From positions 25,687,838 through 25,751,837 of the forward strand of contig NC_012877.2 of the NCBI RefSeq assembly GCF_000003195.3: a stretch of DNA of 64,000 bases. Reading direction: 5' to 3'. How positions within the stretch are numbered: the stretch's first letter is position 1; each line of letters begins with the position of its first letter. This document shows positions 1 through 64,000 of this stretch, one piece after another. The notes beneath the pieces were generated by a model. That model had not been told where the DNA came from, did not search any database, and saw only the letters and a program-made list of their open reading frames with translations. The DNA is from Sorghum bicolor (Eukaryota > Streptophyta > Magnoliopsida > Poales > Poaceae). Made by a program: the position numbers and the translations under genes.

Positions 1-203
1 ATGCTACCACTAGATCAAGTCAAGCGTAAAAGCAATAGTGGTACCATATAAGCATCAAATTCATTTTATTTTCATGAATGAACCTAGGACATGTAAGAAA
101 TGACTAGATGCATTAAACAAGTCCTTAGCAAAGATGGAAGAAATGTCAAACAATTTAACCTTGCTTTGCTCGAAGGAGAGGCATGTCATAAAGTGGGGGT
201 GCA
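1..203 (-). other. Copia 3' untranslated region before the unseen 3' LTR
   Basis: This follows the stop of the Copia RNase H frame on the minus strand and reads out of the window. The weak plus-strand frame here has no similarity I recognise. It is most likely the stretch between pol and the 3' LTR. Confidence 0.6.
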
Positions 204-555
204 TCAACACATATTTGAGAAGTCAAGTATGTTCAATTCATTCCTTAGCTTGCAAAACCTCTTCTCATCAAGTGGCTTGGTGAATATATCGGCAAGTTGA
301 TCATCGGTGCCTATACTCTCAATGCAAATGTCCCCTTTTTGTTGGTGATCTCTTATGAAGTGATGGCGGACATCTATGTGCTTTGTTCTTGAGTGTTGAA
401 CCGGATTGTTGGTGAGCTTCACGGCACTTTCATTGTCACATAGCAATGGCACTTCTTTGAAATTGATTCCAAAGTCCTTCAATGTTGCCTTCATCCATAG
501 GATTTGTGCACAACAACTACCGGCCGCAATGTATTCCGCTTCGGCGGTTGATAGT
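204..555 (-). pseudogene. Copia Pol, C-terminal RNase H fragment
   Basis: The minus-strand frame contains STAEAEYIAAG, the CDNESA motif and RTKHIDVRHHFIRD, the hallmarks of the Copia RNase H domain that removes the RNA strand during reverse transcription. It ends at a normal stop. The upstream half of the same domain lies at 12,897-13,285. The two halves join in frame once the Tat element and one copy of its target duplication are ignored (VAL then STAEAEY). The ATG available at about 566 is an artefact: it lies in the Tat LTR. Confidence 0.9.
551..555. repeat. Target-site duplication ATAGT, left copy, of the Tat element
   Basis: ATAGT directly precedes the LTR terminus TGTTGATG at 556 and recurs at 12,892-12,896 directly after the other LTR. 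A 5-bp direct repeat is the expected Gypsy integration scar, and it shows that the element integrated intact into the Copia RNase H region. Confidence 0.95.
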
Positions 556-1247
556 TGTTGATGCAAAACTGATCTGCAAACACAAAGGGCTAATACCCGA
601 TTCGAACGTTAAGGCGTGCCAGCCGATTTGACCTTGCTATCGGCGAAGGTGATAACTCGAATACTTTAGTCCTGACAACAGCGATGCGCCCGGATGTCAC
701 GGCTAAGAGGTACTCACGCGGAACTCGAGAACACGCCGAGCTTAAGTCGACGAATTCCTAAGAACTCGTAATAAAAGGAAAAAAGTATGACGAAGTCGTC
801 GAAAAGTAGATGCTGGAATATGAGTAAAAAAACGTGTGTTTGATTGATTTCTTGATTATGTTGATTACAAGGTCCTAGGGTTTATATTTATACCCTGCTC
901 AAAGAGCTACAACCAGACACGATTAGAATTCGAATTCCAAATTACACGGAATCCGTATACAAAACGATGCAAATAACTAAGGAAATAATAAAACTATCCT
1001 TCGGGACAACCCGAAACTCCTCCAGATGACAACTGGCAGCTTCCGGACTCCTCCTTCGCGTCATCGGCAATCCCCTTGCCATAGTCATCGGCAGATCTTT
1101 TTACCCAGCCATCGGCACCATATTACTGCCTGTGGACTTAATCACATTCAACTTCTCCCTCATCGGCAACCATCCTCATCAGCAACCCGCATTGTACTGC
1201 CACCCTATCCTGCCATCCTGGACACGTGCCCAAAAACGGTGTCAACA
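556..1247 (-). repeat. Tat element 3' LTR
   Basis: 692 bp, beginning TGTTGATG and ending GTCAACA on the plus strand, so TG...CA ends with a short inverted repeat. It is nearly identical to 12,200-12,891. I see three differences (about positions 700, 921 and 1,004), two of them CpG/CpA changes. A minus-strand TATA-like sequence lies at 882-892. GCCGAT/ATCGGC occurs six times in this LTR. Confidence 0.95.
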
Positions 1248-1262
1248 CATGCCCCCCAGTTT
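1248..1262 (-). promoter_or_regulatory. Polypurine tract of the Tat element
   Basis: On the minus strand the bases just before the 3' LTR read as a purine-rich run, CTGGGGGGCATG, ending at the LTR. This is the expected position of the plus-strand DNA primer. Confidence 0.8.
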
Positions 1263-1730
1263 CGGAGTATAAAACTATTAATGCTCCGAAATTCTCTGCA
1301 GTAATGATGCCTTCTCCGCAATTAATGCTCCTAATCTGGTAACCGACAACCTCAATCTGGACAACTCTGATCCTAATCCTCCGCAGATTCCTCGAAATTC
1401 CCAACTTCCTAAACGGGTATCTTTCTTGGCCGTACATCGGCAACAATTCCGTTATAAAGATCTGCCGATGCTCTGACCAGGATATTCGCAAAAAACGGTT
1501 ACTCCCCGTCTATCCGCCCATCGGCAAGATGACCGTTATAGAATATTGCCGATGGACCGACCAGGAGATCGTGCACAGTAAAATATCTTTAGATAATGAC
1601 CGCTTCCTGTCAAATCACCTGCACAATCCCTGGATTACCGTGCGAACAGTTACCATATCCATCTGAGTACCCTCGGGCTTCTCGGATGCGGCAAAGAGAT
1701 AAGACGGATTTGCCCTTGCCCATCTTGTCC

Positions 1731-1738
1731 TATAAATA
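1731..1738 (+). promoter_or_regulatory. TATA box of the antisense gene
   Basis: TATAAATA lies on the plus strand about 150 bp upstream of the proposed ATG of the antisense gene, inside the internal region rather than the LTR. A separate promoter would let the gene be transcribed against gag-pol. The stretch 1,263-1,884 otherwise holds no coding sequence I can support. It carries several GCCGAT/ATCGGC motifs (around 1,438, 1,463, 1,528 and 1,545). Confidence 0.6.
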
Positions 1739-1884
1739 GTTCCTTCTTGGGTACTCCCCCATTACACCATTCTACTATCCAACTTTGCTTTTCCAGCGGC
1801 GGCGCCATCTACAACCCTCAAGACCTCCGACAAGCACTCTTCTTCATCAACTCCGGTGCCCTCCAACGTCCTCTTCACGACAAG

Positions 1885-4800
1885 ATGGCCATTGGCTTCG
1901 TCGTCCCTGAGGTCAGACTTCCATCTCATCTGCTGTACCTTTTTCTTGCATTCCTGTTCATCTGCGATTCATCTTACCGAATATTTTCCTTTCCCTTTTT
2001 CTTTGTATTTTTATTCTCCAAAACACTAGGAGTTGTCCAACAAAATTGTCATCCCTACCGATCAACCACACCTTCAGTGCCTCGGCCCTCTAGGGGATCC
2101 AGATCCAACTGACCTTATCAATGCAGAAACCAACAGGATTCCCTTTAGAGCTGAAAACTTTTCTTTAGATCTGTGGAAAGACACCTTTCGTTCTTGGCCC
2201 AGCCCTACCGTAGGGTGGAAAGATTGGTTTTTGAGGGTCAGCAATTCTTATGAAGTTCAATGGGGTGAGAGAAAGCTAGCTCAATGCATTAGGCTATCCA
2301 TTGCCGATATGCACAGGAACGAGTCATTGCTGATAGCTGCATCCTACTTTTGGTCAGACACCCTCAATGCTTTTGTTTTTGGCCACGGCCCTGCTTCTCC
2401 TACCCTTGCCGATGTAGCCATGCTTACTGGGCTAGATATATCTTCTGCCGATAGCACCCACTTTTTTGATACCGCCCCCAGTGCCAAAGTGGAGACTCGC
2501 GCTATCAGCGGTTGGTCAGGGTACATCCAGAAGTACCGCGGGAGAGGGCCTGTCACCACAAAGGAGCAAACCACCTTTCTGAACATGTGGCTGGACAAGT
2601 TTGTATTCTGTGGTCGATCGGCAGGACCGACTTCTGTCTATCTATCGGCAGCAGAAAGACTGGCTAGCGGCGGCCAATTTCCTCTCAGCCGATATCTGCT
2701 CGGCGCTGTTTACCACCTTCTTCATCAGGTAGCCCAGAAACTCCTGCTTGGCCAATCCATCGGCAACTTGGGAGGCCCCTGGTGGTTTATTAATATGTGG
2801 CTCAATCTGCACCTGCATAAGCGCCTTGATTTCAACTTGTTCTCACAGCACTTCCCAAGAGATATAGCCGAGAATCATGTGTTAGGTGAAGAGGAATCGG
2901 CAACGCGTGCCCCCTTGAACTTTGGTGAAGCCGTTATAGTCTTACCTGGTTCAGGGAACAATCCGGATCAGATCGGCCGATTCTTCGAAACTCTGTATGA
3001 GGGTCTGGCCAGAGATGAACGACCATGGCTGGCTTATGACGACCCAGACAGCATGCTCCCTCTGACCTTCAATCCATTTGATGAAGCTCTTGACAGGGAC
3101 AATGAGGTGATGATGGCAATCGTGACTCCCAGAGCCATACCAGTGAATTTCTTCGGTAGCACGAAAACCTCCCCCCAAACCTATGAATTTTATAATCCAT
3201 CGGCATTAGATCGCCAGCTAGCTTTGGGCCAATTGCCGATTGCACTTCCTTATGCCAATGTAATAAAGCCCAGAGAGCCCATCGCCAACCTCCTCGAGTG
3301 GACTCGAGTAGCCCAGCTACCACCAAATGCCGATACAGATATAGATCTGTCAGAATGGGTTCCAGCCGCCTTTATCACTCAGGCATACAAGCTATGGTGG
3401 GCAGAATGGAAAGAGAATCTATTCTGCAGATCGGCCCTCTCATACCGCGGCATGATCGACCCCGAATACGAAGTCCCTGATGACACTGTAAGTATTTTAA
3501 ACCGATGTCTCATTTTCCAATACTATTCCCATCGGTAACTTACCCCTGTATTCCTTTTGCAGATTGACAACACCCCCCCATCGGTTAGCTGGAGTGGCAA
3601 GCCGATCGACTTATTCCCATCAGGCCCGATCTCTTCAATCGGCCATAATGCTCCTACTCTGGCTTCCATCTTGCACCGGGGTGCGCGTCTCAAGAAAGTT
3701 ACCACCAGGAAAACTCAGACATCACCAACGGTAACTGCTTCCACTCTGGCGCAAGCTTTCAAGGCAATCTGTTAAAACCTTTTTCATTTATACTGACTAT
3801 CTTTGTATCGGTTATCTGTGCTCATAAACTCCTTTTTGTTGTTGCAGCAAACTGGTGCATCGGCAAAAGCCAAACGCCAAGGTGCCGATGCCCCCCAGTC
3901 TAGTCAGCCAAAGAGGAAGGGCACCCAAGGTGCTAAGGCTGGAACAAAACGCCAGAAAGTGGCAACTCCTCCTCCGATGTCCCCAATCCCGGTGGAATCT
4001 TCCCCTTCTCCTCCAGAAGTCCAGGCACAGCAAGCACCATCTCCCCAACCAATACAGGAAGCACCACAGATGGAAGAACCCCAGCAGGAAGAACCTCAAA
4101 CGGCAGGTACATCAGCTGACGTAGGTGAACAAACAACTGGCCCGACAGGCCCAGTTATATCATCGGCGGTTTCCCCGACTCAGGCAGCTGTTCTCTCTCC
4201 TCCGGGTAACATATCTCAACAATACTTCCGCCGATAAACTTATTCTCATTTAATCTCTTAATCCTTCCTGTCTTCTTTCAGGCGATATCGTTCCATCGGC
4301 AACATTTGCCGATCAACCTGTAGCTCCATCGGCATCTTTGAGTCAAAGGCAAGAAATCGCCTTGAAGCAAGTAAGTCATCCAATTTTCCACCAGTATCGT
4401 CTGCCGAAGTTTTGACCATAAAACTGACTTATTTCATCTTCATTTTCAGGAACAAGATTCTCCCAACAGCTTATTCTCCTTCGCCATTGATATCTTCGAA
4501 GAAGAAGGCGAGGAAGCAAGCTCCTCTCGGGCAGTTGGAACTGTATCGGCAGAAACCAGAGCTAAGCTGGAAGAGTTATCGGCCATACTTCATCAAGACA
4601 CAACTCAACTGGTCAACGATTCTGACCCAGCCAAAGCTCTGTTCAAGACCCTTAGAGGCCAAATTCCTGCCGATGCTGAAGAAACACTCTTCCATGCTGC
4701 ACACCTAGAAAGCCGCCAGCTACAGTACCAGAGAGCCACTCGACGCCTTGCCGATAGAGCCGCTCGAATCCAGCTTTCTGAGGAGATGATGAAAGAAAAG

Positions 4801-5121
4801 CTCTTAGCCGATGAGAAACATAAGAACATCGGCACCTTAAAGTCCTCAGGTGATGCACTGAAGCAGAAAGTGTCTGATCTATCGGCAAAAAGAGAAGCTC
4901 TACTGGCCGAACTCAAGCAAGTAGAGGACGCTCTGTCCCAAGCCCAGCAAGAAGAGAGTCAACTGCCGGAGACCATCAAGCACCTTGAACAAGAACGAAA
5001 CGTCCATGGTCGCAAAGCGCTGCAGCTGAAGAGGAAGCTGAAGCCGATAGAAGGTTCTGCCGATGATGATATCAAAGAGATAGAGACAGCCAATCAGATT
5101 CAGCAATCCAAGCGCTGCTGA
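1885..5121 (+). CDS. Antisense gene of the Tat element: plant mobile domain protein, six predicted exons
   Basis: Predicted exons with GT...AG introns are 1885-1911, 2030-3487, 3563-3730, 3848-4205, 4282-4370 and 4450-5121. Together they give an open frame of 923 codons with no stop. Residues of about 40-420 resemble the plant mobile domain (aminotransferase-like, known from plant transposons and the MAIN/MAIL proteins): tryptophan-rich segments, LADVAMLTGLDIS, and GGPWWFINMW. A Pro/Gln-rich basic linker follows, and the last exon is rich in Lys/Glu/Leu heptads and probably forms a coiled coil. The frame at 2,033 opens with TTG, so I extended it through a short first exon (MAIGFVVPE), supported by the TATA box upstream. 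The first donor, GTCAGA, is weak. Antisense extra genes are known in Tat elements. Function is unknown. Splicing is predicted, not observed. Confidence 0.75.
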
Positions 5122-5274
5122 GCATCTGAAGCTTTCACCGGCAACACACCTTTGTTTTTCCGCTTTTAGTTTTTAGTCTAGCCGATAAGACTGTTATCGG
5201 CATCTTTTGAAACATTAAGTCTGCCCTCGAACATTTAAATCCAGCCGATAGGAGTGTTATCGGCACTTAAACTT
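5122..5274. terminator. Convergent intergenic region with two GCCGATA...TATCGGC hairpins
   Basis: This is the only gap between the converging antisense gene and pol. It holds two inverted repeats: 5181-5201 (8-bp stem GCCGATAA/TTATCGGC, 5-base loop) and 5244-5264 (7-bp stem GCCGATA/TATCGGC, 7-base loop). Both arms of each are the element-wide GCCGAT motif. A 3'-end or insulating role for both transcripts is an inference. Confidence 0.6.
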
Positions 5275-8200
5275 TTATGCGTCGACCCATATGCTGGGGT
5301 AGTACTTCTTTAAATATTTGCCATTTAATGCTCTGGGAAATTCAACTCCCTCGAGAGTTTCTAGAATATAGGCATTACCAGGAGCTGAGTGTCTTATCCG
5401 ATAAGGACCTTCCCAATTAGGAGACCACTTTCCAAACTTCGAACTTTTAGTCCCAACTGGCAAAATCAACTTCCATACCAAATCCCCATCGGCAAACTCC
5501 TTAGCCTTTACTTTTTTATCATACCATCTAGCAACTCTCTTCTTATTTTCTTCTATACTCATTAAAGCCTTTAACCGATGCCCTGCTAAATCATCTAACT
5601 CATCGGTCATCAAAGTGTCATAATCATCGGTAGCCAATTGATCTTGAAAAGATAATCGCCTAGATCCAGCCTTAATCTCCCAAGGCAACACTGCATCATG
5701 TCCATACACCAATTGATAGGGTGACACCTTGGTTGATCCATGACAAGCCATCCGATAAGACCACAGTGCTTCATTTAACAATGTATGCCACCGCCTAGGA
5801 TTTTCTTCAATCTTTCGTTTAATAAGCTTGATAATTCCTTTGTTAGACGCTTCGGCCTGCCCGTTGGCTTGAGCATAGTAAGGAGAAGAATTCAACATTT
5901 TAATTCCCATACCGATTGCGAATTCATCGAACTCCCCCGACGTGAACATGGTGCCCTGATCGGTAGTAATCGTTTGGGGAATCCCAAATCGGTAAATAAT
6001 ATGCTCCTTCACAAAATCAATCATATTGGCCGATGTGACTTTCTTCAAAGGAATAGCTTCGACCCACTTAGTGAAATAGTCAGTGGCAACTAGAATGAAC
6101 TTATGCCCGTTGCTAGATGGTGGATAAATCTGGCCGATCAGATCGATGGCCCACCCCCGGAACGGCCAAGGTTTTATTATAGGATTCATAGCCGATGCGG
6201 GTGCTCTCTGGATATTACTGAACTTTTGACAACCTTGACATCCCTTGAAATATTTAAAACAATCTTCAAGTATGGTTGGCCAAAAATATCCATTCCTTCG
6301 AATCATCCACTTCATCTTAAAAGCTGACTGATGCGCTCCACACACTCCTTCATGGATTTCCCCCATCAAACTTCTGGCTTCATCATCACCCAAGCATCGG
6401 AGAAGAATTCCGTCGATAGTTCGATAATACAATTCATTTTCAAGGAGCACATACTTGGTCGCTTGAAATCGAACCCGTCTTTCAACTTTTTTGGATGGAT
6501 CTTCTAGATAATCGATAATTTCTTTCCTCCAATCACCGGCACTGACTGCCGATGTCGCATTAATCATTGGCTGATATCCTGAGGCATGCTGGGCTAACCG
6601 ATTAGCGTCTTCATTATGCAATCGGGGAACATGCTCCAATCGGAAGTTCTTGAATTCCTTTAACAGTTGCGTACTTCTCTCGAAATAGGTTATGAGAACT
6701 TCACTTCGGCATTCATAGCTTCCGGCCAATTGATTTATAACCAACATGGAATCCCCGAATATTTCAACAGCATCAGCACGAACTTCCCTTAACAACTCCA
6801 ACCCCTTGATCAGAGCTTGATACTCAGCCTGATTATTTGTTGATGTAGCAACAATCGGCAAGGAAAACTCATACTTCCTCCCCTTAGGAGAAACCAATAC
6901 AATGCCGATTCCTGCCCCCCGGTCACAGGTAGAACCATCAAAGAAGAGCGTCCAGGGTGCAATTTCCAAGGTTTCCACTAGACCGCAATGCTGAGTCACA
7001 AAATCGGCCATGATCTGCCCTTTGACTGCCTTAGCCGATTCGTAACGCAAATCGAACACCGACAGCGCTAAAATCCATTTACCGATCCTACCACTCATAA
7101 TCGGCATAGATAGCATGTATCGGACCACATCATCTTTGCAAACAACAGCACATTCAGCCGACAACAGGTAATGTCTCAGCTTGATACATGAAAAATATAA
7201 GCATAAGCACAGTTTCTCAATGGCCGAATACCTGGTTTCAGCATCAATCAACCTCCTACTCAAATAATAAATTACTCTCTCTTTCCCTTCAAATTCTTGA
7301 ACTAAAGCTGAACCAATAACCGATCCATCGGTAGATAAATATAATTTGAAGGGTTTCCCTTGTTGAGGTGGAACTAAAACTGGAGGATTTACTAGATACT
7401 TTTTGATTTCATCCAGAGCCAACTGCTGTTCTTCTCCCCAAACAAACTCCTGATCGGCTTTCAATTTAAGAAGAGGACTGAAAGCACGAATTCTCCCAGA
7501 TAAATTCGATATAAATCTTCTGATAAAATTCACCTTGCCGATCAAGGATTGGAGCTCGGTTTTATTGGTAGGGGCCACTATTTTATTGATGGCATCAATA
7601 GATCTTCGACTAATTTCAATACCCCTCTGATGTACCATAAAACCAAGAAACTGCCCTGCCGATACGCCAAATGCACATTTGTTGGGATTCATCTTCAATC
7701 CATGTTTCCTTGTGCATTCCAACACTTTTCGTAAATCGGCAAGATGCTTTGAGAAATCTCCAGACTTAACCACCACATCATCGATATAAATTTCTATGAA
7801 CTTGCCGATGAACTCATGAAATATAAAATTCATGGCCCTTTGATAGGTAGCACCAGCATTCTTTAACCCAAAAGTCATGACTATCCATTCAAATAGTCCA
7901 ACATGACCGGGACACCTGAATGCGGTTTTTGGAATATCTTCCTCTGCCATGAATATTTGATTGTAACCCGCATTACCATCCATGAAGCTGATAACCCGAT
8001 GGCCGGCCGCAGCATCAACCAGTAGATCGGCGACAGGCATTGGGTATCCATCCATCGGCGTAGCTTTATTGAGATTCCTGAAATCAATGCACACCCGAAG
8101 CTTCCCGTTCTTCTTGTAAACCGGAACAACATTGGAAATCCATTCGGCATACCGACACTGCCGAATAAACTTAGCTTCAATAAGTTTAGTGATTTCGGTC

Positions 8201-8508
8201 TTAATATCAGGTAGAATGTTAGGATTACATCGGCGGGCTGGTTGCTGATGTGGCCGAAATCCAGACTTGATGGGTAGCCGATGTTCGACAATTGATCGGT
8301 CTAAACCAGGCATCTCTGTATAATCCCAAGCAAAGCAATCTTTATATTCTTTTAACAAACTAGTCAATTGTCGCTTACACTCAGGATCTAATTTAGCACT
8401 AATAAAAGTAGGCCTAGGCTTATCACCACTACCTATATCTACTTCTACCAAATCATCGGCCGATGTGAACCCCTGGCCTAATTTTCCATCATCGGCGAAT
8501 CTATCCAT
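5275..8508 (-). CDS. Tat Pol: reverse transcriptase, RNase H, second RNase H, integrase
   Basis: A frame of 1,077 codons. The reverse transcriptase comes first, with the catalytic YIDD at about residues 241-244. A Gypsy RNase H follows (STDGS, then SAIEKLCLCL). A second RNase H (WTLFFDGST, TNNQAEYQALIKG, HNEDANRLA) at about residues 510-660 is the archaeal-type domain typical of the Tat lineage. Integrase has an H-C zinc motif (CQGCQK) and a DDE triad at about D789, D850 and E886, with 35 residues between the last two. Its C-terminus ends near WVDA. The frame is intact but out of phase with the protease upstream by one base in a T run at about 8,510. It would act in the cytoplasmic particle and then the nucleus. 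Expression of a full polyprotein is not possible as written. Confidence 0.93.
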   Translation of the reverse strand: MDRFADDGKLGQGFTSADDLVEVDIGSGDKPRPTFISAKLDPECKRQLTSLLKEYKDCFAWDYTEMPGLDRSIVEHRLPIKSGFRPHQQPARRCNPNILPDIKTEITKLIEAKFIRQCRYAEWISNVVPVYKKNGKLRVCIDFRNLNKATPMDGYPMPVADLLVDAAAGHRVISFMDGNAGYNQIFMAEEDIPKTAFRCPGHVGLFEWIVMTFGLKNAGATYQRAMNFIFHEFIGKFIEIYIDDVVVKSGDFSKHLADLRKVLECTRKHGLKMNPNKCAFGVSAGQFLGFMVHQRGIEISRRSIDAINKIVAPTNKTELQSLIGKVNFIRRFISNLSGRIRAFSPLLKLKADQEFVWGEEQQLALDEIKKYLVNPPVLVPPQQGKPFKLYLSTDGSVIGSALVQEFEGKERVIYYLSRRLIDAETRYSAIEKLCLCLYFSCIKLRHYLLSAECAVVCKDDVVRYMLSMPIMSGRIGKWILALSVFDLRYESAKAVKGQIMADFVTQHCGLVETLEIAPWTLFFDGSTCDRGAGIGIVLVSPKGRKYEFSLPIVATSTNNQAEYQALIKGLELLREVRADAVEIFGDSMLVINQLAGSYECRSEVLITYFERSTQLLKEFKNFRLEHVPRLHNEDANRLAQHASGYQPMINATSAVSAGDWRKEIIDYLEDPSKKVERRVRFQATKYVLLENELYYRTIDGILLRCLGDDEARSLMGEIHEGVCGAHQSAFKMKWMIRRNGYFWPTILEDCFKYFKGCQGCQKFSNIQRAPASAMNPIIKPWPFRGWAIDLIGQIYPPSSNGHKFILVATDYFTKWVEAIPLKKVTSANMIDFVKEHIIYRFGIPQTITTDQGTMFTSGEFDEFAIGMGIKMLNSSPYYAQANGQAEASNKGIIKLIKRKIEENPRRWHTLLNEALWSYRMACHGSTKVSPYQLVYGHDAVLPWEIKAGSRRLSFQDQLATDDYDTLMTDELDDLAGHRLKALMSIEENKKRVARWYDKKVKAKEFADGDLVWKLILPVGTKSSKFGKWSPNWEGPYRIRHSAPGNAYILETLEGVEFPRALNGKYLKKYYPSIWVDA

Positions 8509-8985
8509 TAAAAACCGTCGTCAGAACCGACTGCTTGGATCGGTGGAATCTCATAATCGGCAACTTTGAGAAAATCTTTCTCCCAAACCTCTCCTGAAAT
8601 GCACCTAGTCCTTTCATAAGTATCCGCTTCTGCCGATGCGATAACATAAGAAGAATCCCCTGGGACGATCTCAATCTTGTCACCTACCCACTGAACCAAG
8701 CACTGATGCATTGTAGATGGGACACAACAATTGGCATGAATCCAATCTCTCCCCAATAATAAATTGTAGGCACCTTTTCCGCTGATCACGAAAAAAGTTG
8801 TCGGCAAGGTTTTGCTGCCGATGGTCAACTCTGCACATATCGCCCCCTTGACTGGAGACACGTTTCCCTCAAAGTCTTTGAGCATCATATCGGTCTTGGT
8901 CAAGTCTTGATCCCCTTTCCCAAGCTTCCGATATACTGCATACGGCATAATATTAATAGCAGCCACCATCAACTAGGATCTTAGT
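8508..8985 (-). pseudogene. Tat aspartic protease, frameshifted
   Basis: The frame at 8,508-8,972 reads NIMPYAVYRKLGKG and LLLGRDWIHA, which are the middle and C-terminal parts of a retropepsin. The catalytic start (ILVDGG) is in the upstream frame and ends after GGCY at a TAA at 8,953-8,955. A one-base shift therefore falls exactly at the active-site turn. A second one-base shift separates this piece from RT at the T run near 8,510. Both look like mutations. The second could be a slippage site, but its spacing and the presence of the first argue against that. Confidence 0.85.
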
Positions 8986-11900
8986 CATTGGCTGCCCATC
9001 AACCCTTCCTTTGAGGAACAAAGCCTTAAGATGCTGCCTTTCGTCATCGGCAGGTTTCTCAAAGATAGCCGTCATCGGATCCAGAGCCAACTGAGCTATC
9101 TGATCAGAAAATTCCAACTCATCGTCACTAGCTGGTGCAAGAAACTCCATCGGCAACATGAAGACCATGTTGACGCCAGCCGATGGACCTTCCCTCTTAG
9201 TGTCTGACGGCTGCCGACTTCCAGAGTTCTCTCCTTTATTTAGCTCTTCCTGCCTTTCTCGTTGCAACCTCCTTTTCTGTGTCTTGGTTAATCCTTGAGG
9301 GCACCATGGAGGAAGTGGCCTTTGCCTTGCCGTCAGGCGTTGGTTCTCTCTTGACTCCATGCGATGCGTGTTAGCATCCCTGCAAAATATGAATTCATCG
9401 GGAACCCGCGCATCAGCCATTCCTTCGAGCTCCTCTCGGTTCCTGGGAAAATACTGGACACGGTCACTAAGTCTGTTGTGCCCACTGAATCTGCCCCCCA
9501 GCCGGTCATGAACTGACACCCTTCCTCTGATTAGCCCATTAGCTCGCCGTTCATCATCATAATAACGCCGATTGTTCCTATTGTACCGATCATAACCGTT
9601 GCATTCAGGGCAGTCTCTGACAGTAGGAAGCTTGATATTTTCCTCCCAACAGTGGATGAAGAATGGGCAATTCCAATGATCCCTGTGCCGATTCCACTCC
9701 TGTCGGCGTCTTTCTTCTTCCCATTGATAATCTTCCTGCTGGCGTCGATACCGATCTTCCCGTTGCTGCCATTTTTCTCGAGACCTCCTATGAGTTATGA
9801 CGACGCCAGATCGAGGAAGCCTTCCTGAGCTAGCTCCTTCCTGGACCAAGCCCTTACTTCTTGCATCGGCAGTAGTAACTTGATGCTGAGGATCTACCGA
9901 TGCACTCTTCTCAGCTGTTTCCGACGTTAAGACCTTGGCCTTCCCCTTAGCATCCAACATGTTTGTCGGGAATGGATGTTGGTCTATCTTCATCGGCTTC
10001 TGGGCTTTGGAACTGTCAAATTTGATTCTCCCTGACTCTATAGCCGATTGCAGCTGCTGTCTGAATACTTTGCACTCGTTGGTGTCATGGGAAGTTGCAT
10101 TATGCCACTTGCAATATCTCATCCTCTTCAACTCTTCTGCCGACGGGATCACGTGGTTAGGTGACAGTTTGATTTGACCTTCCTGAAGTAGAAAGTCAAA
10201 TATCCTATCGGCCTTGGCGGTGTCAAAGGCGAACTTCTCTAGTTCCTTCTGCCCAAAAGGACAAGACATCGGCTTCTTGTTTTTTACCCACTCGGCCAAA
10301 CCGATTACTGGTTCCTCATCGGAATCTGAGCTTGTTGCTTCGTCAACAAATGACACTTTCTTATTCCATGCCCTCTTAGGCTCGAAAGGCTTGATGTCTT
10401 GATCAGATATCCTCTGCACCAAATGACTTAAACTTTCGAACTCCTGGGAGGCATACTTATCCCTGATATGTGGCAACAAACCTTGGAAAGCCAAATCGGC
10501 TAGCTGCCGATCATTCAAAACCAGGCTATAGCATTTATTCTTGACCTCTCGTATCCTCTACACAAATCCCTCGACCGACTCATCATTACGTTGCCTCAAC
10601 TTGACCAAGTCGGTGATCTTCTTCTCATGAACCCCCGAGAAGAAGTATTTGTGGAATTGCTTCTCTAGATCGGCCCAAGTAATTACTGAATTAGGAGGTA
10701 ATGATATGAACCAAGTAAAGGCCGATCCAGACAATGATGATGAAAATAGACGAACCCTCAATTCGTCCCTGTTACCAGCCTCTCCACATTGAATAATGAA
10801 CCTGTTGACATGCTCCATGGTCGACGTGTCGTCCTGTCCGGAAAACATTGTAAAATCCGGTACCTTGTACCGATGTGGAAGCGGGATCAAATCATACGCT
10901 GGAGGATACGGTGTCCGATAAGAATAAGTGTTGACTTTGGGTTTTATCCCAAATTGTTCCCTCATTACTTCAGCAATCTTATCGGCCCAATACGCATCGG
11001 CATCTTGCCGATGAGGCGGCTGCGGATCTGGCACTTGGTGGCGAACCTCCACGTGTCTGTTCGGGACGTGACCTGCATGGAACATTGTATTGGTCACCTG
11101 TCCTCCAATCTGCGGACTACCAAACTGCTGTCCACCGATTGGCTGTCCTCCGAGTTGCTGTCCAAAATTTATTGGCTGGTTGGGAATTCCCTGACCTTGG
11201 AACCCGGGATAAACCTGCCCTTGCTGGAACCCCGTAGTCTGATAACCTTGCTGGGGCGACTGTGGAAAGGCTTGCTGTCCAAGCCATCCATTATTAGCGT
11301 TCATCGGCATAGGTGCTGCCGATGATTGGTAATTGGGTACCGTCGTTGAATTGACATACCCCGACTGGGCCATAGGCCTCTGTTGCATCAGCATTGACTC
11401 TGCCGATGCGTTGGGCATCTGGAACATTGAATCTTGAGGATTTCCAGTGTGAGGCCTTGCAGTAGTAGTTGTGGTATACCGAGGACTCTGGTTCACCGGC
11501 ACATTGGAAGGCGCCGATGTCATAGGAGTTTTGCCCCTCATGTCAGTTATCTGTGATGTTCCCGGCGTCAACTCTGGAGGCATACCATAACCCCACCAGT
11601 TAGGAGGAAGATTTAACCCTGACATTGCCGATGCCAACATATCTGTTGTCAGTTTATGCTGCCCAACTGAAATTTGTGGGTTGGTTGCCATCGGCATAGA
11701 TAGTGCACCAGTAGTCCCCAATGTACTTGGAGGGACGGCAGACTGTGCACTTACATTCGTCAAGGCAGCCGATGGAGCCGTGACCTCTGGTGCCGTTGGC
11801 TGATGATGGGAGGGCCCCACATAATCTGGCAGGATTTGTCCTTCCTTGAAAGTTCTTGCCACGGCGTTGAAAACCGTATTAGACAGTACGCCAGCTTGGT

Positions 11901-12153
11901 TAATCAACGCTCGATTGATGGCATTGTCTACCATATCTTGAAGCTTGCCAGGGTTGGCGTCGAAGGTGACCTGCCGTGGTGCCGGCAGTGCATCTTTCTG
12001 GACCACTTCGCCGCTCCTGTTTATGCTGAAAGACTTCAGGCACTGCTGCTTGAACTCTTCCACGGCTTGGGCAATAGCTTGCTTTTGCTCATCCTTGAGG
12101 TTGGCCTCCGTCACGGGGATGACGTTCTCTTGATCGAGGTCGGAGATCGACAT
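8986..12153 (-). pseudogene. Tat gag polyprotein, one in-frame TAG
   Basis: The start is taken as the ATG at 12,153 (MSISDLDQENVIP) because an upstream ATG at 12,210 lies in the LTR. The N-terminal part is Gln/Pro/Gly-rich. The capsid-like retrotransposon Gag domain (FTMFSGQDDTSTMEHVNRF, FTWFISLPPNS, FHKYFFSG) lies before a TAG at 10,558-10,560. The same frame continues after it (NDRQLADLAFQGLLPHI) to a Cys/His segment (CKWHNATSHDTNEC) and a basic linker rich in Arg before the protease. The TAG sits in the conserved Gag domain, where readthrough would be unusual, so I treat it as a nonsense mutation. Confidence 0.88.
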
Positions 12154-12173
12154 GTTGATCTTGATCTTGAATC

Positions 12174-12195
12174 GGTCCCACCGAGCGTGCCAAAA
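12174..12195 (-). promoter_or_regulatory. Primer binding site of the Tat element
   Basis: Just inside the 5' LTR the minus strand reads TTTTGGCACGCTCGGTGGG. The position and the TGG start fit a tRNA 3'-end complement. I could not assign the tRNA from memory. Confidence 0.6.
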
Positions 12196-12199
12196 GATG

Positions 12200-12891
12200 T
12201 GTTGATGCAAAACTGATCTGCAAACACAAAGGGCTAATACCCGATTCGAACGTTAAGGCGTGCCAGCCGATTTGACCTTGCTATCGGCGAAGGTGATAAC
12301 TCGAATACTTTAGTCCTGACAACAGCGATGCGCCCGGATGTCACGGCTAAGAGGTACTCACGCAGAACTCGAGAACACGCCGAGCTTAAGTCGACGAATT
12401 CCTAAGAACTCGTAATAAAAGGAAAAAAGTATGACGAAGTCGTCGAAAAGTAGATGCTGGAATATGAGTAAAAAAACGTGTGTTTGATTGATTTCTTGAT
12501 TATGTTGATTACAAGGTCCTAGGGTTTATATTTATACCCTGCTCAAAGAGCTACAACCAGACACAATTAGAATTCGAATTCCAAATTACACGGAATCCGT
12601 ATACAAAACGATGCAAATAACTAAGGAAATAATAAAACTATCCTTCGTGACAACCCGAAACTCCTCCAGATGACAACTGGCAGCTTCCGGACTCCTCCTT
12701 CGCGTCATCGGCAATCCCCTTGCCATAGTCATCGGCAGATCTTTTTACCCAGCCATCGGCACCATATTACTGCCTGTGGACTTAATCACATTCAACTTCT
12801 CCCTCATCGGCAACCATCCTCATCAGCAACCCGCATTGTACTGCCACCCTATCCTGCCATCCTGGACACGTGCCCAAAAACGGTGTCAACA
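12200..12891 (-). repeat. Tat element 5' LTR
   Basis: 692 bp with the same ends as the left LTR (TGTTGATG...GTCAACA) and three differences from it. It is followed by the second ATAGT (12,892-12,896). It holds the minus-strand TATA-like sequence that would drive gag-pol and six GCCGAT/ATCGGC motifs. Confidence 0.95.
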
Positions 12892-12896
12892 ATAGT

Positions 12897-15781
12897 GCAA
12901 CACTATTTTGCTTCTTGGATGACCATGAGACAAGTGATCTTCCCAATAGTTGGCATGTGCCCGATGTGTTTCTTCTTTCAATTTTGCATCCCGCATAGTC
13001 CGAATCGGAATATCCAATAAGTTCAAACTTTGCACCTTTGGGATACCACAAACCAACATTTTGTGTATGCTTCAAGTACCTCAATATTCTCTTTGTTGCT
13101 TTCAAATGACTTTCTCTTGGTGAGGCTTGGAATCTTGCACACATGCATACACTAAACATGACATCCGGTCTTGATGCGGTCACATAGAGTAGGCTTCCAA
13201 TCATAGATTGATACAACTTTTGATCCACCATATTTCCACTTGTATCACTATCTAGGCTTCCATTTGTTCCCATTGGAGTGCTAATTTATTTTGCATCATC
13301 CATTCCAAACTTCTTGAGCATGTCTTTTATGTACTTGCCTTGACTCACAAATGTGCCATTCTTCAATTGCTTGATTTGAAGACCAAGGAAGTAGCTAAGT
13401 TCTCCAATCATTGACATCTCAAACTCATTAGCCATCATGTTGCCAAACTCCTCACAAAATTCTTGATTGGTTGATCCAAATATGATATCATCAACATATA
13501 TTTGCAACACAAACAAGTCCTTGCCAATCTTCTTGATGAAGAGAGTGGTGTCAACCTTGCCCATCGTGAAACCTTTAGAGAGTAAGAAATCTCTCAATCT
13601 CTCATACCATGCTCTTGGTGCTTGCTTCAAACCATACAATGCCTTTCTTAGCTTGTAAACATGGTTGGGTTTCTTGTCATCTTCAAAACCGGGAGGTTGC
13701 TCAACATATACTTCTTCATTGATATAGCCATTGACAAATGCACTTTTCACATCCATTTGGTATAGCTTGATGTTATGAGCACAAGCATAAGCTAACAAGA
13801 TCCTAATTGCTTCCAATCTTGCAACCGGGGCATATGTTTCACCAAAGTCAAGACATTCAACTTGAGTATAGCCTTGTGCTACCAATCTTACTTTGTTTCT
13901 TACAACTATCCCATCTTGATCTTGTTTGTTGCGAAAGACCCATCTAGTGCCAATGACATTATGATCACTAGGCCTCTCAACTAATTCCCATACTTGATTT
14001 CTCTTGAAATTGTTAACCTCTTCATGCATAGCATTAACCCAATCAACATCTCTCAATGCTTCATCAATCTTCTTTGGCTCAATGTGAGACACAAAGGAGA
14101 AATGCTCACAAAATGATGCTAATCTTGATCTAGTTTGCACTCCTCTTTGAATGTCACCTATGATATGATCCAATGGATGATCTCTTGCAATATTTGTTGG
14201 TTGGAGTATTTGCACTTGATTGCTTGCACTTGGTTGGTCATGAGATGATGTACTAGCTTGTTGATCTTGCACTTGAGTACCACTTGTACTAGCTTGATTT
14301 TGATCATGAGAACCACTAGCTTGCACATTAGGGGTAGGAAGCACTTGATCTTTGTCATCTTCAACATCAATCACTTCTCTAGGCCTTAAATCACCAATAT
14401 CCATATTCTTCATTGCATCGGCCAATTGAGTGCCTCTCACATCATCTAGATTCTCTTCTTCTTCTTCTTGAGAGCCATTGGTTTCATCAAACTCAACATC
14501 ATGCACCTCCTCAAGAGTACCACTAGCCAAATTCCAAACTCTATAAGCTTTGCTAGTAGTGGAGTAACCAAGCAAGAAACCTTCATCACATTTCTTTTCA
14601 AATTTACTCAATCTAGTGCCGTTCTTCAATATGTAGCATTTGCAACCAAAAACCCGAAAGTATGCAATGTTGGGCTTTCTTCCATTCAGGACCTCATACG
14701 GAGTCTTCTCCATCATTGGGTGACAATAGAGTCGGTTGCTATAGTAGCAAGCCGTGTTGATTGCTTCGGCCCAAAAAGAGTGACTCACATTGTATTCACT
14801 CAACATTGATCTTGCCATGTCAATCAAGGTTCTATTCTTCCTCTCAACAAGACCATTTGATTGTGGAGTGTACTTGGCCGAGAATTGATGCCTAATGCCA
14901 AATTCATCACAAAGCTCATCAACTCTTGTATTCTTAAATTCACTTCCATTGTCAATTCTCACTTTCTTGATGGTTGTTTCAAACTCATTGTGTATTCTCT
15001 TGACAAATGATTTGAAGGTTGCAAAAGCATCACTCTTGTCACTAAGAAAGAATACCCATGTATATCTTGTGAAATCATCCAGTATCACAAATCCATATTT
15101 GTTTCCACCAATGCTTGTGTATGTGGTTGGTCCAAACAAGTCCATGTGCAACAACTCAAATGCCTTGCATGTACTCATGATGCTTTTCTTTGGATGAGTG
15201 TTGCCAACTTGCTTTCCAGCTTGACATGCACTACAAAGCTTGTCTTTCTCAAATGTGACATCTTTCAAGCCTCTAACAAGATCATGCTTGACTAACTTGT
15301 TTAATTGTTTCATTCCAACATGACCAAGCCTTCTATGCCATAACCAACCCATGCTAGATTTAGTGAGCAAGCATGTTGACAATTGAGCTTCACTAGCATT
15401 GAAATCAACCAAGTATAGATTCTCATATCTAAAGCCTTTGAATATCAAGTTGGAGCCATCTACACTTATGATCTCTACATCATCAACTCCAAAAATGCAT
15501 TTGAAACCAAGATCACAAAGTTGAGCTATGGATAGTAAGTTGAACTTCAAGCTCTCTACTAGTAGCACATTGGAAATGCTCAAGTCATTGGATATAGCAA
15601 TTTTACCAAGCCCTTTGACCTTGCCTTTGCCATTGTCACCAAATGTGATACTATCAACACCATTGTCATCATTTGGATTGATTGAATTGAACATTCTTGA
15701 ATCACTGGTCATGTGTTGTGTGCACCCACTATCAAGCACCCAATGCCTTCCTCCAGCTTTATAGTTTACCTGCAAAACAAA
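12897..15781 (-). pseudogene. Copia Pol: protease, integrase, reverse transcriptase, start of RNase H
   Basis: One minus-strand frame. It starts with the protease active site (HWVLDSGCTQHM), then the GAG-pre-integrase HHCC finger (HRRLGHVGMKQL...CSACQ). The integrase core has DLFGP, IDNGSEFKN and GLVERKNRT. An acidic, Gln/Ser-rich linker follows, then reverse transcriptase (NKVRLVAQGYTQ, KSAFVNGYINEEVYVEQPPGF, catalytic YVDDIIFGS). A TAA at 13,286-13,288 breaks the frame after KKFGMDDAK. It continues in the same phase with KLYQSMIGSLLYVTASRPD and SDSDYAGC, until the Tat insertion cuts RNase H. The MQVNYKAGG start is only the first Met; the frame is open back to the Gag TGA. Confidence 0.92.
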
Positions 15782-17866
15782 TCAATGTTTCTTAGGTACC
15801 CATACTTGTTTGGGTCCTTGGAGGTTAGTGACTAAGCTTTTTGGTACCCAAATAGCCTTCTTCTTTGGACCCACAATTGGTGTACCAACAAACTTAGCAT
15901 GCACACCCTTCTCACCCTTGGTAAGCACATAACATGAATAAAAAGGAATGTAAGGTACATTAGAAATTTTCTTGTTCTTGTTCATTTTATTGCAATTAAG
16001 CTCTAGGTGCCCAACTTGCTTGCATCTATTGCAATACCGACCATTGCTCTTCACAAAGCTAGGCTTGTGAGTTACAAAGGCCGCCTTGCCTTTCTTGGGG
16101 GTATAGCCTAATCCCTCTTTGTTGAGAGAGAACCTTTGGCTACCCAAGCACTTTAGCAAGCGGGCCTCACCACCATAGGCCTTGCCTAGGGCGTGAGTGA
16201 GCTCATCCACCTTTCTCTTGAGAGTCTCATTCTCAACCTTTAGTGAGGTATCACAAGTGACACTAACACTAGAAGTAGAGGTAGAGTTGGTGGTGGTGGA
16301 TGAAGACCTACATGAAGAGTTAGTGGCAACAACAATAGGTGGGTTGGGTGATTCTTTAGTTAAGTCACATGTTGTGCCCACATCACATGATACAACAACC
16401 TTTTCCTTGTTCTCTTCTAATAACAAGGAGTGAGCTTTTTCAAGCTTGGTGTGAGCCTTGCCAAGCTTCTCATGGGCTTCCACTAGCCTCTCATGATTAG
16501 CATTGAGCTCATCAAAGGATTGCTCAAGAGCTTTTAACTTCTTGGCCAATTCTTTGCACTTCTTGTTTTTAGATTGAATAAGTGAATCGGCTTGTTCTAG
16601 CATGTCCATGAGTTGTTCATTAGTGAATTCATTTTCATCATCACTATCACTATCATGTTCATTTTCACTTTCACTTTCACTCTCATCATATTGTACCTTG
16701 TGGCCCTTTGCCATGAAGCATGAAGGAGTGTCGAAGAGTGATGGCTTGTTGATAGCAATGCTTGCAAGCGCCTTCTTCTTGGATGCCTTGTCATCATCAC
16801 TAGAATCATCATCCGAAGAAGCATCACTATCCCATGTCACAACATAGGATCCACCCTTCTTCTTCTTCTTCTTGAAGACCATCTTCTTCTCCTTCTTTTC
16901 TTTCATCTCCTTCTTGTTCTTCTTCTCATGCTCATCATGATCACTATTGTATGGACAATCCGCCACAATATGATCGGGGCTCTTGCACTTGTAGCATAGC
17001 CTCACATATTCCTTGTTCTTGGAGTTGTCCCTTCTCTTTCTTGTATGGTAGCCCTTCTTCTTCATCATCTTGCCAAACTTGCGGACAAAGAGTGCTAATG
17101 TTTCATCATCACTATCATCATTGGAGCACTCCTCATCACTTGATTCTTCTTTCTTGGCCTTGCCCTTGTTCTTGCTCTTGGATGAAGAGCTAGCTTTGAA
17201 TGCTACACTCTTCTTCTTCTTGTCATCATCATCCTTCTTCATGATCTCATCATCATCACTGTCATTGTATTGATCTTCGGTCATGACATCTCCAAGTACC
17301 TCATTTGGAGATACACCGGTCAATCCACCTCTAAAGATGATTGTTCTCAATGTCTTGAACCTCTTGGGCAAGCACATCAACAACTTGTGAATGAAGTCCT
17401 CATCCTTCACTTTCTCACCAAGGCCCTTGAGATCATTGATGATGACTTGGAGCCTATAGAACATCTTTGGTATAGACTCATCATCCTTCATCTTGAAGTT
17501 TGATAGCTTGTCCTTGAGCATGTACAACTTGGCACTTTTTACCGTTGTAGTGCCCTCATATGTTTCTTCAAGTCTTGTCCATACTTCACTAACCTTCTCA
17601 AGATCTTTGACTTGTTCAAATACTTTTGAATCAATGCCATTGTATATTATGTTGAGAGCCATGGTATTGCATTGCTTGTTGGCTCTCTCATTGTCGGTGG
17701 GGTTAGCCGGATCAAGAATCACAAAGTCATTTTCGGTGACTTCCCACACTCTATCATTTATTGATCCAAGATACATTTTCATCTTTCTCTTCCAATAGTC
17801 AAAAGAACTTGTGCCATCAAAGAACGGTGGTTTGCCCCCAACATGGTTGAACACTATTTGAGCCAT
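15782..17866 (-). CDS. Copia Gag of SIRE type
   Basis: A frame of 694 codons starting MAQIVFNHVGG. The N-terminal third is a Copia Gag domain (PFFDGTSSFDYWKRKM, W-T-RLEETYEG, FHKLLMCLPKRF). Lys- and Asp-rich linkers follow. Two zinc knuckles are visible: CYKCKSPDHIVADC, and CNRCKQVGHLELNC near the C-terminus. Between them a heptad-rich stretch (EQADSLIQSK...LEKAHSLLLEE) is a likely coiled coil. It packages RNA in cytoplasmic particles. It ends at TGA (15,782-15,784), directly in frame with Pol. Its start is 60 bp downstream of the primer site. Confidence 0.93.
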   Translation of the reverse strand: MAQIVFNHVGGKPPFFDGTSSFDYWKRKMKMYLGSINDRVWEVTENDFVILDPANPTDNERANKQCNTMALNIIYNGIDSKVFEQVKDLEKVSEVWTRLEETYEGTTTVKSAKLYMLKDKLSNFKMKDDESIPKMFYRLQVIINDLKGLGEKVKDEDFIHKLLMCLPKRFKTLRTIIFRGGLTGVSPNEVLGDVMTEDQYNDSDDDEIMKKDDDDKKKKSVAFKASSSSKSKNKGKAKKEESSDEECSNDDSDDETLALFVRKFGKMMKKKGYHTRKRRDNSKNKEYVRLCYKCKSPDHIVADCPYNSDHDEHEKKNKKEMKEKKEKKMVFKKKKKKGGSYVVTWDSDASSDDDSSDDDKASKKKALASIAINKPSLFDTPSCFMAKGHKVQYDESESESENEHDSDSDDENEFTNEQLMDMLEQADSLIQSKNKKCKELAKKLKALEQSFDELNANHERLVEAHEKLGKAHTKLEKAHSLLLEENKEKVVVSCDVGTTCDLTKESPNPPIVVATNSSCRSSSTTTNSTSTSSVSVTCDTSLKVENETLKRKVDELTHALGKAYGGEARLLKCLGSQRFSLNKEGLGYTPKKGKAAFVTHKPSFVKSNGRYCNRCKQVGHLELNCNKMNKNKKISNVPYIPFYSCYVLTKGEKGVHAKFVGTPIVGPKKKAIWVPKSLVTNLQGPKQVWVPKKH

Positions 17867-17910
17867 AATTTGAGCACCGAGGTTGTTAAGCCTTCACAAA
17901 CGGTGACCAC

Positions 17911-17923
17911 GGCTCTGATACCA
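17911..17923 (-). promoter_or_regulatory. Primer binding site of the Copia element, initiator tRNA-Met type
   Basis: The minus strand reads TGGTATCAGAGCC two bases inside the 5' LTR. TGGTATCAGAGC is the standard plant Copia complement of the initiator tRNA-Met 3' end. Confidence 0.95.
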
Positions 17924-17925
17924 CT

Positions 17926-19887
17926 TGAAAGGTCCTAATATGGCTAGAGGGGGGGTGAATAGCCTATTTAAAAAAAAAATCTACAAACTCACTAGAGCAA
18001 GAGGTTAGTAAATAACAAAGCGAAGCTTTTTGCTCTAGCTCTAATGGGGTGTTTGCAAGCCACCTATCCAACAATTCTAGTTGATATAATCACTAGGCAC
18101 ACAAGAGCTATGTCACTACTTACACTAGAAAGCTACTTAAAGTTTCTATACAAGTAAGTAAGCTACTCTAGTTTGCAGGAATGTAAAAGAGATGGTTTGA
18201 ACTTTATACCGCCACGTAGAGGGGATGAACCAATCAATAATATGAAGTCCAATCACCGGGAGAAATCCAATGAACAATCACAATGGAGACACACAATTTT
18301 TCTCCCGAGGTTCACGTGCTTGCCGGCACGCTACGTCCCCGTTGTGCCGACCAACACTTGGTGGTTCGGTGGCTAAGAGGTGTAGCACGAACCTCGTCCT
18401 CACTAGGACACCACAAGAACCTACCCACAAGTGAGGTAACTCAATGACACGAGCAATCCACTAGAGTTACCTTTTGGCTCTCCACCGGGGAAGGTACAAG
18501 ACCCCTCACAATCACCGGGAGATGGCCACGAACAATCACCAACTCGTGCCAATGCTCCTCCGCTGCTCCAAGCCGTCTAGGTGGCGGCAACCACCAAGAG
18601 TAACAAGAAAACCACAGCTAGAACGATCCCCAAGTGCCACTAGATGCAATCACTCAAGCAAATGCACTTGGAATCACTCCCAATCTCACAAAGATGTATA
18701 ATCTATGAAGGAGATGAGTCGGAGGTGTTTGCTTAGGCTCACAAGGATGTAAAGTATGTTAGAATGCCAAGAGAGTGAGCCCCAAGCCGGCCAAACACGT
18801 ATTTATAGCCCCTCAAACAAATAGAGCCGTTGGCTCTTTTCACTGGGCAAACTGCGGGGTCACCGGACGCTCTTAAAGGGGCACCGGACGCTCAACACCA
18901 GCGTTCGGTGCTCCAACTTCAGCCGCGTGTCAGAGTCTAACGGTAACCTGCAGAGCACCGGACGCTGAGCAGGTTGGCACCGGACGCGTCCGGTGCACAC
19001 CGGACTCATGCGCAGAGAGCTCCGCAAACTCGCAAGGTCACCGGACGCAAGCCACCGGATGCACCCTGAGCGTCCGGTGCTCACAGGACTCACACCCAGA
19101 GAGGTCTGCAAAACGCGCGGACACTAGACTCAGACCACCGGACGCTCCAGCTTGCGTCCGGTGCCTGGCGTCCGGTGCCTAACCCTAACTGAGCTAGGCA
19201 GCCTGCACACCGGACGCTCAGACACAGCGTCCGGTGCCTCTGAGCCAGCGTCCGGTGAGTGTTCCTCAGCGAGAAACACTCCCGCGACTTCTCCAAATTT
19301 CCCATCGGCGCAATAGAAAATATGCACTTCATTTTCTCAAAAAGCGCCGAATCCCGTCTCGCAAGCTCGGCGGGAGGGAGAGAGGAACCCATCCTCTCTC
19401 TACCCTTGAAACTTCACCTCCTTCTCAAAGTGTGCCAACACCACAAGTGTAAACCAACAAGTGTGCACGTGTGTTAGCATTTTCACAATCATTTTCTTTG
19501 AAGGAGTTAAGTTAGCTCACTAGGTTCTAAATGCATGCACATGAACAATGACACCTAGTGGCACTTGATAACCGCTTAGCCAAAGAATTCCCCGCTTTAT
19601 AGTATGGCTATCTATCCTAAATGTGATCACACCCTCTATGGTGTCTTGATCACCAAAACCAAAACCCTAAGCAATACCTTTCCCTTGATCTCCATAGGGT
19701 TTTGTTTTTCTCTTTCTTCTTTTCCAAGTTGAGCACTTGATCATCTTGTGGTCATCACCATCATTACTATGATCATCTCTTGCTCCATCACTTGGCATGT
19801 ACCAACCTTATTAAGTCTACACACACTTAGCATAGAGGTTAGTACTTAGGGTTTCATCAATTATCCAAAACCAAACTAGGGCTTTCA
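17926..19887 (-). repeat. Copia 5' LTR
   Basis: On the plus strand it opens TGAAAGGTCC and closes GGGCTTTCA, giving the TGAAAG/CTTTCA terminal inverted repeat and TG...CA ends. About 1.96 kb. A minus-strand TATA box (complement of ATTTATA, 18,801-18,807) lies downstream, in LTR sense, of a GC-rich block of short repeats at 18,857-19,258. The several small plus- and minus-strand frames inside it are repeat shadows. Confidence 0.9.
18857..19258. repeat. Cluster of about 15 CACCGGACGC/GCGTCCGGTG motifs in the Copia LTR
   Basis: Within 400 bp, CACCGGACGC and its complement GCGTCCGGTG (with a few one-base variants) appear about fifteen times in both orientations. At 18,978-18,995 two copies meet as the perfect palindrome CACCGGACGCGTCCGGTG. 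The block is upstream of the TATA box in LTR sense, so it lies in U3, and it is dense in CG and CCGG sites. Confidence 0.85.
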
Positions 19888-20440
19888 GAGTGTCCTGGCT
19901 CGTGATGCCTGGATCCCCTTGCCCCATATGCCTCTGGCTCACTTGGGCCTGCGCCTCCGTGCGCCTGCCAGCTCGACCCTCCTGCTTGCTAGCTCGAACC
20001 TCGAGCCTCATAGGGGTGAGGAACATATCCAATACCATATCCATACCTAGGGGTAAATCCGGGTGCAGGTATAGCAGGGGTCCATCCCATCCCTGGCATA
20101 GCTGGTGGTGGAGTGTGCTATGATGGCTGTGCGGATGGTGGTGGCTGCGCTGCCTTTGCTGCCCTTGCTGCTTGTGTTGCCTGCTCTTCTTGTTCCCTCC
20201 TCCGTGAGTTCCTACGAGAAACAAAGCTCCTGCGTCCTCCTTCCCTCTCAGTCAGGGTGAAGGTGAGTAATGGGGAATTATACAGAGCAAGATCCGGGTT
20301 AGGTAACTGGATCTTGTTTGTATATTCGTGAAAATAATATAAAATCTTTTTACCTATTTCTTCTCGTTTAATCACATGTGCATGCGAAAGATATGATTCA
20401 TTAATCATGACGCGAGGAGTAGTGATATAAATAATGGTAT
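19888..20440 (-). pseudogene. Fragment of an ATHILA ORF1-type coding region
   Basis: The minus-strand frame from about 20,440 (INESYLSHAHVIKREE, KIQLPNPDLALYNSPLL) resembles the end of the ORF1 domain seen complete in element B (KIRLPNPNLGLC). A Gln/Ala-rich tail and a Pro/Gly/Tyr-rich tail follow in a shifted frame (GWTPAIPAPGFTPRYGYG). It is cut at 19,887 by the Copia LTR. It is an older Athila-related element into which the Copia element and element C inserted. The right edge with the element C LTR is not sharp (20,430-20,530). Confidence 0.6.
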
Positions 20441-20449
20441 TAGCAGCAT

Positions 20450-20681
20450 GGGGATCAACACTTGCAGCAAGGCGAGTGCTGATATTTGGTAACGCCATTA
20501 GGAAATGATCCGCAAGCGCACGGATATCGGTGAGCACTTCACCCGGGAGGTTATCCAGAGTATCGTATTTATATTTTTACCACTGGGAGAAAGCGTGCAT
20601 CTGACTAACCAAATCTATTGCCACTACCCTTTAGGCTACAAACAATGTGATTCGATGTGAGCGATGAATAGAGAAGACTAC
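20450..20681 (-). repeat. Element C 3' LTR, distal part
   Basis: The minus strand contains CCCAGTGGTAAAAATATAAA and TGCGCTTGCGGAT, the same order as in the R/U5 parts of the D and F LTRs. It is separated from the proximal part at 29,147-30,300 by element B. Its outer end is diverged and not resolved. Confidence 0.7.
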
Positions 20682-22196
20682 TGTTGACGGTCCTTAAGTA
20701 CTAAAATTAATAATCAAATAAACATGAAAAAGGATCAACATGAAACAAACATCTAGAATAAGGGTTTTATCTGACAGAATTCCATGAGCTTTGGTGTTTA
20801 TCTATTTCTGCAGGGAGTTATCAGAAAATATGAAGAGAAGGCCCACATGTCATGTTTACAACGAGATAATTACGTGCCGCGCAATTTTCCTCAATCTAGA
20901 AGGGTCTAGAAGCCACGGGAACGAACGAGAAGGGATTCGGGCTCAGGGGCAGGGCGGCCGCCCACCCCCCTTGGGCGCCCGCCCAGGGTTGGAGTCCAAC
21001 CAGGACTCTGCTTCGGGGCAAGACTCCACCGACCTAAAGGATCAATCTAAACCATACAATCTATGTCGGTTTGATCTGACGGCCCACGTTCACTTGAGGG
21101 GACTATAAAACCAGACCCCCTGGCCCCTGGAGGAGGAGAGGAGAAATCATTATTCAGAGGTAGCCATCAAAGTTAGGGTTTAGAGCTTCTCTCCCATAGA
21201 GAATTAGATTTAGATACTCCCTAATCCTTCAAGTTTAGAGGTTTGATTAGATAGCAATTAGAGAAGTAGAGCACTACGCTCTGGATTCGGATCTTCGGTA
21301 ATAAAGATTGGTATTATTCATATCTTTCTCTAATTATATTGTTCTAATTGCATTATGTCTCTAATTATTATGTTCTTAGTTTGCTCTAGTTCTATATTTG
21401 ATATAGTTCTAATTGATAATTAGTTTATGTATAAGTTTGCAAAGCGCTTAGCTCTTGACGCGAGGGAGTTAGGTGATAGATCACATGTGAGCGTGGTGCT
21501 TAGATGTTATTTATCTACAAATGTATCCTATTGGCCGGGTCGTGTGGTAGTTCGCGATAGTGACAGCTTCGTTGATTCTTATATAGTCCACCCTCCGTTG
21601 ATAGGACAGGCAGAACCGGTATTGTGGAGTAAGTCATGCGATGCTCTAATTTACTTTATTAATGTTCCTTATACATGAATGAAGAGTCTTTTATGCTATA
21701 CATGATCTTGTAGATAACTAGAGTAGATTATGACTTAGTAGTTAGTAGATAACTTAGAATCCATTCTCTAGCTAATCCAACATCACCTACATATATGAGG
21801 AGTAGTCTATTTTCTAATCGCTGTGTTATCTACCCATGAACTTATAATACATTATCATTATCTTTATGGTTTACCCCCTACTAAAGTAAGTGACTGTGTG
21901 ACGAGTTTCTTATTAGTAATCATGTTCTTGCAAGTTTATCTCTAGTCTATGCCTTGATAGATTTTGCCCCTTGATTTAATTTTATCTTCTTGAGATCCCT
22001 TGAGCAAAATTATAAATAACGATACCTGGAATACTTATCCTGGTGAAATGCTACAATGAGGTGTTTTATCTGTGCGCTTGCGGATAGAATAGATTATTTT
22101 CTAGAGAGCCTTTACATTTATAAATACCTTTGTACACTCTGGCGCCATGCTAGTCATGACAACCTAGTATCTTAGTGGTGTTAGCTAGTGTCAACA
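20682..22196 (+). repeat. Element B 5' LTR
   Basis: 1,515 bp from TGTTGACGG to GTGTCAACA. TATAAAA at 21,104-21,110 is a clear core promoter. About 150 bp upstream lies a pair of GC-rich dyads (GGGCGGCCGCCC and GGGCGCCCGCCC, about 20,953-20,990). Frames of about 105-122 codons in U3 recur in all LTRs of this superfamily. Confidence 0.93.
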
Positions 22197-22204
22197 AGCA
22201 TTTC

Positions 22205-22221
22205 TGGCGCCGTTGCCGGGA
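22205..22221 (+). promoter_or_regulatory. Primer binding site of element B, tRNA-Asp type
   Basis: TGGCGCCGTTGCCGGGA lies eight bases inside the 5' LTR. It complements the 3' end of plant tRNA-Asp (GUC) except that one G of the usual GGGGA is missing. This primer is typical of Athila and Tat-type elements. Confidence 0.9.
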
Positions 22222-22543
22222 ATCTTATAGGAATCTATACGAGTCTCAGGAATAAGTCATAAAAGGGAACAAAAGGGTAATATTTAGGCAAGCCAGAAAA
22301 TCAATCAAGGTTATTCACATAAAATATTAGACTAGACTATAGAGAAATAATTGCATAAAAAACAGCTACTAAGTGAGAAATCATAACAAGGCACCTCTGC
22401 TTTGGCAGGTTCACCCTGTTGTTTTTCTATGTTTATATTTTTATACAGGGTATAACAGGATTGACTTTGGGTACATTCAACTCTTCATCATCAGAACCAA
22501 AGCAATCAAGAGAAGAAGAAGCTAGCTACCAATTGCTGAAGCT

Positions 22544-24496
22544 ATGGCACAAAAGACCTTGCAAGAATTCTCTGCTCCAAGCCTTGAGAACATTCCAACT
22601 GGTCCAAGATTTGCAGTAGAAGAAGGAATACCTGAGTTTGAGCTCAAGTCAAGCCTCATCAATTTGGTACAAGCTACAATTCAGTGGAAAGGCACATGAA
22701 GATGCCAGTGCACACTTGCAGAATTTCTTAGAGATTGGAAGCACAATCCACATCAACGGAGTTGACAAAGACGTCATACTACTTCGTCTTTTTCCATTCT
22801 CACTAGAAGGAAAAGCGAGGAAGTGGTTCTACACTCATCAAGATAACATCAACAACTGGACGAACTTGTCAGATGCCTTTCTATCAAAGTTTTTCCCTAT
22901 AGGCAAAACAACTACCTTAAGAGGAAATATTGTTAGTTTCCAAAGCAGAAGACAGAAGCCATTTTAGAAGCATGGGAGCGTTTTCAAGGATACATATCAG
23001 ACTGTCCTCACCATGGAATGGCCTCATGGTTACTTATGCAGACCTTCTACCATGGATTAACCCAAAAGGCTCGTGAGTGCCTAGATGCATCTGCTAAAGG
23101 ATCATTCTTGGAGCTTACAACTGGAAAAGCAGAGATACTTTTGGATAAGATAGCAGAAAACCAAAGCTGGCTCCAAGATAAAGCTCAACAATGTCATCAA
23201 ACTGAAGAAATACTAGAACAAGTAAATGCATTATCAACTAAGATGGAAAATTTGCTCCATTGGATTGACCAGAGGGCCAAGTTCAAAGAAGATCAAAGGG
23301 CCATTGAGACAGCATACAAATATCAACCAACTCCGAGTCAACCCAATAGCAAAGGTATGAATTCAGGTAATACTTTCAAGCAACTTTCATTAAAAGAGAT
23401 AATTGCTCAACAAACTAAAATTAATGATGAAGTTAAACAAAGGCTAGATACAAATGAATCATCTCTAAAAGATATACACAATAAAATGGATTTTCTACTA
23501 ACTGCCTTTGATGAGCAAAACACTCTTAATAAAAGGGTAGAGCTTAAATTAATAAAGATAGCTGCTCCACTGCCTGTTGCTACTAACCTTGAGCAGGTAA
23601 AGAATATAACTACTAGAGGAGGCAAAGCTACCAGAGATCCACCATACCCAAAAGAGAAACAAAGAACATCAGCACCAGTGCAACCAGCAGTGATAGAAGA
23701 AGAAAACCCAGTTGGAGCAGAAGATCTGCCACAACCACCAAGAACTGGAGAAATGAGGAAAGATTTTTACAACACCAACTATTTGCCTTTTCCCAAAAGA
23801 AACAGAGGACTGCAGTCGGATGAGCAGTTTGGTAAGTTTGTAGAGGTCATTCAGAAATTATATGTCAACATACCTCTGCATGATGCCATACAGGTACCTA
23901 CATATGCAAAGTACATCAGAGATATTCTTAACAAGAAGAGGCCACTGCCCACCACTGAGGTTATCAAGCTGACAGAAGAATGTAGTGCGGCCATCCTCAA
24001 TAAACCACCAAAGAAGAAGGAAGATCCTGGATGTCCCACTATTGATTGCTCGATCGGAAACTAACACTTCAACAATGCACTTTGTGATCTCGGAGCAAGT
24101 GTCAGTGTGATGCTAGCATCAGTCTACAAAAAGCTTGATCATGCAACCTTAGAACCAACATCAATGTGTCTACAACTAGCGGATCAATCGGTTCGACACC
24201 TGCTGGGTATCGCCGAGAACATTCCAGTCAAGATCAGAGATTTCCTTGTGCCAGTAGACTTCGTAGTACTGGACATGAGTCCTGACTCAAAAGTGTCCAT
24301 CATCCTTGGAAGGCCATTTCTGAGCACTGCCAATGTCCACATTGATGTCGGGAAGGGAGAAATCAAGTTCAACATAAACGGTCAAGAAGAACACTTCACA
24401 TTCAAACCCAGACCAGAGAGAGACTCTACAGTGAAGGAAGTTCATGAAGAACCACTAGAGACACCATCTCCGGAGGAATGTAACTCAGAAGATTAA
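22544..24496 (+). pseudogene. Element B gag-protease, two frameshifts and one stop
   Basis: The frame starts at ATG 22,544 (MAQKTLQEFSAPSLENIPTG), shifts near 22,665 and shifts back near 22,955, so the middle piece (FSGKAHEDASAHLQNFLE, LFPFSLEGKARKWFYTH) is in another phase. It then runs on through SWLLMQTFYHGL, heptad-rich segments and an Athila-type spacer (LPFPKRN, RPLPTTEVIKLTEECSA) to an aspartic protease with active site LCDLGASVSVM and flap region IILGRPFLSTANVH. A TAA at 24,062-24,064 falls just before the active site. No zinc knuckle is seen. Gag would package the RNA and the protease would mature it. Confidence 0.85.
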
Positions 24497-24551
24497 AAGA
24501 TTTGGAGGTCCAGCTTGGGGGACCTAAAAATCCCAAACCCTCACCGGGAGG

Positions 24552-26108
24552 ATGTTTAAGAAGGTGAAGAATGTAGGAAAAGCTCTCAAGAACATTGGTA
24601 CGAGGACTTCAGCCCGACACTCCTCACAGCCATCGGAGATGAGCGTCGACCCAACACCCACACAAGCTCCGCCATCCTCATCAGGACAGCAAGTCAAGGT
24701 CCTTCTCAAGATAGGAGACCTTGGACTGAAGACCCGAAGAGAGAAAGAAGTCTATCAGCAACTGAAGAACAAAGATTTTATTCACACCCCTACTATCGAT
24801 CCAATCTTACTACAAGAAACAGGTATGGACATTGAATTTGATTTAATTTTCCAGATGTTAGGTTGGACAAATTTTTGGAACATAACTGAGCTGGGGTCTC
24901 GTCTTCTCACCCTCGAATTTCTTTGCACCTTACAATACTATGAGGGGGGAATTGTTTTTCGGATGTTCAAACAGGAAATTATGTTGTCTTGGAGAGAGCT
25001 GAGCGACCATCTTGGTTTCTCTTCAAGATGCATCCTGAACATTGACTCCGATTTACCCAATTTTGAAAGACACCAATTTTGGAGAGAAATATCTAGAGAT
25101 AATTTTTATAGTCAAGCCCGAACCAGTGACATGGAACACCCTACTCTTAGGATGTTCCACAAATGGCTTGGGTACAATCTTTTCTATCGTGATGATATTA
25201 GGAAAGTAAGAGTAGGAGATTTACAACTTTTATATGCTGCTATTAATAAAGTACCCACTTCACATGTTACACTTTTAGTTTCACATTGGCTTAGTGTACC
25301 TAGTCTTCAAGGACCAGTAGGATGTACTTCACTTATCACTCGTCTAGCCACTAATCTTCACTTACTAGAAAACTCGTCACTAGATTTCATAGAGGAGTTA
25401 AGAATTTATCATGGCTATGACACATTTAGACAAGATCGGATGTTAAAGAAAGAGGGAAATGTAATGTATATGCTATATGATGATAAAGGCAAGATTCGGT
25501 TACCTAACCCAAACCTTGGCCTCTGCGTTGTGCAAAATCTTTTGATTGAGATTGCAGCAACACCAGTAAACCAAAGAGCTCCACAACGAGTGGCATCTGA
25601 AAGGATGACCACCGATCGAGAACGCACCTGGTATGGAGCTAACCCTGGACCAGAAGAAGCAGCACACCAGCATTATTGCGATTACAACCCTCGAGTCCTT
25701 CGAGACCCATGGGTTCGTCATGCGCAACCACAAGAGCCAGCTGAAGAGACATGGCCGGAGAACCAAGATCACCAGTGGACAAACCCACCTTTCCATACGG
25801 GCAGGTACTCCACTGATCCATATGGAGCTTCAGGATCCAGACCTCCGCCCCAATTTGATGCAGGACGATACTCCGACGCCTCCTACGCTTTCACGAATGA
25901 CTACTATCAAGAGGCCGGTGCTTTCTTCACTCGCACCGACAACACCCTCCTCAACATCCAGAACACGCAAGCAGAACATGGAAGACTCCTGGAAGAGCAA
26001 CAAAAATGGAACCAGGACCATGCAGCTGCAGTAGAAGAGCTGAGACAAGATACAACAACAATGAACGACAACATCACAACCATGATGCGGTTCTGGAACA
26101 TCGGGTAA
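24552..26108 (+). CDS. ATHILA ORF1-type protein of element B
   Basis: An intact frame of 518 codons 55 bp after the gag-protease stop, starting MFKKVKNVGKALKNIG. Residues of about 60-330 match in style the ATHILA ORF1 family (DFIHTPTID, IFQMLGWTNFWNI, TLEFLCTLQYY, LSDHLGFSS, FHKWLGYNLFYRDD, LQLLYAAIN, LATNLHLLE). A Pro/Tyr/Arg-rich region and a C-terminal coiled-coil stretch (HGRLLEEQQKWNQDHAAAVEEL) follow. In Athila elements the ORF of this family is an accessory of unknown function; here it occupies the place of pol. No transmembrane segment is obvious. It is the only unbroken gene of element B. Confidence 0.8.
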   Translation: MFKKVKNVGKALKNIGTRTSARHSSQPSEMSVDPTPTQAPPSSSGQQVKVLLKIGDLGLKTRREKEVYQQLKNKDFIHTPTIDPILLQETGMDIEFDLIFQMLGWTNFWNITELGSRLLTLEFLCTLQYYEGGIVFRMFKQEIMLSWRELSDHLGFSSRCILNIDSDLPNFERHQFWREISRDNFYSQARTSDMEHPTLRMFHKWLGYNLFYRDDIRKVRVGDLQLLYAAINKVPTSHVTLLVSHWLSVPSLQGPVGCTSLITRLATNLHLLENSSLDFIEELRIYHGYDTFRQDRMLKKEGNVMYMLYDDKGKIRLPNPNLGLCVVQNLLIEIAATPVNQRAPQRVASERMTTDRERTWYGANPGPEEAAHQHYCDYNPRVLRDPWVRHAQPQEPAEETWPENQDHQWTNPPFHTGRYSTDPYGASGSRPPPQFDAGRYSDASYAFTNDYYQEAGAFFTRTDNTLLNIQNTQAEHGRLLEEQQKWNQDHAAAVEELRQDTTTMNDNITTMMRFWNIG

Positions 26109-27626
26109 GACCGACGTCAACATCCAGCTTGGGGGAGTTCCTCCCAAATTTATCAAGTAAGTTTTTATTTGCTCTTTTATTTATTCTATTCTGTCTTAGT
26201 ATTTAATTTATCTTAAAAGGAAAAACTTAGAAAACCAAATAAATATTTTCTTGCTTTAATTCATTGCACTTTAATAAACATGAAAACAAAATAAAAAGAG
26301 TGTGTAGATAAGGGTGCTTTATTTTCCTGCTAAGTTTAATCTCTAGAAAAATAAAAAAGACCAAAAAGATGCATGATGGAAATGATGAACAAGTTGCTCT
26401 GTTTGCTTACTTACAAGTACCTAGCTTTTATATTAGAGATCTTCCAGGAATTACTAAAACTGAAATTACTATCTTTGGGAAGCATAAAACTAAAGTCTAG
26501 GTAAGAGAAAGGCATGATATAAAGTTGAGCTACTGTTTATCTTGTTCCTACTACACTAAGTTCTGGAGATTTATTTTGAAAACTTACAAATCACATGATG
26601 AGTTCCTAGCATAACAAAACTACCTACCACAGCCATACTTGCTATAACATCTTTTACTATTTACATTGAGTTTGATCGAGCTGTGTAGACCCTTAGGAGC
26701 TTTTCATGTGGTTAAATTAAGATATTCACTTGCACACATCTACCACAACATTCATCATCAATCATTAAAATTACTAAAAATATTATCACTCACTGTCCCG
26801 AATATTGTTATTCTCTCTCTCTAAAAAGATTCAATGCAGAAGAGGCATGGGTTATGCAAAAATATGCGAGGAAATAAAAAGGGGCAAGTGCCCGGAACCT
26901 CAAAAAAAGAAAGAAAAAGAGTGAGACGAGAGGTAAAAATGGACAAGTGTCCGAAGTAGAATTAGGGGTACAAAGATGCCCACTTGAGCGGAAAAAATGG
27001 ACAAGTGTCCGACAGTAGAATTAGGGGTATCTACTACCCACCTGAAAAAAAAGATAGCCCATGTTCTCCCAAGGCAAAGATCAGAGGAGAGGAGAGATAG
27101 CAATATAAGGAGCAATGAGAACTAAGTTTTATTATCACTTATGCATTTTCATTATCATCACACATGCACATCTTGATTTAATTATATGCTGAGTTCCTTT
27201 GGATCCATGGCTCGATTAGACAACATATGTATGAGCTGTTTTTCACTCCTATGAGCTCCACTTAATATTCCATTAGCTATAGGTAAGTGACATTATGGTA
27301 AGGATCCACAAATACCACATATAGAGAGACTTGAGAGAATCATTGCTGGGAACTCTGAGTTTTATTTTTTGAAAACTTATGAAAAACTCTGGAACAAAGG
27401 TGAAGTATAGACAGGAGGGATAGTGCTTGACTTAACTATTTTGTCTTTCGATTACTTAAGACTTAAGTGCAGGTACTAAACTCCATAACACTTCACTTTA
27501 ATCTGGAAGAATTTTTATATAAAAGCATGTGTGCCTGTCAGGAAAGAAAACATCGAAGCAACTCCTGATCCGTCTGAGTTTAGCTGTTTGCTCAGGGACG
27601 AGCAAAAGGGTAAGCTTGGGGGAGTT
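26109..27626 (+). other. Element B noncoding 3' region with polypurine copies and CAAGTG dyads
   Basis: No credible frame. It holds AGCTTGGGGGAG at 26,126-26,137 followed by CTCCCAA (possible hairpin), the dyads GGGCAAGTGCCC (26,882-26,893) and GGACAAGTGTCC (26,941-26,952 and 26,999-27,010), and the final polypurine tract AAGCTTGGGGGAGTT (27,612-27,626) abutting the LTR. A related G-run, AGCTTGGGGGA, also lies at 24,512-24,522. Confidence 0.8.
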
Positions 27627-29141
27627 TGTTGACGGTCCTTAAGTACTAAAATTAATAATCAAATAAACATGAAAAAGGATCAACATGAAACAAACATCTA
27701 GAATTAGGGTTTTATCTGACAGAATTCCACGAGCTTTGGTGTTTATCTATTTCTGCAGGGAGTTATCAGAAAATATGAAGAGAAGGCCCACATGTCATGT
27801 TTACAACGAGATAATTACGTGCCGCGCAATTTTCCTCAATCTAGAAGGGTCCAGAAGCCACGGGAACGAACGAGAAGGGATTCGGGCTCAGGGGCAGGGC
27901 GGCCGCCCACCCCCCTTGGGCGCCCGCCCAGGGTTGGAGTCCAACCAGGACTCTGCTTCGGGGCAAGACTCCACCGACCTAAAGGATCAATCTAAACCAT
28001 ACAATCTATGTCGGTTTGATCTGACGGCCCACGTTCACTTGAGGGGACTATAAAACCAGACCCCCTGGCCCATGGAGGAGGAGAGGAGAAATCATTATTC
28101 AGAGGTAGCCATCAAAGTTAGGGTTTAGAGCTTCTCTCCCACAGAGAATTAGAATTAGATACTCCCTAATCCTTCAAGTTTAGAGGTTTGATTAGATAGC
28201 AATTAGAGAAGTAGGGCACTACGCTCTGGATTCGGATCTTCGGTAATAAAGATTGGTATTATTCATATCTTTCTCTAATTCTATTGTTCTAATTGCATTA
28301 TGTCTCTAATTATTATGTTCTTAGTTTGCTCTAGTTCTATATTTGATATAGTTCTAATTGATAATGAGTTTATGTATAAGTTTGCAAAGTGCTTAGCTCT
28401 TGACGCGAGGGAGTTAGGTGATAGATCACATGTGAGCGTGGTGCTTAGATGTTATTTATCTGCAAATGTATCCTATTGGCCGGGTCGTGTGGTAGTTCGC
28501 GATAGTGACAGCTTCGTTGATTCTTATATAGTCCACCCACCGTTGATAGGACAGGCAGAACCGGTATTGTGGAGTAAGTCATGCGATGCTCTGATTTACT
28601 TTATCAATGTTCCTTATACATGAATGAAGAGTCTTTTATGCTATACATGATCTTGTAGATAACTAGAGTAGATTATGACTTAGTAGTTAGTAGATAACTT
28701 AGAATCCATTCTCTAGCTAATCCGACATCACCTACATATATGAGGAGTAGTCTATTTTCTAATCGCTGTGTTATCTACCCATGAACTTATAATACATTGT
28801 CATTATCTTTATGGTTTACCACCTGCTAAAGTAAGTGACTGTGTGACGAGTTTCTTATTAGTAATCATGTTCTTGCAAGTTTATCTCTAGTCTATGCCTT
28901 GATAGATTTTGCCCCTTGATTTAATTTCATCTTCTTGAGATCCCTTGAGCAAAATTATAAATAACGATACCTGGAATACTTATCCTGGTGAAATGCTACA
29001 ATGAGGTGTTTTATCTGTGCGCTTGCGGATAGAATAGATTATTTTCTAGAGAGCCTTTACATTTATAAATACCATTGTACACTCTGGAGCCATGCTAGGG
29101 ATGACAACCTAGTATCTAAGTGGTGTTAGCTAGTGTGAACA
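27627..29141 (+). repeat. Element B 3' LTR
   Basis: 1,515 bp, TGTTGACGG to TGTGAACA, preceded by the polypurine tract and followed by target duplication ACTAC. It differs from the 5' LTR at about 25 positions, mostly transitions. Confidence 0.93.
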
Positions 29142-29146
29142 ACTAC

Positions 29147-30300
29147 AACCGCACTCTCGTTCTAACCTTGGTAAGGATGATCTATTGTTCTATTGGGGAG
29201 GCTCACGGAATCTAGACACCACAAAGGATGTTCGACCTGCACCTATAAACCCTATTGATCCTGCTAACGGGATGTGGGCTACAAAGGTAACTCAGAAATG
29301 TCACGTTCCTCGCTACTAACACGGTCCAGCTAGTCAGGGGATATCTATGAGTACCCTAGCCCAAACACCACGTTTACGCTAGCAATGGTTACTCTAAACT
29401 CAACCGGAAGAGATTAAAGTAAACTGATAAACCAAAGAACAATAAGAACAAGAACTTACTAGAATTTAGAAGTCAAAATACTGAAGAATCCTAGGAGCAA
29501 GCCTCGGGTTAGGAGACTTGATCCCGCAGGTACAACCTCGGAGTAGACACCGACAGGCCGGGCTTCCTCCGATCTACACCTCCACTCTATCTCTCTCAAT
29601 CTAGGAGAACTTAGAAGAACTAATTCTAATCTCACATTGGATGCTAAGCCCTAATTCTATATAGAGGAAATGTTATCCTTCGAGGGCACCTCTCAACTCT
29701 ATAATGATGTGTTCTCCTCTAGGGGCCAGGGGCCAGGGGCCTTGCTTATATAGCCTCCTCCTATTGTGCCTTTTTGGTTCAGCAGGCGATGTGGTACTAA
29801 ACTTTCCACCATATCTCATTAAAATGCACATAGGCCTTAATGGACCAAAATCTGACCAATTAATCCCGCAGCTCTTTTATGTGGAGTCCTTCTTTTATTA
29901 ATATCTCTTGATTCCGAACTCCAAATATAGCAAATAATATATGCATTTCGATCAGCTCGACGAGATCTTTGTAATGGTGTACTCCATTATGTGATTGGTG
30001 CTTGTACCAGGGCGGGCGCCCAAGGGTGAAGGGCGGGCGCCCTGCCCCCGGGCCCGTTCGTTCCCGTGGCTTCTGAACTCTTCTAGATGATAGAAAATTA
30101 CGCGGCACGTTAATATCTCTATGTAAACCCGACGTGTGGATCTTTCCTCCATATTTCCTGATAACCCCCTACAGAAATAGACAAACACCAAAACTCGTGG
30201 AATTCTGTTAGATAAAACCCTAAGTCTGGGTGTTGGTTGCATTTGGATCCATTTCTTTATTTATTTGATGACTATATTTGGTACTTAAGGACCGTCAATA
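29147..30300 (-). repeat. Element C 3' LTR, proximal part
   Basis: On the minus strand it begins TATTGACGGTCCTTAAG (second base mutated from G) and runs through a U3 like that of element F: AATTCCACGAGTTTTGGTG, the GC dyads, then CTATATAAG as TATA box. Element B interrupts it at 29,142. A short triple repeat of AGGGGCC lies near 29,718-29,740. Confidence 0.9.
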
Positions 30301-32410
30301 AACTCCCCCAAGCTTATCTCTTGCTCTTCCCTGAGCAAGGATAGACTCAAAAGTTTCTGCAGTGGTTTCATGTCTTAAAAGTACACATGCGTTCAAGCAA
30401 GATCTCATCTCTGAGTTAAAGTAAACTGTTAAGACTTAAAACTTACTCATTTTACCATTCACCATGGGGCTTGCAACCGTCACTTGTGTCTTGAGGAGTT
30501 AAAATATAGAACAGTCTAGTCAAGCGCCATGTCTCTTGTTCTTTGATCAGCTATAGCTCTGGAGTTTTTGTAGATTTTTAAATAAAACTTAGAGATTCCT
30601 TGTATGACTCTCTCAAATCTCTCTTTTGTGGTATTTCTGGATCCTTTCCAAGGCAGTAATGGTATATGCCTTCTCTCAAAGTATGTGGTGTTTTTGGTAT
30701 GAGGCATAGTGATATTGCCTTCTCTCTCACCCTACTCTAATAAGGTTTTGATATCTGGAGCTCATAGGTGGGAGATAGATAATACATACTTACAAGACAT
30801 TTATTGCATAGTCAAACCATGGATTCAGAAGAACAAGTCAATAAGTCAAATCAAGATGTGCATGTGTGGCGAGTGAATGGTGTATGGTGATGATGGTGAT
30901 AACAATAGTGAAAGTCTAATTCTACTTTTGCTCTTTTAAGGGGATACATACCTTTCTTGCACTTTGAAGCTTTTTGAGGAGAATGAGATGCTCTATATTT
31001 TGTTTTTCTTTTCCCTCAGGTGGGTATCTTGTAACCCTAATTCTACTATCGGAAACTTGTCCATTTTTACCTCTTGTCTCACTTTTTCTTTTCTTCGAGG
31101 TTATAGGCACTTGCCCCTTTTTATTTCCTCGTATCCTCTTTTTTTTTAGAGTACTCATCTCCTGAAATAATATAACAAGTGGTAGTAACCAAGATAACTC
31201 GAGCATTTATTTCACAGGGAAAAACAGAAATGTTTTTGGCTATTCTCTCCCGGATTAGGAGTAGAATACTTTTGGGTGGCTCTGGAGATGGAAATGAGTG
31301 GATGTATGTGGATGCGTACTTCCGGAGTAGAAGCAGCATGTATAAGTGAACGTGCAAGTGAATCTTGATTTTAACCGCATGACAAGCTCCTAAGGGTCTA
31401 CACAGCTTGACCACAATCAATGCTCATAAGCAGTAAAAAGTAAATGTGTGGCTCAAAGTCTAGCAAGCATGTATATATGGCTGTGGTAGGAATTTAAACT
31501 CTCATCATACAGTAACTCATCATTTGTTATTTTAAAGATTTTCAAAGATAAAATTCTCCAGAATTCTAGCATCTCTAGAACAGATAAACAGCAGCTCAAC
31601 TTTCCCATATCATATTCGTTAACAACTTAGACTTTAGATCAAGTACTCTTCCCACAAGTTCAGGTTTAGAGCAGGTTTAAATTATAACAGTTTTGTCTAA
31701 ACTTGAGAGAGAGCTCAAACATGAAAACTAGGTACATGGCAGAGCAACTATTTATCATATCCATGTAAGAGTTTATCATTTAAGTTCAGTTTGGCCTAGA
31801 CACTTTATTTATTTATTTAGCAAACTAAGCAAAGATATATATAAGCACAAAAATTTTTATTTGAGTTTTCATGATTATGCATCTTTTTATTATTTGAGTA
31901 AAGTATAAACGCGAGTAGAAACACTTAGCTGGATAAATGGGGATGCTCTCCCCCAAGCTTGATTTTGACGTAATTTCTTCTGATGTAGCTAGCAGGTGGC
32001 GGAGGTGTATTTGAATGTCGGCAGCACCTTGACAGCGATTATTATGTCCTCCGCCGGCTAGTGTTCTTGATCCTTGAATTCTGTGGAGCTCGAATAGATA
32101 ACAAAGCTTTGTGGAACTGGTTAAGTGTTAGCATAAAATCTCTTAGCCGTAATCATGTTGAGTTTCCTCTAATAAATATTACTCTCTTTGGTAGGATCAT
32201 AAATTTATTTTTATATTTTCATTTTTATAGGACAGGAATATATTTATTTTATTTTTGTGCCACCACAGTGAATGTACTTATGGGTTTTATGCCATGAGCA
32301 TACTCACATGGGGCTTACTATTTTTAACATTTTTATTTTCTTTTCAAGATAGCATGAACCTGATTAACTAAGCAAACTATAATTGAATAATTGAAAAGAA
32401 AAGGATAACT
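30301..32410 (-). other. Element C noncoding 3' region
   Basis: Begins (in + coordinates) with the complement of the polypurine tract AAGCTTGGGGGAGTT (30,301-30,315). It contains another AGCTTGGGGGAG at 31,948-31,959 and decayed versions of the CAAGTG dyads near 31,050-31,110. It is collinear with the D 3' region and ends at the chromovirus target site ACCAA. No coding frame is supported. Confidence 0.85.
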
Positions 32411-32415
32411 ACCAA

Positions 32416-33234
32416 TGATATGACCATGCCACCAAGCAAGATGTCACAAGCTCCAAGTCAAGCTACACCCACTCAAGTTTCACCTACACCGACACCAGCC
32501 CAAGTCATCGATGGACCGATTACACGTAGTCGTGCAAAGAAGCTACAACAAGAGGTCCACGCGCTACTTTGTAAGATTCATTTTAACATTAATTAGAATT
32601 ATACACTACCTAAGTATTATACCTTGATTGTACTCAGGTATATAGAAGAAGAGAAGGATGAATCGGACCCTGAAGAACGGATAAGTGCAAGTTCCAGAAG
32701 AAGTCAAAAACGGACCAGTGAAAGTCAAAAACAGACTAGTGCAAACAAATCTTCATAACTTTTTACTCACAAAAGCTATGAAGGTCCATGAGCACTTGTT
32801 GGAAAGCTTGACGAGTCCACTTTCCAATAAATCTTGTGGCGATTAGTTTGGATACTCCATATTGCCTGTAGACCAGAATTAGTACTGACTGCTCAGAAGG
32901 TCAACAGTCTGTCGTGACAGAATGTTGGTACAAATTTCCAAGTAAAACTGTACCAAACTACAATGTTTCTTGCTGGTTGGCATACATTGCTGGAAACCCC
33001 TTTGAGTCTAGTTTCACACTCGAGAAACGGTTCATCATTTGGACTTCCCAATAAAAAGTTATGGTCAGTTTATTGGAAACTGCTCTGGAGGCCAACAGTC
33101 ATGCGAAGCCACTTCGAGAATCCATTTCGAGGGGACCGTTCACATTGCCTTCCCTCAGAAACTCTATTTCGTTTTCATACCTATCTAGCAGGGCTGTTGC
33201 TAGTATAAATACCCCCTAAGACTCATTGTAATCT
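32416..33234 (+). repeat. Chromovirus 5' LTR, 3' end missing
   Basis: Aligned base for base with 50,900-51,718 from TGATATGACC to CATTGTAATCT, including the TATA sequence TAGTATAAATACCC near 33,200. After that the two diverge completely, so the last 375 bp of this LTR and the primer site appear deleted or replaced. The segment 33,235-33,668 is leader without a recognised feature. Confidence 0.88.
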
Positions 33235-33668
33235 TTGTTTGGTGCAAAACTTTGGTTGGGTCTGATTGCAACACTTGCATCCCAATCATACTCCTTGTTT
33301 GCATCAATTCTGAAATTTCTTTGCGTGTGTGTGATCTATTTATACACTTTGAATCTTTTGATCAGAACTAGGCAGAGAACTTCTAGTTTGGATCATTACT
33401 TAACTTTACAACAACTAGAATTAAGATTACATTCCTTGTGTATTACTCCCCACCAAGCTCCACATAAAAACCATCGTAATCGGTATTCTCTGTTCTTGTA
33501 TTCGCCTCGCCATCACTTTCAGTTGCCACCACACATTTGTTTTCCTTGTAATCTGCAGCAGAGGAATTCATAAGAGTTTTGGTGGTTAGAGAGGTGAGTT
33601 GTGAGGGCCACCAAATTTTCATATTCCACAAATACAAATTATTTGTATTCACCTAACCTTACGGGAAG

Positions 33669-34502
33669 ATGGGTCGAGTGGACATCAAAGATCGTGTTAC
33701 CAAAGCACAATTTAATAAACTCCGACAAAGCATGGAAGAAAAACAAGATAGGTTGACACAAGATCTTTAGAATCTTATGACTGAAATCAGAAGGCATCGT
33801 GCACCTCATGATGGTGCAAGCAACCATAGTGGAGATAGAGAAGATAGTGATGGAAGAAGAGGAGGACGGAGGAACCGAAGGGCTACACAGGGTAGAGGAA
33901 GAAGACATAGTCGAAGAAATGATGATGAATCTAAAGATGAGGCTGATGACAACTGCTTCCAACTCAGTTTTTGTCGCCGATGTCATAGAAGAGGCAACCA
34001 TGAATAAAGTTTTGGCAAACTGAAATTTACCATGCCAAAATTTGCTGCTGAACCATCCACGAGGAATTTCTCTGGAGGAAGCAAATCACACACAAAATTT
34101 GCTGCTAAACCGTCCATGGTGAAAAGCTCAAGTGGAGGCTCACGATCTAATTTTCATGGTACTTTTAGTGGAAAGAACACTGCTGTCTCGAGTTCAAAGC
34201 CAGCAGCATCAACCACTACTTTAGTGGGTTCTACTTCCCAGAGTAGTGGAATTCAGAGCTTCAAGTGTGGAGGCCAGGGGCATATAAGTAAGGAGTGCCC
34301 AAATAATCAGGTGACCATTGTGAATGATGATGGAGAATATGAATCAGCTAGTGAAGAGGGAGTTGGGGAGGAAGCCCATGGAGATGAGGAACTTACTAGC
34401 TGCGAGTTTGAGCAAGGAGCTGCTCTTGAGATGACTCAAATCTTGAGTGTTCAGGCAAATGAAGCAGAAAATGGGCAGCAACATAAATTATTTCAATCTT
34501 GA
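33669..34502 (+). pseudogene. Chromovirus Gag remnant
   Basis: Starts MGRVDIKDRVTKAQFNKLRQ. Stops occur in frame at 33,768, 34,005 and 34,500. The frame goes from a basic Arg-rich segment and KFTMPKF directly to a Ser/Gly-rich linker, with no capsid domain between, so an internal deletion near 34,043 is likely. The zinc knuckle reads SFKCGGQGHISKECPN: the first Cys of CX2CX4HX4C is replaced by Ser. Confidence 0.8.
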
Positions 34503-34877
34503 GCAAAGGTGCATGATAAAGAGGTGAAAGTGATTATTGATGGAGGGAGCTGCCATAATCTTGCTAGTCGTGAGATGGGTGATAAAATTGGCTTGAAGCT
34601 GCTACGACACCCTCATCCATATCATGTACAGTGGTTGAATGATTCGGGTGATATCAAGATTGGATATAAAGTAAACGTTCCATTCAAGATTGGTGAATAT
34701 GTTGACACAGTAGAGTGTGATGTGGCACCTATGTCGGTGTGTCACTTGCTGCTTGGAAGGCCATGGCAATATGATCAATATAGCCAACATTGTGGGAGAA
34801 CAAATCAGTTCAATATCAATCTAAAGGGGAAGGAGTTTGTTCTCAAGCCTATGACACCCCAACAAATCATGGCTTAA
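34503..34877 (+). pseudogene. Chromovirus aspartic protease
   Basis: Same frame as Gag. Active-site region VKVIIDGGSCHNLAS, then CHLLLGRPWQYD. It ends at a TAA before the RT. The DGGS form of the active site is common in this group. Confidence 0.85.
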
Positions 34878-36477
34878 CATTTACAAAAGAAATCTGAAAT
34901 TGTTCCAGTGAGTAGAGAGGAAGGAGAGCAAAAGAAATTGAGTGCCATCCACAATTCGGTGAGTGAGTGCCACAAGCCAAATTTGAGGGAGAAAAAGAAA
35001 GGAGAGGGAGAGAATTTAGTCCTGCTAGCCACAAAATCTGATATGAGAGAACTGAGGAACAACCCCGAACAAGTACTCTTTGTACTTGTGTACAAAGACA
35101 TTTTAATTTCAGCTAACGACATGACCTCTCTTCCTAGTGTTCTGTCTCATCTTTTGCAGGACTATGGTGATGTCTTTCCAGAAGAAACACCAGCGGGACT
35201 ACCTCCAATTCGTGGGATTGAGCATCAAATTGATCTCATTCCAGGGGTGGCACTACCTAATCGGCCACCATACCGAACCAATCGAGAAGAAACAAAGGAG
35301 ATACAAAGGCAAGTGCAAGAACTTCTTGATAAAGGTTTTGTTAGTGAAAGTTTAAGTCCTTGTGTTGTTCCTGTAATTTTAGTACCTAAGAAAGATGGTT
35401 CTTGGAGAATGTGTGTTGATTGTAGAGCTATAAATAACATCACTGTTCGCTATCGCCATCCTATCCCACGTTTAGATGACATGCTTGATGAATTAAGTGG
35501 TTCCACCATATTCACTAAAATTGATTTGAGAAGTGGATACCATCAGATAAGAATGAAAACAGGGGATGAATGAAAAACTGCATTTAAAACAAAATTTGGG
35601 TTGTATGAATGGTTAGTTATGCCTTTTGGTTTGACTAATGCTCCTAGTACTTTCATGAGATTAATGAACCATGTCTTGAGAGCTTTCATTGGAAAATTTG
35701 TTGTTGTCAACTTCGATGATATCATAATTTACAGCAAGTCTTTTGAGGAACATGTGAATCATATTCGGCAAGTCTTGGAAGAGCTTAGAAAGGAGAAATT
35801 ATTTGCTAATCTTGAGAAGTGCAGTTTTTGCACAGACCATGTTGTGTTTCTTGGCTTTGTTGTTTCAGGAAAGGGCATAGAAGTGGATGAAAGCAAGGTG
35901 AAAGCCATCAAGGATTGGCCAACTCCAACAAATGTAAGTCAAGTAAGAAGTTTTCATGGCCTCGCTGGTTTTTATAGGAGGTTTGTGAGAGATTTCAGTA
36001 CCATCGCTGCTCCTTTGAATGAATTGACAAAGAAAGGTGTTGATTTTAAATGGGGAAAATCACAACAAAATGCATTTCAAGAATTAAAGAAACGTTTGAT
36101 GAAACACCTGTACTTGTTCTTTCTAATTTCACTAAAACTTTTGAAGTAGAATGTGATGCTAGTGGAATTGGGATAGGAGGAGTTTTAATGCAACAAGGAA
36201 AACTGTAGCATATTTTAGTGAAAAACTAAGAGGTGCTCAACTGAATTATTCTATGTATGATAAAGAATTTTATGCTTTTGTGCGTGTGCTTGAAACATGG
36301 CAGCACTACTTATGGCCAAAAGAATTTATTATTCACTCTGATGATGAAGCTTTGAAATACTTGAAAGGAAAAGCAAAACTGAACTGTCGTCATGCCAAAT
36401 GGGTTGAGTTCATCGAAACATTTTCTTACATTGTGAAATATAAGAAAGTGAATCGCACATTGTCAATGTTGCTGTGA
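34878..36477 (+). pseudogene. Chromovirus reverse transcriptase and RNase H
   Basis: RT motifs follow in order: [64 protein letters not shown] and catalytic [14 protein letters not shown] at 35,571 falls between the third and fourth. RNase H continues in the next frame after a shift near 36,105 ([10 protein letters not shown] region, then [19 protein letters not shown]). At about 36,450 the RNase H end (KYKK) is joined directly to integrase sequence (VNRTLSMLL). Confidence 0.9.
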
Positions 36478-36935
36478 ACTATGGTGAAAAAGAACCTAAA
36501 GGTTTGGGAGGAATGCTTGCCACATGTGGAGTTTGCATATAACAGGGCAGTACACTCTACCACTAATATGTGTCCTTTTGAAATTATATATGTGTTCAAA
36601 CCTATTGCTCTGATAGATTTGTTGCCCCTTCTATTGCAGGAAAGAACCAATATGGAAGCCTCCAAGCGTGCTGCATACATCAAGAAGGTACACGAGAAGA
36701 CCAAGAAAGCAATTGAACTCAAGGCAGGACGCAAGGCTGCAAGTATGAACAAACATAGAAAGAAGGTGTTATTTGAACCCAGGGACTTGGTGTGGATACA
36801 CTTGCGCAAGGATCGCTTTCCTCAGCAGCGCAAATCAAAATTGCTGCCACGAGGAGATGGTCCATTTCGTGTTCTTGAGAAGATCAATAACAATGCATAC
36901 AAGATTGATCTTCCTGCAAGTTATGGCGTGAGCAA
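36448..36935 (+). pseudogene. Chromovirus integrase C-terminal part, core deleted
   Basis: VNRTLS followed by ECLPHVEFAYNRAVHSTTN, PFEIIY, and the C-terminal GPY-type region (RKSKLLPRGDGPFRVLE, NNAYKIDLPASYGVS). These normally follow the catalytic Glu, so the zinc finger and the DDE residues are lost by deletion. The D array interrupts the frame after GVS at the AGCAA target site. It resumes at 50,812 with NSFNVVDLSPFISED and, after a one-base shift at a G run near 50,890, runs to a TAG at 51,078-51,080 inside the 3' LTR (DGPITRSRAKKLQQEV). Confidence 0.88.
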
Positions 36936-38584
36936 TGTTGACGGTCCTTAAGTATCAAATTTAATTATCAAATAAATAAAGAAAAGGATCCAAATGAAAT
37001 CAACATCTAGACTTAGGGTTTTATGAATTCCACGAGTTTTGGTGTTTGTCTATTTCTGCAGGGGGTTATCAGGAAATATGGAAGAAAGGCCCACATGTCA
37101 GGATTACATAAAGATATTAACGTGCTGCGCAATTATCTTACATCTAGAAGACTCCAGAAGCCATGAGACCGAAGCGGAGGCGAAACGGGGCCAGACCCTG
37201 GGCGGCCGCCCAGTTGGTCAGGGCGCCCGCCCACCTCCTGAGTCCAATCAGGACTCTGCTTTGCGGGAGATTTCCACCGACCTAAAGGATGAATCTAAAC
37301 CATACAATCTATGTCGGTTTGATCCAAGGGCCCATATTCACTTGAAGGGACTATAAAACCAGACCCCCTGGCCCCTGAAGGAGAGAGCCTCTCAACCCTA
37401 ATTCATTGTTCCATCAAGGGAGAAGAAGCCTCTAGTCAAGATTAGAGCCACCACATCAATTAGATATCTAGATTAGCATAGCTACATAGGATTAGAACTA
37501 GAAGGAGTCAATCTTCGATTGGTTTCCGGATCTGTCAGGAGGAGTCTTGGTAATTCTCTAATTGTGCTTCTAATTGCTTTCTAATTATCTTTGTTCTTCA
37601 ATATTATGAATATGACTTTGTTCTACTTCAATATATTGCTTATGACTTTGCTCTACTTGCTTATATTCAAGATTATATTGTTCTTAGTTTATCATAGTTA
37701 TGTACTTGGCTTAGTTAGATTCGATCTATATACATGCTTAGGATCGTATAGCGTTTATCCATCGGATCCATGGGTAAATGATAGATATTGTGTAGGCGTG
37801 GGGCTTATACCGTATTTATCTGCGATTGTACCCAATATGCCAGATCGTGGGGTGGTTCGTGATAGTGACAGCTTCATTGATTCTTATATAGTCCCCCTCT
37901 CGTGTATTGGGCTGGCAGAGCAACATTATTATAGGGGAGTGATTGCTATGTTTCTCATATTCCTTGCTAATATCACTATGCATGGGCGTAGTCTTGTCTC
38001 GCAATGATTGCTAGGTATGCTTGCACTAACTATGATAATGCTAGACTATATAGTTGAGAATAACTTAGGGAATATTCTTGTAGTTCGTTCTAATACCATG
38101 CTAATGACTTTCTAGAGTATCTAATTAAGGTGCTTATCATATTTATTATGTGGCTAGATCAGATTAATTATCCTTGTCACTATTATTATTTCATATATCT
38201 TTTATGTGACACTTATCCCTGTATGAAGAGTTAGATATAATGTTCTCAATTATACATGCAATGATAGATGCTCAATCTCATATTCTATTCTGTAATCATT
38301 AGTGATGATTTCTAATCCCTTCCCAGTGGTAAAAATATAAATAACGATACCTGGAATACTTCCCGGTTAAAATGCTGCATCGGTATTAATCTGTGCGCTT
38401 GCAGATCCCATTCATTATTTATTTAGAAGAGCAATTGCATATTTCAATACCGCGTCTCTTATATCATGCTGGGGATGACAACTTGGCTTAAGTGGTGTGA
38501 GTGATAGGTTTGGCATTTTTGGCACCGTTACTAGATTTAGAGAACTTAGTCTATTTTTGGTAATGATGTTAAGAATACCCAACA
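36936..38584 (+). repeat. Element D LTR 1
   Basis: 1,649 bp, TGTTGACGG to ACCCAACA. It lacks six bases (CTGACA, near 37,025) present in the other two LTRs. TATAAAA lies at 37,352-37,358, with GC dyads (GGGCGGCCGCCC, GGGCGCCCGCCC) about 130 bp upstream. Confidence 0.93.
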
Positions 38585-38592
38585 AGCATTTT

Positions 38593-38610
38593 TGGCGCCG
38601 TTGCCGGGGA
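38593..38610 (+). promoter_or_regulatory. Primer binding site, D unit 1, tRNA-Asp type
   Basis: TGGCGCCGTTGCCGGGGA, an exact complement of the plant tRNA-Asp 3' end, eight bases inside the LTR. Confidence 0.95.
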
Positions 38611-38744
38611 AGGTTGATTACTAATCAGGAATGGAATAAAAGATTTTGAGTTATCATTCGCATCACTAATATGATTAAGCTTATCTATTCTCTCATACAG
38701 TTTTACCCCGATATTTTTCTATTTTATCTTATGCAGGGGAATGT

Positions 38745-39861
38745 ATGAATAGAAGACATCTTCCAGGAAATTTTGTTGACAATCCTGAAGCATTATTCAA
38801 GAAGACGAGAGCCAAGCTAAAGAAATCATCAACACTTCAGCAAGAAGCTTCATCCAATCAAGAAGATCACCGGAACTTGTCTTCAGAGTTCGAAGCCATG
38901 GCGAACAAATCGATCCGCGAGTTCTCAGCTCCCACTACGGACAACATCCGCACTGGACCTGCTGCAGAGATCGATGGCAACTTTGAGCTCAAGCCTGGAC
39001 TTATTAACATGGTGCAATCCAACCAGTTCTGTGGGAAGGCACACGAAGATGCTAGTGCTCATTTACAACACTTCCTGGAGATTTGCAACACATTCACCAT
39101 ACAATGAGTTTCCAAAGATGCTATACTACTTCGCCTCTTCCCATTCTCACTGTTAGGAAGAGCGAAGCAGTGGTTCTACGCTACAAAGGAGAAGAATACT
39201 ACGTGGGCACTCTGCTCAACAAACTTCCTGGCAAAGTTCTTTCCCATGGGCAAGACCAATGCTCTCCGTGGGAAGATTACGAGTTTTCAGCAACAAAATG
39301 ATGAATCTGTTCCAGAAGCATGGGAGCGCTTTCAAGACTACATCCTAGAATGTCCCCATCATGGAATGGAGAGTTGGCTACTGATGCAGACGTTTTACCA
39401 TGGGCTCGGCAACAGTGCCCGAGAGACCATGGATGCTGCAGCTGGAGGAGCATTCTTATCACTTACTATACGACAAGCCACAGCTCTTGTGGAGAAGATG
39501 GCGTCCAATCAAAGCTGGAATGAAGAGAGGAGCCAGACACGCAAGAGAGGTGGAGGTATGCATCAGCTGAAGGAGGTAGACATGCTGTCTGCAAAGCTAG
39601 ACCTGCTCATGAAGAAGCTCGACAATAGAGCTGGAGATAAGAAAGAAGTTATGCACATCTACGACTCTCACATGACTTGTGAGGAGTGTGGAGACACTGG
39701 ACACTCAGGCAACCACTGCCCTGAGATACTTGAGGATGTGAACTACATCAACAACAACAACAGCAACTACTACAACCGTCCTCAACAAAATCAAGGTTGG
39801 AATCAACAGAGGCCTAACTACTCAGTTTGCAGATCAGACGATAACTTTCCCAAAAGGAATA
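38745..39861 (+). pseudogene. Element D Gag, unit 1
   Basis: The frame MNRRHLPGNFVDNPEALF runs through a Gag capsid-type domain (CGKAHEDASAHLQHFLEI, LFPFSLLGRAKQWFYA, SWLLMQTFYHGLGNSA) to a zinc knuckle CEECGDTGHSGNHC (CX2CX4HX4C) and an Asn/Gln-rich tail. One TGA at 39,105-39,107 breaks it; unit 2 has GGA there. The protease frame follows in the +1 phase and overlaps the Gag tail. Confidence 0.88.
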
Positions 39862-40749
39862 GTGAGGAACCTTTGTGTCCGAGTTGGTACCTTATATGCC
39901 CCAGCAGACTTCGTAGTGGTAGAGACCAGAAATGATGAGAGAGCACCTATCATCCTAGGGAGGCCATTCTTGAACACCACGGGAGCTATCATCTACGCTA
40001 GTGCTGCCAAGATCAGTTTCTACGTCCAAGGGAAGAAGGAGACGTTTTTCTTCAAGAACAACACTACACAAATTCCAGATCAATCCAGACGTGAATCAAG
40101 GAAGAGGACCAACAGGAGGAACAGGAACAAGCAAGTGTGGACCGAGTCAGCTAAGATGGTCACTGTAGTCCATGGAGGCCAATACCATCAACTTAAGTCA
40201 CCGTTTTTAACCAAGAAGGACGACCCAGGAATGCCAAGCATCTACTGCTCCATAAATGGATATAACTTCTACAAGACGATTTGCGACACCGGATCGGGCG
40301 CCAACATAATGGCCGCAGTCAATTATCGGCTCTTGTTCGGGACCATGCCACTAAGACCAACATACATTCAGCTCCAGATGGTAGATCAGACATTTCGAGA
40401 AGTTAAAGGAATAGTATCTGATGTCCCAGTCAAAATAGACGATCACTTTGTCTACACAGACTTTCAAGTTGTTGACATGGGAGAAGACGAGTATGATCCA
40501 CCCATCATCCTTGGAAGACCGTTCCTCAGCACCGTTAAAGCAATTATCTACATTAGAACTGGAGAAGTCCATATGCACTTCCCCTCGGAGAAGGTACGCC
40601 GTTATTTTACTGACCCTAACTATATCATTGAAGAATCTATGCAGGTCAGAAAAAGACGCAACCACAACCAGAGGAGGCAGATCATCAAGGACGGATGGGC
40701 AGACTATGAAGGAGAAGTTGTAAGATCAGAAGACGTTGAATTTAAATAG
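39862..40749 (+). CDS. Element D protease frame, unit 1: half plus complete retropepsin
   Basis: Open for 295 codons, +1 relative to Gag. It first encodes only the C-terminal half of an aspartic protease (RVGTLYAPADFVVVE, PIILGRPFLNTTGAIIY). After a basic linker comes a full domain with active site ICDTGSGANIMA and flap IILGRPFLSTVKAIIYI. The half domain lacks the catalytic Asp. A TAG at 40,747-40,749 ends it where unit 2 reads on for about 39 more codons. The ATG at 39,862 may not be used; a +1 shift from Gag is the alternative. Confidence 0.8.
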   Translation: MRNLCVRVGTLYAPADFVVVETRNDERAPIILGRPFLNTTGAIIYASAAKISFYVQGKKETFFFKNNTTQIPDQSRRESRKRTNRRNRNKQVWTESAKMVTVVHGGQYHQLKSPFLTKKDDPGMPSIYCSINGYNFYKTICDTGSGANIMAAVNYRLLFGTMPLRPTYIQLQMVDQTFREVKGIVSDVPVKIDDHFVYTDFQVVDMGEDEYDPPIILGRPFLSTVKAIIYIRTGEVHMHFPSEKVRRYFTDPNYIIEESMQVRKRRNHNQRRQIIKDGWADYEGEVVRSEDVEFK

Positions 40750-43042
40750 AATTATCCAGAGGAGATCGAAGCACCGAGTCAGGTATGGAAAATGAAGATA
40801 ACTATACAAGAAGAGGAGGCGCTGCCGGAAGTACCGACTACGCCACCCAACGAACCTCAGGACGATTAAGAAAATGGAGAGTCCCGTTCGGAGAACTTAA
40901 AAACACCGAACGCCTTGCCAAGAGGTAACTTGGTAGTTATCCTTTCTCTTTTAATTATTTCAACTAGTTTACTTAGTTAATCATGTTCATGCTATACTAT
41001 CTTCAAAATAAAAAAATATATGTGAAAAACAGTAAGCCCCATGTGAGTATACGAGTGGCATAAAACCCATAAGTACATTCACTGTGGTGGCATAAAAATA
41101 AAATAAATATTTTTCTGCTTTATAAAATGAAAATATAAAAACAGGGAGTAATAATTATTAAGGAGTCTCAACATGATAAAGGCTAGATATTTATGCTAAC
41201 ACTTAATCAGTTCCACAAGCTTTGTTGTCTATTTGAGCTCCATAGAATTTAGGAAGACTAGCAGACGGAGGACATTCTAATCGCTGTCAGAATGCTGCTG
41301 ACTTTCAAATACACCTCTGCCACCTACTAGCTACATCAAGAGAAATTACGTCAAAATTCAGCTTGGGGGAGAGCACCCCCATTTATCCCGATAAGTATTT
41401 CTATCTATCTATCTTTATACTTATATTATATTTGAATATTAAAATAAATAAACTATGGGAAAACCAAATAAAGATTTTATGCTTATATATATATCTTTTG
41501 CTTTGTGTGTTTAATAAATAAATAAAGTGGCTATGCTAATTTGTATCTAAATAAAACTTAAGCATGGATATGATAAATAGTTGCTCTGCCTAATTTGCAA
41601 ATTTTAAGTTCTCTCTCAAGTTTAGATATAACTGTTATAATTTAAAGCTTGCTCTAGACCTAAACTTGTGGGATGAAAACTTGATCTGAAGTCTAAGTTG
41701 TTAACGGATACGATATGGGAAGGTTGAGCTGTTGTTTATCTGTTCCTAGAGATGCTAGAATTCTGGAGAATTTTATCTTTGAAAATCTTTAAAATGTTGC
41801 ATGATGAGTTCCTGTATGATGAGAGTTTAAATTCCTACCACAGCCATATATACATGCTTGCTAGACTTTGAGCCACACATTTATTATTTACTGCTTGTGA
41901 GCATTGAGTGTGGTCAAGCTGTGTAGACCCTTAGGAGCTTGTCATGTGGTTAAATCAAGATTCACTTGCACGTTCATTCATATATGCTACTTCTATTCCG
42001 GAAGTACCATCCACATATATCCATTCATTTCCATCTCCAGAACCACCTAAAAATATTCTACTCCTAATCCGGGAGAGAATAACCAAAAATATTTCTATTT
42101 TCCCCTTGTGAAATAAATGCTCAAGTTATCTTGTTACTACCACTTGCTATATTATCTCAAGAGATGAGTGCTCTAAAAAAAATATATACGAGGAAATAAA
42201 AAGGAGCAAGTGCTCGGAACATCGAAAGAAAAAGAAAAAAAAAGTGAGACGAGAGGTAAAAATGGACAAGTGTCCGACAGTAGAATTAGGGGTGCAAGAT
42301 ACCCACCTGAGAGAAAAGAAAAAGAAGAGCATCTCATTCTCCTCATAAAGTTTTAAAAAGCAAGGAAGGTATGTATCCCCTCAAAGAGCAAAGTAGAATT
42401 AGACTTCCACCACCATTGTTTTCACCATTGTTATCACCATCATCACCATACATCATTCATTCACCACACATGCACATCTTGATTAAACTTATTGGCTTGT
42501 TTCTTTGGATCCATGGTTTGACTATGCAATAAATGTCTTGTAAGTATGTATACTTTATCTCTCACCTATGAGCTCCAGATATTAAAGCCTTATTAGAGTA
42601 GGGTGAGAGAGAAGACAATGTCACTATGCTTTATACCACAATACTACATATCTTGAGAGAAGGCATATACCATCACTGCCTTGGTAAGGATCCAGAAATA
42701 CCACAAAAGAGAGACCTGAGAGGATCATACAAGGAATTTCTAAGTTTTATTTGAAAATCTGCAAAAACCCCAGAGCTATAGCTGATCAAGAATAAGAGAC
42801 ATGGCACTTGGCTAGACTGTTCTATCTTTTAACCACTCAAGACAGAAGTGACAGTTACAAGTCCCATGGTGTAGGTAAAGTAAGTAAGTTTTAAGTCTTG
42901 ACAGTTTACTCTAAACTCAGAGATGAGATCTTATTTAAAAGCATGTGTACCGTCAAATTTTTAATAATATTGCAACAACTTATGATCCATAGCTGAGTCT
43001 ATCCTTGCTCAGGGACGAGCAAGAGGTAAGCTTGGGGGAGTT
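40750..43042 (+). other. Element D unit 1 noncoding 3' region
   Basis: After the protease tail (to 40,869) there is no coding frame. Seen are AGCTTGGGGGAG followed by AGCACCCCC (41,360-41,380, G5/C5 hairpin), TATC repeats (about 41,400-41,415), dyads GAGCAAGTGCTC (42,204-42,215) and GGACAAGTGTCC (42,264-42,275), and the polypurine tract AAGCTTGGGGGAGTT (43,028-43,042). Confidence 0.85.
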
Positions 43043-44697
43043 TGTTGACGGTCCTTAAGTATCAAATTTAATTATCAAATAAATAAAGAAAAGGATCCAA
43101 ATGAAATCAACATCTAGACTTATGGTTTTATCTGACAGAATTCCACGAGTTTTGGTGTTTGTCTATTTCTGCAGGGGGTTATCAGGAAATATGGAAGAAA
43201 GGCCCACATGTCAGGATTACGTAAAGATATTAACGTGCTGCGCAATTATCTTACATCTAGAAGACTCCAGAAGCCACGAGACCGAAGCGGAGGCGAAACG
43301 GGGCCAGACCCTGGGCGGCCGCCCAGTTGGTCAGGGCGCCCGCCCACCTCCTGAGTCCAATCAGGACTCTGCTTTGCGGGAGATTTCCACCGATCTAAAG
43401 GATGAATCTAAACCATACAATCTATGTCGGTTTGATCCAAGGGCCCATATTCACTTGAAGGGACTATAAAACCAGACCCCCTGGCCCCTGAAGGAGAGAG
43501 CCTCTCAACCCTAATTCATTGTTCCATCAAGGGAGAAGAAGCCTCTGATCAAGATTAGAGCCACCACATCAATTAGATATCTAGATTAGCATAGCTACAT
43601 AGGATTAGAACTAGAAGGAGTCAATCTTCGATTGGTTTCCGGATCTGTCAGGAGGATTCTTGGTAATTCTCTAATTGTGCTTCTAATTGCTTTCTAATTA
43701 TCTTTGTTCTTCAATTTTATGAATATGACTTTGTTCTACTTCAATATATTGCTTATGACTTTGCTCTACTTGCTTATATTCAAGATTATATTGTTCTTAG
43801 TTTATCATAGTTATGTACTTGGCTTAGTTAGATTCGATCTATATACATGCTTAGGATCGTATAGCGTTTATCCATCGGATCCATGGGTAAATGATAGATA
43901 TTGTGTAGGCGTGGTGCTTATACCGTATTTATCTGCGATTGTACCCAATATGCCAGATCGTGGGGTGGTTCGTGATAGTGACAGCTTCATTGATTCTTAT
44001 ATATTCTCCCTCTCGTGTATTGGGCTGGAAGAGCAACATTATTATAGGGGAGTGATTGCTATGTTTCTCATATTCCTTGCTAATATCACTATGCATGGGC
44101 GTAGTCTTGTCTCGCAATGATTGCTAAGTATGCTTGCACTAACAATGATAATGCTAGACTATATAGTTGAGAATAACTTAGGGAATATTCTTGTAGTTCG
44201 TTCTAATACCATATTAATGACTTTCTAGAGTATCTAATTGAGGTGCTTATCATATTTATTATGTGGCTAGATCAGATTAATTATCCTTGTCACTATTATT
44301 ATTTCATATATCTTTTATGTGACACTTATCCCTGTATGAAGAGTTAGATATAATGTTCTCAATTATACATGCAATGATAGATGCTCAATCTCATATTCTT
44401 TTCTGTAATCATTAGTGATGATTTCTAATCCCTTCCCAGTGGTAAAAATATAAATAAAGATACCTGGAATACTTCCCGGTTAAAATGCTGCATCGGTATT
44501 AATCTGTGCGCTTGCAGATCCCATTCATTATTTATTTAGAAGAGCAATTGCATATTTCAATACCGCGTCTCTTATGTCATGCTGGGGATGACAACTTGGC
44601 TTAAGTGGTGTGAGGGATAGGTTTGGCATTTTTGGCACCGTTACTAGATTTAGAGAACTTAGTCTATTTTTGGTAATGATGTTAAGAATACCCAACA
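43043..44697 (+). repeat. Element D LTR 2, shared by both units
   Basis: 1,655 bp. The polypurine tract on its left belongs to unit 1 and the tRNA-Asp primer site on its right (44,706-44,723) to unit 2. About 21 differences from LTR 3 by eye. Confidence 0.93.
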
Positions 44698-44857
44698 AGC
44701 ATTTTTGGCGCCGTTGCCGGGGAAGGTTGATTACTAATCAGGAATGGAATAAAAGATTTTGAGTTATCATTCGCATCACTAATATGATTAAGCTTATCTA
44801 TTCTCTCATACAGTTTTACCCCGATATTTTTCTATTTTATCTTATGCAGGGGAATGT

Positions 44858-45974
44858 ATGAATAGAAGACATCTTCCAGGAAATTTTGTTGACAATCCTG
44901 AAGCATTATTCAAGATGACGAGAGCGAAGCTAAAGAAATCATCAACACTTCAGCAAGAACCTTCATCCAATGAAGAAGATCACCGGAACTTGTCTTCAGA
45001 GTTCGAAGCCATGGCGAACAAATCGATCCGCGAGTTCTCAGCTCCCACTACGGACAACATCCGCACTGGACCTGCTGCAGAGATCGATGGCAACTTTGAG
45101 CTCAAGTGTGGACTTATTAACATGGTGCAATCCAACCAGTTCTGTGGGAAGGCACACGAAGATGCTAGTGCTCATTTACAACACTTCCTGGAGATTTGCA
45201 ACACATTCACCATACAAGGAGTTTCCAAAGATGCTATACTACTTCGCCTCTTCCCATTCTCACTATTAGGAAGAGCGAAGCAGTGGTTCTACGCTACAAA
45301 GGAGAAGAATACTACGTGGGCACTCTGCTCAACAAACTTCCTGGCAAAGTTCTTTCCCATGGGCAAGACCAATGCTCTCCGTGGGAAGATTACGAGTTTT
45401 CAGCAACAAAATGATGAATCTGTTCCAGAAGCATGGGAGCGCTTTCAAGACTACATCCTAGAATGTCCCCATCATGGAATGGAGAGTTGGCTACTGATGC
45501 AGACGTTTTATCATGGGCTCGGCAACAGTGCCCGAGAGACCATGGATGCTGCAGCTGGAGGAGCATTCTTATCACTTACTATACGACAAGCCACAGCTCT
45601 TGTGGAGAAGATGGCGTCCAATCAAAGCTGGAATGAAGAGAGGAGCCAGACACGCAAGAGAGGTGGAGGTATGCATTAGCTGAAGGAGGTAGACATGCTG
45701 TCTGCAAAGCTAGACCTGCTCATGAAGAAGCTCGACGATAGAGCTGGAGATAAGAAAGAAGTTATGCACATCTACGACTCTCACATGACTTGTGAGGAGT
45801 GTGGAGACACTGGACACTCAGGCAACCACTGCCCTGAGATACTTGAGGATGTGAACTACATCAACAACAACAACAACTACTACTACAACCGTCCTCAACA
45901 AAATCAAGGTTGGAATCAACAGAGGCCTAACTACTCAGTTTGCAGATCAGACGATAACTTTCCCAAAAGGAATA
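44858..45974 (+). pseudogene. Element D Gag, unit 2
   Basis: Same protein as unit 1 but broken at a different place: TAG at 45,677-45,679 where unit 1 reads CAG. The codon that is TGA in unit 1 is GGA here. The zinc knuckle CEECGDTGHSGNHC is intact downstream in the same frame. Because the two units have different stops, neither lesion is an ancestral family feature. Confidence 0.88.
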
Positions 45975-46808
45975 GTGAGGAACCTTTGTGTCCGAGTTGG
46001 TACCTTATATGCCCCAGCAGACTTCGTAGTGGTAGAGACCGGAAATGATGAGAGAGCACCTATCATCCTAGGGAGGCCATTCTTGAACACCACAGGAGCT
46101 ATCATCTACGCTAGTGCTGCCAAGATCAGTTTCTACGTCAAAGGAAAGGAGACGTTTTTCTTCAAGAACAAGACTACACAAATTCCAGATCAATCCAGAC
46201 GTGAATCAAGGAAGAGGACCAACAGGAGGAACAGGAACAAGCAAGTGTGGACCGAGTCAGCTAAGATGGTCACTGTAGTCCATGGAGGCCAAGATCATGA
46301 ACTTAAGTCACCGTTTTTAACCAAGAAGGACGACCCAGGAATGCCAAGCATCTACTGCTCCATAAATGGATATAACTTCTACAAGACGATTTGCGACACC
46401 GGATCGGGCGTCAACATAATGGCCGCAGTCACTTATCGGCTCTTGTTCGGGACCATGCCACTAAGACCAACATACATTCAGCTCCAGATGGCAGATCAGA
46501 CATTTCGAGAAGTTAAAGGAATAGTATCTGATGTCCCAGTCAAAATAGACGATCACTTTGTCTACACAGACTTTCAAGTTGTTGACATGGGAGAAGACGA
46601 GTATGATCCACCCATCATCCTTGGAAGACCGTTCCTCAGCACCGTTAAAGCAATTATCTACATTGGAACCGGAGAAGTCCATATGCACTTCCCCTCAGAA
46701 AAGGTACGCCGTTATTTTACTGACCCTAACTATATCATTGAAGAATCTATGCAGGTCAGAAAAAGACGCAACCGCAACCAGAGGAGGCAGATCATCAAGG
46801 ACGGATGA
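45975..46808 (+). CDS. Element D protease frame, unit 2
   Basis: Open for 277 codons with the same half-plus-full retropepsin layout. Active site ICDTGSGVNIMA, flap IILGRPFLSTVKAIIYIG. It ends at TGA 46,806-46,808 where unit 1 has TGG. After that the same frame would continue to a TAA at 46,976-46,978. It is again in the +1 phase relative to Gag, so the frame change between Gag and protease is shared by both units. Confidence 0.8.
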   Translation: MRNLCVRVGTLYAPADFVVVETGNDERAPIILGRPFLNTTGAIIYASAAKISFYVKGKETFFFKNKTTQIPDQSRRESRKRTNRRNRNKQVWTESAKMVTVVHGGQDHELKSPFLTKKDDPGMPSIYCSINGYNFYKTICDTGSGVNIMAAVTYRLLFGTMPLRPTYIQLQMADQTFREVKGIVSDVPVKIDDHFVYTDFQVVDMGEDEYDPPIILGRPFLSTVKAIIYIGTGEVHMHFPSEKVRRYFTDPNYIIEESMQVRKRRNRNQRRQIIKDG

Positions 46809-49156
46809 GCAGACTATGAAGGAGAAGTTGTAAGATCAGAAGACGTTGAATTTAAACAGAATTATCCAGAGGAGATCGAAGCACCGAGTCAGGTATGGAA
46901 AATGAAGATAACTATACAAGAAGAGGAGGCGCTGCCGGAAGTACCGACTACGCCACCCAACGAACCTCAGGACGATTAAGAAAATGGAGAGTCCCGTTCG
47001 GAGGACTTAAAAACACCGAACGCCTTGCCAAGAGGTAAACTTGGTAGTTATCCTTTCTCTTTTAATTATTTCAACTAGTTTACTTAGTTAATCATGTTCA
47101 TGCTATACTATCTTCAAAATAAAAAAAATATATGTGAAAAACAGTAAGCCCCATGTGAGTATACGAGTGGCATAAAACCCATAAGTACATTCACTGTGGT
47201 GGCATAAAAATAAAATAAATATTTTTCTGCTTTATAAAATGAAAATATAAAAACAGGGAGTAATAATTATTAAGGAGTCTCAACATGATAAAGGCTAGAT
47301 ATTTATGCTAACACTTAATCAGTTCCACAAGCTTTGTTGTCTATTTGAGCTCCATAGAATTTAGGAAGACTAGCAGACGGAGGACATTCTAATCGCTGTC
47401 AGAATGCTGCTGACTTTCAAATACACCTCTGTCACCTGCTAGCTACATCAAGAGAAATTACGTCAAAATTCAGCTTGGGGGAGAGCACCCCCATTTATCC
47501 CGATAAGTAATTCTATCTATCTATCTTTATACTTATATTATATTAGAATATTAAAATACATAAACTATGGGAAAACCAAATAAAGATTTTATGCTTATAT
47601 ATATATATCTTTTGCTTAGTGTGTTTAATAAATAAATAAAGTGGCTATGCTAATCTGTATCTAAATAAAACTTAAGCATGGATATGATAAATAGTTGCTC
47701 TGCCTAATTTGCAAATTTTAAGTTCTCTCTCAAGTTTAGATATAACTGTTATAATTTAAAGCTTGCTCTAGACCTAAACTTGTGGGATGAAAACTTGATC
47801 TAAAGTCTATGTTGTTAACAGATACGATATGGGAAGGTTGAGCTGTTGTTTATTTGTTCCTAGAGATGCTAGAATTCTGGAGAATTTTATCTTTGAAAAT
47901 CTTTAAAATGTTGCATGATGAGTTCCTGTATGATGAGAGTTTAAATTCCTACCACAGCCATATATACATGCTTGCTAGACTTTGAGCCACACATTTATTA
48001 TTTACTGCATATGAGCATTGAGTGTGGTCAAGCTGTGTAGACCCTTAGGAGCTTGTCATGTGGTTAAATCAAGATTCACTTGCACGTTCATTCATATATG
48101 CTACTTCTATCCCGGAAGTACCATCCACATATATCCATTCATTTCCATCTCCAGACCCATCAAAAAATATTCTACTCCTAATCCGGGAGAGGATAACTAA
48201 AAATATTTCTATTTTCCCCTTGTGAAATAAATGCTCAAGTTATCTTGTTACTACCACTTGCTATATTATCTCAAGAGATGAGTGCTCTAAAAAAAATATA
48301 TACGAGGAAATAAAAAAGAGCAAGTGCTCGGAACATCGAAAGAAAAAGAAAAAAAAAGTGAGACGAGAGGTAAAAATGGACAAGTGTCCGACAGTAGAAT
48401 TAGGGGTGCAAGATACCCACCTGAGAGAAAAGAAAAAGAAGAGCATCTCATTCTCCTCATAAAGTTTTAAAAAGCAAGGAAGGTATGTATCCCCTCAAAG
48501 AGCAAAGTAGAATTAGACTTCCACCACCATTGTTTTCACCATTGTTATCACCATCATCACCATACATCATTCATTCACCACACATGCACATCTTGATTAA
48601 ACTTATTGGCTTGTTTCTTTGGATCCATGGTTTGACTATGCAATAAATGTCTTGTAAGTATATATACTTTATCTCCCACCTATGAGCTCCAGATATTAAG
48701 GCCTTATTAGAGTAGGGTGAGAGAGAAGACAATGTCACTATGCTTTATACCACAATACTACATATCTTGAGAGAAGGCATATACCATCACTGCCTTGGTA
48801 AGGATCCAGAAATACCACAAAAGAGAGACCTGAGAGGATCATACAAGGAATTTCTGAGTTTTATTTGAAAATCTGCAAAAACCCCAGAGCTATAGCTGAT
48901 CAAGAATAAGAGACATGGCACTTGGCTAGACTGTTCTATCTTTTAACCACTCAAGACAGAAGTGACAGTTACAAGTCCCATGGTGTAGGTAAAGTAAGTA
49001 AGTTTTAAGTCTTGATAGTTTACTCTAAACTCAGAGATGAGATCTTATTTAAAAGCATGTGTACCGTCAAATTTTTAATAATATTGCAACAACTTATGAT
49101 CCATAGCTGAGTCTATCCTTGCTCAGGGACGAGCAAGAGGTAAGCTTGGGGGAGTT
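46809..49156 (+). other. Element D unit 2 noncoding 3' region
   Basis: A near copy of the unit 1 region: polypurine-like AGCTTGGGGGAG with C5 partner (47,472-47,492), TATC repeats near 47,513, dyads GAGCAAGTGCTC near 48,309 and GGACAAGTGTCC near 48,378, and the final polypurine tract at 49,142-49,156. No coding sequence is supported. Confidence 0.85.
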
Positions 49157-50811
49157 TGTTGACGGTCCTTAAGTATCAAATTTAATTATCAAATAAATAA
49201 AGAAAAGGATCCAAATGAAATCAACATCTAGACTTAGGGTTTTATCTGACAGAATTCCACGAGTTTTGGTGTTTGTCTATTTCTGCAGGGGGTTATCAGG
49301 AAATATGGAAGAAAGGCCCACATGTCAGGATTACGTAAAGATATTAACATGCTGCGCAATTATCTTACATCTAGAAGACTCCAGAAGCCACGAGACCGAA
49401 GCGGAGGCGAAACGGGGCCAGACCCTGGGCGGCCGCCCAGTTGGTCAGGGCGCCCGCCCACCTCCTGAGTCCAATCAGGACTATGCTTTGCGGGAGATTT
49501 CCACCGACCTAAAGGATGAATCTAAACCATACAATCTATGTCGGTTTGATCCAAGGGCCCATATTCACTTGAAGGGACTATAAAACCAGACCCCCTGGCC
49601 CCTGAAGGAGAGAGCCTCTCAACCCTAATTCATTGTTCCATCAAGGGAGAAGAAGCCTCTGATCAAGATTAGAGCCACCACATCAATTAGATATCTAGAT
49701 TAGCATAGCTACATAGGATTAGAACTAGAAGGAGTCAATCTTCGATTGGTTTCCGGATCTGTCAGGAGGATTCTTGGTAATTCTCTAATTGTGCTTCTAA
49801 TTGCTTTCTAATTATCTTTGTTCTTCAATATTATGAATATGACTTTGTTCTACTTCAATATATTGCTTATGACTTTGCTCTACTGGCTTATATTCAAGAT
49901 TATATTGTTCTTAGTTTATCATAGTTATGTACTTGGCTTAGTTAGATTCGATCTATATACATGCTTAGGATCGTATAGCGTTTATCCATCGGATCCATGG
50001 GTAAATGATAGATATTGTGTAGGCGTGGTGCTTATACCGTATTTATCTGCGATTGTACCCAATATGCCAAATCGTGGGGTGGTTCGTGATAGTGACAGCT
50101 TCATTGATTCTTATATAGTCCCCCTCTCGTGTATTGGGCTGGCAGAGCAACATTATTACAGTGGAGTGATTGCTACGTTTCTCATATTCCTTGCTAATAT
50201 CACTATGCATGGGCGTAGTCTTGTCTCGCAATGATTGCTAAGTATGCTTGCACTAACTATGATAATGCTAGACTATATTGTTGAGAATAACTTAGGGAAT
50301 ATTCTTGTAGTTCGTTCTAATACCATGCTAATGACTTTCTAGAGTATCTAATTGAGGTGCTTATCATATTTATTATGTGGCTAGATCAGATTAATTATCC
50401 TTGTCACTATTATTATTTCATATATCTTTTATGTGACACTTATCCCTGTATGAAGAGTTAGATATAATGTTCTCAATTATACATGCAATGATAGATGCTC
50501 AATCTCATATTCTATTCTGTAATCATTAGTGATGATTTCTAATCCCTTCCCAGTGGTAAAAATATAAATAACGATACCTGGAATACTTCCCGGTTAAAAT
50601 GCTGCATCGGTATTAATCTGTGCGCTTGCAGATCCCATTCATTATTTATTTAGAAGAGCAATTGCATATTTCAATACCGCGTCTCTTATATCATGCTGGG
50701 GATGACAACTTGGCTTAAGTGGTGTGAGGGATAGGTTTGGCATTTTTGGCACCGTTACTAGATTTAGAGAACTTAGTCTATTTTTGGTAATAATGTTAAG
50801 AATACCCAACA
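49157..50811 (+). repeat. Element D LTR 3
   Basis: 1,655 bp, ending ACCCAACA and followed directly by target duplication AGCAA and the chromovirus frame. There is no primer site after it, so it is the terminal LTR of the array. Confidence 0.93.
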
Positions 50812-50899
50812 AGCAACTCCTTCAATGTTGTTGATCTCTCACCATTCATAAGTGAAGACACTTTAGAGTCAAGGACGACCCCTTTTCAAGGGGGGAGGA

Positions 50900-52093
50900 T
50901 GATATGACCATGCCACCAAGCAAGATGTCACAAGCTCCAAGTCAAGCTACACCCACTCAAGTTTCACCTACACCGACACCAGCCCAAGTCATTGATGGAC
51001 CGATTACACGTAGTCGTGCAAAGAAGCTACAACAAGAGGTCCACGCGCTACTTTGTGAGATTCATTTTAACATTAATTAGAATTATATACTACCTAAGTG
51101 TTGTAACTTGATTGTACTCAGGTATATAGAAGAAGAGAAGGATGAATCGGACCCTCAAGAACGGACAAGTGCAAGTTCCAGAAGAAGTCAAAAACGGACC
51201 AGTGAAAGTCAAAAACGGACTAGTGCAAACAAATCATCATAACTTTTTACTCACAAAAGCTATGAAGGTCTATGAGCACTTGTTGGAAAGCTTGACGAGT
51301 CTACTTTCCAATAAATCTAGTGGCTACCAGTTTGGATACTCCATATTGCCTGTAGACCAGAATTAGTACTGACTGCCCAGAAGGTCAACAGTCTGCCATG
51401 ACAGAATGTTGGTACAACTTTCCAAGTAAAACTGTACCAATCTACAACGTTTCGTGCTGGTTGGCATACATTGCTAGAAAGCCCTTTGAGTCTAGTTTCA
51501 CACTCAAGAAACGGTTCATCATTTGGACTTCCCAATAAAAAGTTATGGCCAGTTTATTGGAAACTGCTCTGGAGGCCAACAGTCACGCGAAGCCACTTCG
51601 AGAATCCATTTCGAGGGGACCTTTCACATTGTCTTCCCTCAGAAACTCTATTTCGTTTTCATACCTATCTAGCAGGGCTGTTGCTAGTATAAATACCCCC
51701 TAAGACTCATTGTAATCTCAGACTTTGATAATTGAAATACAGAACCCCTTTGTTCAGCTGCGTGCTAACAAATCCAGAGAGTGATCTCTACCCCTTGCTC
51801 TTGTGATTTCGTCGCGGGATTACATAGGCGGCGGCTTCATCCGCTCCCAATTGGTGCTCCTACTCCCTTCAAGGTATTCCTTGATTGATTGTAGGCTGTG
51901 TTGGTTGGTTTTTTGAGAGTGCGGTTGGGCGAATCCTCGATTCAGGTTGCCTGTTAAAGACGATGGTTGGCTTCGAGTTTTATTTGCCAGGTTGCACTAG
52001 TTATCGCTGCTTGCAGCAAGTTATCCGGCTGTTCTTCAGCTAGTTATCGGTGTTCATCCTACATCGTGAAGATCGGGACAACGTGTCGCATCA
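50900..52093 (+). repeat. Chromovirus 3' LTR
   Basis: 1,194 bp, TGATATGACC to CGCATCA, followed by ACCAA (52,094-52,098). The pol frame enters its first 180 bp. A TATA box (TATAAATACC) lies near 51,690. The last 375 bp have no counterpart at the 5' side. Confidence 0.9.
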
Positions 52094-52098
52094 ACCAA

Positions 52099-53400
52099 GT
52101 TTACCTCTTGGCAAGGCGTTCGGTGTTTTTAAGTCCTCCGAACGGGACTCTCTGTTTTCTCAGTCATCATGGGATTCGCTGGATGGCGTAGTCGGTGGTT
52201 CCGGTGGCGCCTCCTCTTCGTGTATATCTATCTTCTCTCTCCACACCTGACTCGGTGCTACGGTCTCCTCAGGATAGTTCTATTCAAGCTATATGTCTTC
52301 AGACCTTACTACTTCTCCTTCATAGTCTGCCCATCCGTCCTTGATGATTTGCCTCCTCTAGTTGCGGTTGCGTTGTCTTCTTCTTGTCCTAATTTGTTTA
52401 GAGTCTTCAACTATATAGTTAGGGTCAGTAAAACAGTGGCGTACCTTCTTAGTCGGAAGTGCATGTGGACTTCTCCAGTTCCAATGTAGATGATTGCTTT
52501 AACGGTGCTGAGGAACGGTCTCTTAAGGATGATGGGTGGATTGTACTCATCTTCTCCCATGTCAATAACCTGAAAATCTGTATGGAAACAATGATTGTCT
52601 ATTTTGATATGGACATCAGTTACTATACCTTCAACCTTTCGGAATGTCTGATCTGCCATTTGGAGCTGAATGTATGTCGGTTTTAGGGGCATGGTTCCAA
52701 ACAGGAGCTGATAGGTGACTGCGGCCATTATGTTGACGCCTGACCCGGTGTCGCAAAGCGTCTTCTGGAAGTTGTATCTATTAATGGAGCACTGGATGCT
52801 TGGCATACCTGGGTCATCCTTTTTGTTAGAAACTGTGGCTTAAGTCGACGATCTTGACCTCCTTGAACTGCAGTGACCATCTTAGCTGACTTGGTCCACA
52901 TTTGCTTGTTCCTGTTCCTCGTGTTGGTCCTCTTCCTCGGTTCATGTCGGGATTGCTATGAGATTTGTGTAGTCTTGTTCTTGAAGGAAAGTCTCTTTCT
53001 TCCCCTTGATGTAGAAACTGATCTTGGATGACATCTCTTGAGATGTTCACGAATGGCCTCCCTAGGATGATGGGTGCCCTCTCATCAGTACCAGTCTCTA
53101 TCACCATGAAGTCTGCTGGAGCGTACAAGGTACCAACTCGGACGCAGAGGTTCTTCAATATTTCCTTTGGGAAACTGAGTGTCCGATCTACAAGCTGAGT
53201 AGTTAGGCCTCTGTTGATTCCAACCTTGATTTTGTTGAGGACGGTTGTAGTATTAGTTGTTGTTGATGATGTAATTTACGTCCTCAAGCATCTCAGGGCA
53301 GTGATTGCCTGCGTGTCCAGTATCTCCAGTGTGTTTATGCTCGTAGATCTAGGTTCTTCACTTAGTGGAGTCTGGGAGTTGTAAAACTCCTTCATATTTT
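52099..53400 (-). pseudogene. Element C gag end and protease
   Basis: Minus-strand pieces match element D: the zinc-knuckle end (C-GDTGHAGNHCPEMLED region near 53,320-53,270), the half protease (RVGTLYAPADFMVIE, PIILGRPFVN) and the complete protease (LCDTGSGVNIMAAVTYQLLF, PPIILKRPFLSTVKA). Frameshifts separate them, and the Gag N-terminal part is absent. The half-plus-full protease layout is therefore older than the split between C and D. It continues left to the chromovirus insertion site. Confidence 0.85.
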
Positions 53401-53899
53401 GCTCAAAGTGTACCTGCTCAAAGAGACAATGCAGAGATCAAGTGCATGGGCTTTGTTGGTGAAAACATCAACAGAACCAAAAGTGTATTTGTTGTTCTCT
53501 AACCTTAAGCATGGTGAGCAAGATAAAGTTGATGGATAATAAGATCATGAGTGTAGCATTTAAAACATTTGTCAGATCAGATCGCTCGACCTAATGGAAA
53601 GATAATCTATCTATATTTATGTTTTGTTTATATCTTCCAGAGATTGAATGTGCAACATTTTAGCTCATATGATTAAGAGTGTGGGATCACAAAGGTAGTA
53701 CTAAGAACAAAGATTAAAGGACTAAACATGTTGAATTAATTGGCTTGGTTAATTTGGAGTTACAAATCATACATATTTGTCTCTTTATCTTATGTGAATG
53801 CCAGAACCAAGGAGAAGCTTATAAAAGCGATAGTCAAGTACCTTAAGATGTTACCTTACTTGAAGAGTGATGGTATAGTATCACCTTGTGGAAGCTTTC
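53400..53899 (-). repeat. X segment of element C, inverted copy of 61,917-62,420
   Basis: The complement of this stretch matches 61,917-62,420 in element F along its length (GAAAGCTTCCACAAGGTGA at one end, GGTTCTGTTGGTGTTTTC and CATGCACTTGATCTCTGC at the other). Element D has no such segment. Its end before the gag remnant reads TTTGAGCAG then GTACAC, like a splice acceptor. Confidence 0.75.
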
Positions 53900-55238
53900 T
53901 GTTGACGGTCCTTAAGTACCAAATATAATCAGCAAATAAATATAGAAAAGGATCCAAATGCAACCAACACCCAGACTTAGGGTTTTATCTGACAGAATTC
54001 CACGAGTTTTGGTGTTTGTCTATTTCTGCAGGGGGTTATCAGGAAATAAAGAAGAAAGACCCACATGTCGGGATTACATAGAGATATCAACGTGCCGCGC
54101 AATTTTCTATCATCTAGAAGACTCCAGAAGCCACGGGAACGAACGGGAGGCCGAGCGGGCTCGGGGGCAGGGCGCCCGCCCTCCCCCCTTGAGCGCCCGC
54201 CCAGCTACAGAGTTGGATCAGGACTCTCTTTCGGGATGATGTTCCACCAACCTAAAGGATCAAGAATAACCGTTCAATCAATATCGGTTTGATCCGACGG
54301 CCCAGGTTCACTTGAGGGGACCATATAAGTAGACCCCCTAGCCCCTAGAGGAGGCACCCCTTGATCATTATTCATTATTCATAGACAGAGCAAAAGCTAG
54401 GGTTTAGAGATGAGAGCTCTCCTCTCTTCTCTAAACTAGATTAGATCTAGATAGTAGCGAGATGGAGAGCGAAGGAGGATTAGAGGAGAGGCCGGCCTGT
54501 CGGTTGTTCCTCCGGTTGTACTTCGTCATGATCAAGCTCTAATCAAGCTTGCTCATGGGATGACTCTGGTCATCTACTTCTAATTCATTATGCAATTACT
54601 AATCATGTATGTTCTGGTTCACAACTCTTTTGAGTACTTCTAATCTATAGGACCCTATAGGTTAGAGTTGTAGTATAGGTGTAAGCGTGGTGCTTAGACC
54701 TAGATTACTTGTGGATATCCCCTGTCTAGCTGGATCGTGTGGTAGGCCGCATAGGTGACAGTTACGTTGGTCCTCTGTAGTCCACCTCTCGTTAGCAGGA
54801 CGGGAAGGGTTTATCGGCCTAAGGATAAGCATCCTTTGTGGTGTACTCTTATCACATGGTTCGTCCCAGACATAGACATACCCCTTTGAAGTAGAGAAAC
54901 CATAGTTATCCTCTCTATTCTGCTACCATCGCCCATATACTAGATTGCTCTACTCTCTATTCCCATATTATCACTCACTGTTATCTTACCATTAATACTG
55001 TTCTTATTCAAATCTACCATCTTTCCTATTTACACTTATCTATTTATCTTGGTTAAGTTAGAGCGTAGTTGGTTCTCCCGTTTCCCTGTGGATACGATAA
55101 AACCTTTAACCGAGTAAAAGCTACATCGGTATCCATGCGCTTGCGGATTATCTGTGTGCGTATAAATACCATAGTACACTCTAGTGCCATGCTGGGGATG
55201 ACAACCTAGTATTCAACTGGTGTTAGCAAGTGTCAACA
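53900..55238 (+). repeat. Element F 5' LTR
   Basis: 1,339 bp, TGTTGACGG to GTGTCAACA. The U3 is like those of C and D (GC dyads GGGCGCCCGCCC near 54,170; TATA-like CATATAAG near 54,322) and the R/U5 is shorter. CTTTC precedes it and should recur after the unseen 3' LTR. Confidence 0.9.
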
Positions 55239-55246
55239 AGCATTTT

Positions 55247-55264
55247 TGGCGCCGTTGCCGGGGA
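55247..55264 (+). promoter_or_regulatory. Primer binding site of element F, tRNA-Asp type
   Basis: TGGCGCCGTTGCCGGGGA eight bases inside the LTR, identical to the D sites. Confidence 0.95.
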
Positions 55265-55392
55265 AACGGTTGCTGAGTTGACTACGAACTAGCTTTATTA
55301 TTTTCTTAATAATAAAAAAATATTTTCCTTTTATCCTCTGCCTCATCTCTGCTAATCTTTCTTCTTATCTAATCCTTGATCTCTGGTCTATC

Positions 55393-56751
55393 ATGAATTC
55401 AAACATGTCTATCTATGAATTTCATAGACCTACGGGCACACATCTCGAACCACCAAAATCTTTAAAGCCTATCATAGCATCTAGTTTTGAGATAGACCCC
55501 GAATACATAGAATTTGTTCAAAAACAACCTTTCTCAGGAGAAGGTGAGGAAAACCCATACACACACCTAAGAGAGTTTTATCGAGTCTGTGACCTCCTTC
55601 GCATAAAAGGCATGTCCGATGAGACCCTTAAATGGAAGCTCTTTCCGTTCTCTTTAACAGGAAAAGCTAGACATTGGTACAAACTCAAAGTAAGGAGTGT
55701 TCATGGAGATTGGAAGGAGTTATATAGTAGTTTTTTTTCTAAATATTTTCCAATCTCCAAAGTGGTGGAACTTCGGCGTGAGATTCTTTCTTTTAGACAA
55801 CTGGAAGAAGAATCTCTCGGCAAATCATGGGACCACTTTATTAACCTTACTCTCACTGGCCCAAAGCTTTTTATTCCAGAAGAAGTTATTCTAATTCATT
55901 TTTTTGAGGGCCTTAGTAGGGAAGATAAGCAAACCCTTCATGCGGCCTCTAGAGGATCTTTCCACCACCTATCCGCTAATGAAGCTTGGAATTTGATTGA
56001 TTTAATGAGCGGAAAGTCTCCTAGCTTTTATATCCCTGAGAAAGAGAAAGAACCAGTTCCTAGACAAGAAGAAGAAGTTTCGATAGTCAGATCACAACCA
56101 CTTCAATCCCAAACTTTAGCTATCGATCCTAAACCATCAATACCCCAAAATTCTCTAAGGGAGGAAGGAATTCCAACCTTAAATTTTTCAGATGCTGATG
56201 GTTTAGACTTCTGGTTCCATAAGAGACCTTCAAGCAAAGATAATTCAAATCCTTGCAATAATGTTTCTCTTAGAGAGTATCCCGGTTCCTATTATGAAGA
56301 AGTCGAGGATGACATATCAAGTGAAGGAGAGCTAAGCCATAGAGAAGATTCTATCAGCTCCCCTGTCTTGATCACAAGTTCTAAATGGCTAGAATGCGTA
56401 GAATGGATGGACAAGGAAGAAGCCTTAATGGATTCTGACTTTGGCTCAATTTCAAATGGTGAGTTCTTGACTCCCTTTGAAAATGGGATTCATCCAACCA
56501 TAGAAGAGGCCAATCCAGGAGAAACTCCGAACATTCAGATTGGAGACGAAGATAACATTAATGAGCATACAATTTATTTCATAGCCACTTCGTTTGCTCC
56601 ATGCTCATATGCAACATCTTCCCAATCTATTGGTCTCTCCAACATCACCACACTTGAGATCTCCAACCCACTCTTCCTTTCTATTTATAAAAACTTTAAA
56701 AGGGCGGTTGTCGATGCATATGTCTATAATAAATATTGCAGATCTCGTTGA
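55393..56751 (+). CDS. Element F Gag
   Basis: An intact frame of 452 codons, MNSNMSIYEFHRPTGTHL. Residues of about 45-200 form a retrotransposon Gag capsid domain (FSGEGEENPYTHLREF, LKWKLFPFSLTGKARHWYK, FFSKYFPISKVVELRREI, HFFEGLSREDKQTLHAASRG). An acidic, Ser-rich tail follows (WLECVEWMDKEEALMDSDFG) and it ends YNKYCRSR. No zinc knuckle or protease follows before the CACTA insertion. This Gag is clearly different from the one of element D although the LTRs are related, so F may be a recombinant. Confidence 0.88.
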   Translation: MNSNMSIYEFHRPTGTHLEPPKSLKPIIASSFEIDPEYIEFVQKQPFSGEGEENPYTHLREFYRVCDLLRIKGMSDETLKWKLFPFSLTGKARHWYKLKVRSVHGDWKELYSSFFSKYFPISKVVELRREILSFRQLEEESLGKSWDHFINLTLTGPKLFIPEEVILIHFFEGLSREDKQTLHAASRGSFHHLSANEAWNLIDLMSGKSPSFYIPEKEKEPVPRQEEEVSIVRSQPLQSQTLAIDPKPSIPQNSLREEGIPTLNFSDADGLDFWFHKRPSSKDNSNPCNNVSLREYPGSYYEEVEDDISSEGELSHREDSISSPVLITSSKWLECVEWMDKEEALMDSDFGSISNGEFLTPFENGIHPTIEEANPGETPNIQIGDEDNINEHTIYFIATSFAPCSYATSSQSIGLSNITTLEISNPLFLSIYKNFKRAVVDAYVYNKYCRSR

Positions 56752-56912
56752 GTGGATCTTGATATAGGTCAGCGTTGGAAGGGAAACCATTTCGCCGACA
56801 TGAATTGATGGATTCCCAAGGACAAGCTTAGTGTCCTCAAATAAACACTGATCAGATCGTAACATGAGCTTTTAATTATTTGCAACATTACCTTGAGTAT
56901 TGAGCATATAAT
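56752..56912 (+). other. Element F internal sequence before the CACTA element
   Basis: 161 bp after the Gag stop, noncoding as far as I can see. It stops where the CACTA-like terminus starts and presumably resumes at about 61,349. Confidence 0.6.
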
Positions 56913-56929
56913 TACTACCACAATCTCGA

Positions 56930-57345
56930 ATTGCCTTGAGTGCCAAAAACCGCCAAGGAAATAATCCTTGACCACAAACCGTCAAGCAAACACACTCAAG
57001 GATAGAAGCTAAGGGAAATTAGTTTCCTTGGCGGTTCCGGCACTCAAGGATGATTTACTTGAAGGCTGACCGCCAAGAAAACTACGGCCACACTTAATTT
57101 GCCAAAGCGCCAAGGAAATATTGCAACCGTTAAAGAAAAAAGTTTTCTTGGAGGCTAATAACCTCCAAGGAAAGTAGTTTTCTTGACTGCCAGCAACCTC
57201 CAAGAAAATTATCTGGACCGCTAAGGAATTGTTGTTTCCTTGGCTACCCTTGACCTCCAAGCAAACTATAAATTTCCTTGGCTGCTATTGACCACCAAGG
57301 TAATTGTGATTTCTTTGTGGACTGGCACCCAAGGAAATATATACG
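56930..57345. repeat. Left subterminal repeat array of the CACTA element
   Basis: About fifteen degenerate copies of CCGCCAAGGAAA / TTTCCTTGGCGG (variants CCTCCAAG, CTCAAGGA) in alternating orientation, spaced about 20-30 bp. Confidence 0.85.
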
Positions 57346-57659
57346 AGCAACAAAAAAATACTCACAATAATCAATAAATTTTAATATTCTGGTAAGTAGA
57401 CTCAACTGACACATGATGATATGACAATCCAGCACAAATACAATCAAGTTCCAATACATGAATATATTCAACTAATTTAGTTGAAATATATTACAAATTA
57501 AAGTGTCCGACAACTACACTCCAATCAGATTAAAAAGTGTTCAACCATTATGCTAAAAGGCAAGAATATCGCAGTCGTTGCTAACGTACATAAGTCCTAG
57601 CACCTACATATATCTAAGTTCTCCACTGCAAGACGGTTTTGTGGTCTACGGCTGAGAAT

Positions 57660-58195
57660 TGTCCACGTCATTGAATCCAGACTTCATTACAGCATATATG
57701 TTCAAAGTGCTAGCCTTCTTGGGTCCAAACTTATATTCCTGTATGACCATGAAATGAGGCCACATATTAGTTTAGCCATAGTTGTATCTAGGTATCATCA
57801 TAAGATTAAAAAAACATCACTAAATTGCAGCCACAATCATAGTAATCTCATTGACTCAACTTCTATATAGCATATTCAAATATGAAGCCACCTACTTACA
57901 ATGTCAATCTAAGCATGTAGACATGTATAATGGATTAATTGTTGAACCTTACAAGAAACTAATTAAATTTAAGTGGTTTAATCTACTAGACTAATATCAT
58001 CACTTTGTCATTGAACCAGCAATCAAAGTGTAGTGTTCATACCAGCAATTGTTGTGTTCTCTGGAGAGGAATGGGAGCACTTTCTCCATTGTTGTCCATT
58101 GTATTAATTGTAGACTTCATTGCAGCATATGTGCTCAAAATGCTAGCCTTCTCAGGTATGCAATGCTTCGACATCCACTCACGTTCCGCCATTGT
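57660..58195 (-). other. Possible exon remnants inside the CACTA element
   Basis: Two minus-strand stretches encode similar peptides: about 58,195-58,050 (MAEREWMSKHC then KASILSTYAAMKSTIN) and about 57,765-57,660 (FGPKKASTLNIYAVMKSG). They look like a duplicated exon, possibly of a captured or transposon-derived gene. I do not recognise the protein. Confidence 0.35.
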
Positions 58196-59196
58196 TTTTA
58201 TCCTATCAACCAAATAGCATCACTACTATCTACAGATTTACTAAATAGCAGTGCCTATTTTGTATCTAACCTTTTGGCCTAAGATAGTGCATTCAAAATT
58301 CATAGAAAGAATTGTAGCATATGGTTCATTTATTGGAAATGTATGTCACTCAAAAAACAAGTAAACAATGAACATCTGAATATGCAGCAAGTCATTAAAA
58401 GAAAATCATTTTCAAATGAAGCATTGACTTGTCACTTGTTACATGTTTGGCTAAACTAATATTGTGTTCCAGATGCACTATCACTCAAGCAGCACCAAAG
58501 TGAGAGTAGTAGCAGTCATAACCTACACCAATCTAGATAGAATATCTAGCTTTGCAATGAGGCCCCTAACCTACACCAATAAAGAGAAATCTACAAAAAA
58601 CTCAGTTAGCAACATAATGAGCAGTCAGTCATTTTTCTGAGCTTCCAGCCATCCAATGTAAATATGATGAAAAAATGCTACAATTTTTTTTGTCCTCAAA
58701 TTACAAGTTCAGATAGGTCACTTATCAAATCGATAACAAAATACATGTATTTTGTACCCTAGTACTGCAGAACTACCAAGCACATATATGCAACTGCACC
58801 TATTTTTAGTTCAGTATCCACAAATCAATCACTAGGCAAGACAGGCCTACATAAACATGCACGGCAGCACAGGCCAAGATTCAAAAACAATCATTTGTTT
58901 GAATTTTTGCACTGCAGATGTACGTCAGCACTTAAGATTTTGGCTCTATTATTACAACAGTTGAAAGCCTTTTCCCCCATTCAGTCAGTACAACAAACAG
59001 GTAGTCGGCACACATGGGCATCATGAGATAAGCACAGGAGCGATCTAGACTCACCAGAAAGAACACCCCGGCGGGCGGAGGCGTTGCTGACTGGAGATCT
59101 GGTGGCCTCTAAGTACCTGCGTGAATATGTGATATAAATCCCCAGAAAATACAGATCTGTGATTTAGAGGAGAAGAACTAGGGCAGCTGCCTTTGG

Positions 59197-59690
59197 TTCC
59201 TCTCTGAGCCCCTTCTCTGCGCACAAAACACTAGTTCAATCCATCCAATCTTACCGAGAATCACTGGAGATGATAGGGGATCCAGGAGGGACGAAGGGGA
59301 GGGAGGGAACGTGAGGCGACGAACCTGTGCGGGTCGTGTTGCCTTTAATTCCTCACCGAGCCCCTTCTCTGCACACAAACACTGGGTTCAATCCATCAAA
59401 TCTCACCGAGAACACTTGGGATTATGGGGGATCCAGGAGGGACAAATTAAAGGGGAGGGGTGGAAGGCAAGGGCAACGAAACTGTGTGGGAGTAGGGTCG
59501 AGCTGCGTTCGATTCCTCACCGAGCTCCTTCTCCACACACAAACCCTAGGTCAAATCAATCGAATTCCACCGAGAAATCAGCAGAGAAGATGGGGGATCA
59601 AGGAGGGAGGAGGGGAGGGGAGGGGTGGGGACGAACCTGTGCGAGCATCCAAGAGGGAGGAGGGCGACGAACCTGTGCGAGCAGTGGATG
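59197..59690. repeat. Three tandem units of about 150-175 bp inside the CACTA element
   Basis: Units start at 59,197, 59,349 and 59,513, each opening TTCCTCNCNGAGC, passing through CNACACAAA and GGGGGATCCAGGAGGG-like purine runs, and closing with ACGAACCTGTGCG-like sequence. They are imperfect and give rise to the spurious long frames here. The rest of 57,346-61,043 shows no gene I can support. Confidence 0.8.
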
Positions 59691-61043
59691 GACTGTGGGT
59701 GGGTGGGATGGCGGCTGGAGATAAGGTTAGGTTTGGCCGCGCGGGGGTCTGCCAAAATTTGCCGCACTGTTGTGCGTTTTGGTAACACAAGAGACCAGGG
59801 AATTGGTGACATGTACATTTGGATCTGAGTCTGACGGTGATACGTGATGCTACACGAGGTCTGATTAATCTCTGAAGGGGTCGAGACGTATATACGCGGC
59901 CAGCATTAATCGTGCATGCACAAATTAGCAATTAGCAAATGTACATGGCTGCATGCACGTGGCCTTGCTAGGTGTCTGGGTCCTATACATATCCGGCAAG
60001 GTAAAAATATACTTGCATACGGCTGTTTGTGGTGTGTGAAGCTAAAAAAAAAGCCCTTCTAAAAAACGAGGCCCTTAATATAAACTAAAACTATTTTAGA
60101 CACATAAATTTATATTTGCCCTTTGAAATATGAAGACGTTGTTTGATTCTAACTACTAGCTAGTGTCCTTTTATTTTTCACATTGATGTATTTTCTAGAT
60201 GGATTGGCCGTGTTGACATTATTTCAAAAAATGATAACCGACAACTAGCGCAAATAACATAAGACCAATGTAAGCGGTGTTTGGCTCACTGCCACACTTT
60301 GCCAGCCAAAGCTATGGCACGCCACAGAGGGAAGGCAACTGTTTAGTTCAACTTTAAGGTGAGGCAGACACATACTTTCATAGTAGAAATTTACGCCAAG
60401 GCGTGGTGGACATTCTCCGCCACAAGCAGTCTTCGATGACACCACATACATAGTGGCTAGTGTGCGCTATGAACCAAGCAACCGATGTCATTGATGCTAT
60501 TGATTTAGACATTTTCTAGACCTCCTTAAAGCTTCATTACTAAAAAGAACATATCGAACCCAAAGAATATCTAGGGTTGGAGGGGCGTACCGGCAGAGGG
60601 GAGTGTCATTGCCGGGGGCAGCGACCTACTCGTCATGCCGCTAGAGGGAGGGGGCCGCTGGCACCATCGAAGGCGTGCACCGCTAGGGTTCTACCTCCAA
60701 ATTATCAAAAGATAATTAATAATATCTAAACTTTGTTAGAATGTTTTTAAACTCACATGACAACATGGTTTTGGGGTATAATCTTTGCATAAAAAATCAA
60801 ATGATTTAGCAAAATGGTCTTATACATATTGTTCAAAAAAGGATACATATCTCACAACTTATGTAACTGTGTAAGAGATACATCCATTTATGAACAATAT
60901 ATAGTGCAACTTTGTTAATATGATTTGAAAATTTTATGGTAAGATAATACAACCATATTATAACCTCATGCCAAATTTTAAGATTTTTGGACACCTTTAA
61001 GATATTATTATTTTTTTCAGTCAGAGTCACCAAAATACTTATA

Positions 61044-61335
61044 AGCATTTCCTTGGCTACCAACCTCTAAGGAAATTAAATAACCCTCAAGTAAATGATA
61101 GTTTACTTGACTGTTTAGAATAACAGCTTATAATTACACTCAAGGAAAATGAGTCATTTCCTTAGAGGTGATTACAAACCGCCAAGAAAACACCCATATT
61201 CCTTGGCGGTTTACTTAAACCTCCAAGGAATATATGTTTCCTTGAGTGTAGAGTAGCACCGCCAAGAAAACTGTCATTTCCTTGGCAGTTTGATTTTAGC
61301 CTCCAAGTAAATTTGGAGCCGCCAAGGCAATTCCA
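61044..61335. repeat. Right subterminal repeat array of the CACTA element
   Basis: About ten copies of the same TTCCTTGGCGG / CCGCCAAGGAAA motif as on the left side, ending at the terminus CACTACAGGAAA (minus strand). Confidence 0.85.
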
Positions 61336-61348
61336 GTTTCCTGTAGTG

Positions 61349-61916
61349 TAAGGATAATTGTAAAAATATTCCTTCGGGTATTCTTGTCACTAACCTTTCT
61401 AGGATTGGAGCAAAATTCAAGCTTGGGGGAGTACTTTACATAAAAACATCCTTTGCCATGTTGCTATGCTGGTTGTCCCTACCTTTGATGCATACTCAAT
61501 TTGTTAAATACTAATCACACTACTTCATCTCCACTTGAGTAGATCTCTATAAATGTTGTCATGCTACCTTTGTCTATTTACTAGCAGGTGTTGGTTTGGA
61601 AGTACTCGCCATACTTCCATTGACATTTAAATTAAGCATGGTGCTTAGGTTAAATAGCCTTCCTTAATCTGATTAGACATGGAGTCTAGTGTGGTTACTG
61701 AACTAAAAACTGCTTTAGTAGATATTGGTATATTTTGTCAGACTAACCCCTGCAGGAAAACTTTCACTATCAACCTGGGAAGTCCTGAGATAAACTCACA
61801 TCAGAGATGAAGCGAGTGACACATGTAGTTTAACAATTTACACAAGGAAGACGTAGCTCTTAAGAGATGATCCATGGAGGGTGCCACAAACACGATGCAC
61901 AACCACTAAGAAAGGA
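61349..61916 (+). other. Element F internal sequence after the CACTA element
   Basis: No frame of substance. It has the internal polypurine-like motif AGCTTGGGGGAG at 61,420-61,431 as in B and D, followed by AT-rich sequence up to the X segment. Confidence 0.65.
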
Positions 61917-62420
61917 AAGCTTCCACAAGGTGAGACTGTACCATCACTCTTCAATTAAGGTAACACCTTAAGGTACTTGACTATCACTTTTATAAGCTTC
62001 TCCTTGGTTTTGGTATTCATATGAATGAAAGAGACAAACATGTATGATTTACATCTCTAAATTAACCAACTCAATTGATTCAGCATGTTTAGTCCTTTAA
62101 TCTTTATCCCTAGTACTACCTCCATGATCCCACACTCCTAATCATATGAGCTAAAATGTTACACATTCAATCTTTGAGAAGATATAAAGAAAAAGACATA
62201 TATATAGATAGATTATCTTTCCATTAGGTTGAGCGATCTGATCTGACAAATGTTTTAAATGCTACACTCATGATCTTATTATCCATCAACTTTGTCTTGC
62301 TCACCATGCTTAAGGTTAGAGAAGAACAAATACACTTTTGGTTCTGTTGGTGTTTTCCACCAACAGGGCCCATGCACTTGATCTCTGCCTCGTCTCTATG
62401 AGCAGGTACACTACGAGCAC
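61917..62420 (+). repeat. X segment of element F
   Basis: Inverted copy of 53,400-53,899 in element C. It ends TATGAGCAG then GTACAC, next to a very short remnant of gag-like sequence. It is noncoding here. Confidence 0.75.
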
Positions 62421-64000
62421 AAACACACTAAGCAAGATACTGCCAACACCGCACTTCGAACTACTGGGCAAACGAAGAACATGGGTGACACCGTATCAAG
62501 AGGTGCATAAGTCAAGGTCCACACCTGAATCAAATGACGCACCTAAAGAATGAACACGGTGAGAAGTCTTGTTCAGAAGACTTAAAACATTGAACCCTCG
62601 CCGAAAGGTAAAATCAGTAGTTATCCATATTTATCCTTTCTGCATTCCCTTTTCCCTTTAATTATTTACTTTCCTTAAATGGCTTGTTAGTTAATCATGC
62701 TACCTTGAAAAGAAAATAAAAATGTTAGTAAGCCCCATATGAGTATGCTCGTGGCATAAAACCCATAAGTACATTCACTGTGGTGGCGTAAAAATAAATA
62801 TATTCCTGTCCTATAGAAATGAAAGTATAAAAATAAATTTATGATCCTACTAAAGAGAGTAATATTTATTAGAGGAAGCTCAACATGATAAAGGCTAGAT
62901 ATTTATGCTAACACTTAACTAGTTCCACAAAGCTTTGTTGTCTATTTGAGCTCCACAGAATTCAAGGATCAAAGAAGACTAGCAGACGGAGGACATTCTA
63001 ATCGCTGTCAGGGTGCTGCCAACATTCAAATACACCTCCGCCACCTGCTAGCTACATAAAAAGAAATTACGTCAAAATCCAGCTTGGGGAGAGCACCCCC
63101 ATTTATCCAGCTAAGTGTTTCCACTCGCGTTTATACTTTACTCAAATAATAAAAAGATGCATAATCATAAAAAACCCAAATAAAGATTTTGTGCTTATAT
63201 ATATCTTTGCTTAGTTTGCTAAATAAATAAATAAATAAAGTTTGCTATGAACCCTCATGATAAGCTCTCACATGGAAATGATGAATAGTTGCTCTGCCAT
63301 GACTAGTTCTCAAAATTGAATTCTCTCTCAAGTTTAGGCATGATTGTCATGAATTAAGATTTGCTTTAAACCTGAACTTGTGGGAAGAGTACTTGATCTA
63401 AAGTCTAAGTTGTTAACGGATATCATATGGGAAGGTTGAGCTGCTGTTTATCTGTTCCTAGAGATGCTAGAATTCTAGAGAATTTTATCTTTGAAAATCT
63501 TAAAAATGTTGCATGATGAGTTCCTGTATGATGAGAGTTTAAAATCCTACCACAGCCACATATACATGCTTATTAGACTATGAACCATACATTTACTTTT
63601 TACTGCTTATGAGCATTGAGTGTGGTCAAGCTGTGTAGACCCTTAGGAGCTTGTCATGCGGTTAAAATTAAGATTCACTTGCACGTTCACTCATACATGC
63701 TGCTTCTACTCCGGAAGTACGCATCCACATACATCCACTCATTTCCATCTCCAGACTCACCCAAAATTATTCTACTCCTATCCAGGAGAGAATCGCCAAA
63801 AACATTATCCTATCCCTGTTATTCCCCGTGAAATAAATGCTCCAGATATTTTGGTTACTACCACTTGCTACATTATTCTAGGAGGGTGAGTGCTCTAAAA
63901 AAATATATATATGAGGAAATAAAAAGGGGCAAGTGCCCGGAACCTCGAAGAAAAAGAAAAAGTGAGACGAGAGATAAAAATGGACAAGTGTCCGACAGTA
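62421..64000 (+). other. Element F noncoding 3' region to the window edge
   Basis: Collinear with the D and C 3' regions: a TTGAACCCTCGCCGAAAGG motif, AGCTTGGGGAGAGCACCCCC at 63,081-63,100, and dyads GGGCAAGTGCCC (about 63,928) and GGACAAGTGTCC (about 63,983). Compared with D, the whole protease is missing between 62,420 and 62,560. The 3' LTR is beyond the window. Confidence 0.8.

Follow-up and report, generated by a model that had tools for sequence, protein, structure and literature searches.

Why should one six-letter word recur throughout a single retrotransposon, in coding and non-coding DNA alike? In the window, the whole stretch of 64,000 nucleotides of Sorghum bicolor DNA that was analysed, the word ATCGGC and its complement GCCGAT crowd into one element, laid out as follows.

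551..555 (left) and 12892-12896 (right), no strand: target-site duplication ATAGT, read from the flanking letters
556..12891, minus strand (the gag-pol strand): whole Tat-type Ty3/gypsy element with an LTR pair, a 5-bp flanking repeat and 101 ATCGGC/GCCGAT
556..1247, minus: 3' LTR, 6 motif sites
2033..3487, plus: antisense gene exon 1, plant mobile domain (PF10536, E=2.6e-15); splice model, with the ORF extending to 3538
3563..3730, plus: antisense gene exon 2 (model; the end is uncertain and may be later)
3848..4205, plus: antisense gene exon 3, basic linker (model; linker judged by eye)
4282..4370, plus: antisense gene exon 4, three motif sites (model)
4450..5121, plus: antisense gene exon 5, coiled-coil-like C-terminal part, 67% identical to Miscanthus P0011; stop at 5121
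5122..5274, no strand: non-coding stretch between the convergent genes, motif sites at 5181, 5196, 5244 and 5259
5275..8508, minus: pol, with reverse transcriptase, two RNase H-like regions and integrase (from Pfam); 22 motif sites
8953..10518, minus: gag C-terminal/pre-protease ORF (from homologues); 12 motif sites
10558..12210, minus: gag ORF (PF03732); 12 motif sites
12200..12891, minus: 5' LTR, 6 motif sites
12706..12761, plus: CATCGGCA three times, 24 bp apart, in the 5' LTR; the same in the 3' LTR at 1062-1117

The element is a young Ty3/gypsy retrotransposon of Tat type that carries an antisense plant-mobile-domain (PMD) gene. Its LTRs differ at 3 of 692 positions and ATAGT is present on both flanks, from which a recent insertion follows; the original prediction had placed the element at 556..12891, and these coordinates are correct, the LTRs lying at 556-1247 and 12200-12891. 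The pol domains stand in the gypsy order (RVT_1, RT_RNaseH, RVT_3, rve) and, judged by Pfam domains, place the element in the Tat clade, of which a dual RNase H is a trait (PMC9289625). The ORFs flanking the element on either side are of Ty1/copia type, as judged by eye.

The PF10536 match exceeds the cut-off and lies between pol and the 3' LTR. A PMD situated inside a Gypsy element corresponds to the Gypsy-encoded PMD of the PMD-A clades (PMC5418596). Our model of approximately five exons is based on homology with a Miscanthus protein bearing both a PMD and PF07197. Exon 5 matched no Pfam family above the cut-off, the ORF at 8953..10518 had no match in the Pfam scan, and TRP28 was not among the Pfam matches of the scanned stretches (six plus three, covering some of the reading frames). 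Neither by sequence nor by fold (predicted model, mean pLDDT 69) did the PMD give a useful PDB match. Membership of the Retand lineage, as described in the available text of PMC11963269, was not supported, the antisense ORF yielding a PMD and the stretches scanned no TRP28. Between the window and the antisense half of a further sorghum copy (L033, described below), exon 5 (4450-5121) is 20% diverged and the PMD exon 7.5%; most of the motif sites in exon 5 stay or become ATCGGT.

The abundance of the word was assessed against several controls. The element contains 101 copies (GCCGAT 47, ATCGGC 54), with 5.5 expected from dinucleotides. Once one LTR is removed, 95 remain against an expectation of 5.1, the top score among all hexamers, and 500 dinucleotide-preserving shuffles of this sequence averaged 5.0 with a highest count of 14. 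The six coding ORFs hold 67; in 500 synonymous-codon shuffles, with proteins and codon usage held fixed, the mean was 12.3 and the highest count 23. Elsewhere in the window (the other 51.7 kb) we found 9 copies, where 8.7 are expected, and five other slices of element length, the last two of which overlap, contained 1 to 3 apiece. According to the exon model, 49 of the 101 sites lie in gag-pol, 31 in antisense-gene exons, 9 in internal non-coding DNA (1381 bp) and 6 in each LTR, such that 80 are coding. Within coding DNA the word occurs in all three codon phases and in both orientations.

These counts bear out most of what had been predicted from the sequence: approximately 95-100 copies with about 6 due to chance, fewer than ten elsewhere (a chance level, as it proves), six in each LTR, occurrence in all three codon phases, and the failure of protein sequence to explain the sites. 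The shuffle control that the prediction had named gave far lower counts (maximum 14 versus 95; coding maximum 23 versus 67). Sites had been reported in the antisense gene, gag, pol, the gap and the introns; these were recovered, with the introns weaker than claimed, the exon model leaving a single exact intronic site, at 4230.

The word is sharp and takes the form (C)ATCGG(C or, less commonly, T)(A), because the one-mismatch words other than ATCGGT are near or slightly above expectation. ATCGGT alone is clearly raised (25 versus 4.4 expected), confirming the earlier report that ACCGAT/ATCGGT is a frequent near variant. ATTGGC (14 versus 8.3), ATCTGC (13 versus 7.9) and ATCAGC (12 versus 7.8) are slightly raised, and the remainder occur at about their expected counts. 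A flank preference is evident, with C before the word in 48 of 95 cases and A after it in 55 of 95, giving CATCGGCA. With one LTR removed the strands are balanced (46 and 49), and since the orientations are equal, double-stranded DNA rather than RNA is the probable recognised form. The LTR is the exception to this balance: five of its six sites share one orientation, and in the 5' LTR the distances of four sites from its start are 81, 132, 156 and 180 bp. Overall the spacing is random-like (CV 1.06; random 0.98), at about one site per 120 bp. No periodicity was found at 10.5, 147, 165, 180 or 200 bp, and no large tandem array within 556-12891.

A different pair of words was observed in the Ty1/copia element next to it (ORFs 13286-17866), where CACCGGAC/GTCCGGTG occurs 14 times, in either orientation, within 400 bp (18861-19258), partly as an 84-bp tandem unit (18986-19145). 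This is a second motif cluster, belonging to another element and perhaps situated in its LTR.

We examined the retention of the word in other sorghum copies of the element. The best 40 of 4390 first-look candidates were scored, and 30 near copies, with pol DNA 98-100% identical, were analysed; each has between 42 and 54 motifs in 6 kb. Motif sites were compared with control hexamers of like make-up. Single-copy changes in 45 motif sites numbered 54 versus 53.6 in the controls, as expected of dead copies. Changes common to at least two near copies numbered 10 in the motif versus 17.5 in the controls (P=0.04), and four of these ten yield ATCGGT.

A further copy was compared in three pieces: L032 (95% pol identity to the window), L033 (the antisense half, 85.6% identical) and L034 (the gag half). 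In L033, 44 window sites can be aligned: 37 are exact, 4 have become ATCGGT and 3 are lost; as shared sites over any, this amounts to 37/48 for the motif versus 163/486 for control hexamers. Its non-coding tail, although 22% diverged, keeps all four window sites (5181, 5196, 5244, 5259), and exon 5 (20% diverged) keeps six of nine, with two more changed to ATCGGT. All four alignable LTR sites are likewise kept, among them every 3'-LTR site matching the trio with 24-bp spacing. Retention in L034 was 29/37 versus 257/477 in controls (P=0.003), while in the pol piece, L032, the difference (16/24 versus 143/253) was not significant. For the three pieces together the values were 82/109 and 563/1216 (P=6e-9).

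A wider set of seven pol pieces, L035 plus six picked for spread, was taken from a search with sorghum protein P0205, in which the best 47 of 28941 first-look candidates were scored. These pieces are 81-87% identical to the window pol (12-19% diverged) and 84.6-91.6% identical to each other. In all seven, ATCGGC ranks 1 of 2080 hexamers, with 8 to 23 copies versus 0.5 to 1.2 expected. Pooled retention was 83/131 versus 351/1244 for control hexamers, and six of the seven pairs were individually significant, L036 (5/18 versus 38/176) being the exception; the P values serve as guides, because every pair draws on the same window sites (18 in the compared part of pol) and the control windows overlap one another. 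The word thus behaves like a DNA sequence held by purifying selection. No motif-free Tat family that might have served as a negative control was found within sorghum, a Lolium query returning 29 of 29 scored matches at 63-64% identity. No relatives of the element were found in viral contigs, and a genome contig scan gave one match (L001, 29% identity), which was left out of the comparisons.

Certain amino acid pairs, Ser-Ala, Ala-Asp and, on the gag side, Pro-Met, exceed composition in the encoded proteins (5275-10518, 2033-3538). Ser-Ala occurs 13 times in pol versus 4.5 expected, and Pro-Met five times versus 0.6 in 8953-10518; this excess is apparently an imprint of the DNA word on protein sequence. 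We define a peptide shadow as the hexamer that accounts best for the peptides seen in homologues, and all ranks and P values that follow refer to homologues among the matches listed. The groups are rough: among the matches listed, the Lolium group comprises 13 proteins, 8 of them from Lolium multiflorum, and the group under 58% identity comprises 64, of which those named are from dicots. With pol, PMD and the gag-side ORF combined, ATCGGC comes first among 2080 hexamers both in close relatives and, separately, in far grass relatives. Individually, the pol ranks are 7 (close), 3 (67% relatives), 4 (rice), 400 (Lolium group) and 201 (under 58%), and those of the PMD and gag are 20 and 8 in close sets and 5 and 30 in far sets. 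When the window sites were masked, the ranks became 635 for the close set, 11 or 22 for far grasses, 1524 for the Lolium group and 1270 for the under-58% group. These masked ranks indicate that shared descent explains the shadow in the close set, and that the far set alone hints at sites of its own.

Among the same listed matches, the contrast with under-58% pol gave ranks of 8 (close), 4 (67%), 13 (rice) and 910 (Lolium group). Contrasts of close against far sets were weak for the PMD (218) and gag (97), because the far sets bear signal too. Once under-58% conservation was subtracted, the motif dipeptides of pol stood out in the three 67% relatives (P=0.0008) and in 20 rice proteins (P=0.008), with no clear excess in the Lolium group (P=0.24). 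The pol values before subtraction were P=0.046 (67%), 0.075 (rice), 0.58 (Lolium group) and 0.80 (under 58%), and those for the other proteins 0.03 (gag far), 0.04 (PMD close), 0.40 (PMD far) and 0.41 (gag close). Indirectly, through these protein sequences, the motif seems to predate sorghum and to be missing or weak in the Lolium group.

What, then, might the word be for? The strands are alike, the word is sharp, it occupies coding and non-coding DNA, and it is kept across diverged copies, all of which support a recognition site. A protein that recognises the word is the simplest cause of a sharp, mostly orientation-free word kept over an entire element, and we consider a selected recognition site strongly supported and highly probable. 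In our best explanation, ATCGGC (with ATCGGT tolerated and CATCGGCA favoured) would be recognised as double-stranded DNA, in either orientation, along the whole element. A sequence-specific protein that needs many sites in one stretch would target solely DNA of such density. With less certainty, the element may make its own reader, most plausibly the product of the antisense PMD gene, and binding may keep element chromatin open or relieve host silencing, as VANC does on VANDAL. The LTR cluster would recruit the same protein to the promoter.

The candidacy of the PMD follows from its kinship with MAIL1 and MAIN and from the nuclear or DNA-binding antisense proteins of related elements. Gypsy-only PMD clades are widespread in flowering plants and are related to MAIL1/MAIN, host proteins that act in transposon silencing (PMC5418596). 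The antisense proteins of related elements have been described as nuclear or as predicted DNA binders (PMC7264820, PMC11963269). DNA binding by MAIN/MAIL1 themselves is given as unknown in PMC9899485, and no function for element-encoded PMD proteins was found in the available text of the literature searched. We judge that anti-silencing mediated by the PMD has roughly an even chance of being right, and for the best explanation as a whole, a dispersed ATCGGY site with the PMD as candidate reader and anti-silencing as outcome, the balance is similarly even. Of the interpretation first offered for this locus, the DNA-binding recognition site is thus well supported, while the PMD as reader and a VANC-like purpose are plausible. 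A broader proposal is put forward more tentatively: that a grass Ty3/gypsy lineage bears an orientation-free ATCGGY address code which fixes amino acids, and that its own PMD, of which host MAIN/MAIL1 are relatives, reads this code as self and thereby escapes silencing.

The main rival supposes that a host DNA-binding protein, such as a chromatin factor or an activator of AP2/ERF type, reads the motif, and that the element gathered sites for transcription or open chromatin. RCCGAT (GCCGAT 95, ACCGAT 25, both strands) does resemble the DREB core A/GCCGAC (PMC8199153), and four sites lie no more than 180 bp from the LTR start. However, the DREB core itself is unenriched, GTCGGC (GCCGAC) occurring 5 times versus 3.1 expected, so that the sites are not those of the DRE/CRT type. 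A promoter role would leave the sites throughout gag, pol and the antisense gene unexplained, and a host factor should serve other elements too, yet elsewhere in the window the word is no commoner than chance predicts. We regard this rival as less probable than the best explanation, but as a serious one. A still less probable reading, in our estimation, is that the motif serves some other step involving double-stranded DNA, such as nuclear retention, nucleoprotein packaging, recombination between copies or self-targeted integration. Its element-wide, unoriented layout does recall dispersed address words, but there is no end clustering beyond the LTR sites, and the target site of the present copy, ATAGT, is without the word.

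Two explanations dispense with a reader altogether, and we consider both extremely improbable. In one, the host or reverse transcription produces the word through a habit of mutation, an alternative already raised in the original prediction, or of base composition. The word does contain a CpG, and the CpG-decay words ATTGGC and ATCAGC are slightly raised, as decay predicts. Yet such a habit is disfavoured by the unenriched remainder of the window (9 versus 8.7), by the near-expected counts of the other one-mismatch words, by the 30 near copies, whose single-copy changes strike motif and control sites equally (54 versus 53.6), and by the diverged copies, which retain the word well beyond control words. 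The other holds that the proteins need Ser-Ala, Ala-Asp and Ile-Gly and that the DNA word merely follows. Some grass relatives do conserve the dipeptides that the motif encodes, but those positions show no particular conservation in the Lolium and under-58% groups. Such a constraint is refuted for most sites by the synonymous shuffles of the same proteins (12.3 versus 67) together with the non-coding and LTR sites, which exist and are kept.

No prior description of this motif-saturated element was found in the available text of the open-licence PMC literature. A sharp, selected target word offers a ready bait for testing the function of the PMD proteins that such elements encode. If the best explanation is true, sequence-specific self-recognition would extend from a family of DNA transposons to the abundant LTR retrotransposons, and a DNA signal would shape protein sequence across a whole element.

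Several known systems invite comparison. Bacterial DNA uptake sequences are likewise short words, dense, running through coding DNA on both strands; they belong to bacterial chromosomes and natural transformation, whereas the present word belongs to a plant transposon. The antisense ORFs of Retand elements, for which a regulatory, nuclear or DNA-binding role has been proposed, likewise form an extra gene that sits in the same place and runs in the same direction (PMC11963269). They are typed by TRP28, found between pol and the 3' LTR in 97% of Retand clusters (PMC11963269), whereas the Pfam match of the sorghum antisense ORF is a PMD. The available text of PMC11963269 and PMC7264820 makes no mention of a dispersed motif for Retand elements. 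Host MAIL1/MAIN belong to the same domain family as the candidate reader, and the genes misregulated in connection with them bear the DOWN motif (PMC5418596, PMC7156037, PMC9899485). The DOWN motif, given for MORC1 as CATGCAGTTT, is unlike ATCGGC, and the available text does not show binding.

Element-specific high density, as described for VANDAL motifs, is found here also, with 101 copies in the element and 9 in the other 51.7 kb. VANDAL elements are MULE-type DNA transposons and not LTR retrotransposons, whereas the sorghum element possesses LTRs, a reverse transcriptase and an integrase. In the VANDAL system the protein made by the element binds its motif and strips away DNA methylation. 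VANDAL motifs lie chiefly in non-coding DNA, in tandem and in a single orientation (PMC5735166), in contrast to the dispersed and unoriented sorghum motifs, 80 of 101 of which are coding. The likeness to Arabidopsis VANDAL21 and VANDAL6 with their VANC proteins consists in a short, family-specific word, dense in the element and rare elsewhere (PMC5735166, PMC10398659), accompanied by an element-encoded candidate reader. Motif density marks the VANDAL copies that are bound (PMC5735166), and in the sorghum element, too, density rather than any single site would confer specificity.
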